From Tahibacter aquaticus (GTDB lineage Bacteria; Pseudomonadota; Gammaproteobacteria; Xanthomonadales; Rhodanobacteraceae), in assembly GCF_004363655.1 (NCBI RefSeq), contig NZ_SNZH01000026.1, positions 1 to 57,525 on the forward strand: DNA of 57,525 bases, given 5' to 3'. The translations under genes and the position numbers were made by a program. Numbering within the stretch: position 1 is the stretch's first letter; each line of letters begins with the position of its first letter. Shown here piece after piece: positions 1 through 57,525 of this stretch. The notes beneath the pieces are model-generated. The model worked only from the letters and a program-made list of their open reading frames with translations, was not told the origin of the DNA and did not search any database.

Positions 1-2
1 CA

Positions 3-56
3 GAAGCTGAGGCGGCCTACTACCAGCAAATCCGTGAGCTCGCCATGGCGGCGTGA
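3..56 (+). CDS. C-terminal end of an unidentified protein (5' truncated by window)
   Basis: An open frame entering from the window edge gives 17 residues ending ELAMAA before a TGA stop. The alternating Glu/Ala and the YYQQIREL stretch suggest a terminal helix. Too little is present to name the family. It lies 262 bp upstream of the MmeI-like gene on the same strand, so it could belong to the same cassette, but that is inference. Confidence 0.4.
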   Translation, partial: EAEAAYYQQIRELAMAA

Positions 57-187
57 CTCACACCAACGAGTCTCCGGGGTTCCCGGGGCGGTTCAGTTGT
101 CGGCGTCAGATGCCAGGAGCTTGAAGGCTTGCTCTCAACGCTCTTGAGGGAGCGGCCGCACAAGTATGTTCCGCCGACCCTAACAGT

Positions 188-241
188 AACGGGGTCAGGT
201 TAACTTCGAGAGCGATCCCACTAAGTTAACCTGACCCCGTT
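188..241. repeat. Perfect 19-bp inverted repeat (REP-like palindrome)
   Basis: AACGGGGTCAGGTTAACTT at 188-206 is exactly complementary to 223-241, with a 16-nt loop. It is the cleanest copy of a repeat whose arms recur near 6.3, 7.6, 8.4, 9.5, 29.2 and 40.1 kb. There is no T-run after either arm, so it reads as a REP-type element rather than an intrinsic terminator. It sits 77 bp before the MmeI-like start. Confidence 0.85.
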
Positions 242-318
242 ATCCAGCTACGCATCAGGGCGTCGCTTCCAATACGTTGACATTTACGTATCCTGTACCC
301 TGGGACTGAGGATCATCA

Positions 319-3036
319 ATGCCGCTGAGCTGGAACGAAATTAAGAGTCGTGCCACTGCCTTTGTCAAGGAGTGGGAGGGCGAAGCTTCCGAGAGCGCGG
401 AAGCGAAGTCATTCTGGGATAACTTTTTTGAGGTTTTTGGTGTACACCGGCGTCGAATCGCCAGTTTCGAGGTACCCATTAAACGTCCCGACGGCAGTGA
501 CGGATTTATAGACTTGCTCTGGAAGGGCATCTTGCTTGTCGAGCATAAATCGAGAGGCAAAGATCTAGATCGCGCGTACGGCCAAGCAAAAGACTACTTC
601 CCTGGCATCAAAGACCGAGATCTACCTCGTTACGTGCTTGTTTCGGATTTCGCACGCTTCCGCCTTTACGATTTGGAAGACAACACTCAACATGAGTTTA
701 CGCTGACCGCGCTGCCGCGGAACCTTCGACTATTTGGATTCATCGCGGGCTATCAAAGCAAAGCATTCAAAGACCAAGATCCTGTCAATATTCGAGCCGC
801 AGAGCGCATGGGCAGGCTACATGACGCACTCAAGGACAGCGGCTATACAGGTCACAAGCTCGAAGTACTACTTGTGCGACTCTTGTTCTGCTTGTTCGCG
901 GAAGACACAGGAATATTCGAGCCTCGGCGCCGTTTTCAAGATTTTATAGAGCGCACGAACGAAGATGGCAGCGACCTCGGCGGTCATCTCGCTACGCTAT
1001 TCGACGCACTCGATACGCCCGTCGTTGCCAGGCAATGCACGCTCGACGCGCAGATTGCTGGATTTCCTTATGTCAACGGCAGGCTCTTTGCTGAACGACT
1101 TCCGCCACCTGCATTCAATAACACAATGCGTGACCGTCTGCTGGACGCAGCCGGCCTTGATTGGAGCGAAATTAGCCCTGCGATATTCGGCGCTCTTTTC
1201 CAATCAATCATGGACGAAAAGGCACGTCGCAATCTTGGCGCGCACTACACTAGCGAGAAAAATATTCTGAAGCTAATCGGGCCTCTATTCCTTGACAGCC
1301 TGAAGGTCGAACTCGAAAAAGCGAAGGGTGGGCGACGTAAACTCCACGAGCTTCACGAGAAGCTCGCTTCCTTACGCTTTCTCGACCCCGCTTGCGGTTG
1401 CGGAAATTTTCTCGTCATAGCGTATAGAGAACTCCGTCTTGTAGAACTGGAGTTGATTGAGGTGCTGTATCAGAAGGATCAAGAGGTTGGACAATTTACA
1501 GATCCAAGACTCCTTGTAAAATGCAACGTCGATCAGTTCTATGGTATCGAAATCGAAGAATTTCCCGCTCAAATCGCTCAACTTGCGCTTTGGCTTGTCG
1601 ACCACCAGATCAACATGCGAGTAAGCGAGCGATTTGGCAACCCATTTGACCGTCTTCCACTCGTCGCATCCGCCACCATTGTTAACGATGACGCCCTCTT
1701 GGTGGACTGGGAGGAGGTCGTTCCGAAAAGCGATCTAAATTACATACTTGGCAACCCTCCATTCTCCGGCGCAATGGTAATGAGCGATGCCGCGCGAAAG
1801 AGTTTTAGCAATGCCGTTCCAGACCTTCATGGCTCTGGCGTACTAGATTATGTCGCCGCCTGGTATTGGCTGGCTGCAAAGTACATCCAGGGAACGGACA
1901 TTACAGTTGGCTTTGTCTCAACAAACTCAATTTGTCAAGGTGAGCAAGTAGGGCTACTGTGGCGCCCGCTGTTTGATCAGTTCGGAATTCGAATAAACTT
2001 CGCTCATCGTACATTCAAGTGGGAGAACGAGGCTCGCGGCAAGGCGGCCGTACACTGCGTGATTGTGGGCTACGCAGCAAAAGATTTAGGCAAGAAAGTT
2101 ATCTTTGACTACGACGCGATTGGTGGTGAGTCGCATTCCGCTCCAGCAAAGAACATCAATGCCTATCTGCTAGATTCTGTTGACGTCTTCCTAGAGAATC
2201 GTTCGACGCCTATCTGCGACGTCCCGCGAATGCGCTTCGGCAGCATGCCGCGAGATGGTGGAAACCTGCTTCTTAGCGACGAAGAAAAGAAAAGCCTGTT
2301 GGCAGAGGAACCTCAGTCAGACACATTTATTCAGCCATTTGTAGGTGCGCACGGCTTCCTAAACGGGGAGGCTCGGTGGTGCATTTGGTTTCATAAGCGA
2401 GACCCAGCGGCACTACGCCACTTGCCCATTCTTCGAAAACGAGTTGAAAACGTTAAAGCATTTAGGCTAGCAAGCAAGGCCCTGAGTACGCAGAAATTTG
2501 CGGCGACCCCGTACTTGTTTTGCCAAATCTCACAACCTGACACTGACTACATCCTGGTACCACGGCACTCGTCCGAGAATCGTCAACTAATACCTATGGG
2601 CTTCCTCAGTGCGAGGGACATCGCCGCCGATAGCTGTAATAGCATTCCAGGAGCAGGGAAGTATCATTTTGGGGTACTGCAAAGTTCTATGCACATGGCA
2701 TGGGTACGGTTCACTTGTGGCCGCCTGAAGAGCGATTTCAGGTACTCCAAAGACGTCGTTTACAATAATTTCCCTTGGCCAGATATCGATGAGAGTAGGC
2801 ATCGTGAAGCCATTGAAGAGCTTGCCGGAAAAGTCTTGAATGTGCGAGGCGATTTTCCAAACAGCACGCTTGCTGATCTTTACGACCCTATTGCAATGCC
2901 AGCGGAACTCGTAAGGGCGCACAACGCGCTCGATCGTGCCGTGGATGCAGCATACGGCAAGCGCGCCTTCAACTCTGACGCTGACAGAGTCGCGTTTTTG
3001 TTTGAACGCTATAAGCGGCTCAGTTCATCGCTCTGA
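319..3036 (+). CDS. MmeI-family (type IIL) restriction-modification enzyme
   Basis: This 905-aa protein combines an N-terminal nuclease with an N6-adenine DNA methyltransferase. The nuclease motif is D65-x9-E75-x-K77 (GFIDLLWKG then VEHK), matching the spacing known for MmeI. Methyltransferase motif I is DPACGCGNF at about 356-364 and motif IV is GNPPFSG at about 478-484. The remaining 400 residues should hold the target-recognition and C-terminal domains of this family. A GAGGAT ribosome site lies about 8 nt before the ATG. Base composition is clearly lower in GC than in the genes after 6 kb, which points to transfer. Such single-chain enzymes cut outside their recognition site and modify one strand. 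A PLD-fold protein gene converges on it 39 bp downstream. Specificity cannot be read from the sequence. It might be a methyltransferase of a larger defence locus, but the intact D-E-K favours a restriction enzyme. Confidence 0.85.
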   Translation: MPLSWNEIKSRATAFVKEWEGEASESAEAKSFWDNFFEVFGVHRRRIASFEVPIKRPDGSDGFIDLLWKGILLVEHKSRGKDLDRAYGQAKDYFPGIKDRDLPRYVLVSDFARFRLYDLEDNTQHEFTLTALPRNLRLFGFIAGYQSKAFKDQDPVNIRAAERMGRLHDALKDSGYTGHKLEVLLVRLLFCLFAEDTGIFEPRRRFQDFIERTNEDGSDLGGHLATLFDALDTPVVARQCTLDAQIAGFPYVNGRLFAERLPPPAFNNTMRDRLLDAAGLDWSEISPAIFGALFQSIMDEKARRNLGAHYTSEKNILKLIGPLFLDSLKVELEKAKGGRRKLHELHEKLASLRFLDPACGCGNFLVIAYRELRLVELELIEVLYQKDQEVGQFTDPRLLVKCNVDQFYGIEIEEFPAQIAQLALWLVDHQINMRVSERFGNPFDRLPLVASATIVNDDALLVDWEEVVPKSDLNYILGNPPFSGAMVMSDAARKSFSNAVPDLHGSGVLDYVAAWYWLAAKYIQGTDITVGFVSTNSICQGEQVGLLWRPLFDQFGIRINFAHRTFKWENEARGKAAVHCVIVGYAAKDLGKKVIFDYDAIGGESHSAPAKNINAYLLDSVDVFLENRSTPICDVPRMRFGSMPRDGGNLLLSDEEKKSLLAEEPQSDTFIQPFVGAHGFLNGEARWCIWFHKRDPAALRHLPILRKRVENVKAFRLASKALSTQKFAATPYLFCQISQPDTDYILVPRHSSENRQLIPMGFLSARDIAADSCNSIPGAGKYHFGVLQSSMHMAWVRFTCGRLKSDFRYSKDVVYNNFPWPDIDESRHREAIEELAGKVLNVRGDFPNSTLADLYDPIAMPAELVRAHNALDRAVDAAYGKRAFNSDADRVAFLFERYKRLSSSL

Positions 3037-3075
3037 TGCGAGCCGCCGTTTTGATACTGTGGGCCTTAAATCTGA

Positions 3076-4164
3076 CTAAAACACGCCCCAGACCCGCCCT
3101 CCACGCATTTCCCACGCCGCATCAACTCTCTTGCTTTCCCTCAACCAATCGCGCTTTTGCACCTCATCACCAATCACCATTTTATACTTTCCCGCACTTA
3201 TTCTTTTAAAAAGCAGTGTCTTCTCATCATAGGCAGGAGGCCCTCCTGCTCCCGGCAGCGGCAGAGTGAGCTTGTCCATTGTGTTGTCACTGAAAGTAAG
3301 AGAGCAGTCACTCTTGGTATGAGATTGAAAAGTTATTTCGATCACAGTGAGTGGACTGTTAGGTGTGACATCTAGTACCGGAACTCCGAAGAATACTCGC
3401 GACAGGCGCTTCATCATCAGCTGATTGCCCGGCACAGCCTTTCCCAGATTCCGCGATATTTTTCCGGCTTCAATCCAGAGGCTAGAACAGACTCGAAGCT
3501 TTCGGAGTTGCCCCGGGGTCAAACCTGAGGGCTGTCGGCTGTGCTCAATCACATCATCATCTGTCGGCACTGGATCACTTCGATTCGGAACGCTGTCGAA
3601 TATGCCTGAGTAACGATCCATAAGTGACGGATCGAGCTTATCAGCCTGTTGCCAGATGCTTTCGTACCACTTCTGGACAGCCTTGACATGCGCGAGTATG
3701 GAAGGATGCGGCTCTTGCGCTGTGACGCCAATCAGCAATCCAACCTCGTTACCAGTATTCAAACCCGAACGAGAAAGATTTCCTGAGCCGGCGAACACCG
3801 AATGGCCTCCCCCTCCATGTAAAAGGAATGCTTTGGGGTGAAACGGCGTTTTTGGCACGCCCAGTTGTGAAACGACTCGACTTCCGTCGTGTATTCGAAC
3901 ATGAGAAGCAGGAGCACTTTTTAGCATTTTGATCGCAAGAGGTTCGGAACGGCAGTAGTCGAATGAGACCACCCATCGCTTTCTGGCGGTAAGCCAGCGT
4001 GACCTCAGACTGTGTTCAAGCATCTGCAACATGTCGCGCGCGCCACCTAACGTAACGTATGCGGCAGCCACGTCCACATGATCATAGTCCACTGCCTCTA
4101 GTGTTCTGGCGAGCACTTGCAGATTGGAATCTCCGTACGGTTGCGTAACTGATCCGATAATCAT
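3076..4164 (-). CDS. PLD-fold (HxK) nuclease-like protein
   Basis: This 362-aa protein carries one phospholipase-D-type half site: H109-x-K111 (FHPKAF), then G126-S127-x-N129 (AGSGNLS) and E140. That arrangement is shared by BfiI/NgoFVII-type restriction nucleases and other PLD-superfamily hydrolases, which pair two such sites in a dimer. No signal peptide is seen, so a cytoplasmic nuclease is more likely than a lipase. The residues after about 200 are not recognised and may bind DNA. GAGGAAG precedes the ATG by about 9 nt. It converges on the MmeI-like gene with 39 bp between the stops and shares its lower GC. I infer a restriction or defence role. The 280 bp upstream are AT-rich and hold no gene. 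Confidence 0.7.
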   Translation of the reverse strand: MIIGSVTQPYGDSNLQVLARTLEAVDYDHVDVAAAYVTLGGARDMLQMLEHSLRSRWLTARKRWVVSFDYCRSEPLAIKMLKSAPASHVRIHDGSRVVSQLGVPKTPFHPKAFLLHGGGGHSVFAGSGNLSRSGLNTGNEVGLLIGVTAQEPHPSILAHVKAVQKWYESIWQQADKLDPSLMDRYSGIFDSVPNRSDPVPTDDDVIEHSRQPSGLTPGQLRKLRVCSSLWIEAGKISRNLGKAVPGNQLMMKRLSRVFFGVPVLDVTPNSPLTVIEITFQSHTKSDCSLTFSDNTMDKLTLPLPGAGGPPAYDEKTLLFKRISAGKYKMVIGDEVQKRDWLRESKRVDAAWEMRGGRVWGVF

Positions 4165-4444
4165 GAAGTGGGCTTCCTCAGGCTGCCTACGGACTGCTAG
4201 AAAAGATGCGCTTACATAAGTTTTACATTGAAAATTAATTTCATTCTTACCATGATAAGAACCGTGAAAAATATCCGCGTCTTCCTGCGCACCTACTAGA
4301 GTAGAAGCCGCATATTTGGCGTGGCTCCTGCCAATCCAACCGGCCAGCCCCGAAACGACCGATTCTAGAATGTCATTCGTTTTTCATGACATATACGATT
4401 CTCGTCACGCCGGATGAGCAGACGAAGGATGCAGAAAGCATGAA

Positions 4445-4777
4445 TTAGCTGGCCGATATCTGAGCGAATCCGGCTCGCCCCTCTATCGCGGCACGCGAAG
4501 ATTCAGCCGCCCGTTTGGCGTTGTCCAGTATCTGGCGCACTTCAACGCAGAGAACTGTGGTTGCCTCCGTGGCGTCCGTTCCTGACGTGTTAAAAGGACG
4601 AGGATTGGCCAGCTCTCCAGTTAACCCATCGATTTTCTGCTGGAACCTACGCTCGGAGTCAGCAGAACTTCTTTTCGCCTCTTCCGCCGCCTTGGCCGCA
4701 CGCCTGACATCAGCAATCCTGCTGAGTTGCATAATCACTAATGCGACAACTGAAATTGCTAGCAAAATCCAGGCCAT
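4445..4777 (-). CDS. Small membrane-anchored coiled-coil protein
   Basis: A 110-aa product starts MAWILLAISVVALVIM, a single N-terminal membrane segment. A charged Ala/Glu/Lys/Arg stretch of about 45 residues typical of a coiled coil follows, and a second Ala/Arg-rich helix ends the protein. The ATG at 4775-4777 has GGGG about 8 nt upstream and is preferred over an in-frame TTG six codons earlier. No family is recognised. It lies between the PLD gene and the first leader module. It could be a minor envelope protein; the function is unknown. Confidence 0.5.
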   Translation of the reverse strand: MAWILLAISVVALVIMQLSRIADVRRAAKAAEEAKRSSADSERRFQQKIDGLTGELANPRPFNTSGTDATEATTVLCVEVRQILDNAKRAAESSRAAIEGRAGFAQISAS

Positions 4778-4981
4778 GGCGCCCCTGCCCCCCAAAGATT
4801 GTCTTGTTGCCGATTCCTATCTGCTCCTGGGATCGAAGCGGGCCTCTCTCCGGCGCTTGGACCGAGGGAAGCCGAGCCACATCCGTTTCAGAAGCTTTCC
4901 TAGCCTGTCACCGCGGGCCGAGACCTCTCAGCGGCTAGCAGGGAATGTGCTCGACCAGTACCAGCGGGCATATCCGTACTC

Positions 4982-5010
4982 TTGACGCTGCCCACCTCCG
5001 GATAAACAAT
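4982..5010 (+). promoter_or_regulatory. Probable sigma-70 promoter of leader module, copy 1
   Basis: TTGACG at 4982-4987 and AACAAT at 5005-5010 are 17 bp apart. The same two hexamers at the same spacing occur at 38003-38031 in front of the second copy. The predicted start falls about 7-8 nt downstream, just at the first leader hairpin (5018). The inter-hexamer sequence differs between copies, so conservation is concentrated on the promoter elements. Confidence 0.6.
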
Positions 5011-5017
5011 GCCTCCC

Positions 5018-5258
5018 GTTGCCGCCAATTCGGCAACCGGGTTTTGCAGCCCGAAAGCACGACGCACACAGCGTCGCTCCGTGAGTCGGCGTTTTTTTAC
5101 GTCCGATTTTCGTGCGATGTCGTCTGCCGCTTTTTGGCGGCGGTGTGCGGGGAGCCGCGAGGCTCGCCGGTCTTCGTGCCCGGTCTGCAAACCCGCACAC
5201 CGTTCGCCACCCTTTTCGCATCCGTCTCGGGTGGCGACTCCCTATCAAGGAGTTGTCC
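5018..5258 (+). ncRNA. Structured leader RNA, copy 1
   Basis: About 240 nt with helices also found in copy 2: GTTGCCG 5018-5024 with 5031-5037; GACGC 5061-5065 with GCGTC 5071-5075 around an ACACA loop; GTGTGCGGG 5143-5151 with CCCGCACAC 5192-5200; inside it GAGCC 5152-5156 with GGCTC 5161-5165 closed by a GCGA loop; CGCCACCC 5205-5212 with GGGTGGCG 5229-5236. The last helix ends about 15 nt before an AAGGAG ribosome site. In copy 2 the ACACA helix is GGCGC/GCGCC, a compensatory change, and the GNRA loop is GCAA. A cis-acting RNA acting on translation of the downstream ORFs is inferred. I do not recognise the class. Confidence 0.65.
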
Positions 5259-5357
5259 ATGGAAGACCGGTACGCTTGTTCCCCAATCGCTAGCCAACAC
5301 TCGATGCCTTCCGCCGCGCCTGCCGCGGGTTTTCGCCAGCGGAGGGCTGCGCCATGA
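5259..5357 (+). CDS. Micro-ORF of the leader module, copy 1 (32 aa)
   Basis: ATG at 5259 follows AAGGAGTTGTCC, a good ribosome site. The product begins MEDRYACSP, is Ala/Arg-rich, and ends RRAAP. Its TGA (5355-5357) overlaps the next ATG as ATGA. Copy 2 at 38274 keeps the MEDR start, nearly the same length (32 aa), the ..AP end and the same overlap, while the middle has diverged. This looks like a translated coupling or leader peptide rather than a structured protein. Confidence 0.55.
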   Translation: MEDRYACSPIASQHSMPSAAPAAGFRQRRAAP

Positions 5358-5632
5358 CTGATCACGGCTCGTTTCATCCCATTGAACGCTTTGTCGAAGG
5401 TGCAGACCCTGTGCTGTTCGTCTTCGCGACGGATACGCCGGCGCAGCGCCAGGCGCTGCATGACGAGATGGTGGCGCGGCTTTCGGCCATCGCCCAGCTC
5501 AGCGAAACGATGACGTACTCGGGTATCGAGTCGCCGGATGCGCGTTCGCACCAGGGCATTCTCGAATGCGTGGCGATCCTCTCGCGGGATGTGCGCGGGC
5601 TGCTGGAAGCCAGTTTCCGTGCCGGCCCATGA
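5354..5632 (+). CDS. 92-aa protein of the leader module, copy 1
   Basis: A small acidic soluble protein starting MTDHGSFHPIERF, with no signal peptide or membrane segment. The C-terminal half is a helix pair: LSETMTYSGIE, then PDARSH, then AILSRDVRGLLEAS. Copy 2 (38369-38647) has exactly 92 aa and keeps HGSF, LSET, PDARSH and LSRDVRGL-EAS. Decayed copies are at 14506 and 52210. The architecture of two helices around RSHxxIL is reminiscent of small DUF3077-type proteins in gammaproteobacteria, but that is only a resemblance. Translation is probably coupled to the micro-ORF. Function unknown; a regulatory or phage-related role is a guess. Confidence 0.75.
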   Translation: MTDHGSFHPIERFVEGADPVLFVFATDTPAQRQALHDEMVARLSAIAQLSETMTYSGIESPDARSHQGILECVAILSRDVRGLLEASFRAGP

Positions 5633-5924
5633 GTGACTGTGGCCGGGGCGGCATCGCGCCGCTCCGGCGATTGGCGGCAGGCTATGGATCCGGCGGCCGC
5701 CATCAGGAAATTTCACCGTTTCTTCCAGAATTGCGGCGGTTCCACTAGCTGCGGGGTCAGTCTGTCCGCCACACGAATGGCTCCCCGCGCTACGGCGCAT
5801 ACGGCGCCGCACAGAGAGCCGGCGTTTTTATGCTGGCTCGCCGGTCCATGGCTGGACTCGCAGTCCAGCACCCTACGGTTGGCGCCCTACCCCGGTCGCC
5901 CCCGCGGCGAGCAGCGGCTACCCG

Positions 5925-6200
5925 GTGGAAAGTTGCTCCGGGGTAGTGGAAACCGCTTCCGGAAGGGAAAAAAGTCGCAACGACCCGGTCGAACGTCGCT
6001 CCGGACCCGTAGAAACCGCTTCGGTTGAACAAAAAAGTCGCAACGCCCCCGTCGAAAGTCCTTCCGGGGTAGTAGAAACCGCTTCGGTTGGACAAAAAAG
6101 TCGCAACGACCCGGTCGAAAGTCTTTCCGGGGTAGTAGAAACCGCTTCCGTTGGACAAAAAAGTCGCAACGACCCAGTCAGAAGTCCTTCCGACCCAGTC
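5925..6200. repeat. 63-bp minisatellite, four units plus a partial fifth
   Basis: Units begin at 5925, 5988, 6051 and 6114, with a partial unit at 6177, and keep an exact 63-bp phase. Each contains GAAACCGCTTC, then AAAAAAGTCGCAACGACCC, then GTCGAAAG. Because 63 is divisible by three, several frames stay open on both strands; the + frame reads VETASV-QKSRNDP, 21 aa per unit. There is no ribosome site or good start, so I treat it as a non-coding tandem repeat. The 290 bp before it hold no convincing gene. Confidence 0.85.
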
Positions 6201-6272
6201 GGGACGGGAGTGTAAATAACCTGGGGCCTGTCAATTTAACGGTGTAACTGCCGCGATTTACCCGCCGACCAA

Positions 6273-6340
6273 ACGGGGCCAGGTTAACTTTCCAGCAGTC
6301 TCTGACGTTCTTGCCGGAAAGTTTAACTTGACCCCGTTTT
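6273..6340. repeat. REP-like inverted repeat
   Basis: ACGGGGCCAGGTTAACTTTCC at the left pairs with GGAAAGTTTAACTTGACCCCGT at the right, with a few mismatches. It belongs to the GGGGTCAGGTTAACTT family and lies just past the 3' end of the beta-helix gene on the minus strand. Confidence 0.75.
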
Positions 6341-6447
6341 CGGGCTTGCCTGGACGGTGCCGCGTTAACGTCCCGAGCACCATCATCCCGCCTATCGACA
6401 GCGATCCTCTGCCAGCTGGCAGCACCCCACGGCCGGACTGCACCGCC

Positions 6448-7347
6448 TCAATGCGGATTGGGCACGGTCCCACACCAGTTCTGCAGCGTGTTGCCGGTCC
6501 AGGTATTTCCGCTCGACGCCGCGTCCTGGTTCGCGTTGCAGGCGCCGTTGTTGTCTACCTGGTTGTACCGAATCGTGCCGCTGTCGCAGTTCTGCAGCCG
6601 CAACCCGTTCTGGATGCTGCCCTGGATCAGGTTGGCGCTGATGTAGACCGCCGAACTGTTGTCGAGGCTGACGCCATGCTGGCCGTTGTTCAGCACTTCG
6701 CTGTTGAGCACCCCGGCACCCGGGCTGTCATCGAACTCAATGCCGTTGACGCCATTGGCGAACACGAACGCATATTGGATCCGGACGTTGGTGGAGTCGT
6801 TGGTGTCGAAACCGTCACCGGTCGAATACACCGCATCCGTTGACGTGAACAGGATGTCGCTGCTGTCGCGGATCTCGAAGCCGGCGCCATTGGAAACCGC
6901 GGCACTGTTGAAGAATTGCAGATCCGACGCACTGTCCACGCGAACGCCCACACCGGCGTCGGTCACTGAGCTGTCGCGCACGCTGGATGTCGTGCTCGTC
7001 CCCTGGATCCAGATGCCGTAGTCGTAGGCACCGACCACGTCGCAATTGCGGATCGTGATGCCGGTGCGGTTCAGCGAACGGATGCCACAGGTCATCGTGC
7101 CACTGGTCCCGCAGCTCCCTGACGCCTGGCGCGGCGAAAAGCGGACCTCATAGCCGTCGCAATCCAGCGTGATGTTGCTGGCACCGAAGCGGATCTGCCC
7201 GGTGTGGTTCGCCGTCAGCGTGGTCGTCTGGGTGATAGTCATGATGCCGGTGGTCGCGCGAGCCGCGCCGGGCGCGACCGCGCCCAGCACCAGCGAGACC
7301 AGGAACGCACGGACGTACAACGAGGACTGCCATAAGAAGCGTGTCAT
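6448..7347 (-). CDS. Secreted right-handed beta-helix repeat protein
   Basis: The 299-aa product starts with MTRFLWQSSLYVRAFLV, a signal peptide ending near GAARA. GAGGAG about 8 nt upstream supports this ATG over an earlier in-frame start that would bury the signal peptide. The mature protein has NosD/PbH1-like turns such as GVRVDSASD, GFEIRDSSD, GFDTNDSTN and GIEFDDSPG, each about 22-24 residues. This is the pattern of a parallel beta-helix with asparagine/aspartate turns. Such proteins are often surface-exposed or bind or cleave polysaccharide. No catalytic residues can be assigned, so an enzyme role is unproven. It lacks the IFxxGF tail seen on neighbouring secreted proteins and is bracketed by REP-like elements. 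Confidence 0.8.
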   Translation of the reverse strand: MTRFLWQSSLYVRAFLVSLVLGAVAPGAARATTGIMTITQTTTLTANHTGQIRFGASNITLDCDGYEVRFSPRQASGSCGTSGTMTCGIRSLNRTGITIRNCDVVGAYDYGIWIQGTSTTSSVRDSSVTDAGVGVRVDSASDLQFFNSAAVSNGAGFEIRDSSDILFTSTDAVYSTGDGFDTNDSTNVRIQYAFVFANGVNGIEFDDSPGAGVLNSEVLNNGQHGVSLDNSSAVYISANLIQGSIQNGLRLQNCDSGTIRYNQVDNNGACNANQDAASSGNTWTGNTLQNWCGTVPNPH

Positions 7348-7619
7348 GCCGGATTCTCCTCGGCGGAAGGCGGGGATTCGCCTCCGCACTTGCACCGCCG
7401 TGCTCGCCAGCGACAGCCGTCGCGCACGGACCTGAAGTGCCTCGGATGCTCCCGCTGGTTGCCGGCTCGCGGACTGGCTTGCTCCGCGCGGCCGCCTTGC
7501 CGAGGAAGACGAAAAAGATAAAAAGGCAGGAAAAACCAAAGCGACTTTTGTCGCAGCTTACGTGGCCTGCTCGTGCCGTCAAGTGACCGGCGCAGCGAGC
7601 GTTTCGCGGGGGCACCGCA

Positions 7620-7718
7620 AAGGGGTCAGGTCAACTTTCCGTGATCCAGGGGTACGGGGTCAGGTTAACTTTCTCACCTGCAGGCGACCAACCGAAGCAC
7701 GTCAACCTGACCCCGTTT
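7620..7718. repeat. REP-like element with three arms
   Basis: Two direct arms, AGGGGTCAGGTCAACTTTCC near 7620 and ACGGGGTCAGGTTAACTTTC near 7653, are followed by the inverted arm CAACCTGACCCCGTTTT ending near 7718. The block sits upstream of the beta-helix gene and downstream of the DUF3060 gene. The 270 bp between 7348 and 7620 show no gene. Confidence 0.8.
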
Positions 7719-7838
7719 TCACTGTTCCGTGGCCGGCCGCGCTGCGACCGGCATGCGTTGGACCGTGCAGCGCCTCCGCTTTGCTCAACCGCCGCAGGGC
7801 GAAGCGCGCCTCAACAGAAAACGCGCCGTGCGCTGTGC

Positions 7839-8276
7839 TCAGCCCGCTGATGCGCGACTGACGCTGTTGCCGTCACCGCTGTCGGTCACCGCGGGTGCGT
7901 TGCCCGACGCGGCGCGCTTCCACTGGATGCGATTTTCGTCGCCAGCAAGGCTGGCCTCGCCAAGCACCTCGACCACGAGTTCGTTGCGGTCGCCCGAGAC
8001 TTCGACCGACAGGCAGGTTCCTGTGAGCTTGAGCTTGTTGTCCTCGCCGGATACGGAAACATGCCTGCCCTTGCAGTCGAGCGTACCGGTCTGTTCGCTG
8101 TCGTGGATACTCAGCCAGGAGGCGCCACCGCGCGTTTCAACAACCACCTTGATGGTGCCGTCGCTGCGCACCTCGGCTTCCACGCCATCGGCCTTGGCGG
8201 CGATGCGCTCCTCGGCGGAAACCGTCAGCGCCGAGGCGGCGAGCGACAGCATCAAAACAGTGCGGCATGCGTTCAT
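7839..8276 (-). CDS. DUF3060-like secreted protein
   Basis: A 145-aa protein with signal peptide MNACRTVLMLSLAASALTVSA. The mature part has the repeated rung pattern of DUF3060: LDCKGRHVSVSGEDNKL, LTGTCLSVEVSGDRNEL, VEVLGEASLAGDENRI. Each rung is about 20 residues with a G-x-x-N turn, predicting a short beta-helix. Proteins of this family are periplasmic or surface proteins of unknown function. The gene stands alone, with REP-like elements on both sides, and is transcribed like its neighbours on the minus strand. Confidence 0.75.
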   Translation of the reverse strand: MNACRTVLMLSLAASALTVSAEERIAAKADGVEAEVRSDGTIKVVVETRGGASWLSIHDSEQTGTLDCKGRHVSVSGEDNKLKLTGTCLSVEVSGDRNELVVEVLGEASLAGDENRIQWKRAASGNAPAVTDSGDGNSVSRASAG

Positions 8277-8432
8277 TGTTTGTCCTCATGACATGTGGAA
8301 ATCGTATCCGTGATGCGGCAATGGCTTGTGCGTGCGCCACCAGATCCAGCACGCGATTCTGCGGATGTATGCGTTACTTGGCTGCGACGAAGCGCACAGA
8401 CGCGCGCTGGCGCGTTCGCGCATCGCCCGAAG

Positions 8433-8486
8433 ACCGGGTCAGGTTAACTTTGGTCTGATTAGCGCCAGTAAGTGAACCTGACCCCG
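8433..8486. repeat. REP-like inverted repeat
   Basis: ACCGGGTCAGGTTAACTTT pairs with AAGTGAACCTGACCCCG across a loop of about 16 nt. It separates the DUF3060 gene from the end of the choice-of-anchor D gene. Confidence 0.8.
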
Positions 8487-8517
8487 AGGCCTGTCCCGGG
8501 ACGATGGTGGCCGCGCG

Positions 8518-9282
8518 TCAGCTCCCTTCAAACCCGCTGGCAAAGATGGGCTCTTCCGGCAGTCCTAGCCCACTGAACGTCACGGATTCGGGACTCCCTG
8601 CCGTGTTGTGGAAGTTCACACTCAGCTGCGCCTCTCCGACGGCAACAGGTGTAAAGGTGTATCCCACCGTGCAGCTGAAGAACGCGTTGATGGTGAACGG
8701 GGGCTCGGGACAACCGCCGCCGGTACGCACGAAGGCGACCACGGGCGGCACCACGGCCGGTGCGATGCTCAGCACTTGCAGGCGAACCCGCCCTCTGTTG
8801 TGCAGCGTGACAAAATGCTCCTCACTGACCGTGCCGACCGGAAGTGGGGGCATGAAGCGGACTTGTCCCGTCGGGGGGTCGAGCTCCAGATCTGCCAGAT
8901 CGCCTTCGCCGGCCAGCGTGAAATCCTCGTAGGTGCCATCGGCTGTGGTGGCACGCAGGTACTGGTAGATCGTTCCGACGGCCTGCGGGCGGGACGTGTA
9001 GCCGAGGGTGCAGCTGGCCTGCGCGGCAAGGGTAAACGGCACTGTGCCGCAACTTCCGCCGGCGTTTGCAAACCTGCCGCTCGCAGGCGTCACTACGACG
9101 ACCGTCAGGGTCGCGTTGCCGGTATTGGTCAACTCCACATACTTCGGCTCAGAGGTGGCACCCACGGGGTCCAGGAACACGAGCTGGTTCGGGTTTGCGT
9201 CAAGCGCTGCTCGCCCACTGGCGGCCAAAAGGATGGCGCTGGCGACACCGAGACGGCCCACGCGCTTGATAAGTAGATTCAT
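8518..9282 (-). CDS. Secreted choice-of-anchor D protein with IFxxGF tail
   Basis: A 254-aa protein with a signal peptide (MNLLIKRVGRLGVASAILL to GRA). Two Ig-like domains follow, each with the choice-of-anchor D/ASPM-SPD2-Hydin signature: VELTNTGNATLTV ... FTLAAQASCTLGYT, and VTLHNRGRVRLQV ... FTINAFFSCTVGYT. It ends EEPIFASGFEGS, the short tail shared with five other secreted proteins in this window. The fold suggests a surface or extracellular adhesion module. No enzyme motif is seen. REP-like clusters flank the gene. Confidence 0.8.
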   Translation of the reverse strand: MNLLIKRVGRLGVASAILLAASGRAALDANPNQLVFLDPVGATSEPKYVELTNTGNATLTVVVVTPASGRFANAGGSCGTVPFTLAAQASCTLGYTSRPQAVGTIYQYLRATTADGTYEDFTLAGEGDLADLELDPPTGQVRFMPPLPVGTVSEEHFVTLHNRGRVRLQVLSIAPAVVPPVVAFVRTGGGCPEPPFTINAFFSCTVGYTFTPVAVGEAQLSVNFHNTAGSPESVTFSGLGLPEEPIFASGFEGS

Positions 9283-9445
9283 ATTCCGCCCTTCGATTTG
9301 TTGTTTTGATGACGCACAGCCCGCGTGCGCGGGTGAGTCTGCGCACGAACGACGCTATCGACAGGCCCGTGGGCCGCCCGATGGTTGGCGCAGAGCGCCT
9401 ATCGCACTTAAACGACGAAAGCACGGGAGTACTGCCATGGGCTAA

Positions 9446-9663
9446 CGGAGTCAGGTTCACTTCGGCGGCGCTGGCCGGAAGTTTCTGACCTGGGAATCAG
9501 CGATCGACACGCGGCTAACGGGGTCCGGCTAACGGGGTCAGGTTGACTTCCTCAGTAGCGCCAGCACGCTGACTCGACCCCGTCTCCCGCGGCGGCGGCT
9601 CGCAAGTCCTCGCCTACACGATGTCCGCGTCGGCATGGCCGGGGAATAACGGGGTCAGGTTCA
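9446..9663. repeat. Cluster of degenerate REP-like arms
   Basis: At least four arms of the GGGGTCAGGTTAACTT family occur here: near 9446 (ACGGAGTCAGGTTCACTT), near 9514-9550 (two direct arms), an inverted arm near 9570-9585 (CTGACTCGACCCCGTC), and a lone arm near 9646-9662. The stretch 9283-9719 has no other recognisable content. Confidence 0.75.
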
Positions 9664-9719
9664 GATGCCCGAAGGCCGGATGAAGCGCCGTCTCAAGCGA
9701 CCCGTTTCGTCGAGGGCTC

Positions 9720-11324
9720 TCAGCCTTCGCCGGTCATCGCCAATGCCAGCGCCTGCGCCACTTCGATGCCGTCGATGGCGGCAGAGTAGATGCCGCCGGC
9801 ATAACTGGCGCCTTCGCCGGCCGGGTACAGGCCGCGGGTGTTGAGACTCTGATAGTCCGCCCCGCGAGTGATGCGGATCGGCGATGAGGTGCGCGTCTCC
9901 ACGCCGGTAAGCACCGCGTCGTGCATGGCGAATCCCTTGAGCTGGCGATCGAGCGCCGGGATGGCTTCGCGGATGGCGGCGATGGCGTACTCGGGCAGGG
10001 CGGTGGAGAGGTCGCCCAGGCGCACGCCGGGCGTGTACGAGGGCTGCACGTCGCCGAAGTGCTTCGATGGCCGGCTGCGCACGAAATCGCCGACCAACTG
10101 ACCTGGCGCCCAATAATCGCCGCCGCCCAGCGCGAATGCCTGACGCTCCCACTGGCGCTGGAACGCGATGCCGGCGAGCGGGCCGCCGGGGTAGTCGGCG
10201 GGGCTGATGCCCACCACCAGGCCGGCGTTGGCGTTGCGCTCGTTTCGCGAATACTGGCTCATGCCGTTGGTGACGACATTGCCGGGTTCGGAGGTGGCCG
10301 CGACCACCGTGCCGCCAGGGCACATGCAAAAGCTGTAGACGCCGCGCCCGTTCTTCGCATGATGGACGAGGCGATAGTCGGCGGCACCCAGCAACGGATG
10401 CCCGGCGGAGGCGCCAAAACGCGCGTTGTCGACCAGCGATTGCGGGTGCTCAATGCGGAAGCCGACCGAGAACGGCTTGGCTTCGACATACACGCCGCGT
10501 TTGTGGAGCATCTCGAAGGTGTCGCGTGCGCTGTGGCCGATCGCCAGCACCACATGCTCGCACGGCAGCTCTTCGCCATCTTTCAGCACCAGACCGCGCA
10601 GGTGTCCGTCGACGATGCGCATATCGTCCACCCGTGCACCGAAGCGAATCTCGCCGCCCAGCGACTCGATGGTGGCACGCATTTTCTCGATCATGCTCAC
10701 CAGCCGGAACGTGCCGATGTGCGGCTTGCTCACGTACAGGATTTCTTCCGGCGCTCCGGCCCGCACGAACTCTTCCAGCACCTTGCGGCCGTAAAAGCGC
10801 GGGTCCTTGATCTGGCTCCAGAGCTTGCCGTCGGAGAACGTGCCGGCACCGCCTTCGCCGAACTGGACATTCGATTCGGGATCGAGCACCGCCTGGCGCC
10901 ACAGGCCAAAGGTGTCGCGAGTGCGCTCGCGCACCGCCTTGCCGCGCTCCAGCACGATCGGCCGGAAGCCCATCTGCGCGAGGATCAACGCCGCAAAAAG
11001 GCCGCAGGGCCCGAAACCGATCACCACCGGCCGTGATTTCAGTGTGGACGGTGCGTGGGTCACGAAGCGATAGCGCATGTCTGGGCTGGGGGCCACGTGG
11101 GCGATGCCGCGCGAGGCAATATCCGCGTTGACCGGGTCGCGCAGTTCGACATCGACCGTGTAGATCAGCGTAATGGCGCTGCGTTTGCGCGCGTCGTAGC
11201 TGCGCTTGTGGACCGTGAATCCGATGAGGTCGCCATCGGCAATGCCCAGCCGCTGCACAATGGCCGCCCGCAGGTCGGTCTCGGGGTGGTCCAGCGGCAG
11301 TTTCAGTTCGGTCAGACGCAGCAT
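9720..11324 (-). CDS. FAD-dependent oxidoreductase (COG2509 type)
   Basis: A 534-aa flavoprotein. The chosen start gives MLRLTELKLPLDHPE, the usual N-terminus of this family; the frame stays open 20 codons further but without support. After a small N-terminal domain of about 100 residues comes a Rossmann motif, GFGPCGL at about 103-109, then the conserved FGEGGAGTFSDGKL. The C-terminus has the second nucleotide-contacting segment NTRGLYPAGEGASYAGGI. The physiological substrate of COG2509 proteins is not established. It is divergent from another flavoprotein gene at 11449 with a 124-bp shared upstream region. Confidence 0.88.
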   Translation of the reverse strand: MLRLTELKLPLDHPETDLRAAIVQRLGIADGDLIGFTVHKRSYDARKRSAITLIYTVDVELRDPVNADIASRGIAHVAPSPDMRYRFVTHAPSTLKSRPVVIGFGPCGLFAALILAQMGFRPIVLERGKAVRERTRDTFGLWRQAVLDPESNVQFGEGGAGTFSDGKLWSQIKDPRFYGRKVLEEFVRAGAPEEILYVSKPHIGTFRLVSMIEKMRATIESLGGEIRFGARVDDMRIVDGHLRGLVLKDGEELPCEHVVLAIGHSARDTFEMLHKRGVYVEAKPFSVGFRIEHPQSLVDNARFGASAGHPLLGAADYRLVHHAKNGRGVYSFCMCPGGTVVAATSEPGNVVTNGMSQYSRNERNANAGLVVGISPADYPGGPLAGIAFQRQWERQAFALGGGDYWAPGQLVGDFVRSRPSKHFGDVQPSYTPGVRLGDLSTALPEYAIAAIREAIPALDRQLKGFAMHDAVLTGVETRTSSPIRITRGADYQSLNTRGLYPAGEGASYAGGIYSAAIDGIEVAQALALAMTGEG

Positions 11325-11448
11325 GAGGCGGGTTCGAAGTGTATCGGGGCGGCGATGTTGCCATGCTCGAGCCCGCACCTGCACGCAAGCCGCGGGCTGC
11401 CTCGTCGCCTACAATGGCCGGCCGCACAACCGACCGGATACTCCTTAG

Positions 11449-12648
11449 ATGACGCCAACCAGGACCGCCCCCGCGACGGCCGATGTTATCGTCATCGGCG
11501 GCGGCGCTGCCGGCCTCATGTGCGCGCGAGTTGCGGGCCTGCGTGGACGGCGCGTGCGTGTGATCGAGCACGCCAACCGCTGCGGCAAGAAAATCCTGAT
11601 GTCAGGCGGCGGGCGCTGCAATTTCACCAACAGCGGCACCACGGCGGCCAATTTCATCTCCGGCAACCCGCATTTTTGCAAGTCTGCGTTGGCGCGTTAC
11701 ACCCCGCAGCACTTCATCGAGATGGTCGAGCGTCACGGCATCGCGTATCACGAAAAGGAACTTGGGCAACTGTTCTGCGACGACTCATCGAAGCAGATCG
11801 TGAAGATGTTGCTGGACGAATGCGCCGATGCCGGCGTGCGTATCGACACGCAGTGCAGCGTCGAAAGCATCGAGCGCATCGACGATGGTTTCCGGGTGCG
11901 GACCACGCTCGGTGAATTGCGTGCGCCCGCACTGGTCGTCGCGACCGGCGGCCTGTCGATTCCCAGTATGGGTGCGACCGGCTTCGGCTACGAACTCGCG
12001 CGCCAGTTCGGTCACACCGTGCTGCCGACCCGGGCCGGCCTGGTACCGCTGACGCTCAGCGGCAAACATCAGGAACGTCTGGCCGACCTCAGCGGCGTCG
12101 CACTGCCGATCACGGCGCACTGCAATGGCCGTGAATTCAGCAATTTCATGCTCATCACCCATCGCGGTGTCAGCGGTCCGTCAATCCTGCAGATTTCCTC
12201 GTACTGGAACCTCGGGGACGCCTTGCACCTGGACCTGCTGCCGCAGGGCGATGCCTTCGAGATTCTCAAGGAACAGCGCAGCCGACGCCCGGCAGCGGAA
12301 TTGCGCACCACGCTTGGCGAACTGTTCCCCAAACGCTTCGCCGAACGCCTTTGCGACATCGGGTTCACCAGTCGCCCGATGCGTCAGTTCAACGATCCCG
12401 AACTGCGCGTCATCGCTGCGCAACTGCAACAGTGGCCACTGATCGCCAGCGGCACCGAAGGCTACCGCACCGCCGAAGTCACCCTCGGTGGTGTCGACAC
12501 CGACGAACTGTCGTCATCCACGATGCAATCCAAACGCGTCCCCGGCCTGTATTTCATCGGCGAAGTCGTCGACGTCACCGGCTGGCTGGGCGGCTACAAC
12601 TTCCAGTGGGCCTGGGCGTCGGGCCACGCCGCCGGATCGGCAGTGTAG
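11449..12648 (+). CDS. FAD-dependent oxidoreductase of the YhiN/HI0933 family
   Basis: A 399-aa flavoprotein with the dinucleotide-binding motif VIVIGGGAAGLMC (about 14-26) and the family hallmark GKKILMSGGGRCNFTN (about 46-61). The C-terminal signature GEVVDVTGWLGGYNFQWAW positions the isoalloxazine ring. This matches COG2081 (E. coli YhiN). Related BaiN enzymes act on bile-acid intermediates in gut clostridia, but that role should not be carried over here. The gene diverges from the COG2509 gene and is followed by REP-like sequence, so it is probably monocistronic. Confidence 0.9.
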   Translation: MTPTRTAPATADVIVIGGGAAGLMCARVAGLRGRRVRVIEHANRCGKKILMSGGGRCNFTNSGTTAANFISGNPHFCKSALARYTPQHFIEMVERHGIAYHEKELGQLFCDDSSKQIVKMLLDECADAGVRIDTQCSVESIERIDDGFRVRTTLGELRAPALVVATGGLSIPSMGATGFGYELARQFGHTVLPTRAGLVPLTLSGKHQERLADLSGVALPITAHCNGREFSNFMLITHRGVSGPSILQISSYWNLGDALHLDLLPQGDAFEILKEQRSRRPAAELRTTLGELFPKRFAERLCDIGFTSRPMRQFNDPELRVIAAQLQQWPLIASGTEGYRTAEVTLGGVDTDELSSSTMQSKRVPGLYFIGEVVDVTGWLGGYNFQWAWASGHAAGSAV

Positions 12649-12659
12649 GGCGGAAGATT

Positions 12660-12680
12660 AGGACACCCCCAATTCCACGA
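12660..12680. repeat. Single arm of a second REP-like family (GGACACCC)
   Basis: AGGACACCCCCAATTCC follows the flavoprotein stop. The same string recurs at 14359 (AATTTC end) and in paired form at 17232-17274. The rest of 12681-12892 has no gene. Confidence 0.55.
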
Positions 12681-12892
12681 GCGATTCGGACACGTGAGAC
12701 TCAAGGGCTCCGGCGAACAGGCAGATGAGCCGGGAGCCCGAATGATGCGGCACGGCGGGTGTTCCTCCTGACGTCCGGACGGGAAACGGCGGGCAGATTG
12801 CGCGCTTCAGGCGGGCCAGCTTCAGGCCCACGGCAGCGGGCCATATCGTGATGTTTCTGTTGAGATTGTCTCCGGTCCCTTAGAATAGCGCG

Positions 12893-13750
12893 ATGAAAAC
12901 CCCTACCGCGCTGCGAGCGCTGATCGACGACGGTGTCATAGACGAGGTGTTGCGTCCGCTCAAGAGCGGCAAGGAAGCGGCGGTGTACGTGGTCCGCAGC
13001 GGCGACGATGTCCGTTGCGCGAAGGTGTACAAGGACATGGCCCAGCGCAGCTTCCAGCAGCGTGTGCAGTATCAGGAAGGCCGTAAGGTGCGCGGCAGCC
13101 GCGAGGCCCGGGCGATCGGCAAGGCGACCTCGTACGGTCGCAAGCAGCAGGAAACCGCCTGGAAGAACGCCGAGGTCGATGCGTTGTACCTGCTGCGAGA
13201 AGCCGGCGTCCGCGTGCCTGTGCCCTATGGCTACTACCACGGTGTGCTGGTGATGGAGCTGGTGACCGACGCCGAAGGGTTTTCGGCGCCCCGGTTGGGC
13301 GAGGTCGAGTTGACGGCCGAGCAGGCGCGGGAATTCCATGCGGTGCTGGTGCGGCAGGTGGTGCGCATGCTCTGCTGTGGCCTGATCCACGGCGATCTGT
13401 CGCCGTACAACGTGCTGGTGGGGCCGGACGGCCCGATCGTGATCGATTTTCCCCAGGTGGTCAGTGCTGCCGGCAACAACGCCGCCCGCCAGATGTTACT
13501 ACGCGACATGAACAATCTCACCGCCAGCCTGGGGCGGTGGGCGCCGGAACTGCTCGACACCTGGTACGGCGAGGAAATGTGGGCGCTGTTCGAGGCAGGT
13601 GATCTCCTGCCCGACACGGCACTGACCGGCAAATTCGTGCATGACGAGCGCACGGTCGACGTGGATAGCGTGCGAGAGGCCATCGAAAACGCCCGTCAGG
13701 AGGCGCTGATCCGCCAGCAGGGGCGCGAGGCGGCGGCGATGGATGATTGA
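12893..13750 (+). CDS. RIO-type atypical serine kinase
   Basis: A 285-aa kinase-fold protein of the RIO family. LKSGKEAAVYVV is the flexible nucleotide loop and CAKVYKD carries the invariant lysine. The catalytic loop is HGDLSPYNVL, with D168 and N173. The metal-binding Asp is D185 in VIDFPQ, the RIO equivalent of DFG. The protein lacks the activation segment of ordinary kinases, as RIO proteins do. Bacterial RIO-like kinases are widespread but their substrates are poorly known. It precedes a DUF1456 gene by 60 bp on the same strand, so the two could be cotranscribed. Confidence 0.88.
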   Translation: MKTPTALRALIDDGVIDEVLRPLKSGKEAAVYVVRSGDDVRCAKVYKDMAQRSFQQRVQYQEGRKVRGSREARAIGKATSYGRKQQETAWKNAEVDALYLLREAGVRVPVPYGYYHGVLVMELVTDAEGFSAPRLGEVELTAEQAREFHAVLVRQVVRMLCCGLIHGDLSPYNVLVGPDGPIVIDFPQVVSAAGNNAARQMLLRDMNNLTASLGRWAPELLDTWYGEEMWALFEAGDLLPDTALTGKFVHDERTVDVDSVREAIENARQEALIRQQGREAAAMDD

Positions 13751-13810
13751 ACGCCTTCCCCTGCCTGGTCTGCAGCTACTGATGCACGTGTTTTCAACCA
13801 CCGGTCCGCC

Positions 13811-14281
13811 ATGATCAACAACGACATACTGCGCAGCATCCGCTACATGCTTGACCTGGGCGACCAGAAGGTCGTCGAAATCGCGAAACTGGTCGACCCG
13901 GCTTTCCCGCTCGAGAAGACCGACGTGCTGGCATTTCTGCGCAGGGAAGATGATCCCGAGTACGTCGTATGCAGTGATGGCGTACTCGCGCACTTTCTCG
14001 ACGGACTGGTGATCCATTTCCGGGGCCGCAACGAAAGCCTGCCATCACGGCCGGTGGAAAAGCGCATCACCAACAATCTGGTACTGAAGAAATTGCGTGT
14101 GGCCTTCGAAATGAAGGATGTCGATGTGCAGGATACCTTCGCCGCAGCAGGGTTTCCGCTGTCGAAACCGGAGTTGACCGCGCTGTTCCGCCAGCCTGGC
14201 CACGACAACTACCGGGCCTGTGGTGACCAGCTGCTGCGCAATTTTCTCAAGGGCCTGACCCTGCGCGTACGCGGCGAGTGA
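13811..14281 (+). CDS. DUF1456 family protein (YehS-like)
   Basis: A 156-aa protein made of two similar halves. Each half has the DUF1456 pattern: LRSIRYMLDLGDQKVVEI ... LHxFL-GLVIHFRGR, then LKKLRVAFEMKDVDVQDTF ... LRNFLKGLTLRVRG. The start MINNDILRSIRY agrees with E. coli YehS. No catalytic residues are known for the family. It follows the RIO kinase gene by 60 bp. Confidence 0.9.
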   Translation: MINNDILRSIRYMLDLGDQKVVEIAKLVDPAFPLEKTDVLAFLRREDDPEYVVCSDGVLAHFLDGLVIHFRGRNESLPSRPVEKRITNNLVLKKLRVAFEMKDVDVQDTFAAAGFPLSKPELTALFRQPGHDNYRACGDQLLRNFLKGLTLRVRGE

Positions 14282-14355
14282 GCAGGCTGCTCAAAACTTC
14301 TCGCTCACCGGCAGGCAGCGCCCTTCGCTGACCGGCATCTTGGCCAGCGAAGAAG

Positions 14356-14376
14356 ATCAGGACACCCCCAATTTCG
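14356..14376. repeat. Single arm of the GGACACCC repeat family
   Basis: ATCAGGACACCCCCAATTTC, nearly identical to 12660 and to the left arm at 17232. It lies in the 550-bp gene-free stretch 14282-14831, which also holds a decayed module gene. Confidence 0.55.
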
Positions 14377-14505
14377 ATTCTGCCGACACCTGAACCCGAT
14401 CGTTGCGGCGGCGTTCGCGCGGTCCGTGGGAATTAGCGTCAACTTCCAGGCCAGCAGCCCTCTTGCGCGGCGAAGGGCCGGCGTCCCTATCGAACGGCGG
14501 CGCGC

Positions 14506-14640
14506 GATGCAGGAACTCAGCGAAACCATCGCAAAGGCGCAGCGGGAATGGCCGGGCTCGCGCACGCACGGTGTGATCCTCGACGCCGTGGCCATCCAGC
14601 GCGCGCGATGTGCGCGGGCTGCTGGAAATCGGTTCGGGTC
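14506..14640 (+). pseudogene. Decayed copy 3 of the 92-aa module protein
   Basis: ELSETIAKAQ ... SRTHGVILDAVAI in one frame continues after a 1-nt shift as DVRGLLEIGSG in the next. These correspond to LSET, RSHQGILECVAI and DVRGLLEAS of the protein at 5354-5632. The N-terminal half, micro-ORF and structured leader are missing or unrecognisable. It is therefore an inactivated relative. Confidence 0.65.
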
Positions 14641-14831
14641 GTCGGTGGGCGGGGGGCGATCCAGAAGGCATCCACAGACGCGGATACGTACATTCGTACA
14701 GGTCCGGAATCGTATACCGGCGCGGGAGCGCTGCGATGTCACCCGCGGTGGCGGGCGGGTGCGGAATGTCTCGATTGCCGCGCGGATTGCGTAATTCTCC
14801 CTGTAGCCACTGGCCGGGACGAGGGGGTTTT

Positions 14832-16370
14832 ATGCTGAGCCGTCTGATACTGGGATTGGTCGCGTTGTGCGCGATGTCGTCCGCGTCGGCACTCGAGTAC
14901 GTACCGGATGGAACCTTCAACGCCGGCACTCACTACCTCGAGACGTTTTCAGGTCCGCCCGAGCGCCACTACCTTGGCCAGCGCATCGTCCGGCTGCCCG
15001 ACGGCAGCGTCATCGTCGGCGCGTTGGTGCCGCGCCAGGAGTTCGGTGCCTACGCGGTCGGACTCGTGCGCTACGACGCCGCTGGTGTCCGTCAGCCCTG
15101 GACGAATCCGGGCGTGTTTGGCGCGGCCGCCAACCGGTTCCTGATCTTCGATCCGCCGGGCTCGCCGCTGCGCAAGGTCCAGGGCGTCCACGATCTCGTC
15201 GTCTGGGGCGACCGGCTGTTCGTGCTCGTGAACGTGCAGATGGGCGACGCCGATGTTCCGCTACTGCCGCCGCCGATGATTTCGGTGGGCCACGTCGTCG
15301 AAATCCTCGTATTCGGCACCGACGGTGCGTTTCTCGGTTCGACCGTGGTCATGCCGCCGAACAGTCCGAAGTTATATTCTGCGGGCGGTATCGCGCTCTA
15401 CGTGCCCGACCTGACCGCGCCGTCGCCGGCCCTGCATCTCGTCTACGCCGGCACCACGCACGGCACTGGCACCGACCGGCGCGCCGATTTCGTACGCTAC
15501 GAGGTCGGCAGCGGCGCCAGGCTGACGCGCCTCGTCCGGAGGCAGCCGAACCCCGTCAGACTCTGCGACGGCGACCGAGGTTGCGACATCCGCGAGATCG
15601 CGCTCGGCGGCCGGTCTTCGCCGGCCGAGCCGCCCCGGATCTACCTCGCCGGATCGCACAATTTCGGGAGCGGTGCCAGGGACCATCTGGTCATGCGCGT
15701 CGACGTGAACGGCGCTCCCGTCGCCGGGTTCGGCAGCGGCGGTGCGGTGCGCATCGACTACCCCGCCTCGTCGTTCGACGACGATCGCGGCCAGGCGCTC
15801 GCCGTCACACACCGCGGCAGCAGCCTGAACCAGGACGCGATCTATGTCGCCGGTGAGATCACCGGCCAGTGCAGCAGCCGTGCGGGTCTTGCGAAGATCC
15901 GCGCCGACGGCACGCTTGATCCGGCGTTTGGCGCAAGCGGCACAGGCACGGTGACTTGGTCGATCCCCGGCGCGGCACCCGAACACACACCCTGCGGCCC
16001 GTGGATTGGCGGCCTGCGGCTGCGCGACACGAGCGGCATCGTCGCGAGCGACGGCAAGATCGCGCTCGTGTCGCAAGCGGAATACGCGACGCCACCGGGT
16101 GGTACCGAGTTCAAGACGGAAGCACTGCTTACCGTGTTCGACGCCGCGACCGGTGCGCGCGAGGCGAACAGCTTGGTGCCGTATCGCGAGAACGGCGTAC
16201 GGGTGCGCCATTCCGGAACCGGCGCACTCGTCGCCGACGGCGCGGGGCGCTACACGATGACCGGGCACGTGCGGTATTTCGCGAGCGCTGCGCCGAACCT
16301 GGTCGGACGACATCACGTGGCGACCGTGCGGCTCGTTGTCGAAAGCTCGTTCGCCGAGGTGATGGACTGA
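14832..16370 (+). CDS. Secreted delta-60-repeat-like protein
   Basis: A 512-aa protein with signal peptide MLSRLILGLVALCAMSSASA. The ATG at 14832 has a GAGGGGG site just upstream; a longer in-frame reading would bury the signal. The mature chain has delta-60-type units in which a value report is followed by G-x-x-D-P-A-F-G-x-x-G: ADGTLDPAFGASGTG and NGAPVAGFGSGGAVR. A propeller-like fold is likely. It ends VESSFAEVMD, which may be a degenerate version of the IFxxGF tail but is not convincing. It is related in design to the protein at 53094-54659. Function unknown. Confidence 0.7.
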   Translation: MLSRLILGLVALCAMSSASALEYVPDGTFNAGTHYLETFSGPPERHYLGQRIVRLPDGSVIVGALVPRQEFGAYAVGLVRYDAAGVRQPWTNPGVFGAAANRFLIFDPPGSPLRKVQGVHDLVVWGDRLFVLVNVQMGDADVPLLPPPMISVGHVVEILVFGTDGAFLGSTVVMPPNSPKLYSAGGIALYVPDLTAPSPALHLVYAGTTHGTGTDRRADFVRYEVGSGARLTRLVRRQPNPVRLCDGDRGCDIREIALGGRSSPAEPPRIYLAGSHNFGSGARDHLVMRVDVNGAPVAGFGSGGAVRIDYPASSFDDDRGQALAVTHRGSSLNQDAIYVAGEITGQCSSRAGLAKIRADGTLDPAFGASGTGTVTWSIPGAAPEHTPCGPWIGGLRLRDTSGIVASDGKIALVSQAEYATPPGGTEFKTEALLTVFDAATGAREANSLVPYRENGVRVRHSGTGALVADGAGRYTMTGHVRYFASAAPNLVGRHHVATVRLVVESSFAEVMD

Positions 16371-16544
16371 GAGTGCCGTTCGACGGAGCGGGGCTGCCAT
16401 CCTCCGGACGATTCCCGTTCACCGCGAGCGCACGACTGGTGGGGTGGTCATGCATCGACGCGCATCCCTGCCCTCGTGCCAGAAGTCAGGCATCGAGCGG
16501 AGCAGACAGATTCCAGGAACCTGCTTATGCGCATCATGAACTTT

Positions 16545-16606
16545 GTGGGTGTGCCGAATTTCGCCTCGCCTGAACGTTGTGGGCGTCCCGAAATTTCGCC
16601 GTCCCG
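16545..16606. repeat. Two direct GTGGGNGTNCCGAAATTTCG units
   Basis: GTGGGTGTGCCGAATTTCG and GTGGGCGTCCCGAAATTTCG follow each other about 35 bp apart. They resemble the right arm (GGTGTCC) of the second REP-like family and lie in the gene-free 16371-16658. Confidence 0.45.
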
Positions 16607-16658
16607 AAGTTCGCCGGCATCGGACCGGCTAAGCCAACCTGATGCACTTGCCGCCGAA

Positions 16659-17096
16659 TCAACGATTTCCGTTCGGACGGGATGGCAGCAGCGTCAACAG
16701 CGTGATGACCGTCGGAAAAATAAAGCCCTTCAGGTACGAGAACGGATCACGCCCTGCAGTAAAGGCGACGGGGATATCGCCAAAATGCGCCCAGTAGTGG
16801 GTTGCAACCAGTACGCCGATGCCAGCCCACATCACCCATAGAGCGCGGCGGAAGCCGCACACCACCAGCGCCAGTCCGATGATGATGCTGAGACGGAGCG
16901 CCGACTGGAGGTATTCGTAGGACTTTGGCGTTCCGTTCGCGGTCCTGTCGTAAAGCCCTTCATGGTTACCGACGCCCAGATAGAGGTCGTAGAGGACCGT
17001 CACGTGATAGAAGATCAGCAGGCCGGCAAGAACACCGACGATCACGCGGCGAAGCAGCAGGAAGCGGTTCGCGGCGAGCATTGCAGAAATTGGCAT
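16659..17096 (-). CDS. Small integral membrane protein, four predicted helices
   Basis: A 145-aa hydrophobic protein. Likely start MPISAMLAANRFLLL; another Met five residues later is possible. Hydrophobic stretches include VIVGVLAGLLIFYHVTVLY, a pair near SALRLSIIIGLALVV and ALWVMWAGIGVLVATHYW, and FIFPTVITLLTLLP. Conserved-looking polar residues (HYWAHFGD) lie between helices. No family was recognised. REP-like elements flank it on both sides and it seems to be a single gene. Confidence 0.6.
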   Translation of the reverse strand: MPISAMLAANRFLLLRRVIVGVLAGLLIFYHVTVLYDLYLGVGNHEGLYDRTANGTPKSYEYLQSALRLSIIIGLALVVCGFRRALWVMWAGIGVLVATHYWAHFGDIPVAFTAGRDPFSYLKGFIFPTVITLLTLLPSRPNGNR

Positions 17097-17231
17097 AAGT
17101 AGGGAAACCCGCTTTTTGCGGCAGTGTGGTAACGCCGCACTGGTCGCGCAAGTACCCGTGGGCATACCGCCCGGGCGCCGACCGGCTGCCGATGCCAGTC
17201 GCATGCCATGGAAAGCGCAGGATTACCGAGA

Positions 17232-17274
17232 TCAGGACACCCGCAACGCCGATTCAACCAACGGGGTGTCCTGA
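17232..17274. repeat. Inverted repeat of the GGACACCC family
   Basis: TCAGGACACCC (17232-17242) pairs perfectly with GGGTGTCCTGA (17264-17274) across 21 nt. A further GGTGTCCCGATTTCC lies near 17307. This shows that the single arms at 12660 and 14356 belong to a palindromic REP-like unit. Confidence 0.7.
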
Positions 17275-17329
17275 GTTTCCCGGCACCCAGTGGTACAACG
17301 CCATGGGTGTCCCGATTTCCCCCCTCCCG

Positions 17330-17363
17330 AAAAAAACGAAGCTCGCGCATGACGCGAGCTTCG
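17330..17363 (-). terminator. Rho-independent terminator of the CSLREA/beta-helix gene
   Basis: On the minus strand an 11-bp perfect stem CGAAGCTCGCG (pairing with 17353-17363) around a 5-nt loop is followed by seven T residues. It begins 26 bp after the stop of the gene ending at 17389, the expected place. Confidence 0.9.
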
Positions 17364-17388
17364 CTGGGCCAGCCCGATTGAATGGCTG

Positions 17389-19638
17389 TTACAGGTCGAT
17401 GCTATTGGCAAAGATGACATCGCCGCCGATGACGGCAACGACGTTCGAGTATTCCGAGGTGTTGTTGGCGGTGCAGGCCGACAAGATGATGCCGTTGTTG
17501 CCGAGGAAACACTTCAGCTGTCCCTGCCAGCCGGAGCCGGAAGGCACATTGGTCAACGGCGTCACGTCGGTCGCGGTCATCACGACACTGCGCCCGGCAG
17601 AGACGGGCGGCAAGTTGACAGTGCAACGACCCGCAGAACACAAGCCGCTGTTGGCAGGCTTGCCGGTCGCGTCGGTGGTGATCGTCTGCTCACCCAGGAA
17701 CACCATCGAGGTTGCCGCGGTGGTCGCGGCGGCATTGATCGAATAGAACTCCATGCGGAAGGTCGCCGGGCCATGGCTGGCCAGTATCCAGCGCAACGTG
17801 GTGTTCGCCGTGACGTTGGCGGGCCCTGCGGCACCGACACACAGTCCGCTGACGTCGGTGCCCGTGCAGATCCGCGGCGTGTTCTGATCGCGATTGGCGT
17901 AATTGGCGGGGAATTCGCTGTGGTCTGCGTCGGTGGCATTGGCGTTGTGCTCAAGATCGATATCCACACCGGCCAGCGTTCTGGCATTGCCGTAGACGCG
18001 GTTACGCTGGAACAGATTGGCCCAGCCGCTGGTGTCGCCGCCACCGTTGTAAAGCTTGATGCCATTGCGCTTGTTCGCCACGATAACGTTGCGGTCGGCG
18101 GAATTGGCACTACCCACCGCTGTCGAGGCGGCAGTTTCGATATGGATGCCATCCACGCCATTGCCCAGGGTCGTGACGTTGGCGAATTTCGGGCTGATGC
18201 CGACAAAGTTTTTCAGGATGCTGGTGCTGTTGGTACTGCTGCCACGAATGGTGATGCCGTGGCGTGCGTTTGCCGCGACGGTGTTTCCCGTGATGGAGTT
18301 ACCCGTGGTGGTGACGATGATGCCGTCGCCTTTGTTGCCGAAGGCGGCGGAGTTGATCGCGGTGCCGGTGGGGAACTCGGCCAATCCGATCGTGTTGTAG
18401 ATCACTTTCACGCCATTGCTCGCGCCCGTGATCATCACGCCGCCATAGTCGGCGCCCACATCCGGGAAGGCGTTGTTGTTCGCGCCCTTGTTGTCGGAAA
18501 TCAGATTGGCTGGGCCGATCACGAGGGACGTAGAACTCGGATTGAAGCTCGCCGCCGACGTATCGGGCTTTGAATCGACATAGATGCCGCTCAAGGTGTT
18601 GCCGATATGCACCGCCTGATTGGCGGCGCTCAGGCCGATCCGGTTGCCCATAATGAAGTTCGGCAGGAACACGGAACCGGCGACGGCGTTGATGCCGTTG
18701 CCGTTATTGCCGCTGATGACGTTGCCCGGACCAATCATGTTGCCAAAGGTGGAACCGACCAGATTGACGCCGTTGCCGCCATTCGCAATCGCGATGTTGC
18801 CGGTCAGGTCGGTGCCGATCATGTTGCCGCTGATGAATACCCCGGCGAGGTTCTGACTGAAAACCTCGATACCATCGCCGCCGTTGCCGGAGATGACGTT
18901 GCCGCTGATCTGCACGGGCTGCAGCGAGGCAAGGGTCGTGGCCAGCTGGCTCTGGAACGCGTTGATGGTGGACGCATCCACCGGCTGCACCGGAAATTGC
19001 GCGTACAGGTTGGACAGAAACCCGGTGCTGGTATCGGGGTAGACCCGCGACGACGAGACCGAGATTCCATCGCCCGAATTGGGCAGCGCGACCGCACCGG
19101 TAACGTTCACGCCGATGTAGTTGCCAGTGAACGTATAGTCGTGGCCGTTGGCGCTGATGCCATTGCCATTGCAGTTGCCGATCACCAGATTGAAGATCTT
19201 CGAACCGGTGGCGCCATCGGCATGACCCAGCGCGGCGGTGCCCGAATCGGTGAGATCCAGGCAACTACGACCATTGCCGTTGATCGTCACCTTGTTGCCA
19301 TTGATGGTGTACGGCGCGCGCAACTGCGGCAGCCCGCCATTGATCACGGTGATCGAGGTGACGCCAACAAAGTTGATGGTGTGCGAACCAGAGCGCGTAT
19401 TGCCGAACATGATCGCGGCGCGCAGCGAGCATTTCGTGGTGTCGCCTTGGGTGGCGCACTTGGTGGTGGTGGCGGGATCCTGCACGGCATCGTTGGACAC
19501 GTTCACGTTGTAGATTTCGGCGCCGGCTTGCACGCTCAGCCCTGCCAGCATCGCGCCCGCCAGCCACAGCGCGCCCAGGCGCCGCGCGCCGGAGGAAAAT
19601 CTCTTGCCGCGCACGTGCGCGGATTGCATCGTGTACAT
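17389..19638 (-). CDS. Secreted CSLREA-type beta-helix protein with degenerate IFxxGF tail
   Basis: A 749-aa protein. Start MYTMQSAHVRGK with GGGTGG upstream; the signal peptide runs to about SVQAGA. It opens with VNVSNDAV ... KCSLRAAIMFGN, the CSLREA motif found on many bacterial surface proteins. About 20 beta-helix turns follow, such as GNGGDGIEVFSQNLAGVFISG and GNGGNGVNLVGST. A C-terminal beta domain of about 150 residues follows the helix. It ends GDVIFANSIDL, a variant of the tail shared with other secreted proteins here. A strong terminator follows. Surface exposure is likely; ligand or enzymatic activity is unknown. Confidence 0.82.
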   Translation of the reverse strand: MYTMQSAHVRGKRFSSGARRLGALWLAGAMLAGLSVQAGAEIYNVNVSNDAVQDPATTTKCATQGDTTKCSLRAAIMFGNTRSGSHTINFVGVTSITVINGGLPQLRAPYTINGNKVTINGNGRSCLDLTDSGTAALGHADGATGSKIFNLVIGNCNGNGISANGHDYTFTGNYIGVNVTGAVALPNSGDGISVSSSRVYPDTSTGFLSNLYAQFPVQPVDASTINAFQSQLATTLASLQPVQISGNVISGNGGDGIEVFSQNLAGVFISGNMIGTDLTGNIAIANGGNGVNLVGSTFGNMIGPGNVISGNNGNGINAVAGSVFLPNFIMGNRIGLSAANQAVHIGNTLSGIYVDSKPDTSAASFNPSSTSLVIGPANLISDNKGANNNAFPDVGADYGGVMITGASNGVKVIYNTIGLAEFPTGTAINSAAFGNKGDGIIVTTTGNSITGNTVAANARHGITIRGSSTNSTSILKNFVGISPKFANVTTLGNGVDGIHIETAASTAVGSANSADRNVIVANKRNGIKLYNGGGDTSGWANLFQRNRVYGNARTLAGVDIDLEHNANATDADHSEFPANYANRDQNTPRICTGTDVSGLCVGAAGPANVTANTTLRWILASHGPATFRMEFYSINAAATTAATSMVFLGEQTITTDATGKPANSGLCSAGRCTVNLPPVSAGRSVVMTATDVTPLTNVPSGSGWQGQLKCFLGNNGIILSACTANNTSEYSNVVAVIGGDVIFANSIDL

Positions 19639-20126
19639 GGTCCCACCCATTAGTTGACGTAAACGGAGTTGACTGGCCGACGTCTGCGTTATCAGCCGGA
19701 TGCCGTACATAACGCCCAACGGAAAGAAACCGAACATCTGGCGATGGCAACGGGGCCTGGTGCGAATGGCACTGAGTTGACGCCAAGCCCCTGATCAAAA
19801 AAGTAAAGCCGGCTCGCAGTGGCAGGGTGGAGTTACCCGACGACAGCCGCAGCAAAGGAGCCGGCTTCATGCAGCCTGTACGCAGCACGCTGCGCCGAAT
19901 TTTCACCGCGCGGCTCGTGACCGGAAAACTCTCGGCACATTCCCGACCGAGCCGGAGGGGCCCTCGCCCCGGCAAGCCCGGGCTGATCGCCCGAGGGCTG
20001 TCCCGAATCTACGCCGCCTCGCACGCACGAGAGGGAAATGTTGCTATTGTCGCAGGGTACACAATACTGCTGCGGCAACGCACCCACGAATCAGGGGCAA
20101 CATTGGCGTAATAAAGGACACAACCC
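19639..20126. other. Intergenic region with a 10-bp inverted repeat
   Basis: Divergent upstream region between the CSLREA gene and the gene at 20127. AAGCCGGCTC (19806-19815) pairs with GAGCCGGCTT (19858-19867); on the minus strand it is followed by TTTACTTTTTT, so it could end a short minus-strand transcript. No gene is supported. Confidence 0.4.
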
Positions 20127-20852
20127 ATGACACGCATCCTCTTGCTCGTTGTACTCGCGCTCGGCTGCAACACGGCCGCGATGGCGCAGCTGTGTCAGCT
20201 GCAATTGGTCGGCCCAATGTGCAGGCCCTGCGGTGGCTCGGGACAGGCCCACGTCAGATCCGGCGGACTCTGCACGGCCTGCACGTCGAACTGCCCACCC
20301 ATCGTGCCGATTGCGCCGGATGGCCATGCGTCATCGCAGGCCAGTCCGCTCGAACGCACTTGCACACCCATCGTCGACCACGACGCGGCGCGACGCGCAC
20401 AGTTCTACAAACTCAACGCATCGGCCGACGAACTGTCGCGCCTGGCGGCGGTGTCCCCTTCTGCTGCGCTGGCACTGAACGCGTTCGCTCGCTTTGGCGA
20501 GGTTATTCCGGCAGTCGATATGCGCTCCGGCAGCCTGTTCGCACCCGGCATACCGACCGGTGACGAGGCCAACGCAATCATCGCGCGCAGTTCGGACGAA
20601 GACGCGGAGCTGGCGGCTTCCGCGAAAGGGCTGGCACTGAAGGTGGAATACGCGACGCAAGTCGTTGCGGATGGCAGGGCCATTCTGACGATCACGCCCT
20701 GGGCAATCGACGCGGCGGGCCGATCAGAGCACCGGGCGGACGCAGCTGTCGCCGTCGACCTCGCGCTGCTGGACGGCAGAACCGCCGTCGTCGATGCCGT
20801 AGGTCGCGAAGCACCGGTTTATCGCATGACCGGCTACCGGATCCTCGACTGA
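20127..20852 (+). CDS. Secreted protein with cysteine-rich N-terminus, family unknown
   Basis: A 241-aa protein with signal peptide MTRILLLVVLALGCNTAAMA. AAAGGA lies about 10 nt before the ATG. The first 60 mature residues contain eight cysteines (CQLQLVGPMCRPCGG, LCTACTSNC, RTC), suggesting a small disulfide-bonded or metal-binding domain. The rest is an alpha/beta domain with no recognised motif. It lacks the IFxxGF tail. A GC-rich hairpin follows the stop. Function unknown. Confidence 0.7.
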   Translation: MTRILLLVVLALGCNTAAMAQLCQLQLVGPMCRPCGGSGQAHVRSGGLCTACTSNCPPIVPIAPDGHASSQASPLERTCTPIVDHDAARRAQFYKLNASADELSRLAAVSPSAALALNAFARFGEVIPAVDMRSGSLFAPGIPTGDEANAIIARSSDEDAELAASAKGLALKVEYATQVVADGRAILTITPWAIDAAGRSEHRADAAVAVDLALLDGRTAVVDAVGREAPVYRMTGYRILD

Positions 20853-20861
20853 GGGCCGCTT

Positions 20862-20889
20862 CCGGTGACGCCGCTTACGGCGTCACCGG
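20862..20889 (+). terminator. GC-rich hairpin after the Cys-rich protein gene
   Basis: CCGGTGACGCC (20862-20872) and GGCGTCACCGG (20879-20889) form an 11-bp perfect stem with a 6-nt loop, 10 nt after the stop. There is no T-run, so it may be a weak terminator or an mRNA 3'-end structure. The remaining sequence to 21156 has no gene. Confidence 0.5.
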
Positions 20890-21156
20890 ACATTGCCCAG
20901 GCCTGCAACGAGCCACCGTCCCGCCGCGCCGGCCGAGGCCAGCGGACAGCGCCGCACTCGACGCTTAGGCCGCACACCGACGGCGCTGCCACCGCCAGTG
21001 GACCCGTCACCGCGCTGGCCGTGACCGCAGCGGCGTTTCCCTGCTACAAATGCGCATCGCTCACGCCTGTTGTGCGTGACCACCCCGCACGCTCCCTACG
21101 GGAATGCGAGCGAGCCGGCACAGAAACACCCAAGCAATGACAGGAGGCGACACCGC

Positions 21157-21549
21157 ATGACCCCTGACCCGATTGCCCGCTGGCATCGCATTGTCAACGA
21201 GCGCGATGTCGCCGGACTCGATGCGTTGCTGGCCGACGACGCAGTATTCCATTCGCCGGTGGTGTACACGCCGCAGGTCGGCAAGCCGGTCACCCGGGCC
21301 TACCTCGCCGCTGCGCTCGCCGTGTTCGGCAACGACACGTTTCGCTATCGGCGCGAACTGCACGGCGACCACGACGCCGTGCTGGAGTTCGAACTCGAAC
21401 TCGACGGCATCGTCATCAATGGCGTTGACATGATCCGCTGGAATGCCGAGGGGCGCATCACGGAGTTCAAGGTGATGCTGCGCCCGCTCAAGGCCGTCAC
21501 GCTGATTCACGAGAAAATGGCGGCCATGCTGCAGGCGACACGGCGTTGA
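21157..21549 (+). CDS. SnoaL/NTF2-like domain protein
   Basis: A 130-aa single-domain protein. AGGAGG about 9 nt before the ATG fixes the start. The pattern WHRIVNERDVAGLDALLADDAVFHSPVV, then a strand-rich half with ELELDGIVINGVDMIRWNAEGRI and FKVMLRPLKA, is typical of NTF2-like SnoaL proteins. These form a cone with a pocket and may be enzymes or ligand binders. It lies 158 bp before a secreted protein gene on the same strand. The substrate is unknown. Confidence 0.8.
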   Translation: MTPDPIARWHRIVNERDVAGLDALLADDAVFHSPVVYTPQVGKPVTRAYLAAALAVFGNDTFRYRRELHGDHDAVLEFELELDGIVINGVDMIRWNAEGRITEFKVMLRPLKAVTLIHEKMAAMLQATRR

Positions 21550-21707
21550 AGCGTTGCGCAGGAAACGTCGCGCCTGACCCGCCTGCCTCGTCTCGACACG
21601 CCCCACCTAGCCCAGAACCCGCCCGCGATTCCAGAAACCGACTGCCTGGCTGCGACCGCAAGACGCCGCACAGCATCCTGACTGGAAACCTCGCGAGTAT
21701 CGTGCTT

Positions 21708-22907
21708 ATGAGCTGTCGTTTTCTGCCTGGAATCCTGCTGTCCCTGCTGCTGTTGCCCAGCGCTGCCGTCGCGTCGGACACGACAGCAGCAGCGACGACG
21801 CGCGTGATCGTGCTCGGCGTCGATCACTCGACGCAGCTGGTCGCGCGCGGCGACCAGCCCGCCGCGCTGGAAGCCTTTCTCGATCGCGCCAAGCCCGACG
21901 CGATCTGCGTGGAGCGCACGCCGGAGGCGTTTGCGCGCAACGACTTCTACGAATTCACTTACGAAGTGCAGAGTGTCGTGCTGCCCTATGCGCGGCGCAC
22001 CGGTATCGAACTGTGCCCGGTCGACTGGGAACCGCCCCGCGACGATCAGTTGCTGGGCTTCGGTATCGATCTGGAGGCGATACCGGAAGCGCGTCCGGCG
22101 CAGGGGTTCCACCAGTTCCTGTCGTTTCCGCAGAGCGCGACGCTGCAACGCGGCCTGCTGCACGCGGAGAATCCCGACAACGTCGCCAAGGTGACGCAAT
22201 GGGCGGCGCAGCCTGCCGCAAAATCGGCCGACGATCTGCCGCGACGCCTCTATCTCTACCGGACTTTCATGCAGGCCAAGCGCCTGGTGCAGGCGGCCAA
22301 GGCGCGCCCCGGCGGCACGGTCGTACTCGTCGTCGGCGAATTCCACAAACGCGATATCGAGGCGATTCTCGCCAGCGACCCGGCGATCGTGCTTGTACCG
22401 CCCTCTGCCATCGGCGAACCCAGCGCGGATGAGGTGCGCAGGCATCAGCGGCGCGAATACCGGCTCGCCGTCGCCACGTTCAACCTGCTCGGCGTGCAGG
22501 CAAAAACCGGCACTGTGGATTTCGCCTGGCTGCGCGAAGAGATCACGCAGCTGCAAAAGGAAAACGACACGCCGGAAGTGCAGCTGCTGGCAACCCGCCT
22601 CGATCTCCTCGAAGGCCGCATCGATGCGCGGCAGGCCATTGCGCGCTACGAGCGCATCGCTCGCGTGGACGGCGACCCGCCATTCACCTGGAACGGCGTC
22701 AAGGACCGCGCGCGCGTCGACTCGTATTTCGATCCCTTCGGCAATCTCGACGTGCGCCGGCGCGCACTGGTCGAGTCGGCGCGCGAATGGTACCGCTCGG
22801 GCAAACCCGCCAAGGGCGATGCGCTGCTGGCGCCCGTCGTCGACGGCCTGACGGCGCGCCAGCGCGCACAGGTGGAGACTTACTGGCGGCGCGAGTTCGC
22901 GACCTGA
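21708..22907 (+). CDS. Secreted protein of unknown family, weak TraB/ChaN resemblance
   Basis: A 399-aa protein. The ATG at 21708 begins MSCRFLPGILLSLLLLPSAAVA, a signal peptide; the frame is open upstream but without one. The mature part starts VIVLGVDHSTQ, followed by KPDAICVERTPEAF and later VVLVVGEFHKRDI. These resemble the strand-plus-acid motifs of TraB/ChaN-like hydrolases, but the resemblance is weak and I would not assign an activity. The C-terminal 150 residues are helical and may form repeats. Function unknown. Confidence 0.6.
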   Translation: MSCRFLPGILLSLLLLPSAAVASDTTAAATTRVIVLGVDHSTQLVARGDQPAALEAFLDRAKPDAICVERTPEAFARNDFYEFTYEVQSVVLPYARRTGIELCPVDWEPPRDDQLLGFGIDLEAIPEARPAQGFHQFLSFPQSATLQRGLLHAENPDNVAKVTQWAAQPAAKSADDLPRRLYLYRTFMQAKRLVQAAKARPGGTVVLVVGEFHKRDIEAILASDPAIVLVPPSAIGEPSADEVRRHQRREYRLAVATFNLLGVQAKTGTVDFAWLREEITQLQKENDTPEVQLLATRLDLLEGRIDARQAIARYERIARVDGDPPFTWNGVKDRARVDSYFDPFGNLDVRRRALVESAREWYRSGKPAKGDALLAPVVDGLTARQRAQVETYWRREFAT

Positions 22908-23092
22908 TGCAGCAAAAGCCACGTGTCATTGCCGGCTGCACCGCCCGGTCGCACAGGCACGCGCCCTCGGCAGCGACATCACAGCGCGAAAGACCAACTT
23001 CTCCTCAATTCCTCCACGCCGCGTGCAATCTGGCACGTCATCCTGCGTGCATGCCACCAGGCAATGCCGCGCAGTAGCGCGAGGAGAAGCAC

Positions 23093-23479
23093 ATGCAGCA
23101 CCGCCATCTGGTTTTCATGCTGATGAATGCGATAGCCCTATCGAACGCGATGGGCCAGGAAGCGGAACGCGGCGGACGGCGGCCGCCCCCGCCCGCGGAA
23201 ATGGCACGCCAGCTTGGCCTCGATGCCGCGCAGGCGGCGCAGTTCGTGCAGATCATGGAAGATCAACGCGAAAAACACCGTGCGCTGCGGGCACAGGCCG
23301 ATGCCGACCATGCCGTGATGCGGCAGACCATGGACGCATTGCACGAGGAGACCCGCGCGCGCCTGCGCAGCGTGTTGAATGCCGACCAGCTGGCACGGTT
23401 CGAGCAGTTGCGGCCCGCACCACCGGGACCGCCGCCGCACGAACGCGAACGCCACGGCGCGTCACCGGACCAGCGCTGA
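23093..23479 (+). CDS. CpxP/Spy-like periplasmic protein
   Basis: A 128-aa protein with signal peptide MQHRHLVFMLMNAIALSNAMG, a GAGGAG ribosome site, then a proline run (RRPPPPAEMAR). A helical core with AAQAAQFVQIMEDQREKH and LRSVLNADQLARFEQL follows, the LTxxQ-like pattern of CpxP/Spy/heavy-metal-resistance chaperones. The C-terminal segment is again proline-rich. It converges with a BaeSR-like pair. CpxP-type proteins usually dampen the neighbouring sensor kinase, so a link with the kinase at 24236-25765 is likely but inferred. Confidence 0.7.
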   Translation: MQHRHLVFMLMNAIALSNAMGQEAERGGRRPPPPAEMARQLGLDAAQAAQFVQIMEDQREKHRALRAQADADHAVMRQTMDALHEETRARLRSVLNADQLARFEQLRPAPPGPPPHERERHGASPDQR

Positions 23480-23555
23480 AACCGCGCTGGCCATTCCACC
23501 ACCGCGTCCACGCCGCCGCCCTGGGCGACGCAGATCGCGCAACCGTGGCGCAAGG

Positions 23556-24239
23556 TCAGGCCGTTTCGTCGAATTTGTATCCGATGCCATAAATCGACTG
23601 GATCGGATCATAGCCACCGGCGGCGTCGGCAATCTTGCGGCGCAGGTTCTTCACGTGGCTGTCGATGGTGCGGTCGCTGACCACGCGATGGTCGATATAG
23701 ATCGCATCCAGCAACTGGTTGCGCGAGTGCACGCGGCCGGGATGCGCGATCAGCACCTGCAGCAGGCGGAACTCCACCGGCGTCAGCGGCAGCCGCGCGC
23801 CGCGCACGCGCGCCTCGAAGCGCTCGGGCTGCAGTTCGATTTCAGGCTTGGGCGCAACGCCGCCTTGCCACAGGTGTGCACGCCGCAGCTGCGCGCGGAC
23901 ACGGGCAACGACTTCGCGCGGGCTGAACGGCTTGCACACGTAGTCGTCGGCGCCGAGCTCCAGCCCCAGCAGGCGGTCGATCTCTTCGATCCGCGCCGTC
24001 AGCATGATCACCGGAATGGTCGAGAACGCGCGCAGTTCGCGGCAGACGCTGAATCCGTCGAGGCCGGGTAGCATCAGATCGAGCACCACCAGGTCGGGCG
24101 TGTTCTGCCGAATCCACGCGATCGCGGCATCGCCGCGCTCCAGGTGATCGACGCTGAATCCGTCGGCGACCAGATAGTCGCGCAGCAGCGCCGCGAGCTT
24201 GGGTTCGTCCTCGACGATCAGGATGCGCGCGCTGCTCAT
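23556..24239 (-). CDS. OmpR/PhoB-family response regulator (BaeR-like)
   Basis: A 227-aa two-domain regulator. The receiver domain has the acidic pair E10-D11, phosphorylation site D54 in VVLDLMLPG, and the conserved T and K (MLTAR, CKPFSPRE). The winged-helix domain includes LTPVEFRLLQVL, RVVSDRTIDSHVKNLRRKI and the terminal SIYGIGYKF. Its ATG overlaps the stop of the sensor kinase (ATGA at 24236-24239), so the two are translated from one message, kinase first. It probably controls envelope-stress genes, including the convergent CpxP-like gene, by analogy with Bae/Cpx. Confidence 0.88.
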   Translation of the reverse strand: MSSARILIVEDEPKLAALLRDYLVADGFSVDHLERGDAAIAWIRQNTPDLVVLDLMLPGLDGFSVCRELRAFSTIPVIMLTARIEEIDRLLGLELGADDYVCKPFSPREVVARVRAQLRRAHLWQGGVAPKPEIELQPERFEARVRGARLPLTPVEFRLLQVLIAHPGRVHSRNQLLDAIYIDHRVVSDRTIDSHVKNLRRKIADAAGGYDPIQSIYGIGYKFDETA

Positions 24240-25765
24240 GCACAGGCCCTGCCGCTGGGTAGTTCCACGCTGATGCGCAATCCGCCCAGCGGCGACGGCG
24301 CGGCAACGATGCTGCCCGCATGCGCCGCTACGATACTTTTACAGATTGCCAGGCCCAGCCCGGCGCCGCCGCTGCTGCGGCTACGCGAGGTATCGCTGCG
24401 GAACAGCCGCTCGAACAGGTGCGGCAGATCGGCCTCGGCGACGCCCGGCGGCGTGTCGTCGACATGGATCAGCCAGGATGCCCGCAGGCGCTGGGCCTGC
24501 ACGCGCACGCAGCCACCCGCATCGCTGTAGCGCGCGGCGTTGGCGAGCAGGTTGTCCCAGAGCTGCGACAGCCGCTGCGCGTCGCCTTCGATCGGCATCG
24601 CCTCGTCCGGCAGGTGCAGTTGCAGGTCCAGGCCGCGTTCGCGCAACAGCGCGGCATGGCCCGCCGCCGCGTCACGCAGCAGTTCGCCGAGGTCGAGCGG
24701 CTCAAGCCGATACGCCAGCGCGCCGACATCGGCCAGCGCCAGTTGATACAGGTCGTCGATCAGCGCGCCGAGGCGCTCGGTCTCCACGCGCAAGGAGGCA
24801 ATCGCCGCCGGCGTATACGGGCGTATGCCGTCTTCCAGCGCGTGGATCTCGCCACGCAATATGGCCAGCGGCGTGCGCAGTTCGTGCGAGATATCGGCAA
24901 TCCATTGCCGGCGTGCCTGACTCGCCTGGTCCAGTGCCAGCGCCAGGCGATTGAAATCGTGCGCGAGTGCGCCGATCTCGCCGTCGCCGGCCGCCACGCG
25001 CGCCGTGAAGTCGCCGGCGGCGAGTCGCCGCGCACCGTCGGTTACGTGCTGCAACGGGCGCAGCAGGCGTGCGCCGAGCGCGACCGACGCCAGCAGCGCG
25101 AGCACCAGCGCCACGCCGCCGGCAGCGGCGGCAATGCCGGTCTGGTGCCGCACGAAGGCGACATCCTCCTCGCCGCGCAGGCGCGGCAGCGGCGTCAGCT
25201 TGAGATGGCCGACGACACGTCCGTCGACATCGATCGGCACGTCGAAATCGGCGTGTTCGAGCACGCCGCCACCGCCCACGTGCGCGCCCTGGAGATCGAG
25301 CAGGATCAGGCGCGCCGGCAGATCCATGCCACCCGGGCGACGCGGTGGCGGGCGCTCCGCGGGCGGCGGTGGGCGGGCCGGGCGACGCGGCGGGAAATCG
25401 TCTTGTGGCGCAAGCCGTTCCGGCGCACGCGGCGGCGGATCGTCCGCCCGTGGTGGTGGTGGTTGTTCTTCGCCGGCCGGCGGGCCATCACCGCCCGGTG
25501 CAATGCCTTCGCGTTCCAGGCCGGCGCCGACCAGCGCCAGCCAGACGCGGGGACGCTGCCGCAGCGATTCCCAGTTGCCGACATCGCGGTAGTGCCGTGC
25601 AAGTACGCCCGCGACCGCGGTCGCGCGTTGCCGGTCCAGGGCATTCAGGTAGTCGACCAGGCCGCGGCGGAACGCCTGCTGCTGCACCAGCAGCACGCCC
25701 GCCAGCGCCGCGACGACAAGAAGGGCGTTGAGCAGGAACAGTTGATGCCAGAGTCGTAGGCGCAC
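24236..25765 (-). CDS. Sensor histidine kinase (BaeS-like) with proline-rich periplasmic region
   Basis: A 509-aa membrane kinase. Membrane helix 1 spans about 9-27 and helix 2 about 209-233. HAMP follows to about 283, then HisKA with H294 in ISHELRTPLAIL. The ATPase has N, G1 and G2 boxes (LWDNLLANAARYS, GGAGLGLAICKSIV). The periplasmic part (28-208) contains an unusual segment, about 91-146, that is nearly half proline. A proline-rich run also occurs in the convergent CpxP-like protein. The gene diverges from a secreted cytochrome gene with 163 bp between starts. Confidence 0.88.
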   Translation of the reverse strand: MRLRLWHQLFLLNALLVVAALAGVLLVQQQAFRRGLVDYLNALDRQRATAVAGVLARHYRDVGNWESLRQRPRVWLALVGAGLEREGIAPGGDGPPAGEEQPPPPRADDPPPRAPERLAPQDDFPPRRPARPPPPAERPPPRRPGGMDLPARLILLDLQGAHVGGGGVLEHADFDVPIDVDGRVVGHLKLTPLPRLRGEEDVAFVRHQTGIAAAAGGVALVLALLASVALGARLLRPLQHVTDGARRLAAGDFTARVAAGDGEIGALAHDFNRLALALDQASQARRQWIADISHELRTPLAILRGEIHALEDGIRPYTPAAIASLRVETERLGALIDDLYQLALADVGALAYRLEPLDLGELLRDAAAGHAALLRERGLDLQLHLPDEAMPIEGDAQRLSQLWDNLLANAARYSDAGGCVRVQAQRLRASWLIHVDDTPPGVAEADLPHLFERLFRSDTSRSRSSGGAGLGLAICKSIVAAHAGSIVAAPSPLGGLRISVELPSGRACA

Positions 25766-25928
25766 GCCGGCACAGTAGCGGCAGATACCGCAGCGCGAAA
25801 CCCGGCCGGCCCGAATTCCGCGATTTCTTCACGATTGCGCAGGCCCCGGCAATCTCCACAGTGTCTGCGCATTCCCTTCTATTTCGCAGCCCAGTGTGCG
25901 CAGCGGACGAATCGGGCGGAGTAAAGAC

Positions 25929-28640
25929 ATGGGGATGCGCACGAAATACGGACTGGTGTTGCTGGCGCTGGCGGCGGGTACGGCGATGGCACAGAACCGG
26001 GTTGTCGCCTGGGAAAGCGCGCAGGTCCACCCGCTGGAACTGACGCCCGACGGCAGCCGCCTGCTCGCGGTCAACACGGCCGACCAGCGCCTGGAGGTAT
26101 TCAGCGTGGCTGCCGCCGACGGAAGCCTCACCCCGTTGGCGTCGATCCCCGTCGGCATCGAGCCGGTCAGCGTGCGGGCGCGCGGCAATGCCGAGGCCTG
26201 GGTGGTCAACGCCCTGTCGGACAACATCAGCGTGGTCGACCTGGCGAGCCTGCGCGTGACCCGCACCCTCGATGTGGGCGATGAACCCGGCGATGTGGTT
26301 TTCGCCGGTAATCCACAACGCGCCTTTGTCAGCATCGCCGAAGCGAACCAGCTCAAGCGCTACGACCCGGCCGACCCCGGCGCCGCGCCGGCCGTGGTGG
26401 CCTTGCAGGGACGCCGCCCGCGTGCGCTGGCGCTGGCGCCGGACGGCAGCCAGGTCTATGTCGCGTTCTTCGAATCCGGCAATGCCAGCAGCATCGTGGA
26501 TATTCCCACCGTGTCCAATCCGGCCGGGCCTTACGCCGGCCAGAACCCGCCGCCGAACAGCGGTACTGCCTTCGATCCACCACCACTCGGCGCCAATGGC
26601 ACGGCGCCGCGCGTCGCCCAGGTCGTGCGCCGCAACGGGGCCGGCCAGTGGCTGGACGGCAACAACCGCAACTGGTCGAACCTGGTCGGCTGGAACGTGC
26701 TCGACCACGACATTGCCATCATCGCGACGAACACCCTCGCCGTGAGCTATGCCGACCGCCTGATGACGACCGTCATGGCGCTAGGCGTGAAACCCGACGG
26801 CCGCGTTGCCGCCGTCGGCACCGAGGCGCTCAACCAGATGCGCTTCGAACCCAAGGTACAAAGCATTTTCCTGCGCGTGCAGATCGGCTCGTTCGATCCG
26901 GCAAACCTGGCGCTGACCCAGGTCGCCGATCTCAACCCGCACCTGGACTACAGCCTGCGCAGCGTGCCACAGAACGTGCGCGAACAGTCGCTCGGCGACC
27001 CGCGCGGCATCGTCTGGCACCCGGCCGACGGGCGCGCCTTCGTCTCCGGCATGGGCTCGAACAACGTCATCGTGACCGATGCCTCGGGCGCGCGCACGGC
27101 GCGCATCGAGGTTGGCCAGGGCCCGACCGGCCTCGCCGTGAACGCCAGCGGTTCGCGCCTGTACGTGCTCAATCGCTTCGACGCGACCATCTCGCGCATC
27201 GACACGGCCGCGCAGGCCGAACTCGGCCGCACTGCCTTCTTCGACCCCACACCCGAGGCCATCAAGCAGGGCCGGCCGCTGCTGTACGACACGCACAGCA
27301 ACAGCGGCCTGGGCCAGATCGCCTGCGCCAGTTGCCACGTCGACGCAAAAACCGATTTCCTCGCCTGGGACCTGGGCAATCCGCAGGGAACGCTGCAGGC
27401 CGTCACCCTGCCCTGCCTGCCGGGACAGAGCTGCGGCACCTGGCATCCGATGAAGGGGCCGATGCTGACCCAGAGCCTGCAAGGCATCGTCAACGCCGGT
27501 GCCATGCACTGGCGCGGCGACCGGCAAAACGTATCCGCGTTTGCGCCCGCGTTCGTCGGCCTGCAAGGGCGCGACAGCGAGCCCAGTGCTGCCGACATGA
27601 GCAAGCTGCAGAATTTCCTCGCCCTCGTCGCCTATCCGCCGAACCCCAATCACGCCGCGGACGGCAGCCTGCCGGCCAGCCTCGCCGTCACCGGCGGCAG
27701 CGGCAACCCTGCCAACGGCAGGAACATTTTCCAGAACCAGCCTACCCTCGGCGGCGGCCCCTGCACGGTCTGCCATGCGTTGCCGCTGGGCACGCGGAAT
27801 ATTGTCGATAATCCACAATTGCCTTTGGCACCGCAGCCGATGAAACCGGTGCAGCTGCGGGGGCTGTGGGACAAGCTCGGCTGGTCCAAGACCAGCCAGG
27901 CCAATCTGCGCGGCTTCGGTTTCAACAGCGATTCCGAGTTCGACTCGCTCGGCGCGTTGTTGCAGGTCGGCTTCAACTTCGGCCCGCCGGCAACGGCAGC
28001 CCAGGCACGCCGCGACGTCGAGGCATTCCTGCTGACGTTCGATACCGAAACGTTCGCCACGGTCGGCCGGCAGATCGCGTTCAACGGCGCGAACAACGCC
28101 GATGCCACGCTGATCGCGCGCCTGAATGTCTATCTCGCCCAGGCCGACGCCGGCTCGGTCGGGCTGGTGGCGCACCGTGCGACCCGCGGCTACGTGTATG
28201 CGACCCAGGCCGTGATGCTGAGCGACCGCGAGAACGCGCCGACAACACCGACTGCGCTGCGCACAACAGCCACCGCCGCCGAGCCCGTGACCTTCACCGT
28301 AGTGCCCAGCGGCGCGCAGTACCGCATGGGCGTGGATCGCGACGGCGACAGCTACTTCGATGGCGACGAACGCGACCACGCGGCGCGGCCCGACGATGCC
28401 AATTCGACACCCGGCGGCTTGTGCCGCGCCGACTTCAACGCCGATCAGCTGCTCGACGCGAACGATCTCGCCGCCTTCACCGCGGCGTACAACGCGAACA
28501 ATGTGCGCGCCAACTACGATCATTCCCTGTCGGCAAACGGACTGCCGACGATCACGTCTGCCGATCTGGCGAACTACCAGGGCGACTACACCGCAGGCTG
28601 CCCGTTTATCGACAGCGTGTTCGTCAGCACCTTCGAGTAG
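25929..28640 (+). CDS. Secreted beta-propeller, dihaem cytochrome c protein with dockerin-like end
   Basis: A 903-aa protein with signal peptide MGMRTKYGLVLLALAAGTAMA and GGAG about 9 nt upstream. Residues of about 25-440 form YVTN-type propeller blades (LTPDGSRLLAVN, VSVRARGNAEAWVVN, ALAPDGSQVYVAF). Two haem-binding CxxCH motifs follow: C466-A-S-C-H470 and C612-T-V-C-H616. Near 835-890 are two Asp-rich loops (DFNADQLLDANDLAAF, ITSADLANYQGDY) resembling dockerin or EF-hand calcium sites. It ends SVFVSTFE, the shared tail. The layout recalls MauG/cytochrome c peroxidase-like proteins fused to a propeller. Electron transfer in the periplasm or outside is likely; the substrate is unknown. Confidence 0.82.
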   Translation: MGMRTKYGLVLLALAAGTAMAQNRVVAWESAQVHPLELTPDGSRLLAVNTADQRLEVFSVAAADGSLTPLASIPVGIEPVSVRARGNAEAWVVNALSDNISVVDLASLRVTRTLDVGDEPGDVVFAGNPQRAFVSIAEANQLKRYDPADPGAAPAVVALQGRRPRALALAPDGSQVYVAFFESGNASSIVDIPTVSNPAGPYAGQNPPPNSGTAFDPPPLGANGTAPRVAQVVRRNGAGQWLDGNNRNWSNLVGWNVLDHDIAIIATNTLAVSYADRLMTTVMALGVKPDGRVAAVGTEALNQMRFEPKVQSIFLRVQIGSFDPANLALTQVADLNPHLDYSLRSVPQNVREQSLGDPRGIVWHPADGRAFVSGMGSNNVIVTDASGARTARIEVGQGPTGLAVNASGSRLYVLNRFDATISRIDTAAQAELGRTAFFDPTPEAIKQGRPLLYDTHSNSGLGQIACASCHVDAKTDFLAWDLGNPQGTLQAVTLPCLPGQSCGTWHPMKGPMLTQSLQGIVNAGAMHWRGDRQNVSAFAPAFVGLQGRDSEPSAADMSKLQNFLALVAYPPNPNHAADGSLPASLAVTGGSGNPANGRNIFQNQPTLGGGPCTVCHALPLGTRNIVDNPQLPLAPQPMKPVQLRGLWDKLGWSKTSQANLRGFGFNSDSEFDSLGALLQVGFNFGPPATAAQARRDVEAFLLTFDTETFATVGRQIAFNGANNADATLIARLNVYLAQADAGSVGLVAHRATRGYVYATQAVMLSDRENAPTTPTALRTTATAAEPVTFTVVPSGAQYRMGVDRDGDSYFDGDERDHAARPDDANSTPGGLCRADFNADQLLDANDLAAFTAAYNANNVRANYDHSLSANGLPTITSADLANYQGDYTAGCPFIDSVFVSTFE

Positions 28641-28646
28641 GCCCGG

Positions 28647-29162
28647 CTACGCCCGCAGATTCGAACGAATCAGCTCGGCAGTTTCAACAAGTTGCCTGGC
28701 AGAAACCCGAACCCGCTCCCGGCGCTGCGCATCTGCGCTGGGATCGTGCGATGTACCCCGCTGACGACCGGCGCCCTCGAACGTGGCGAGTTGCGGCGGG
28801 CCTATGCCCCAATCGCTGCCTTTTTGCCGGGGCACTACGTGGAAATGGAAGTGTGGCGTTTCCTGACCACTGAAGACGCCATTGTTCTGAAACGTCAGTA
28901 TCCCGAGGGGTTGGTAAGTCTCGACGAGCGCCTCGGCGACTCTCTGAGCCGAGACCAAAATGGCGCCGCATTCCTCGGCAGAAAGATCGAGCAGCGTCGC
29001 GACATGCCGGCGCGTGATGACGCAGCACTGGCCAACTTCGAATTGCCACGGATTGATCACGGTGAGCGTATGTTCGCTTTGGTCGATGATGGCCCACCGT
29101 TCTTCGCGACCTGCCATCCCTTCGCACAGGTTGCAGGGGTCTCTCAGGGGAAGTTCGATCAA
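28647..29162 (-). CDS. HIT-family nucleotide-binding hydrolase, probable TTG start
   Basis: A 171-aa HIT protein. The histidine triad is HFHFHVVPR. Upstream features are CNLCEG near the start, a possible zinc pair, and ILTFQNNGVFSGQETPH. A TTG at 29160-29162 has GGAGAAGG directly upstream and gives the N-terminus IELPLRDPCNLCEG; the frame is open further to a GTG near 29258, but that extension runs into REP sequence. HIT enzymes hydrolyse dinucleotide or nucleoside phosphoramidate substrates in the cytoplasm. It is convergent with the cytochrome gene, with 6 bp between the stops. Confidence 0.8.
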   Translation of the reverse strand: MIELPLRDPCNLCEGMAGREERWAIIDQSEHTLTVINPWQFEVGQCCVITRRHVATLLDLSAEECGAILVSAQRVAEALVETYQPLGILTFQNNGVFSGQETPHFHFHVVPRQKGSDWGIGPPQLATFEGAGRQRGTSHDPSADAQRRERVRVSARQLVETAELIRSNLRA

Positions 29163-29200
29163 TTGCCTTCTCCGATTCGGCCGGCGGGTCGATGCAACAG

Positions 29201-29306
29201 CTGACGGGGTCAGGCAACCTTCCAGCAGCCGCCGATCAGACGTTTCCGATGGGCGCACCAGCGTTCGCCTCTGCGATTCGGCCTGACGTGCAATGACACT
29301 TCGCGC
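29201..29306 (+). repeat. REP-like head adjoining a RAYT remnant, copy 1
   Basis: Begins CTGACGGGGTCAGGCAACC and continues TTCCAGCAGCCGCCGATCAG. The same 100-bp head recurs, diverged, at 34970-35073 and 40150-40256. It lies directly before the start of a transposase remnant. Confidence 0.65.
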
Positions 29307-29381
29307 ATGGCCCGCCTACCTCGTGTCGACTTGCCCTGCATGCCCCGGCACATCGTACAGCGCGGCAACAGCCGACTCGCA
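29307..29381 (+). pseudogene. 5' remnant of a REP-associated tyrosine transposase (RAYT)
   Basis: MARLPRVDLPCMPRHIVQRG is the conserved N-terminus of RAYT/IS200-like Y1 transposases. After about 25 residues the similarity stops and the frame runs over the antisense of the gene at 29430. Histidine and tyrosine catalytic positions further on are absent. It explains the REP-like repeats seen across the window. Confidence 0.75.
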
Positions 29382-29429
29382 AGGCTAGGCAGGCAACTCG
29401 GGCGCCAAGCTGATCTTCGGCGGCGCTTG

Positions 29430-29705
29430 CTACTGCTTTTCGCAGGCGGCCTTCCAGGCTTCGAGCATTTTCTTGCAGTCGGCGGCCGACTCTCCCGTAC
29501 CGCAAGCTGGCGGGACTATGCAGCTCCATGGCGAAGAAGGCTTTGGCCACTCGGATACATACTTGTAGGAATCCAGAAAATCGGCATTCGGCTGCTTGAT
29601 AACCGGCGGTAGCGCCAGGTCAACGGCATCGGCACGCAGTGTAGTGGCGGCGGCAATGAACACCACGATAAGTGCCGCATGGCTTGCAAACCTGAGTGCG
29701 CTCAT
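29430..29705 (-). CDS. Small secreted protein, family unknown
   Basis: A 91-aa product with signal peptide MSALRFASHAALIVVFIAAATTLRA. The mature 65 residues hold four cysteines (WSCIVPPACG, ADCKKM, AACEKQ), likely two disulfides. Its ATG overlaps the stop of the upstream gene (ATGA at 29702-29705), so it is translated together with the membrane protein at 29702-30340. No family is recognised. Confidence 0.65.
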   Translation of the reverse strand: MSALRFASHAALIVVFIAAATTLRADAVDLALPPVIKQPNADFLDSYKYVSEWPKPSSPWSCIVPPACGTGESAADCKKMLEAWKAACEKQ

Positions 29706-30340
29706 TTTCCTTCCTCCTTCTTCAACCCCAGCCGGCCTGTGGCAAACGCGTAGAGATCAATGTCGGTCCAGGCGGGTTGTCCTTCGCGTCCGAAATACAC
29801 TTCGCTGCGAATGCTCCCGACCACCTGAGGAATGAAATAGGAAAACTCCACGGTGTCCTGACCACCGGGCTCTATCGTTCGCTCCGTGGAAACGATTCGT
29901 TGGGCCGCTATCGGCCAGTCTCCCGTAGCCCCGGCTATGGGCGGACTCGTTCCGGCATCCAGCGCGTCGAGAACCATCCGCTCTGCCGGCTCAAGCACCT
30001 GTATTCGCGAATGCATTTTTGTCAGACGTATGGCAACCGACCCCTCGTTCTTCAGTTTCACCCGCACCAGCAAGAGATTGTTCGACGCATTCAGCGGAAC
30101 GTGCGTGATCGACTGTTCCATCGCCAGTCGTGAAGCCCGCCACGAACCCTGCGCAACGAACCAGAAACCGCCCGCGACCAGCGCCACTATCGTTACGGCC
30201 GACTGGACAACTTCGAGCGTTGTTTTCTGCGATTCGAGCCACTGCGGCCACCGCCAACGCGTTTTTGCTGGGGCCGCCGGAGTGGCCGGCGCCGGCGGAG
30301 GGTTCGCTGCATCAGGCGGAGTCGGCTGCGGCGAGTTCAT
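29702..30340 (-). CDS. Membrane-anchored protein with periplasmic beta domain, unknown
   Basis: A 212-aa protein. A proline/alanine-rich cytoplasmic start (about 1-27) is followed by one membrane segment, VVQSAVTIVALVAGGFWFV (about 44-62). A beta-rich domain follows with LLLVRVKLKNEGSVAIRLTKMHSRIQVLEP and IEPGGQDTVEFSYFIP, an Ig-like pattern. AGGGA precedes the ATG. It is the first gene of a two-gene operon with the small secreted protein. No function assigned. Confidence 0.65.
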   Translation of the reverse strand: MNSPQPTPPDAANPPPAPATPAAPAKTRWRWPQWLESQKTTLEVVQSAVTIVALVAGGFWFVAQGSWRASRLAMEQSITHVPLNASNNLLLVRVKLKNEGSVAIRLTKMHSRIQVLEPAERMVLDALDAGTSPPIAGATGDWPIAAQRIVSTERTIEPGGQDTVEFSYFIPQVVGSIRSEVYFGREGQPAWTDIDLYAFATGRLGLKKEEGK

Positions 30341-30662
30341 AGCGTCCCTGGGAGTTTTGGCGTCGGGTGTCCGACTTCGGGTAACGGCATTCGCCTGTCG
30401 ATCATGGATCAGGCAAGGTGCGTTCGGTGCACCGGTATCTGTGTTGCTCCGCTGCGAAACCTCTCACTCGTCCGGGCAGGTGTCGTCGCCCTTCCGCCGC
30501 AATCTCACACCCCACTGAGGGCCATCCCCCCGTTCTTGCGCTAGGGTTAACCAACACGCCGCCAGGGGGCACGGCGTGGGTGATCCGCGGCCGGAAGGCT
30601 GGCGGCGTCGCGCGTGATGGGCGCCCCCACCTCGACCCGTTGTCATCCGCAGGAGTACGACC
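30341..30662. other. Intergenic region, no gene seen
   Basis: About 320 bp between the divergent membrane-protein operon and the first 110-aa paralogue. It must hold promoters for both directions, but I could not pick convincing hexamers. Only the AGGAG ribosome site at its right end is clear. Confidence 0.4.
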
Positions 30663-30995
30663 GTGACCTTCGTCATCACACAGAACCAGACTGGCCCGCT
30701 GCCGCTGAAAATTCCGTTCACCGCGCCGATCAGCGGCGACGTGACCATCGCCTTCTCCGGCACCTGCTGGAGCAGCACCGTCAACAACCCGGGTGGCGTG
30801 GAGGTCTTTCTCGACGGCAAGTCCCTCGGCAAAGCCCTGCTGTTCTTCAACAACACCACCCAGCACCAGGCGCTGCCGACGCAGTTCTTCGCGGTCAACC
30901 TGGGCGAAGGCCAGCACACCATCACGCTGCAGGCCATTTCGTCGACCGTCCTGTCCGACAGGAACGATTTCTTCTCCCTGTGGATCGTCGATTGA
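30663..30995 (+). CDS. 110-aa beta-sandwich-like protein, tandem paralogue A
   Basis: A GTG start with AGGAG 8 nt upstream. The 110 residues contain TQNQTGPLPLKIPF, SGDVTIAFSGTCW, GVEVFLDGKSLGKA, FFNNTTQHQALPT, EGQHTITLQAI and end FFSLWIVD. These alternating strands, with no helix and no signal peptide, predict a compact beta-sandwich or lectin-like fold. The gene at 31171 encodes a paralogue of exactly the same length. No family recognised. Lack of a signal peptide means a cytoplasmic site or non-classical export. Confidence 0.7.
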   Translation: MTFVITQNQTGPLPLKIPFTAPISGDVTIAFSGTCWSSTVNNPGGVEVFLDGKSLGKALLFFNNTTQHQALPTQFFAVNLGEGQHTITLQAISSTVLSDRNDFFSLWIVD

Positions 30996-31170
30996 TCCAC
31001 GGTGCCGGGTTCGCCCGCCGGCTCGCGCCGTTCGGCTGGCCCCGTCTTCCTATCGCCCACGGCCGGAGCAGCCCGCCTGCGCCATCCCGCGCAAACGGCA
31101 TTCCGCCAGAGATCGCCCCGCGACCGGGCGCACCACCGTGGCTTTGCGGTCCCTCCACAGGAGCATTTCC

Positions 31171-31503
31171 GTGACGTATCCCATCGCGCAGAACCAGGGC
31201 GGCGTTCTGCCGCTGACATTCCCCTTCAACCTGCCGGTCAGCGGCGACCTGACCCTCGGCTTCTCCGGCAGCTGCTCGGCCAGCCTCCCCGGCGCCATCT
31301 GCGGCGTTGGCGTGTTCCTCGATGACAAGCACCTCGGCGACGTACCACTGTGTTTCAACAATGTCCGCCAGCACCTGGCGCTGCCCACCTTCTTCTTCCC
31401 CATCAACCTCGATTTCGGCGCGCACACCATCACGCTGCACAGAATCACCGACACCACGATCACCGATCAGACCGACGCCTTCTCGTTGTGGATCATCGAC
31501 TGA
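31171..31503 (+). CDS. 110-aa beta-sandwich-like protein, tandem paralogue B
   Basis: GTG start with AGGAG 8 nt upstream, as for the first copy. About half of the positions match paralogue A: AQNQGGVLPLTFPF, SGDLTLGFSGSC, GVFLDDKHLGDV, FNNVRQHLALPT, FGAHTITLHRI, end FSLWIID. Two extra cysteines (SGSCSASLPGAICG) distinguish it. The 175-bp spacer repeats parts of the region before copy A (GC-rich, ending AGGAGNN), consistent with a segmental duplication. Function unknown. Confidence 0.7.
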   Translation: MTYPIAQNQGGVLPLTFPFNLPVSGDLTLGFSGSCSASLPGAICGVGVFLDDKHLGDVPLCFNNVRQHLALPTFFFPINLDFGAHTITLHRITDTTITDQTDAFSLWIID

Positions 31504-32047
31504 CACGGTAGGCCGTACGGCGCGTGACCCCAGTCGGTGGCGGGTTCGATGCGAACCTGCCCCGACAGGCCGAACCCCAAGGCAGCGAAGACGCCTCGAC
31601 CACGCCACGCCCTGCCCCATCTTCTGTCGCCGCCCTGTGTGGAAAAGGCATCAATTGTTGCTAGTCTTCGGAAGGCCCAGCGATTCGCCTGCTGCGTCGC
31701 ACAACGCAGCCCCATGAGAGGTCGCGCGCCGTGGCAGCAGATGTCGGGAAGCCGGGAAACGACATGGATTGTGGCGCAAGCAGCCAGCATCGCTTGCCGC
31801 GCGGGCAAACCCTGCAAGCGACTGCGCCATACGCCACCGCTTCCAGCGTCTTCGCGCGGCGCAGCCCATGAACCTGGCTTCGTTGCCCGGCAGCGACCGC
31901 AACAGCAGTACCGAACACAGCATGGACGGAATGCGCTTCGACGTCCCGCCCCTTTGCACCAACGCCAATGCGGGCTTGGCGGGCGCTAGCGAAGGGACGG
32001 CAGCAACACGGTGGGGCGCGGCATAACTTGGCGGGGTGCGGGAGGTG
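31504..32047. other. Intergenic region, no gene supported
   Basis: About 540 bp. Open frames here are Arg/Pro/Ala-rich, lack ribosome sites and look like chance frames in GC-rich DNA. No repeat of the window's families was found. Confidence 0.4.
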
Positions 32048-33730
32048 ATGCTGGACGCTGCAGTGGCTGACCCTTGCATCCCGGGCTACCGCATCGTGAG
32101 CCCCCTGGGCGATGGGGGCATGGCGACGGTCTACCTGGCCGTGCAGGAATCGCTGGACCGCGACGTTGCGCTCAAGGTGCTGGCGCCTGCGATGGCGGCC
32201 AACCAGGAGTTCGCCAGCCGCTTTCTGAAAGAAGGCCGCATCACCGCGCGATTGAATCATCCGCACCTGGTCACGGTGTTCGACATCGGCCAGCATGGCG
32301 CCATCTACTATCTCGCCGCCGAATACCTGCCCGGCGGCACCCTGCGCGAGAAGCTCGACCGCGGCATCAGCATTGCCGAATCGCTGGATGCGATATGCGA
32401 CGTCGCCAAGGGTTTGCACTTTGCCCACAACGCGGGCTTTGTGCATCGCGACGTGAAGCCGAGCAATGTGATGTTCCGGGCCAATGGCGCCGCCGTGCTG
32501 GCCGACTTCGGCATTGCCAAGTCGATGGACGGCAAGACCATGGTCACCCAGGTCGGCAGCTGGATCGGTACCCCTCGCTACATGAGCCCGGAGCAAGTCA
32601 ACGCCCAGGCCGTGGACGGGCGCTCCGATCTGTACAGCCTTGGCGTGGTGCTGTTCGAGTTGCTGACCGGCCAGCCGCCGTATGTGGCCGGCGATCCGCT
32701 CACCGTCGCGCTGATGCACGTAAGCCACCCACTGCCGCAACTGCCGCCGGCGCTGGCCTGGCTGCAGCCGCTGATCGATGGGCTGATGGCCAAGGACGCC
32801 AGCGAGCGCTTCGCCACGGGCGAGGCGTTTGTCGCCGCCGTGGAGCAACTGTGGGACCACGCGCCCGACGCGATGGCCTTGCAGAATGCGGCAGATACCA
32901 GCAAACGCGCAGCACCCCGATTCTCCCCCGCCGACAGGCAACAGCCCGGCGCGCGAACGCAAACAACCTCCGACGCACTGCCCGCGTCGCAACACGCGAG
33001 CAGCGAACCGACAACGTCAACGCCGCCGGCACGTCGGCAACGAATCGTCATGATCACGATCATCGCCGCGCTGGCCGTCCTGGGCGGCGGCGCGGCGGCA
33101 TGGAAGGCTTTCGTATCCCGTGAAAACGCGGCGCGCGCGCAAATCGACGACCTGTGCCGCGCGGCGATGGCATCGGTTACCACGGCCATCGGCCAGGCAG
33201 ACTTGACGCAAGCGCAGGCGAAATTCGCCGCCCTGCCAAACCCGTGCGGCGCACACCCGCAAGCCAGCCAAACCCGCGACACCGTGAACGCCGCCGCCGA
33301 GCGTGCCGCAGCGGCAAGAAAGCTGTTAGTTGCCGCGCTGGACCGCGGCGATGTACCGGGCGCCCGCCATGCGCTCGGCAGCCTGGAGGGCATCGATCGT
33401 TCCGCGAACGACCTGCCCGACCTGCGCAATCGGCTGGATCAGGCACACGCCAAAACCACAGGCGACCAAAAAGTCGCCGCCATTCCTGCACCAGAAATCA
33501 CACCCCCCGCACCTGTGCGCCAAGCCATTCCGCCGAACGCTACCGAGCCGGCACCGCCAGAACCAACGCCGTTGCGGCGGCCGCCTGCCGATGGCTCCGC
33601 AACCGTCCGACGGCCCACCGCGAACCCCTCCGGCCAACAATCCCAAAAGTGCAGGGAAATCAGCCTGCGCGCCGGATTGGGCGAGGAAACCGCAGAAGAA
33701 CGACGCTACATTTCGGAGAACTGCCGATGA
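32048..33730 (+). CDS. Membrane-anchored Ser/Thr protein kinase (Hanks type)
   Basis: A 560-aa kinase. Kinase motifs: glycine loop GDGGMATV (about 21-28), K43 in ALKVL, HRDVKPSN with D135, D153-F-G, and the GTPRYMSPEQ segment. A Pro/Thr-rich linker leads to one membrane helix near 333-352, so the C-terminal 200 residues face the periplasm; they are helical and Ala-rich, ending with a proline-rich tail and KCREISLRAGLGEE. There are no PASTA repeats. The start is uncertain: GGAGG lies very close to the ATG, and in-frame GTGs exist at 32036 and 32045. The stop overlaps the next start (ATGA), tying it to the OmpA-like lipoprotein. Confidence 0.82.
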   Translation: MLDAAVADPCIPGYRIVSPLGDGGMATVYLAVQESLDRDVALKVLAPAMAANQEFASRFLKEGRITARLNHPHLVTVFDIGQHGAIYYLAAEYLPGGTLREKLDRGISIAESLDAICDVAKGLHFAHNAGFVHRDVKPSNVMFRANGAAVLADFGIAKSMDGKTMVTQVGSWIGTPRYMSPEQVNAQAVDGRSDLYSLGVVLFELLTGQPPYVAGDPLTVALMHVSHPLPQLPPALAWLQPLIDGLMAKDASERFATGEAFVAAVEQLWDHAPDAMALQNAADTSKRAAPRFSPADRQQPGARTQTTSDALPASQHASSEPTTSTPPARRQRIVMITIIAALAVLGGGAAAWKAFVSRENAARAQIDDLCRAAMASVTTAIGQADLTQAQAKFAALPNPCGAHPQASQTRDTVNAAAERAAAARKLLVAALDRGDVPGARHALGSLEGIDRSANDLPDLRNRLDQAHAKTTGDQKVAAIPAPEITPPAPVRQAIPPNATEPAPPEPTPLRRPPADGSATVRRPTANPSGQQSQKCREISLRAGLGEETAEERRYISENCR

Positions 33731-34947
33731 GCTACCGCAATCGCTTCAGATCACTGCTTGCCGCCACCTGCATCGCGGCACTGACGGGCGGCGGCTTGAC
33801 CGCCTGCAGCACGGCGCCGCCGCGGGCCACTTCCGCCGACATGTCGTTCGATGAAGCCATCACCGCCTCGACAGATGACCTGATCGCGCAGATCCAGACC
33901 TTGCCCAGCGTGCTGGCCAAGCTTCAGGGTTTCATCGACAAGAAGTCACTGATCATCGACCCGATGATCGACGCCGACACCGGCCAGCAGACCATGGCGA
34001 CAGCACAGCTTGAACGCAGAGTGTCCGCGCGCATCGCGCAGGCCTATGCCCAGCTGAAAATCGTCTCGTTCCAGCCAGCAGAACTCGCCAAATCCGATTT
34101 GCTGCTGATCGGCACCGTGGAACGGGACCGCAGCACGGACGGCCAGCCGCTGGTGAAAGTGAACCTGGCACTCATCGACATAAAAACCAGTACCACCGTC
34201 GCCAGCGCCAGCGCACGCGCGCGCGACCGCGACATCGACATGAGCCCGACGGCCTACTACCGCGACAGCCCGGTGCTGATAAAAGATCGCACCACACAAG
34301 GCTATATCCGCTCGGCCGCCACATCGATCGGCCAGCAGGCCGACCCGGACTACACACGCAAACTGGGCAACGCCGCCATCGTCAACGAGGCGACCAAAGC
34401 CTACGACGAGCAGCGCTACACCGCGGCACTCGACAAATTCCGCACGGCCAACCACGACAAATCAGACCCTCGCCTCAAGGCGCTCAATGGCGAGTACATG
34501 TCATACGTGAAACTCGGCCAGATTCCACAATCGGAAATTGCCTTCGGCAAGATGATGGCCTACGCCATCCCCAACGACGTGCTGCAGATCCGCTTCCTGT
34601 TTGCACCAGGGACGACCGAATTCTGGCGAGATGCAGTGACCAACCCCTACCTGCAGTACTACCCGATGTGGTTGCGGCAGATCGCCAAGGAACTCGCCTT
34701 GACCCGCGTTTGCATGGCCATCATCGGGCATACCAGCAGGACAGGATCGGAAGCACTGAACACCCGCCTTTCCCTGCAGCGCGCTACGGCGATTCAGCAG
34801 GTGCTGGGGAAAGAGTCGTCGCAGTTGCTGAGCCGCACGGAGGCACTCGGCATGGGCTATCGGCAGAACCTGATTGGCTCGGGGACGGATGATGCGGGGG
34901 ATGCGCTTGATCGGCGGGTGGAGTTTAAGGTTATGCAGTGTCGGTAG
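33727..34947 (+). CDS. OmpA-family lipoprotein
   Basis: A 406-aa protein with lipobox LTAC (C27) after a signal sequence, so probably lipid-anchored. The C-terminus has the OmpA/MotB peptidoglycan-binding pattern: IIGHTSRTGSEALNTRLSLQRA and DRRVEFKVMQ. The middle contains a helical TPR-like stretch (AYDEQRYTAALDKFRTA), and the N-terminal part resembles a secretin- or CsgG-like alpha/beta domain only loosely. GGAGAA precedes the ATG, which overlaps the kinase stop. The pair probably acts together at the envelope, with the kinase sensing or modifying the lipoprotein or its partners. Confidence 0.78.
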   Translation: MSYRNRFRSLLAATCIAALTGGGLTACSTAPPRATSADMSFDEAITASTDDLIAQIQTLPSVLAKLQGFIDKKSLIIDPMIDADTGQQTMATAQLERRVSARIAQAYAQLKIVSFQPAELAKSDLLLIGTVERDRSTDGQPLVKVNLALIDIKTSTTVASASARARDRDIDMSPTAYYRDSPVLIKDRTTQGYIRSAATSIGQQADPDYTRKLGNAAIVNEATKAYDEQRYTAALDKFRTANHDKSDPRLKALNGEYMSYVKLGQIPQSEIAFGKMMAYAIPNDVLQIRFLFAPGTTEFWRDAVTNPYLQYYPMWLRQIAKELALTRVCMAIIGHTSRTGSEALNTRLSLQRATAIQQVLGKESSQLLSRTEALGMGYRQNLIGSGTDDAGDALDRRVEFKVMQCR

Positions 34948-34969
34948 GGGTGCGAAACTAACGTGTGAC

Positions 34970-35143
34970 TAACAGGGCTATTTGACTTCCAGCAGCTACC
35001 GATCAGACGTTTCGGATGTGAGAACAAGCGTTCGCTTCTATGGTTAGGTTGGAGGTGCGATGAAATTTCGTGCATGGCCTGGCCTACCTCGCCCCGACTT
35101 TCCCTGCATACCACAGAGCATCGCATAGCACGGCAACAGTCGC
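34970..35143 (+). mobile_element. Degraded REP head plus RAYT 5' remnant, copy 2
   Basis: AACAGGGCTATTTGACTTCC and AGCAGCTACCGATCAGACG match the head at 29201, and ATGGCCTGGCCTACCTCGCC from 35074 matches the transposase start at 29307. Small indels and an inverted-looking CATAGCACGGCAACAG show that it is dead. It marks the left edge of the AT-rich ATPase/HEPN cassette. Confidence 0.65.
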
Positions 35144-35360
35144 TTACTCTTGTTTCCTCGATGATTGCGATCGCAACTGCTAGCTGCAGAATCCGCATGA
35201 AACCGTTCGACACAAACGCTGAAGAAAATCTAGCCACACCATAGAGGACTGGCAACAACGCTGAAGATCGGCAAGATAATAGATATCACCAATTGCCACG
35301 CCGCGAAGCGACCAACTAACGAGGAAGTGGCTGCACGGCGTTTACTCAGGACAGAAAAAT

Positions 35361-36662
35361 ATGGCACTTCTAGAAGACGTCTTTGGTGTTACCTCAAAAC
35401 CGGTACTCTCTTACGTCGAAAGAGAGCAGGTTGACGATAGCTTTCGAGAAGCACTCAACTCGCATAAGCAAATCATCGTGTACGGGTCGTCGAAGCAAGG
35501 AAAGACCGCTCTTGTATCGAAGCATCTTCCCTACACCGACAATCTCTTAGTCAGTTTGACGCCAAAGACTCAACTATTAGATGTATACCAAACAATCTTG
35601 ACAAAATCAGGGGTCAGATTGAGTGTCAGCACTACTGAGAATACCTCTACCGAATCCAGCCTATCTATCACTGCAAAGTTCAAAGCAATTATCCCTCTTT
35701 TTGGCGGCGCTGAAGCAGAAACTGCTGGAAATACCAAGGCGGGATCTGGCCAGGAAACAATATACGAAGAAATACCAATTAATATTGAGCTTCCTCAATC
35801 TGTTGCAGATTTATTGAAGCGCGTTCGCTGCGAAAAATGGGTAATTCTTGAGAATTTTCACTACCTTACAGATGAGGTACAGCGTCAGTTTGCCTTTGAC
35901 TTAAGAGCTTTTCAGGAGCTCGGAGTCCGCTTCGTAGTACTCGGTGTCTGGCGAGAAAAGAATCGCATGGCACAATTTAATGGGGATCTTCTCGATCGTA
36001 CAATTGAGGTTCCTGTGGAGCCATGGCGTGACGAAGATTTCAGGAAAGTAGCGGCTCGCGGGGGAGAATTGCTCAATTTTCGGCTTGCAGCTGATCTGCT
36101 CCAGAGCACCATTGATGCTTCATTCTCCAGCATCGGTGTCTTCCAAGAATTGCTTAAACATATTTGCCTCACCGCTGGAATTCGTGAAACCCGAGGTCGG
36201 CAGGACGATATCGCGGATCAAGCATTCTTAGCTGCAGCAATCCGAACGAAAACATCAGACTACGGAGCCAGGCACGAGCGCGCACTGGAAGCCATCGCTG
36301 CGGGCCACAACTCTGGAGGCGCAAAGGGGGACCAGACACCTCTTTTTCTACCTTACTATCTCGTTCGTGAAATTCTGCAGCACGGCTTTGATGGCATCTC
36401 GAATGGGGCTCGCAAGCAAACACTCTGGGACTGGATTCGAGCGAGGCACCACCGCGGACAAGATGTTCGAAACAGCGATATGACAAACTTACTTGGAGGC
36501 ATAGCAAACCTACAGTCAGCAAAGGCAATTTCTCCACCGATATTTGCCTACGACTTTCAGCAAAGAATGCTTCAGGTCGTTGACTCTACATTCTACTTCT
36601 TCATCAAAAATGCAGATGCGCTGGAAGTTATTGAGTCGATTCAAAATCCTCTAGAGCAATAA
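35361..36662 (+). CDS. P-loop ATPase of a putative defence cassette
   Basis: A 433-aa protein with Walker A GSSKQGKT (42-49) and a Walker-B-like VILENFHYL (161-169) in which Glu164-Asn165 stand where Asp-Asp/Glu is usual. VVLGVWREKN follows like a sensor strand, and the C-terminal half is helical. The overall size and layout resemble STAND/AAA-type ATPases that regulate effector proteins, but no subfamily is recognised. AGGACA lies about 10 nt before the ATG. Base composition is markedly AT-richer than the flanking genes, showing recent transfer. It is followed after 244 bp by a gene for a protein with a HEPN-like motif, and I infer the two form one system. Confidence 0.7.
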   Translation: MALLEDVFGVTSKPVLSYVEREQVDDSFREALNSHKQIIVYGSSKQGKTALVSKHLPYTDNLLVSLTPKTQLLDVYQTILTKSGVRLSVSTTENTSTESSLSITAKFKAIIPLFGGAEAETAGNTKAGSGQETIYEEIPINIELPQSVADLLKRVRCEKWVILENFHYLTDEVQRQFAFDLRAFQELGVRFVVLGVWREKNRMAQFNGDLLDRTIEVPVEPWRDEDFRKVAARGGELLNFRLAADLLQSTIDASFSSIGVFQELLKHICLTAGIRETRGRQDDIADQAFLAAAIRTKTSDYGARHERALEAIAAGHNSGGAKGDQTPLFLPYYLVREILQHGFDGISNGARKQTLWDWIRARHHRGQDVRNSDMTNLLGGIANLQSAKAISPPIFAYDFQQRMLQVVDSTFYFFIKNADALEVIESIQNPLEQ

Positions 36663-36724
36663 AGCCATTTTCTGGCCACACCGCGAGAAACAACGGGCTA
36701 ATTTCACGTCCGTCAGCCCAATAC

Positions 36725-36740
36725 CCAAGTGAGCACTTGG
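36725..36740. promoter_or_regulatory. Palindromic site between the ATPase and HEPN genes
   Basis: CCAAGTGAGCACTTGG is an inverted repeat with 7-bp arms and a 2-bp centre. It lies in the 244-bp AT-rich spacer and could be an operator for the downstream gene. The spacer itself contains no ORF. Confidence 0.35.
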
Positions 36741-36906
36741 TTCCGCAAGACATAATTCGATATAAACGCAATTCAATACAGCAACAACTGCATACCCCAC
36801 TATTTATCGACGATGCAAACTGGCGTCACTTCCTGCACGCGCCCTAATCTTCGCCAATTTCTGCTGCTAGCCACACACAGCCACTGATTTCACGAGCCCT
36901 AGTGTC

Positions 36907-37884
36907 ATGAATACAACCACTTTACCGTCGACCATTATTCCTTTTGAGCAACTCGGTCCAGCCGGCATCCGGGGAGAATTGGATGTTCTTGCCATGGTGC
37001 CCAACGAAACACGAACGGACAGTCAACGACTAAATGACGCTACTCGACGGTCTTTCAAGGTAACTGCCCGCTTATCGAAAGCCCCGATTCCTGCAAACGA
37101 TATAAAGGGCGACTTCAATGAGAACGACGGCACCTCATACATATACCTTCCAGAGGGTAGCCGGCTAGGTCGCGTTAGATGCCCAGATGGCGTATTCGAG
37201 ATCCAGAAGAATGAACTAGGGCAGCAATCACTGATTGAATTCAGCTGCGAGGCTTGCAGTGCCACCGAGGCGCGCGCGCTATTCCACAAGACGGCGCTTC
37301 CCTTTCTCGATCACCTCGCCTATGTCGCCAACTGCCCAATGTTTGTTGTGGGCCTCCGAATTGATGATCCTAACAACCTTAGGACAACAGTTGACTACAT
37401 TTCGCCACACAGGGAAGTAACTCTTAACGCGCACGCCTTTAGCGCAAACCCCGATCTGACGCCGATCTACGCCCTCTATCGTGACGCCAAGAACTCCCAC
37501 AGCGATTTCTATACGTTTCTTTGCTATCACAAAATTCTCGATGGCCTTCTAGGCACGAGGCGAATAGCTCTTAGAGAAAAAGCAAGACAAAGAAATGCCA
37601 TTCTTTCACGACTTCGCGATCTTGTACCGGCCGACAAATATATAGCCGATTCATTTAGAGCATGGATCGGAATGCCGATTAAGAAATTTTTCGATGAGGT
37701 AATGACACCTCAATTTCGCAACGCGGTCGCACACTTCATTCTCAAGGACGGTTCAGTGCTGAATCTGAGCGATCCTAATGAAATCCAGCGCTACTCAGAC
37801 ATTCTCTATATCTCCGAACTATGCGTTCGAGAAGTTATAGATAATCATGCGATATGGCTTGCCGAACTTAAAAATGCCAGCTAA
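36907..37884 (+). CDS. Putative HEPN-motif effector (MauJ-like) of the defence cassette
   Basis: A 325-aa soluble protein with no signal peptide. Near the C-terminus is R271-N-A-V-A-H276, the RxxxxH motif of HEPN RNases, set in a helical context (MTPQFRNAVAHFIL). The middle (DFYTFLCYHKILDGLLG) resembles proteins annotated MauJ-like, a family often found beside ATPases; this match is from memory and weak. The N-terminal 150 residues are beta-rich. Low GC like its partner. A toxin or abortive-infection effector controlled by the ATPase is a reasonable inference, not shown. Confidence 0.6.
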   Translation: MNTTTLPSTIIPFEQLGPAGIRGELDVLAMVPNETRTDSQRLNDATRRSFKVTARLSKAPIPANDIKGDFNENDGTSYIYLPEGSRLGRVRCPDGVFEIQKNELGQQSLIEFSCEACSATEARALFHKTALPFLDHLAYVANCPMFVVGLRIDDPNNLRTTVDYISPHREVTLNAHAFSANPDLTPIYALYRDAKNSHSDFYTFLCYHKILDGLLGTRRIALREKARQRNAILSRLRDLVPADKYIADSFRAWIGMPIKKFFDEVMTPQFRNAVAHFILKDGSVLNLSDPNEIQRYSDILYISELCVREVIDNHAIWLAELKNAS

Positions 37885-37923
37885 CTGTAGTCACTGCGGC
37901 GGACGGGCATGAGCCCCCATGCA

Positions 37924-37958
37924 CCGGTCGATAGCTTGGTCTGCGGGCTATCGACCGG
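37924..37958. terminator. 12-bp perfect hairpin after the HEPN gene
   Basis: CCGGTCGATAGC (37924-37935) pairs with GCTATCGACCGG (37947-37958) around an 11-nt loop, 40 nt after the stop. No T-run follows, so termination is not assured. It sits between the cassette and the promoter of the second leader module and may be a boundary or an element of another repeat. Confidence 0.45.
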
Positions 37959-38002
37959 CGCAGGGACTTTGATCGGCTGACGCAGGGGACAAATTCACAC
38001 CC

Positions 38003-38031
38003 TTGACGTTGCCACCAAGCAGGTAAACAAT
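38003..38031 (+). promoter_or_regulatory. Probable sigma-70 promoter of leader module, copy 2
   Basis: TTGACG at 38003-38008 and AACAAT at 38026-38031, spaced 17 bp, as in copy 1 at 4982-5010. The first leader hairpin starts at 38038. Confidence 0.6.
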
Positions 38032-38037
38032 CCGTCC

Positions 38038-38273
38038 GTTGCCGCCCATTCGGCAACCGGGTTTAGCAGCCCGCACCGTAGGCGCACACAGCGCCGCACC
38101 GAAGTCGGCGTTTTTTTACGCCCAGCTTTTGTGCAGCGCCGCATGCCGATTTCTGGCGGCGGTGTGCGGGGAGCCGCAAGGCTCGCCGGTCCTACGCCGG
38201 TCTGCTAACCCGCACACCGTTCGCCACCCTTTTCGCCGTTCCGGGTGGCGACTCCACGCAAAGGGAGTTGTCC
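38038..38273 (+). ncRNA. Structured leader RNA, copy 2
   Basis: Helices: GTTGCCG 38038-38044 with 38051-38057; GGCGC 38081-38085 with GCGCC 38091-38095 around ACACA; GTGTGCGGG 38162-38170 with 38209-38217; GAGCC 38171-38175 with GGCTC 38180-38184 around GCAA; CGCCACCC 38222-38229 with GGGTGGCG 38243-38250. Relative to copy 1, loop and linker bases vary while pairing is kept. The ribosome site AAAGGGAG follows about 14 nt after the last helix. Confidence 0.65.
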
Positions 38274-38372
38274 ATGGAAGATCGGTCTGCAATTGGCGGC
38301 ACTGAGCCGCGCCCTTGTTGCTTTATCCGCGTTGGCGGCGTTGTTCCCTTCGCTGGGAGGCACGCGCCATGA
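38274..38372 (+). CDS. Micro-ORF of the leader module, copy 2 (32 aa)
   Basis: ATG at 38274 after GGGAGTTGTCC. The product starts MEDRSAIGG and ends RHAP; the TGA overlaps the next ATG (ATGA at 38369-38372). The length matches copy 1, with only the first four residues and the last two conserved. Confidence 0.55.
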   Translation: MEDRSAIGGTEPRPCCFIRVGGVVPFAGRHAP

Positions 38373-38647
38373 CCCGTCACGGTTCGTTCTATCCCCTGCG
38401 CCGCGATGTCGCGTCGGCCGAGCCGGTGATGTTTGCCTATGTGCTCGATTCGCCCGCCCAGCGCGAGGCCTTGCAGGAAGAAATGCTGGATCGCATCGCG
38501 GCCATTCAAGGGCTCAGCGAAACGGTGGCGTTGGCGCAGCTGGAGGCGCCGGATGCGCGCTCGCATGGCGCCATTCTCGATGCGCTGGCGATTCTGTCGC
38601 GCGATGTGCGCGGGCTGATGGAGGCCAGTTTCCATCAGGGGCCGTAA
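38369..38647 (+). CDS. 92-aa protein of the leader module, copy 2
   Basis: MTRHGSFYPLRRD start; core LSETVALAQLE, PDARSH, AILSRDVRGLMEAS. About 60% of positions match copy 1 at 5354-5632, with identical length and no gaps. Sequence similarity continues briefly past the stop (CCGGGGCGGC). Soluble, mostly helical, no catalytic motif. Given coupled translation and a structured leader, it is probably the product controlled by the leader RNA. Function unknown. Confidence 0.75.
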   Translation: MTRHGSFYPLRRDVASAEPVMFAYVLDSPAQREALQEEMLDRIAAIQGLSETVALAQLEAPDARSHGAILDALAILSRDVRGLMEASFHQGP

Positions 38648-38973
38648 GCCCCCTGGCTGCCGGGGCGGCGCCCTGCCGCCTCGGTTCCCCCCTCGCGCTG
38701 CGGCCCGTGAACCCGCCCTCTCTGTCGCGGTTCTGCGAGAATCGGCCCCGAGACGGCTCTCCCTTTTTTCGGCAGCGCGCTGCACGGTCAGCAGGCGCAC
38801 CGGCCACCCTGGATTGGAACCTCTCACGTCTTGCACTCTTGGCGGTGCGTCGCACGGCGCCGAGCTACATACCTATGTCGACGAGCAAATCGCGTTCATT
38901 TGCTTGCTACACCTTCTGCGCTCTGCGAAGTGAAACGCCGCCTGCTTGGCATGCGGCGTGGTCGCACTCCCGA
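38648..38973. other. Intergenic region, no gene seen
   Basis: About 325 bp between module copy 2 and the convergent secreted-protein gene. It contains a small CCCC-TGGCTGC-CGGGG hairpin just after the module but no ORF with a ribosome site. Confidence 0.4.
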
Positions 38974-40038
38974 CTACTGGAATCCGTCGCCGAAGATTTC
39001 GTCAGCAGCGCCGCCGATGCTCACGGGCAGCGATTGCTGCGGCGCCGCGGTGTGGTTGGCGTTGCCGTCCTGGTTGGCGAATACGGTGCAGGTGCCGGCC
39101 GCGAGGATCGTGATGGTCGTGCCATGGGTGCCGCCGGCCGTGCACACGGCGGCGCTGCCCGAACTGACCGAGAACACCACGGGGTTGCCCGAGGGGCCGC
39201 CGGTAGCGGAAACGGTGAAGCTGCCGTCGCTGACGACCGGGGTTGCCGGCGTGGCGACGAAGTTCGCGATGCTCTGAACGGTGACGGGGTCAGTGGTCGC
39301 GTAGAGCTGGAGCGCCGTTGCCTCGTTCGACTGGTTGAACGTCCGGGAATCGGACTGCGGATGATTGAACGTGGTTTGACCGCCGACGTTCCGGTAACCG
39401 TAGCTCTGGGGTGCTGGATTCGCGCCCACGGCAATGGGATTGCTGCCGTAGCGCAGCAGCGACGTCAGGTCGTTGGAGGTTTCGAGCCCCGAGCCCGTGT
39501 CACCCTGAAAGTTGATGGCAATGCCATGCGAGGTTAGCCCGGTGAAGGGCATCGGTGAGGGAAGATCCAGATTGATGGCCACGAACGTGTTGGGCTGCAT
39601 CAGGATGGACTGGTCCACATCCGCCACGTACACCGCTTCCACGGGAATGGAAAACACGGGATCGTTCTCCGACCACCAGCTATCCCACATCTGCAATCGC
39701 ACGCGCAGGCGGCTGTAGGACCGCGCCGTCGTCCCGTTGTAGGCCATGTAGACGACGATCCTGCTGATCATCGGCGTGCTGCCTGCCGCACTGTCGAGAT
39801 TGAACTGGAATCCCATGTAGGTTCTGGGAAGACTGCCCGTCGTCGTGAGGTTCGTGGCGTTCGAGAACGAATCGAACACGAGGATGTTGGCAGCTGGCGT
39901 TGTGGATGAGCGCTCCACGCCAATCGCGTGGGCGGTCAGGGCGGGTTGTACCCAGCGGATGGGCTGCGGACTATCCCAGTCCGCGGCACCGACCGCCGGT
40001 GCGGCCAACAGCAACAGCGATGACAACAGCGTGTTCAT
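38974..40038 (-). CDS. Secreted Ig-like protein with IFxxGF tail
   Basis: A 354-aa protein with signal peptide MNTLLSSLLLLAAPAVGA. The first 220 residues form a beta-rich domain of a type often seen in choice-of-anchor or lectin-like proteins (ILVFDSFSNATNLT, YMGFQFNLDSAAGSTP). A C-terminal Ig-like bacterial domain follows: VVSDGSFTVSATGGPSGNPVVFSVSSG, GTTITILAAGTCTVFANQDGN. It ends ADEIFGDGFQ, a good example of the shared tail. Surface or extracellular protein; ligand unknown. Confidence 0.78.
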   Translation of the reverse strand: MNTLLSSLLLLAAPAVGAADWDSPQPIRWVQPALTAHAIGVERSSTTPAANILVFDSFSNATNLTTTGSLPRTYMGFQFNLDSAAGSTPMISRIVVYMAYNGTTARSYSRLRVRLQMWDSWWSENDPVFSIPVEAVYVADVDQSILMQPNTFVAINLDLPSPMPFTGLTSHGIAINFQGDTGSGLETSNDLTSLLRYGSNPIAVGANPAPQSYGYRNVGGQTTFNHPQSDSRTFNQSNEATALQLYATTDPVTVQSIANFVATPATPVVSDGSFTVSATGGPSGNPVVFSVSSGSAAVCTAGGTHGTTITILAAGTCTVFANQDGNANHTAAPQQSLPVSIGGAADEIFGDGFQ

Positions 40039-40149
40039 GGATATTTCTCCCGTGGCGAGTCTGAGTCTTAGGGAGGTGCCGACCGCGTCGGGGCAGAGGG
40101 CGCCTTTCTGAAGATCAAACGACGAACACGGGGGATTGCTGCCATCGGC

Positions 40150-40256
40150 AACGAGGTCAGGTTAACGTCCAGCCGCCGCCGATCCGATATTTCCGACCCG
40201 GGAACCGGCGTTCGCCGCTGTAGTGGGCCGGTTGTCGCTATGCAACTTCGACAATG
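40150..40256 (+). repeat. REP-like head, copy 3
   Basis: AACGAGGTCAGGTTAACGTCC then AGCCGCCGCCGATCCG, followed by TTCCGACCC and GGCGTTCGCC, parallels the heads at 29201 and 34970. Here no transposase start is left beyond a few bases. Confidence 0.6.
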
Positions 40257-40285
40257 GGGCCAGGGCGCTAGGGCTAAGTCCGCCG

Positions 40286-41287
40286 CTACGGGCAGTAGAC
40301 CTTGCAGATGAACGAGGTCCCGGTCTCGATACAGGCCATCGTGACGCGGTTGCAGGTCATGCCGGCTTCTACCGAATAGGTGCCGCCCATGCGGTTGGCG
40401 ATGAAGCGGGCCATGCTGCGCGCGTTCTCGATACCGCCACCGCTCCATTGACGGCGTATCGGAAGCGTTGACTGCAAGCTGGGGAATGACACGTCGAGTT
40501 TGTCGAAAGCGCCGAGGTAGTCGGAACGTAGGCCGTTGGTGGTGAGGGTCATCCGCACGATTACGCAGGAGTCGTCGCTGCTGCAGAAATCCACCGTGAA
40601 CTCAGAGCCGATGCTGCCCAGTTGCACCCCGGCCATCGCTCCGTCCGTGCCCCCTTCGATGGAGATACCTGTCGCGGGCCGGAGGATGCCGTGGATTAAT
40701 CGGGAGAGGCGCCCGTCAACGCTGGCTGAGCTGTTGATTCCTCCCAACAGGTCGCTGACCCGGTCCATGAAACGGAATCCTTCGCCATCGGGATAGTCCC
40801 AGCCGATGCGCTGCGGATCGAAATGCACCACGCCGGTATCGCCGTTGGTCAGCCCCAGGTTATTGATGTCGATGCGGAACTGCCCGGACCAGGCATCGGC
40901 ATAGGCCGCATTGAACGCATCCATCTCGCGAAACAGCACCACCATGTCCGAATCGACAGTCATCTCGTACAGCGTGCGGACGGCTGTCCCCGACCGTGTC
41001 TGCACCCGCGCACCGTCGACGGGCTGCGGCTCGACCGGCACGCCATCGGTGACGAAACTGCCGCTGGGCAGGCCGCTATCGACGTACACCTTGAACTTGC
41101 GGATCGAATGATGGCGAAAGTTGTATACAAAACGAATTCCCTGCCCCGGGATGCCGAGTGCAAGCGCTTCCTCGTGCGCCTCGGTCGTGCAGTTGCGGCA
41201 TTCCACGGCGGGCACCGCGGCGGCGGCGGCTTGCGCACCCAACAGGCCGGCAACCACCCAGGCTGCGGCCAATATATCCCTACGCAT
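40286..41287 (-). CDS. Secreted protein, family unknown
   Basis: A 333-aa protein. Start MRRDILAAAWVVAGLLGAQA, with GGGAG upstream, gives a signal peptide cleaved near AAAAA. The same frame stays open 216 codons further upstream through the 21-bp minisatellite, but that reading has no ribosome site and would make the signal peptide internal. The mature protein has CRNCTTEAHEEALALG near its start and about eight cysteines, mostly in the C-terminal half. No known domain. It lacks the IFxxGF tail. Confidence 0.65.
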   Translation of the reverse strand: MRRDILAAAWVVAGLLGAQAAAAAVPAVECRNCTTEAHEEALALGIPGQGIRFVYNFRHHSIRKFKVYVDSGLPSGSFVTDGVPVEPQPVDGARVQTRSGTAVRTLYEMTVDSDMVVLFREMDAFNAAYADAWSGQFRIDINNLGLTNGDTGVVHFDPQRIGWDYPDGEGFRFMDRVSDLLGGINSSASVDGRLSRLIHGILRPATGISIEGGTDGAMAGVQLGSIGSEFTVDFCSSDDSCVIVRMTLTTNGLRSDYLGAFDKLDVSFPSLQSTLPIRRQWSGGGIENARSMARFIANRMGGTYSVEAGMTCNRVTMACIETGTSFICKVYCP

Positions 41288-41430
41288 CAGTAACTCCCTT
41301 TGATGGTGCTCCCCTGAACAAATGCACAGCAGTGCACGGGGTGCGTCCGTTTCTACATTCTTGTAGGTACTGACGCGTCGGCTTATCGGGGGCTCCCGCG
41401 GAAACCGCGCAGGGTTGCAGCGACCGGTGG

Positions 41431-41934
41431 TTAGGTCCAGCTGACCTTGCGTTGGGTCCTGGCGAGCCTCGCTTGGGTCCGGCCGACCTTGCGTCGGGTC
41501 CCGGCGATCCTCGCTTGGGTCCGGCCGACCTTGCGTTGGGTCCCGGCGACCTTCGCTTGGGTCAAGGCGACATTGCATCGGGTCCCGGCGACTCGCGCTT
41601 GGGCCCAGCCGACCTTGCGTTGGGCCCCGGCGTCCTTCGCTTGGGTCAAGCCGACCTTGCGTCGGGTCCCGGCGACCCTCGCTTAGGCCCAGCCGACCTT
41701 GCGTTGGGCCCCGCCGTCCTTGCGTCGGGCCCCGCCGTCCTTGCGTTGGGCCCAGCCGACCTTGCGTCGGGTCCCGGCGACCCTCGCTTGGGCCCAGCCG
41801 ACCTTGCGTCGGGTCCCGGCGACCCTCCGCAGGGTCCAGCTGAGCGTGCATTGGGTCTCGGCGAGTCTTGCTCGGGCCCAGCCGATCCTTCGTGAGGTCT
41901 CGGCGCCCCTCTGCCGGGTCCGGCCGCCACTCCA
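41431..41934. repeat. 21-bp minisatellite, about 24 units
   Basis: Units such as TTGGGTCCCGGCGACCTTCGC and TTGGGCCCAGCCGACCTTGCG alternate, and the 21-bp phase holds without an indel over about 24 units. One frame on each strand reads as heptapeptides (GPGDPRL/GPADLAL on +, RDPTQGR/LGPSEGR on -). The 310 bp left of it, up to 42244, hold nothing I can call. Confidence 0.85.
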
Positions 41935-42244
41935 CCGCAACGCGCCGAGGGATCGCCGGCCTGGGATTCGGATCAACCGCCCGGCCCGGTGCCTGCGGCG
42001 GGTTCGGCTGAGCGACGCACGAAGCCGTGCGGAACAGCGAGAATCGACGGTTGCCTGTCTGAATTTTTGTGTTCGAGGTGTTGTTGTTAGGGTCTCGACG
42101 GTTGCTGCCGGCGGCCTTTTTCTTGGCAGCGCCCGTCGGCTCGCCTTCGGGCGCTGGTTCTGCGGCCTTGCGCCCGCTTGTAGCCCAGGCGGCAGACCGA
42201 ATCGAGGTCGCTGCCGATGGCTATCATCGTGACGCCAGCCTCCG

Positions 42245-42736
42245 CTAGATCTTGGGTTTGATGACAACCCCGTGCAACCCCAGCGTGAACCCCGTGTACT
42301 CGACCACGACGGCACCATCGTCGAATCGCTGCTCAGAACTCACCGCTGCTGCTTTGAGTATCCGGTTGACGGTTGCCGCGGAAATTCCAATTTTTTCGAG
42401 ATAGCTGGTTACCGTGCGTTCGTTCTGATCGCCGTACCAGAGAACCTCGATCGCTTTTACGGCCCTTTTTTGCGGGCTGCCGGCATCGACATACCATTCA
42501 ATTTTGTTTCTGCCTTTCACCTGCACGCAGCGGCGAAGACTGTGTTCGTCTCTGCAGGCGTCGGGAACCGGCGTAAGCATCTGCTTTGCCCGTTCCACCT
42601 CGTTTTGCCAGGAGCCTATCCCTGCCGTGGCAGTGGCGGTGGCCGCGGCAGTGGGAGCAGAAGTGGGAGTGGAACAGGCCACCAATGCCTGTAACACCAC
42701 GGGGAACACGAACGCTGCTGCGCGGGGCGATTTCAT
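42245..42736 (-). CDS. Lipoprotein, family unknown
   Basis: A 163-aa protein with start MKSPRAAAFVFPVVLQALVACS, lipobox LVAC, and AGGGAG upstream. An Ala/Thr-rich linker (TSAPTAAATATATA) is followed by a folded domain with NEVERAKQMLTPVPDAC and KIEWYVDAGSPQKRAVKAIEVLWYGDQNER. Two cysteines (PDAC, RRC) may bond. No family recognised. Confidence 0.65.
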   Translation of the reverse strand: MKSPRAAAFVFPVVLQALVACSTPTSAPTAAATATATAGIGSWQNEVERAKQMLTPVPDACRDEHSLRRCVQVKGRNKIEWYVDAGSPQKRAVKAIEVLWYGDQNERTVTSYLEKIGISAATVNRILKAAAVSSEQRFDDGAVVVEYTGFTLGLHGVVIKPKI

Positions 42737-43368
42737 AGGTAATTCTCCCTGGTGTGCACTTTGCGAGAGTGGGGTCGGTGCCATCGGTTTCGTGCTTCTG
42801 CCATCGGCCGGGCCAGCGAAAGACGCGCGCGTTCCCACAGCCATGCTGGGTCGTGCGACGCGTGTTCGATGGCCTTATCGCTCGGCCCGAACCCAGGGCT
42901 GGATCCGATCGACCCCGGGGTATCGTCCTGGCGGGATACGCTGAAAGGCGACGCCCCGCTTCGGCACACCGCAGAACTGAAGCACTGAACACCGTAGTGT
43001 TCTGACCGCGACTATCGTCTCACTCCGATCCCGGCCACTCGCTCGGGGCAGCACAACCCTCGCTGCAAGGGCCGGCCCGCCGCCTCGTGCAGGAGGCCAG
43101 CGCGGAATCGCACCGGCAGTTTTGCGTCAGCTGCCGTGGCGGTACGTCGACGTGTGTTGCCCGTGCAGGCGCACAGGCGCGCTTGCGCTTTCTTGCACGA
43201 AGGGACAAATACCCTGTGCGAATTCCGATGCGGCCGTGATCGAGTGGAACATGGCGGCAGAGCCATCCCAGACGATTGGCGAATACGAAAGCGTCTGACG
43301 AATACAAGGAGGCCGGGGGAACAACGGTGAACGCCCTTTGAGCCGGCTCAGCCCGAGATTTCCCCCAG
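42737..43368. other. Intergenic region, no gene supported
   Basis: About 630 bp. Several 70-130-codon frames on both strands are Arg/Pro-rich and without ribosome sites. No repeat family of the window is present. Confidence 0.4.
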
Positions 43369-43824
43369 CTACAGCAATCCGTTGATGACGCCGGCACCGA
43401 CGCCAAGCAGAAACAGCGATCCCAGGAACAACAGGAGCAGCGCGGACATCTCGGGCAGCACCAGAAACGCCCGCTGCGGGTTGTTGGGATCGACGTAGAT
43501 TTCTACGCTTTCTCCCCGCGGAAAGCGCTCCATGTGGGACCGCGCCGCGTTCTCGGTGGCGAAGCCCAGTCGCGTCGGGGAATCACAGTGCACCCGCCAT
43601 TTCCGGCCGGCGGAAGTGCACTCCACGGTCACGATGGGGCGATGGTGGCCGGCCCCGTGACGGTTGCGCTGCGAATGAACCCGGTGTTCGCGCACGATTC
43701 CACGCATGCGCGGCCAGCGCCGCATGGCGATGCGCAGCAGCAGGCGCCGTACAAAAAGCACAAACAGAAAAACGCCGCCGCCGCACAGGACCAGGGCCAT
43801 CGTCAGCGCGGCTAGGTTCGGCAT
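43369..43824 (-). CDS. DUF3592-type membrane protein
   Basis: A 151-aa protein. An N-terminal membrane helix (MALVLCGGGVFLFVLFVR) and a C-terminal helix pair (MSALLLLFLGSLFLLGVGAGVING) enclose a soluble beta domain: WPRMRGIVREHRVH ... HRPIVTVECTSAG ... GESVEIYVDPNNPQRAFL. This is the DUF3592 layout, including the P-x-G-V/I start of the beta domain and the Y-x-P-x-N-P end. The role of DUF3592 is not known. Confidence 0.8.
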   Translation of the reverse strand: MPNLAALTMALVLCGGGVFLFVLFVRRLLLRIAMRRWPRMRGIVREHRVHSQRNRHGAGHHRPIVTVECTSAGRKWRVHCDSPTRLGFATENAARSHMERFPRGESVEIYVDPNNPQRAFLVLPEMSALLLLFLGSLFLLGVGAGVINGLL

Positions 43825-44026
43825 GGAGCGACTGTTCCCGATTCGATGAACGACGGTAGCACACGCGCAGCCACCGGGAGGCCGGCTACAGGCGCTTCCC
43901 CCGCATGCCCGCCCTACCGCGAGCGCACGCGGTCGGCATCAATCCGGCGCGTCGCGCCGAGTTCCGCCTGATCAGTGAGTTACGAGCGTGCAAGGGCGGT
44001 AACGAAACGTTACCCCTTTTCTGCTT

Positions 44027-44143
44027 TCACTCTTGTTCCGGCCTATCGAATTCATCAGCGAAGATGCCTTCGTTCTGATGAAAATGAAATTCCCAGGTGG
44101 GTTCCATAACCCCGCTGCCCATGCCGTTGGGTTGCGCGCTCAT
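44027..44143 (-). CDS. Small ORF of 38 aa with strong ribosome site
   Basis: GGGGAG five nt before the ATG. The product MSAQPNGMGSGVMEPTWEF... ends EGIFADEFDRPEQE, which contains an IFxxxF string similar to the shared secreted-protein tail although there is no signal peptide. An open frame extends upstream but this start has the only good site. Small acidic peptide; function unknown. Confidence 0.45.
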   Translation of the reverse strand: MSAQPNGMGSGVMEPTWEFHFHQNEGIFADEFDRPEQE

Positions 44144-44910
44144 AAAAACTCCCCGAGGGCGCAAATAAAAGGTCTGGTGTAGGGAGTCGCGCAGAAGTGC
44201 GCAGTCGACAATCACGAAACACCGGTGAATTGTTGTGGAGTCCCGACGACCCCAAGGAGGGGGCGATTCGACGCAAGCATTCAGCGATTCCGCTACCGAT
44301 CTGTGGCAGCAGCGTGCCGGCATTGCCCGCGGTCACGACGGAGCGAGTGTCGATTCTCGACAACTTCTACTACGACTCCGCGTCGACGCCGAGCTTGCTG
44401 CATGCATTGATCAGCAGCGCCTCGGTACCGGTTGTGGTGGCAGGCAACACCTATGCGCCGCTGATCGGCGCGGACGACACCTTCAGCTACGGCATCGGCA
44501 GCGTCAAAACCGACAACGAAGCGCAACCCTGAAAAAAGCCCGGACGGCGCGGACGCCCCAGCGTCCGCGCCGCTGCGGCCATGGTCCAGAACGGCAAGAT
44601 TGCTTTCTTGTCCGATGCATACAACGCCGTCAGCGGACTGGGAAGCGGTTCGGCCACCGGACGCCAATGCCTGACGCACGGCCCCTGAGCGCGAATGTTT
44701 TCGCGCTCCACATTTGCACGTGTAAAAACAACCAGATATCCCTCATTTGTACCTGCCTCGTTCCGGCAGCGACCCCACTTGGCCCGGTTTACTGCTCGCC
44801 CGCTGACCTCGCCGGGCGCTGTAGTGGTCCCGCCGCAGCGCTCTGCCTGGCTTCCCTGAATGCCTCAGCGTCGCGGCGTGTCGCCCACCGTCATCAGGAG
44901 AGGTCACGTC
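44144..44910 (+). other. Possible remnants of a decayed gene before the RTX-like gene
   Basis: In one + frame ILDNFYYDSASTPSLLH ... VPVVVAGNTYAPLIG ends at 44532, and in another MVQNGKIAFLSDAYNAVSG runs from 44581 to a stop at 44688. Both have plausible protein composition but no ribosome site, and a GC hairpin (CGGACG/CGTCCG) lies between. This may be a frameshifted small gene. Nothing else is seen here. Confidence 0.3.
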
Positions 44911-47900
44911 ATGCCCAGTACCTGTCACGCCCCTGCTCGCCCACGCAGCGGACCGTCGTTTGCACCGAATGGCTGGCTGCAGCGCGCCGGCTTGCGCCGC
45001 TGCCTGCTCGCCGCCGCCGTCACCCTTGCCACGCTGATGTGCGCTGCCGGCGTGCACGGCGCTGCGAACGTACCGGCCAGCAGTATCGACGCTGCGTCGA
45101 TGCCGTCCACGGCCGAGAACCCGGCGCCGTCGACGCCCGATGTCGCTGTCACGATCACCGGTACCGGCGCGGTCTACCTCATCCGCGATAGCAACCAGAT
45201 GCATTTCTGGGTCGTCAACGCTGCAGACGCCACCATCGTGCGCAAGGCATCGGTGGCGATCGATCCGGCTTCCACGCAACTGGTCGCCATCCAGCTTGGC
45301 GACGGCATCACCGGCGTGCTCTACGCCGACAACCTGCGCAACGACGGCGACAAGTACCGCATCGCGTTCCGTGGCGAACTCGCCGAAGGCGGCATCGCGA
45401 TTCCGCTGAAGGCCGGTGCGCTGGCGCCGCTCGCGGCGATCACCGTGCCCGAAGAGGCCGTTGTCGTCGCTCCGGCGCAAACCGATCTGCTGGCACTGAT
45501 CGATACGCAGCGGGCGATCTTCCAGCGTGTCGGCCAGGTGGTGCAGCAGCAGTCGGACCAAATCGAGCTGTTCCGCGTCGAGGCCGAGCAGGAACTCGTC
45601 GATTTCTACGAACTGCAGATCCACGAAGGCCCCAATGGCCAGGCGCTGCTCGACGACGCCGCGGCGGGCATACAGGCGCAGCACGACAGTTTCATGAACC
45701 AGGTGAATGCCGATCTGGCCGAGCTGCAGGCCAAGGCGCAGCAGATCGCGCAGACCGCGACGGAACAGTCGGCGCACTACGCCGGCCCGGTGATGCAGTG
45801 TGTCAACGGCCAGGTCGCCAAGATCAGCGAGCGGCTGCGCGGGCTTGAAGCGAAACTCACGACGACCTCGGACGACGAGTCATACAACGCCGGTGCCGAA
45901 GCGGAAATCGCCGCGGCCGAAGCCGAGTTCCAGCGCTACGAGAACACGCTGCTGGCCTGTGCCGACAGCGCCGGCTTCGAGAACTACGCGCCGACCGTCG
46001 GCGTCGACGAAAACGGTGCCGGCTACCAGCCCATCGCCACGGCGGCGCAGGCCCTGCTCGACGATATCGAGCCGCGGGTGGAAGCCTGGCGCCTGGCGCT
46101 GGAAAACGCCGGCATGGTCAAGGCTGCACGCATCGAGAACACCACGCTGGCCGCCAACGCGCTGGCCTTCGAAACCGATTTCGACGAATGGGCCAGTTCC
46201 GCGTATACGGCCGATATCGACGACAGCAGCGTGCCGGTGCTGCCGGGTTCGCGTGCCAAGCCCAAGCACGACCTCGCCAGCGCCAAGGCCACGGCCGTTG
46301 CCGACGGCGCCAAGGGCGGCGAAGTGCTGTGCGACGACGAAACCTGGAACTTCGAGTTCAATCTCGGCGCCGCCAGCGTGGTGATCGGCACGCCCTGGGA
46401 CGACAACATCGTCACTGGCGACAACATCAATGTGATTCTTGCCCTGCGCGGCGACGACTGCATCGAAAGCCATGGCAATCCGGATCTGGTGATCGCCGGC
46501 CCCGGCGACGACACGGTCTACGCCGGTGACCACCACGACATCGTGCTCGGCGGCCGCGGCAACGACGAAATCCACGGCGGCGCCGGCCGCTCGTATACGG
46601 TGACGGCAGGCCCTGTCGTGCTGGAATTCGACCTGGGCAACCTGCTGATCGGCCAGGCCGGCGACGACACCATTTTCGGCGGCGAAGTCGCGGCCGACCT
46701 GGGCGACAACGGCGCTGTCGACGAGCACGGCTATACCGACATCGTCTTCGGCGACGCGCTGCTGTTCGGCCACCCGCCGGGCAACGACATCATCGACGGC
46801 GAGATGGGCATCGACTTCCTGTTCGGCCAGCAGGGCGATGACCAGATCCGGAACATCGACCCCGGCGTGTTCCGCATCGAAGGCATCGACGTACCGTTCG
46901 GCACCTTTTTCTTCGGCGGCATCGGCAACGACATCATCATCGGCAGCAACACCACGGTAGCCGGCGTGATGCCGCTGCTGGGCGACTTCATCTTCGGCAA
47001 CGAGGGCAACGACACCATTGCCGCCAACGCGGGCGTCGATTTCGTGTTCGGCGCGGACGGCGACGACCGCATCGACGGCGGCACCGGCATGGACTTCGCG
47101 TTCGGCTCGGGCGGTAACGACTCGGTCGTCGGCAACGACGGCAACGATCTCGTCACCGGCAACGACGGCAACGACACCGTGCGCGGCAGCGCCGGGCTGA
47201 TCGACCTGGTGTTCGGCGGCGACGGCAACGACACGCTCTACGGCGACGACGGCATGGACCTGGTGTTCGGCCGCAACGGCGTGGATCGTATCTTCGGCGG
47301 CAACGGCATCGACCTGATCTTCGGCGCGAACGATGCCGACATCATCGACGGCAACGACGGCGTCGACTTGGTGTTCGGCGGCAGCAGCGAAGACCAGATC
47401 AACGGCGGCGACGGCATCGATTTGCTGTTCGGCAATAGCGAGTCGGACATCGTGCGCGGCGGCGCGTCGACCGATGTGATCTTCGGCAACGACAACAGCG
47501 AGAAGAAAGACGAATTCCTCTACGGCGAATCGGGCATCGACCTGGTGTTCGGCAACTCGGGCAATGACGTCATCGAAGGCGGTGCCGACATCGATCTGCT
47601 GTTCGGCAACCGCGGCAACGACAAGATCAGCGGCAACGATGGCACCGACCTGGTATTCGGCAACGACGGGCTGGACCTGATCAACGGCGACAGCGGCCTG
47701 GATGTGCTGTTCGGCGGCAACGGCTGGGACGTGATCAAGGGCGGTGCCGACAGCGACCTGGTATTCGGTGGCGACGACTGCGACACCATCGACGGCGGCG
47801 ACGGCTTCGACCTGCTGTTCGGTGGCGGCAGCGGCGATTTCATCGACGGCGGCAACGGCTTCGATGTGGCCTTCGGCGGCGCCGGCGTGGACACCCTCAA

Positions 47901-48477
47901 GGGCGGCAACGACAGCGACATCCTGTTCGGTGGCGACGACAACGACTACGTTGCCGGCGACAGCGGCCTGGATCTCGCCTTCGGCGGTGGCGGCAACGAC
48001 CACCTGCTCGGCGGTGCCGGCATCGACCTGCTGTTCGGCGGCAACGGCGACGACTATGCCCGCGGCGACAGCGAATCGGACCTGCTGTTCGGCGGCGACA
48101 ACAACGACACCATCGACGGTGCCGATGGCAACGATCTGCTGTTTGCCGGCTCGGGCGATGACCGTCTGAACTCGGGCAGCGGCACCGATTTCAGCTTCGG
48201 CAGTGCCGGCGCCGACCGCCTGCGCGCCGTCGAAGGCACCAACTTCGCGTTCGGCAACAGCGGCAACGACACGCTCGACGGTTACTCCACCAGCACGCCG
48301 GACAACCGCGACTTCCTGTTCGGCAACAGCGACAACGATTCGATCACGGGCAACCAGTCGAATTCGAAAGACCTGCGCCTGGCCGGCTCGGGCAGCGACA
48401 ACAAGGCGTGGAACACCACCTACGTTCCCGCCAGCCTGTTCAGCGTGACCTGGGGTGGCAGCGCGGTCTGCCAGTAA
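44911..48477 (+). CDS. RTX-like repeat protein with N-terminal signal peptide
   Basis: A 1188-aa protein. AGGAGAGG about 7 nt upstream fixes the ATG at 44911. A long signal peptide (membrane core LLAAAVTLATLMCAAGVHG) is followed by a mostly helical region to about 500, with LQAKAQQIAQTATEQ and EAEIAAAEAEFQRYE coiled-coil stretches. From about 505 to 1160 there are roughly 34 repeats of 18 residues, each a pair of calcium-binding nonapeptides: G-x-D-L-V-F-G-x-x-G-x-D-x-I-x-G. Every second nonapeptide has Phe at the last strand position, predicting a phenylalanine ladder in the beta-roll. RTX proteins usually lack signal peptides and use type I export; this one seems Sec-dependent. No protease, lipase or LapG motif found. 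Confidence 0.82.
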   Translation: MPSTCHAPARPRSGPSFAPNGWLQRAGLRRCLLAAAVTLATLMCAAGVHGAANVPASSIDAASMPSTAENPAPSTPDVAVTITGTGAVYLIRDSNQMHFWVVNAADATIVRKASVAIDPASTQLVAIQLGDGITGVLYADNLRNDGDKYRIAFRGELAEGGIAIPLKAGALAPLAAITVPEEAVVVAPAQTDLLALIDTQRAIFQRVGQVVQQQSDQIELFRVEAEQELVDFYELQIHEGPNGQALLDDAAAGIQAQHDSFMNQVNADLAELQAKAQQIAQTATEQSAHYAGPVMQCVNGQVAKISERLRGLEAKLTTTSDDESYNAGAEAEIAAAEAEFQRYENTLLACADSAGFENYAPTVGVDENGAGYQPIATAAQALLDDIEPRVEAWRLALENAGMVKAARIENTTLAANALAFETDFDEWASSAYTADIDDSSVPVLPGSRAKPKHDLASAKATAVADGAKGGEVLCDDETWNFEFNLGAASVVIGTPWDDNIVTGDNINVILALRGDDCIESHGNPDLVIAGPGDDTVYAGDHHDIVLGGRGNDEIHGGAGRSYTVTAGPVVLEFDLGNLLIGQAGDDTIFGGEVAADLGDNGAVDEHGYTDIVFGDALLFGHPPGNDIIDGEMGIDFLFGQQGDDQIRNIDPGVFRIEGIDVPFGTFFFGGIGNDIIIGSNTTVAGVMPLLGDFIFGNEGNDTIAANAGVDFVFGADGDDRIDGGTGMDFAFGSGGNDSVVGNDGNDLVTGNDGNDTVRGSAGLIDLVFGGDGNDTLYGDDGMDLVFGRNGVDRIFGGNGIDLIFGANDADIIDGNDGVDLVFGGSSEDQINGGDGIDLLFGNSESDIVRGGASTDVIFGNDNSEKKDEFLYGESGIDLVFGNSGNDVIEGGADIDLLFGNRGNDKISGNDGTDLVFGNDGLDLINGDSGLDVLFGGNGWDVIKGGADSDLVFGGDDCDTIDGGDGFDLLFGGGSGDFIDGGNGFDVAFGGAGVDTLKGGNDSDILFGGDDNDYVAGDSGLDLAFGGGGNDHLLGGAGIDLLFGGNGDDYARGDSESDLLFGGDNNDTIDGADGNDLLFAGSGDDRLNSGSGTDFSFGSAGADRLRAVEGTNFAFGNSGNDTLDGYSTSTPDNRDFLFGNSDNDSITGNQSNSKDLRLAGSGSDNKAWNTTYVPASLFSVTWGGSAVCQ

Positions 48478-48533
48478 GCCATCGCCGCTGCGCCCGCTCG
48501 CCAGTCATCGCGAACGGGCGCAGCGCGATTCCG

Positions 48534-48568
48534 GCCGGATGTCGTCGATGACGGCGTCCGGCTTTTTT
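48534..48568 (+). terminator. Terminator of the RTX-like gene
   Basis: GCCGGATGTCGTC pairs with GACGGCGTCCGGC (two mismatches) around GAT and is followed by TTTTTT at 48563-48568, about 55 nt after the stop. A second hairpin (CTGCGCCCG with CGGGCGCAG) lies between stop and terminator. Confidence 0.85.
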
Positions 48569-48840
48569 CCTGGTGGTGTCTGGGTGATGCCGCGTCGCGT
48601 CGCGACAGGGTCGCGTTCGCTGCATGGCGCCACCGATCTGCAGCATTCCGATGACGGCGCATTGATGCACGCCGTGCACGGGCTGCCGACTTCGCGCGAC
48701 GACGGTCAGCGCGGCCATGCCCTTTCAGGGGTTGCGGGTTTCCCGGTTTTCCCGCGCACCGGCGAGCCCGGCACCTGTCCGGACTCGCCGTTGCCGATCA
48801 GGCGTCATCACGCCCGACCGGTGCCGCGTACTCGCAAAGA

Positions 48841-48947
48841 GCGTCTGACAAAATGCCGAAATCCTGGCTTTAAAGCCCTCCCCTCCAAGGGTGAAGAGAA
48901 GGACGTTAAGCCGCTGCCAGCAGAGCGGATTGCGTTTCGTCAGACGC
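48841..48947. repeat. Long-range 9-bp inverted repeat
   Basis: GCGTCTGAC at 48841-48849 and GTCAGACGC at 48939-48947 frame about 90 bp of otherwise lower-GC sequence just after the collagen-like gene's 3' end. It could be the trace of a small insertion. The region 48569-48956 has no gene. Confidence 0.35.
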
Positions 48948-48956
48948 GCTAAGGCT

Positions 48957-50687
48957 TCAGCGACTCACCGGCGCAACGAACAGCGTCGACGGATCGCTGG
49001 TGATCTTCTGGAAGGAAAGACCGGTGCTGCCGGCAGTCGCACCCGTGGATCCGTTGCCGCTGTTGCCGCCGGCACCACCGGAACCGCCGCCACCGCCGCC
49101 CCAGCCGGTGTTCGCGCTGGTATTCGTGCCGCTGCCTGCCGCGCCGCCGGCAACGATGACCGAGCCCGCGGTGATCGCGGGCGCCAGCAGGTTGACGACA
49201 CCGCCGCCACCGCCGCCGGATGCCGCGCTGCCGGTCGCGATGTTCAGCGCGTCGGCACCCTTGCCGCCAGCCGCGCGGATCGTGCCGCTGTTCACGATCG
49301 ACGTTTTCGAGGCCAGGACGATGACGCCACCGCCGCCACCGCCGCCGCCGTTGCTCGCCGACGCAATCACCGCAGGGCCAACTGCGCCGTCGGCGATGAT
49401 CGAGCCGCTACCTGCGATGGTGATCGACCCGGCCGCGACGATGACGACGGTGCCGCCACCGCCGGCCGGTGTCGACACGTTGTTGGCCCTGAACGGCCCT
49501 ACGCCGCCGCCGACCGGACCCGGCGTGACCACGAGGCGGGCGAACAGCGGATTCGTCGCGCCGCCGCCGGTACCGATGCTGTTGTTGCCGGGCACCGCGT
49601 CGGAGCCGGCGATGCCGATGCCGGCCAGCGCATTCTTCGCCACGGCGATCTGGCCATTGATGACGACGTTGCCGGTCGCCCGGATGACCAGGCCGCTCGG
49701 CACGGTCAGCGTGCCGTTGACGGTCAGATTGGTGAATTGCAGCGTGCTCGCCGGCGGCGCGCTGGTCCAGTCGGCGGTGGCGAAAGTGCCGGTGCCGTCG
49801 GAACCATCGCCGTAGAGATTCGCCACGCCGGCCGCGCCCTGCGCTCCGGTCGCACCCGCTGTCCCCTGCGGACCGGTGGGGCCGAGCTGCCCCGCCACGC
49901 CTTGCACACCCTGCGGGCCCTGGGCACCTTGCGCGCCGGTCGGGCCGATGGGCCCCTGCGGACCGGTGGGGCCCTGCACGCCGGCCGCGCCTTGCACGCC
50001 CTGCGCGCCTTGCGGCCCGGTCGCGCCGGTGGCACCCGTGGTTCCGGTGGCGCCCGTGGCGCCGGCTGCGCCGGTGTTACCGGTCGCGCCTATGGCACCG
50101 GCGGGTCCTGTGTTTCCGGTCGCTCCCGCGGCTCCCGCGGGGCCGGTTGCCCCCTGCGGGCCTTGCGCGCCGGTCACGCCGATGGGCCCTTGCAGTCCTG
50201 TCGGACCGATAGCGCCCTGCGTACCCGTCGCGCCCGTGACACCCTGCGGACCGGCCGCGCCCGTCGCGCCGGTGGCGCCGGCAGGCCCGGGATTCAGCGA
50301 ATACTGCGCGACCGGTGTCGCCGCAATCGGCTGGCGGCCGGCGAGGATTTCCTGGTTGCCGGCCGTGGTGCCGACCTTGATCTCCAGCCAGTACTGCGTG
50401 CCGTTGAACACCGCGCCGAAATCGAGATCGGTGGTGAACAGGCCGTCGACCACTTCGATCGACTGCTGGATCGGCGTGCTGCCGACCACCTGCGCGCCGC
50501 CGCTGGCGGCGTTGTAGAGCGTGAACGTGAATACGTAGCTGCCATTGGCAAGGCCACTGCTCGCATTGAGCCGGCCCTGGTAGGTGAACGCAGACGACTG
50601 CGGCGCAAACGGCGCGGCGAACGCGTCGTGCGACGCGCAACAGAACAGCGCTGCGGCGAGCAGCGCGGACAGATGACGCTTTTTCAT
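48957..50687 (-). CDS. Secreted collagen-like repeat protein
   Basis: A 576-aa protein. Start [20 protein letters not shown] with AAGGGTG about 9 nt upstream. An N-terminal beta domain ([20 protein letters not shown]) of about 110 residues is followed by about 50 G-x-y triplets ([17 protein letters not shown]) from about 130 to 285. The C-terminal part is glycine-rich and beta-helix-like, with GGGGGGG runs ([20 protein letters not shown]). Many bacterial collagen-like proteins of this type are exported and form stalks or adhesins. It lacks the IFxxGF tail. The gene follows the 105-aa protein gene with 2 nt between stop and start, so translation is coupled. Confidence 0.82.
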
Positions 50688-50689
50688 GA

Positions 50690-51007
50690 TCAGCACCCTT
50701 CGAGGCCGCTAAAGAACAACTGGTCGGGACGTTCCACGGCAACGGCAGGCCAGAGGCCGGCATTGACCGAATACGTCGTCCCGCTTGAATAGCCTGGTGC
50801 CGGCTGGCCGATACTGCCGTTCAACCGATAACAGGCATTGCGCAGCGAACCGCCGCCGGCGCTGATGCGGTGAATGTCGATGCTGTAGGTGGGTGAGCCG
50901 GCACGGCTGTCCGACGATGGCGAGACAAGCAGCGCCGTTGCGAGCGCGAGGAGCACAAACGCCCCTGAGCGCGATCGGGATCGATCGCGCGGATTCTGGA
51001 TATTCAT
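50690..51007 (-). CDS. Small secreted protein with IFxxGF-type tail
   Basis: A 105-aa protein. Start [20 protein letters not shown], with AGGGGAA upstream, gives a signal peptide. The mature part is short: [39 protein letters not shown] in sense, a pattern seen in small secreted proteins of this order. It ends [12 protein letters not shown], a variant of the shared tail. It is first in an operon with the collagen-like protein. Confidence 0.68.
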
Positions 51008-51405
51008 CGAATTCCCCTGTGGATTCGCCGACGGAGCATATAGGTGCGGCATGAATTTGGACACCGGCTTTTGGGCTATTCCGAATGCCGCTGCGGCGAA
51101 CCGTTGCAGGCGTGTGGTGCGGCGTCGATTACCGTGGCCTGGGTGTTGATCGGTGCAGGTTTCCGCCCATTAGCGCAAGACAGCGGCGGCGGCTATCACT
51201 GCGCTTGGCGATGTGCGCGACAGGCCAATTCCCTGTCGCGTCTGCTGGCATTCAAGCGCACGAGCCACGCCTTCGGCGGCGACGAAGCCTACAGTCGCCA
51301 ACCCTATGCGATCGCGAGCCGGCTTTGCTTTCAGGTCAGTGGGTTGGCGCTAAGCCAGTGCCATTCGAACCGGATCCGGAGGGTTCTCCACCGTTGAGCG
51401 ACTGG
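51008..51405. other. Intergenic region, no gene seen
   Basis: About 400 bp upstream of the small secreted-protein operon and past the end of the SRPBCC gene. No repeat family or ribosome site recognised. Confidence 0.35.
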
Positions 51406-51831
51406 CTAGGCAGAAACCGTACCAGTCTCTGCCAACCGTTTGAGCGCCGCCAGCGTGACAGGAAGCCCCGTGCGCAATGGGTTGCCGACGATAGGCCCCA
51501 GCACAAAAGACAGCGCCCCGGAAAACGTCACTCTGTGCACAACTTCGGTTCCAGCCGCGGTTTCGTTGAGTTCGTGCTCGAACAGCATTCGGAAAAGCGG
51601 AATCCTGGACTCGACAGTGAACGATTTGTCAGGAACCACCGAAATGAAATTCATCGGAACAGCCATTCCTTTGGCTGGAGTAATCCGACCCTGGCTCCCT
51701 GTCTGGAATGGCCCGTCAATCGACGATGCCTTGGTGTCCGGATCCCAAATTTTCCAGTTGCTGACATCCGCGTATATTTCAAATATTTTTTTGGGTGGCA
51801 CAGAAATCATGATGCGGCTTTCCACTTGCAC
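51406..51831 (-). CDS. SRPBCC (polyketide-cyclase-like) protein
   Basis: A 141-aa single-domain protein. GTG start with GGAG about 9 nt upstream. The pattern RIMISVPPKKIFEIYADVSNWKIWDP, then SVVPDKSFTVESRIPLFRMLFEHELNE and TEVVHRVTFSG is that of START/SRPBCC helix-grip proteins, which bind hydrophobic ligands. The ligand is unknown. It is followed by gene-free sequence. Confidence 0.75.
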   Translation of the reverse strand: MQVESRIMISVPPKKIFEIYADVSNWKIWDPDTKASSIDGPFQTGSQGRITPAKGMAVPMNFISVVPDKSFTVESRIPLFRMLFEHELNETAAGTEVVHRVTFSGALSFVLGPIVGNPLRTGLPVTLAALKRLAETGTVSA

Positions 51832-52209
51832 TCGCGCACTCCAAGGTCGACTGAAATTTGCTCGGCGTAATCTACCACTTCAACGTGGCGCTGAATTTTT
51901 ATTGTTGAGCCTCGCGAAGGTGTCGACCGTCACCGGCGGGACTCGCTTGAAATCCTGCCAGCCCGTGAGCGTTGAGATGACGTGCAGGCCCGAGGTTGCT
52001 GGCGGGGTGGCAGGATCCGCGCTGCTTGCAATAGCTCAAGCATTGCGGGGTGGGCCAATCCCGGCACAAATTGGGGGGCCTGTTCAGAACTTCCCTGACT
52101 CGAACGCCGACACGGCGACCGCGTGAATTGGAGCGCGTCGAGGGGAATCGTTTTGTCGCTCCCGGGCCAGCCACCGACTCGATAGCGACCGGCCCAGGAA
52201 TTGGCTGAC

Positions 52210-52410
52210 CTACTCGGCCAACGCATGCCCCGTCGCTTCGATCAACCCTTTCGCATCCCGCGACAGAACGGCAATCGCCTCCATCATTCGCGCATGCGAG
52301 CGCCGTCCCGGGTCTTCGACCTGCATGCTCAGCAACGCATCGCTGAGCGAACTGACAGCAGCCAGGCGGGCCATGGCTTCGTCGTGGAGGGCGCATCGCT
52401 CCGCATCAAC
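52210..52410 (-). pseudogene. Decayed copy 4 of the 92-aa module protein
   Basis: On the minus strand the frame reads ERCALHDEAMARLAAVSSLS, then EDPGRRSHARMMEAIAVLSRD, then AKGLIEA. This corresponds to QALHDEMVARLSAIAQLS, PDARSHQGILECVAILSRD and VRGLLEA of copy 1. A TGA interrupts the frame four codons upstream, the N-terminal third is missing or shifted, and no leader is recognisable. The remaining 51832-52209 and 52411-52507 contain no gene. Confidence 0.7.
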
Positions 52411-52507
52411 AGCGTTGCCGCCTCACCTGCGCGATGGCGTGTGTTTCGCGATACGCGGGAACACTGCGCCATCCCTGCCGCTTGGCCGCCGTTCCGCGCC
52501 CACACCA

Positions 52508-52849
52508 TCAATCGATCTTGACCGGCGTCATCTTCACATGCAGCGACGTGGTCTGGCCGGCCTGGATGGTCACGCTGGTGTTCGCGGTGACGAAGCTCTC
52601 CTGCGTGACCTGCACGCCGTAGGTCACGGCAGCCAGGTTCTGGAAGGTGGCGATGCCGGTGGGGCCGGCAAGCTGGTAGACCGAGTAGTTGCCGCGTACG
52701 CCCAGGGCCACGGTGGCGCCGGGCAGGATATCGCCTTCGCGGTTGGTGACTTTGATGGCTGCGCTGCCCGGCGCGTCTTGGGCAGCGGCGGGCAGTGCGG
52801 GGGCGAGAACGGCCAGGGTGAATAGCAGTCGCGTGAGGTAGGCAAGCAT
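52508..52849 (-). CDS. Secreted carboxypeptidase-regulatory-like domain protein
   Basis: A 113-aa protein. Start MLAYLTRLLFTLAVLAPALP gives a signal peptide cleaved near AAAQ; a nearby upstream Met lacks a signal. The mature part is one CarboxypepD_reg-like beta domain: IKVTNREGDILPGATVAL, GPTGIATFQNLAAVTYGVQV, GQTTSLHVKMTPV. Such domains occur in surface and export-related proteins. It stands alone between a decayed module copy and a delta-60 protein gene. Confidence 0.72.
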   Translation of the reverse strand: MLAYLTRLLFTLAVLAPALPAAAQDAPGSAAIKVTNREGDILPGATVALGVRGNYSVYQLAGPTGIATFQNLAAVTYGVQVTQESFVTANTSVTIQAGQTTSLHVKMTPVKID

Positions 52850-53093
52850 GGGACGCCGGGCTCCGTGGGGGATCACGGGTTAGCTAGCGCGCGGGCGCAG
52901 CGGCAGCTATCGCGCCGCGTGCCGGTGCGGTGCCCCGGCATCGCGCGAGCTGCCGTCACAGGGACGGCAGGCGGTCGCCAGGTGCTGCGCTGGTGCGCGC
53001 TGCCAGCACGGAGCCATGCCTGCGCAGGACAGTTCTGGCTGGCGGTTCGGCCGGCCGCCGGGCGTCGAGATTGCACGGCCGCAGGCCGGCCGC

Positions 53094-54659
53094 TCACTGC
53101 TGCCCGTCAACCCCATTGGCAAAGATGCGGTCGCCCTCCAGCCGCATCCGCATCAGCGATCCGTAGCGGGCATTGCCGTCGTTGCTGGCATAGGCATAGC
53201 CCGCGGCCAGCAGCTTGCCGTCGGGGGTCAGGGCAATGGCGTTGATGCGGTTGTCGCGATCGGTGCCGCCTATCGCATAGCCGTAGATCTGCCGTCCCGG
53301 CAGGCTGGCGGAAAGGTTGCCGAACGAGGGGTCGGGCGTGAGGTCGGCGTTGAGCCGCATCAGCAGCGAATCGCCGAATGTCCAGGACGAGAGCGCCATG
53401 CCGCCACCGAGGATCAGCTTGCCATCCGGCTGCACCAGCAGCGCGTCGGCGTAGGCGCCGGGGCTCAGCCAGGAGTCGCCCGGCGGATCGGCATCGTAGG
53501 TCTGTGCGGAAAACGTGGTGCGGTTCAGGCGGGCCACCATCATCAAAGGCTGGCTGCCGTTGGACAGCGCGCGCGCGCCGGCAATCACCAGCGATTCGCT
53601 GCCGAGCGGCAGGCTAGCGTCGGGCGCATGCACGATGGCGTTGCCGTCCACGCGGAAGCCGGCGCCGAAGGTCACCAGCGAACGGCCGGTGTTGGCGTAG
53701 GCGGAGTTGGTCGTCCAGCGCCAGCTGCCACCGTTGTTGCCCATCACGGTGTGCTTGACCACGGCGGTGTCGCCGCAGCCGCGGATCAGCACGGGAATGG
53801 CCTCGGCAACGCCGGCATCAAACTTGGTCAGGTCGGCCACGTCGATGTCTGCGCCGTTCGGGCAAAGGCCCGTGCCGATGCGCAGCATGCCCCATTCGGT
53901 GGACAGGCCGACGTCGCCCGCCACCACGTTGCCGCAGCCCGCGACGGATGACGGACAAAGGGTTCCCGTCAGATCCATGAGCGTCAGGCCCAGGCCATGC
54001 GGGCCACTGAGGCCATCACGCACGTTGCCGGCAACGATGAGCAGGTTCGGCACCGGAAACCCCACGCCGGTGACATCGAGGTCGGCGAGGTGCAGCGCCT
54101 TGCCGGCGTCCGAGGGCAAGCCGTCGCGGCGCAGGCGGCGCAGGCCGCCGTTGCCGAAGCTGCTATCGGCCTGCCCCGCGGCGGTAAATTTCCACACGGC
54201 CATGTCGCTGCTGCCATCGGGATTGTCGATGGTGCCGACGACAGCCGAGCCGCCGTCGGGTGTGGATACCGCATCGTTCGCCCGCCACGAATAGTCTTCG
54301 CCGACGTAGATCACCGTGCGCCCGCCGCCGCTGGCGCCCCAGGACGTATCCCACACGCCGTTGGCGAGGATGCGCACCGCCACCGGCACGGACGAGGTGC
54401 TGATCGGCAGGTCGTACGGCGTTGCCGCGTTCGACCAGACGATGGCCGATCCATCGCCCCGCGGCAGCACCTTGAACGGGGCGACCTGCGCCCAGTTCAG
54501 CGCCCCTGGGGTTTCCGCCGGGTCGCGCGAGACGATGGCGAAGGCGCTGCGGCCCGCATCGCCGAAGCTGGGATCGAGACTGCTGTCGAGCTGGGCGAAG
54601 GCCAGCGAGGGCAGGCAAAGGAAAGCACAACAGACAACACCGCGCAGGACGCAGGACAT
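53094..54659 (-). CDS. Secreted delta-60-repeat protein with IFxxGF-type tail
   Basis: A 521-aa protein. Start MSCVLRGVVCCAFLCLPSLA gives a signal peptide ending at FAQ; the frame is open earlier without one. Delta-60-type units: SSLDPSFGDAG at the start, ADSSFGNGG, and LLVQPDGKLILGGG with TPDPSFGNLS near the end, where AIALTPDGKLLAAG follows. It ends GDRIFANGVDGQQ, a variant of the shared tail. These repeats are thought to form propeller blades. Function unknown. It ends near a divergent pair of other genes and has no obvious operon partner. Confidence 0.78.
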   Translation of the reverse strand: MSCVLRGVVCCAFLCLPSLAFAQLDSSLDPSFGDAGRSAFAIVSRDPAETPGALNWAQVAPFKVLPRGDGSAIVWSNAATPYDLPISTSSVPVAVRILANGVWDTSWGASGGGRTVIYVGEDYSWRANDAVSTPDGGSAVVGTIDNPDGSSDMAVWKFTAAGQADSSFGNGGLRRLRRDGLPSDAGKALHLADLDVTGVGFPVPNLLIVAGNVRDGLSGPHGLGLTLMDLTGTLCPSSVAGCGNVVAGDVGLSTEWGMLRIGTGLCPNGADIDVADLTKFDAGVAEAIPVLIRGCGDTAVVKHTVMGNNGGSWRWTTNSAYANTGRSLVTFGAGFRVDGNAIVHAPDASLPLGSESLVIAGARALSNGSQPLMMVARLNRTTFSAQTYDADPPGDSWLSPGAYADALLVQPDGKLILGGGMALSSWTFGDSLLMRLNADLTPDPSFGNLSASLPGRQIYGYAIGGTDRDNRINAIALTPDGKLLAAGYAYASNDGNARYGSLMRMRLEGDRIFANGVDGQQ

Positions 54660-54813
54660 AGGTACGAACCCGGTTGGGCGCAGGGCTTCTGCGCGTTCGT
54701 CGGGGCATACGTTGCCGCTGCAGAAAGCTGACACCGGCGGTGCGCGCTACCCCTGTGGGGATGGCGCGAAAGCACTGGCCCAATGCGGGACAGCACGCGG
54801 CAATGGCGCGCCG

Positions 54814-55716
54814 CTAGGCGTTCATGTAAGCGGCCAGTTCTTCGGGGGTTCCCGACGGAAAGGCCTCGCGGAAGAAGTCCACGAAAGCAGTGACGCGTGC
54901 GCTCAGAAGACGCCGCGAGGGGTAGAGCAACCACAGTTCGATATCGGGGCCGTCAACCTCGCCCCAGAGCACCAGGCTTCCCCGTGCCAGGTCATGGCTC
55001 ACCAGGGACAGGGGCAGCCGTGCGATGCCAATGCCCGCGCGGACGGCATCGCGGACCATGATCATCGAAGACATGCACAGCCTGGGCTCGACCTCCAGGA
55101 CGATGTCGCCCGACGAAGTACGCAGGGCCCAGCGGGTCGAGGACGCGCGTGTCCCGCGCATGACCGCGGGAATTTTTTCGGCATCGCGGCGCGCGTCGAT
55201 TCCTGCGCGGCCAACCACGACCAGGCGATCGCGCAGGAACACGCGGCCGACCAGCGTTTCATCAGGATCGGGGTTGATGCGGATGACGAGGTCGTAGCCC
55301 TCTTCCACCATGTCGACCGCCCGGTCCTCTGTGGTGACTTCCAGCCGGATATCGGGATAACGCAGCGCGAATCGCGCAGCCAGTGTTCCCATCGCGATCT
55401 GCGAGAACAGCAGCGGAACGCTGATCCGCAGCGTGCCCCGGGGGCAGGCACCGCCGGAAGCAATGTCGCTAGCGGTCTCGTCGAGTTCGGTGAGCAAGGC
55501 CGCCGTTCTCTCGTGCAGCGCCCGGCCTTCCTCGGTGAGGGCGAGCCGGTGAGCACCGCGCTCGAACAGGCGCAGGCCAAGGCTGCTTTCCAGCTCGGCA
55601 ACACGCCGCGACAGCGTGGCCTTGGGCCGGCCGGCCGCACGCGCTGCCCGGCCGAAACCGCCGTGTTTCGCAACCAGGTTGAAGTCTGCAAGGGCGAGCA
55701 GGTCCAAACGTTCCAC
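54814..55716 (-). CDS. LysR-family transcriptional regulator
   Basis: A 300-aa regulator. The N-terminal helix-turn-helix has FNLVAKHGGFGRAARAAGRPKATLSRRVAELE and LGLRLFERG. The effector-binding domain starts near RGTLRISVPLLFSQ. It is divergent from an NmrA-like reductase gene, with about 90 bp between starts, and by the usual LysR rule probably controls that gene and itself. An inducer cannot be predicted. Confidence 0.88.
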   Translation of the reverse strand: MERLDLLALADFNLVAKHGGFGRAARAAGRPKATLSRRVAELESSLGLRLFERGAHRLALTEEGRALHERTAALLTELDETASDIASGGACPRGTLRISVPLLFSQIAMGTLAARFALRYPDIRLEVTTEDRAVDMVEEGYDLVIRINPDPDETLVGRVFLRDRLVVVGRAGIDARRDAEKIPAVMRGTRASSTRWALRTSSGDIVLEVEPRLCMSSMIMVRDAVRAGIGIARLPLSLVSHDLARGSLVLWGEVDGPDIELWLLYPSRRLLSARVTAFVDFFREAFPSGTPEELAAYMNA

Positions 55717-55805
55717 CAGAGAGACAGGCAGTCCAGATTATGAGGCTATCGGCCCGCACATGGATCATGAAAGATGGCTACACCCCAACCCACTGGAGTT
55801 CTGCC

Positions 55806-56675
55806 ATGACCATCCTCGTAACCGGCGCCACCGGCACTGTCGGCCGCCAAGTCGTCGAACACCTGAGCACGCGTGGCGCCGACGTGCGCGCCCTGGTGCG
55901 CGATCCGGCCAAGGCCAGTTTTCCCTCGGGCGTTTCCGTGGTGCAGGGCGACCTGCTCGACGTTGACGCCCTGCGAAAGGCGTTCGACGGTGTCTCGACC
56001 CTGTTCCTGCTAAATGCAGTAGTGCCCGACGAGTTCACCCAAGCGCTGGTCACCCTGAACCTGGCGCGCGCTGCCGGCGTCGAGCGCATCGTCTACCTGT
56101 CGGTCATCCATAGCGATGTGTATGTCAACGTGCCGCACTTTGCCGGCAAGTTCGGCGTCGAGCGGATGATCCAGACGCTGGGCTTCGGCGCCACCATCCT
56201 GCGGCCGGCCTATTTCATGGACAACGACCGCACGGTGAAGGATGTGATCCTCCAGTACGGCGTCTATCCGATGCCGGTCGGCAGCCTTGGCCTGGCCATG
56301 GTCGACACACGCGACATTGCCGAAGTCGCCGCGCTGGAACTGATCCGCCGCGAGTCGGCCGCTACCGCGCTGCCGACCGAGGTCATCAACCTGGTCGGCC
56401 CCGATACGCTGACCAGCAGCGATATCGCGTCGATCTGGTCCGACGTGCTCGGCCGCGCCATCGCCTACGGCGGCGACAACCCGGCGGGCTTCGAGCAGAA
56501 CCTGCGTCAGTTCATGCCGTCATGGATGGCCTACGACATGCGTCTGATGAGCGAGCGTTTCCTGACTGACGGCATGCGTCCCGAAGCCGGCGACCGGGAG
56601 CGGCTTGTGCAGCTGCTGGGCCGTCCGCTGCGCTCCTACCGCGCATTTGCCACCGAACTGGCTGCGTCGGCGTAA
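55806..56675 (+). CDS. NmrA-like NAD(P)-binding protein
   Basis: A 289-aa Rossmann protein. Start MTILVTGATGTVGRQV, with GGAG about 11 nt upstream; the frame is open further but this is the family start. GATGTVG (7-13) binds NAD(P), and RALVRDPAKA follows strand 2, the pattern of atypical SDR/NmrA proteins such as quinone reductases and redox sensors. The usual catalytic Tyr-x3-Lys is not clear, as in many NmrA-like proteins. It diverges from the LysR gene and precedes a DUF1857 gene by 35 bp. Confidence 0.85.
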   Translation: MTILVTGATGTVGRQVVEHLSTRGADVRALVRDPAKASFPSGVSVVQGDLLDVDALRKAFDGVSTLFLLNAVVPDEFTQALVTLNLARAAGVERIVYLSVIHSDVYVNVPHFAGKFGVERMIQTLGFGATILRPAYFMDNDRTVKDVILQYGVYPMPVGSLGLAMVDTRDIAEVAALELIRRESAATALPTEVINLVGPDTLTSSDIASIWSDVLGRAIAYGGDNPAGFEQNLRQFMPSWMAYDMRLMSERFLTDGMRPEAGDRERLVQLLGRPLRSYRAFATELAASA

Positions 56676-56710
56676 GCGCCAGCGCAGCGCCCCTGACCGA
56701 GGATTCCGAC

Positions 56711-57181
56711 ATGATCTATTCCACCGCCACCGTCCGCGTGAACCCTGCAGGCGAGGTTCCGCTAAACCGCGACCAGCTGTGGCAAGGGCTGGTTCTGAAA
56801 GCCCGCGACGCGCGTCTCTTCCTGCCGCCCGGCCTGTGCAGTCGCTGCGACATCGTCGAGGAAGGTGCCAGCCATTTCATCCGTGAAGCGACGATTGCCG
56901 GCGATGACCTGCGCGAGATCATTGCCTTCGAGCCGGGCCGGAAGGTGACGTTCTTCCAGGCTAGCGGTCCGCGCGAGGGTGCGATCGTCAACGAGATCAT
57001 CGAGGACGAGCAGGGAGATCTGCACCTGCGCTTTTACTGTTACCTCGGCCTGCGCGACAAGCCGCCCGGTGGCGCGGAAGAGCAGGCCGAGCAGGCCATG
57101 ATGGACAGCGAACGTGGTTACAAGAGCGCCTTGCTGTCCACGCTCCGGCGCACGCGCGAACTGCTGGCGAATGGCACCTAG
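56711..57181 (+). CDS. DUF1857 (AtaL-like SRPBCC) protein
   Basis: A 156-aa protein: MIYSTATVRVNPAGEVPLNRD start, CDIVEEGASHFIREATI, then VNEIIEDEQGDLHLRFYCYLGLRD and a final long helix. This is DUF1857/AtaL-like, a helix-grip fold. It is probably cotranscribed with the NmrA-like gene (35-bp gap) under the LysR regulator. Role unknown; a small-molecule detoxification or tailoring unit is a guess. Confidence 0.8.
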   Translation: MIYSTATVRVNPAGEVPLNRDQLWQGLVLKARDARLFLPPGLCSRCDIVEEGASHFIREATIAGDDLREIIAFEPGRKVTFFQASGPREGAIVNEIIEDEQGDLHLRFYCYLGLRDKPPGGAEEQAEQAMMDSERGYKSALLSTLRRTRELLANGT

Positions 57182-57434
57182 TAGGCGGGCGTGGCCGACA
57201 GCCAACGACCGCCCAAGGGTTGACTCTCCATACGGTCACCATTGGATAGTAGCCCGCGCCGGGGCGGATCTGCCGCCCCGGCGCAGACACGTTCCTCGCG
57301 ACAGAGTTGCCAGACCTGAGCGGTAGACTGCGTGGCTGCTCGCTCGCCATTGCTGTAGTAGTCATAGCAGATCTGATACCTGCCATGGATTCCGCCCGTG
57401 CCGGCTGGCCGGAACTGCTGCATGTAGACACTAG
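57178..57434 (-). pseudogene. Possible 3' part of a gene cut by the insertion sequence
   Basis: On the minus strand the frame GRYQICYDYYSNGERAA ... QLCREERVCAG has the look of the C-terminal part of a small secreted Cys protein (K/R-x-CYYD-type). It reaches back to the presumed IS end at 57435 without a convincing start; a Met is present at 57423. It ends in the DUF1857 stop codon region. If real, the IS split it. Confidence 0.3.
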
Positions 57435-57525
57435 CAGGCTGTTGAGAAACCAGTTTCCGCAGGCACAATGATAGGCGCCATCAATAACGGGTTAGCGAAC
57501 AGCAATGCGCACAGCAGACGTCCAG
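57435..57525 (+). mobile_element. Left end and first codons of a probable insertion sequence
   Basis: CAGGCTGTTGAGAAACCAG at 57435 resembles terminal repeats of many IS elements. ATG at 57505 opens a frame MRTADVQ running off the window, similar to the first residues of some IS5/IS1182-type transposases. CTAG stands just outside. The family is uncertain because only seven codons are visible. Confidence 0.45.

Follow-up and report, generated by a model that had tools for sequence, protein, structure and literature searches.

C4 antisense RNA cassettes on the Tahibacter aquaticus chromosome carry target loops mostly matched to their own leaders and precede a conserved 92-aa ORF

The immunity operon in the reference record of phage P1 is annotated with targets a1 and b1 in the leader, the C4 antisense RNA, further targets a2 and b2 after C4, and icd; P1 and Pseudomonas phage CF3a have their elements in the same order as the loci described here. 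The P4 CI RNA, with seqA and seqC, is an antisense terminator system. In Salmonella, the portion of a report available to us describes IsrK as a short leader RNA that activates, i.e. the opposite direction of control, and compares it with P4 CI (PMC4825925). Many C4 small RNAs ('Group 1') with a variable target loop have been described from a single genome, that of Acinetobacter baumannii AB5075; the part of that paper on which we draw suggests incoming phage or other bacterial RNAs as targets and leaves the matter open (PMC5320573). C4 and c4-a1b1 are also listed in the accessible text of a further publication (PMC2864571), and the available text of one Xylella paper lists C4 beside isrK. We found no literature on Tahibacter antisense RNA and, in the open-licence literature, neither a published description of the Tahibacter cassette nor a report of a cis-matched barcode across sibling chromosomal copies. 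Multi-copy C4 RNAs within a genome are already published for Acinetobacter, and the cassette described here is a variant of that arrangement.

We analyzed a 57,525-nucleotide stretch of the T. aquaticus genome (the window), which contains two cassettes on the forward strand with approximate edges at 4965–5670 (cassette 1, a dispersed unit of ~700 bp) and 37984–38674 (cassette 2). Re-reading of the sequence bore out the layout given for both loci in a first-pass annotation: a TTGACG-N17-AACAAT promoter (4982–5010, predicted from sequence only, and 38003–38031), a structured leader, a micro-ORF of 32 aa (5259–5357 and 38274–38372), and a 92-aa ORF (5354–5632 and 38369–38647). The start of the 92-aa ORF overlaps the micro-ORF stop through ATGA, and the micro-ORF takes the place that icd has in P1. 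The GCGA and GCAA inner hairpin loops it listed are likewise present in the sequences of the two loci. Between leader and micro-ORF, each cassette matches the Rfam C4 model (RF01695) over its full length (model positions 1–87), at 5130–5214 with 66.9 bits (E 7.2e-11) and at 38149–38231 with 65.9 bits (E 1.3e-10), against a gathering score of 45; the window holds no other C4 match. Together with an alignment of the two cassettes at 73.3% identity over 667 bp, these E values rule out chance. In both copies the C4 segments a′ and b′ are complementary to the upstream a1 and b1, and all 43 copies listed carry GG on the 5′ side of C4, where RNase P 5′ processing is putative. We are practically certain that both loci encode C4 antisense RNAs.

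The leader elements score less highly. A permissive scan of the first locus returned isrK (RF01394) at 5018–5096 with 45.8 bits, below the gathering score of 50, and c4-a1b1 (RF03163) at 5012–5057 with 39.8 bits, below 46.7; in this isrK-like and c4-a1b1-like leader (5018–5096), a GTTGCCG/CGGCAAC helix is followed by the a1 hairpin. Such sub-gathering scores could be taken to indicate a new, undescribed class of cis RNA. However, C4 lies ~21 bits over gathering in both copies, and the P1 record itself scores 47.9 for isrK, likewise below gathering. We give a new class next to no probability, and the RF01695 match at both loci rules it out. The earlier statement that no described class has this layout does not hold, given that Rfam already contains C4, c4-a1b1, and isrK; an Rfam match, named beforehand as counting against a new class, was obtained for both loci.

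Among the window's genes near the cassettes are one of MmeI-type restriction-modification (319–3036, forward strand), ~2 kb 5′ of cassette 1, and a MauJ-like gene. A 63-bp tandem array lies at 5920–6192, with similar arrays in either orientation near L071, L072, L073, and L076; the arrays near these five 92-aa gene copies may belong to a minisatellite that occurs throughout the genome, independently of the cassette. A long 21/42/84-bp tandem array occupies 41430–41911.

The complementarity of leader and C4 goes beyond the first-pass annotation, as does the reading of the U-tract after the leader helix as a terminator. In cassette 1, the a1 target TTTGCAG (5043–5049) is the complement of a′ (5185–5191), and the b1 'barcode' GCACGA (5057–5062) is the complement of b′ (5174–5179). 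The corresponding segments of cassette 2 are a1 TTAGCAG (38063–38069) with a′ at 38202–38208, and b1 CGTAGG (38077–38082) with b′ at 38191–38196. Across 26 Tahibacter copies, the seven pairs between a1, a leader hairpin loop, and a′ are 98.9% paired, compared to 6–62% in slid versions. Changes on both sides were observed in four of the seven pairs versus 2.2 in shuffled data (a value reached by 16 of 500 shuffles), and 26 cells carried both-side changes versus 7.5 shuffled, with 0 of 500 shuffles as good.

The b′ loop is hypervariable, differing among all nine of the host genome's own 92-aa cassettes and all 18 copies in G001, a one-contig Tahibacter genome. Duplex energies were calculated for 43 of 46 parsed copies (L091, L096, and L100 were unparsed, and the L106 window was mis-set). 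In the host genome, cognate b1–b′ duplexes had −8.9 versus −5.3 kcal/mol for non-cognate ones, and the cognate partner was best for nine of ten leaders; in G001 the values were −12.0 versus −5.6 kcal/mol, with the cognate best for 17 of 18. None of 20,000 permutations did as well in either genome. When the 43 copies of six genomes were pooled, the cognate was best for just 28 leaders, again with 0 of 20,000 permutations as good. The small sets provide a weak test: 180 (G005), 829 (G002), and 1,631 (G007) of 20,000 permutations did as well as the cognate arrangement. Scoring whole leaders by run length, a cruder approach, gave a weaker result, equaled by 77 of 20,000 permutations in the host genome, 1,753 in G005, and 1,694 in G007. 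The cognate b′ match also beat all 20,000 permutations in G475 (10 copies), G120 (15), and G126 (10), and was reached by 170 of 20,000 in G153 (5 copies).

Two copies in the host genome that encode 95% identical proteins have distinct b′ loops; two G007 copies share one, and some loops recur between genomes. Selection for paralogue divergence in b′ is not shown by these comparisons, in which 67 of 68 within-genome pairs differ versus 278 of 283 between-genome pairs. The fast, matched change of b′ and leader is seen. Overall, we consider cis-specific pairing of each C4 RNA with its own leader highly probable.

The leader also contains three strands with alternative partners in folding models: strand A pairs with B in the ACACA-loop hairpin, and B can alternatively pair with C before a U-tract. 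In cassette 1 the antiterminator-like hairpin (A, GACGC; B, GCGTC; ACACA loop) occupies 5061–5075, and the alternative terminator-like hairpin, formed by B and C and followed by a U7 tract, occupies 5071–5098; in cassette 2 the predicted switch (A, GGCGC; B, GCGCC; C, GGCGT; U7 tract) spans 38081–38117. The paired change from GACGC/GCGTC to GGCGC/GCGCC that the first-pass annotation had noticed in the ACACA-loop helix is genuine, with both-side changes in two of five pairs across 26 Tahibacter copies. In the terminator-like hairpin B:C, all five pairs are kept, with no double change. A covariation analysis found the stems kept: in the 26 copies, pairing at 36 positions of leader and C4 stands at 99.7%, versus 33–39% in slid register, and four of five covariation measures exceed all 500 shuffles, the measure of further pair types failing (13 versus 14.0).

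The best b1–b′ duplex takes one to three of the first three strand A bases in 42 of 42 copies scored (L106 was left out). Since b1–b′ pairing enters the strand shared by the antiterminator-like and terminator-like hairpins, attenuation is the preferred mode of control. In an equilibrium model the free leader prefers A:B (0.89 in cassette 1, 0.74 in cassette 2). Blocking a1, b1, and two A bases raised B:C from 0.13 to 0.96 in cassette 1, from 0.30 to 1.00 in cassette 2, and from a mean of 0.61 to 0.95 over 42 leaders (the L106 row being a parsing failure), although this is a weak test in that the alternative hairpin is all but inevitable once some of strand A is masked. Even with no C4, the terminator stood at 0.9 or more in 18 of the 42 leaders, 12 of these from G001, and it dropped on blocking in three (L001, L103, and L087). 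C4-driven attenuation is slightly favored as the main mode.

The a2 and b2 targets annotated in P1 were absent from the ribosome site of the first ORF in both window copies, which would place control mainly at transcription, as for the P4 CI RNA. A match of 7 nt near the start codon of cassette 1 is not common to its relatives. Elsewhere, a b2-type match of 6–7 nt at the Shine-Dalgarno sequence was found in L001, L003, L078, L081, and L083; an a2-type match is clear solely in L001, L003, and L078, and in L081 and L083 it may instead be the helix that follows C4. Some of the G001 copies also have matches of 6–7 nt, so that runs of this length do not by themselves prove a2/b2.

An ATG micro-ORF whose TGA overlaps the next ATG was found in 23 of 27 copies; three had none by the rule used, and one had an ambiguous start. 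The Shine-Dalgarno sequence of the cassette 1 micro-ORF (5249–5252) lies inside a predicted hairpin, and in 24 of 27 copies this site falls within a 5-bp helix, whereas the fraction is 0.14 when the upstream sequence is shuffled; the copies are related, and the count is not independent. Such burial of the ribosome site would suit activation of the IsrK type, in which the leader, terminated at the U-tract, would act in trans as a short RNA, bind the C4 region of the read-through transcript, and open the micro-ORF ribosome site to allow expression of the coupled ORF. The pairing data are compatible with either direction of control, and the layout is like that of Gifsy-1 isrK-orf45-anrP as given in the accessible text (PMC4825925). 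However, the partners a′ and b′ sit in C4, and no conserved b′ match was found beside the Shine-Dalgarno sequence in the window copies, which makes it hard to see how binding by the leader would free that site. We consider IsrK-type activation doubtful as the explanation of these loci.

The cassettes of the window belong to a larger set of copies that the first-pass annotation did not include. The host genome has ten C4 loci, nine of them followed by a micro-ORF of 27–32 codons and a 92–93-aa ORF; the tenth, L004 (G000:C9:18366-18447), precedes a RadC-like gene (Pfam RadC) and not the 92-aa ORF. C4 matches were found in six of eight Tahibacter genomes, ranging from 0 to 19 per genome. Of the 49 matches, 46 were parsed, the exclusions being one each in G002 and G005 (no locus) and a lower-scoring G001 match (53.5 bits, above the cut-off) just behind another copy. 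Five Tahibacter genomes contributed 28 parsed C4 loci, of which 27 carry the 92-aa ORF. G001 has 19 C4 matches, of which 18 dispersed copies were kept (L102–L119), with the same leader–C4 layout; the 92-aa family has no member there. Its cargo is a 95–117-aa ORF that could be aligned from 13 of the 18 copies, the other five having no such clear ATG ORF, and profile comparison detected no similarity between this cargo and the 92-aa family (probability 0.2%). Many copies of the G001 cargo family stand behind longer micro-ORFs with a conserved start.

Seven of the host genome's nine cassettes share ~620–730 bp, from ~165 bp before the C4 start to ~540 bp after it. The remaining two, L067 and L069, are alike over 599 bp; their similarity to the other cassettes lies mainly in ~200 bp of leader and C4. 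The flanks are unrelated save for two closer pairs (886 and 1,088 bp). Ten flanking proteins of six other copies were scanned: six have ordinary chromosomal domains, four have none, and no phage domain was detected, so no prophage was seen around the copies among the proteins scanned.

The search for the 92-aa family covered the genus, the family, and a named genome collection. It was found in six of 233 genomes of the family searched, every one Tahibacter, and its named relatives are from Tahibacter harae, T. caeni, and two metagenome assemblies. C4 itself is present in 43 of 230 Rhodanobacteraceae genomes and 28 of 370 sampled Gammaproteobacteria, with matches in 0 of 14 control genomes. Most C4-bearing genomes have one to few copies, and the proteins behind several low-copy loci look like antirepressors, judged by eye. 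Other multi-copy sets occur in G120 (16 copies, 15 read), G126 (12, 10 read), G153 (10, some sub-cut-off, 5 read), and G475 (10, all read). In G120, G126, and G475, the copies read are followed by other small ORFs; the five G153 copies showed no consistent cargo. Many of the ten G475 copies (L193–L202) have long b′ loops, and their cargo ORFs are mostly >100 aa. In G120 and G126 (L144–L157, L203–L212), many cargo proteins have an N-terminal CPxC motif, and the first ORF directly follows C4.

Pairwise comparison of 27 of the 92-aa ORFs gave a median dN/dS of 0.35, with none above 1 (340 of 351 pairs usable), and by this sequence measure the ORF is conserved under purifying selection. The AlphaFold model (mean pLDDT 73) is a helical hairpin of residues 29–59 and 63–88, preceded by 28 residues that lack secondary structure; Foldseek found no match to it in BFVD or the PDB at E 0.001 or better, and the protein has no sequence match in the PDB. 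Identification as an antirepressor or other known domain was rejected, with no match in Pfam or NCBIfam and a best PHROGs match at E 0.085 to a family of unknown function. A defense protein was likewise rejected, PADLOC giving no match for the six proteins scanned. No relatives were found in phage or viral-contig collections, and plasmids gave just two partial matches at E 0.2. We had suspected a link between the cargo and the Pseudomonas DUF3077/DUF6124 small proteins; neither is listed in the Pfam scans of the cargoes. The earlier suggestion of a regulated small-protein cassette, possibly phage-related, is supported in part, by C4, a1b1-like, and isrK-like elements in P1/P7 order and by purifying selection on the ORF; its defense-related side found no backing, with no PADLOC match among the two window proteins and four others scanned.

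The host genome contains 13 intact 92-aa ORFs, four of them without C4. Of the C4-free copies, C11:464 keeps the promoter and a weak a1b1/isrK-like leader, C29 keeps a 23-codon ATG micro-ORF and the ATGA overlap, and C7 has the same frame end without an ATG in frame; for the fourth, C11:3567, neither a leader nor a micro-ORF was noted. The window also holds two decayed copies of the 92-aa gene, absent from the first-pass annotation, at 52225–52407 (reverse strand) and 14489–14596 (forward strand), one without an N-terminus and the other a frame-disrupted fragment.

These decayed copies, together with the variation in copy number among species (0 to 19 matches) and the fact that C4 is typical of phages, could suggest prophage debris, i.e. 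copies of an immunity cassette without present function. A dN/dS of 0.35 with no pair above 1 argues against debris, as do stems and antisense matches that persist in sets of 26 and 43 copies, a protein for which viral contigs and phages gave no relative, and the lack of phage domains in ten scanned neighbors of six further copies. We regard it as improbable. Known type I toxin-antitoxin families have many copies with private antisense RNAs, and type I toxins are usually hydrophobic. The cassettes share the first of these traits, and C4 could be viewed as the antitoxin of a growth-inhibiting small protein comparable to Icd, which according to the P7 record can cause reversible inhibition of cell division; one G001 cargo also has a weak PHROGs match (E 0.01) to a toxin-antitoxin antitoxin family. 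Against such a type I-like system, four of the 13 intact ORFs in the genome lack C4, and neither window protein is hydrophobic (GRAVY −0.06 and −0.05; maximum over 19 aa, 0.93 and 0.88), making it very unlikely in our judgment.

With fair confidence, we favor the view that each locus is a chromosomal copy of a phage C4 immunity cassette, kept without the phage and self-limiting through C4. A single transcript would carry the leader, the C4 RNA, the micro-ORF, and the 92-aa ORF. C4 would be cut from read-through transcripts, bind its own nascent leader at a1/b1, and tip the switch to termination. Each copy would thereby restrict its own read-through and dose of 92-aa protein, with paralogues less affected.

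More tentatively, a phage immunity switch may repeatedly have become a family of self-addressed chromosomal RNA switches, C4 cassettes having multiplied to 10–18 copies per genome in several Lysobacterales lineages with lineage-specific small-protein cargo, and the barcode of each copy changing faster than the protein although its leader and C4 segments still match. A templated event after duplication may perhaps rewrite both segments jointly. Such a history would show a route by which a phage regulator can outlast its phage on bacterial chromosomes. The targets of the numerous C4 RNAs in a single genome are an open question in the published text consulted (PMC5320573), and the sequences of the genomes read here suggest their own leaders as the answer. 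The 10 to 18 putative sibling RNA switches per genome are natural sets for measuring the specificity of antisense pairing, and the cassettes supply small-protein families for testing.

Among known systems, the Acinetobacter AB5075 set likewise has many C4 RNAs per genome with a variable loop; according to the portion of that paper available to us, our sole source on AB5075, its targets were left open, whereas here the loops match the cassette's own leader and a small-protein cargo is identified (PMC5320573). The P4 CI RNA, in the accessible text, is a processed antisense RNA of the same transcript that binds its own leader to bring about termination, a likeness we propose for C4 here (PMC4825925). 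Unlike the window cassettes, P4 CI serves satellite phage immunity, and antisense-driven termination is here a prediction of folding models. With Gifsy-1 isrK-orf45-anrP, as described in the same excerpted source, the cassettes have in common a coupled small ORF and a leader with a predicted terminator, and would also share a read-through mRNA and a processed downstream RNA; the Gifsy-1 system is prophage-borne with another downstream protein, and the isrK score here is sub-gathering (PMC4825925). Compared to the P1/P7 immunity operon, the cassettes are chromosomal and multi-copy, the window copies are without a2/b2, and in place of an antirepressor they encode a 92-aa protein for which no phage relative was found. 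They share with that operon the C4 fold and score, the a1/b1 targets in the leader, and a micro-ORF in the icd position, and the next ORF overlaps this micro-ORF in the window cassettes just as ant1 overlaps icd in P7.
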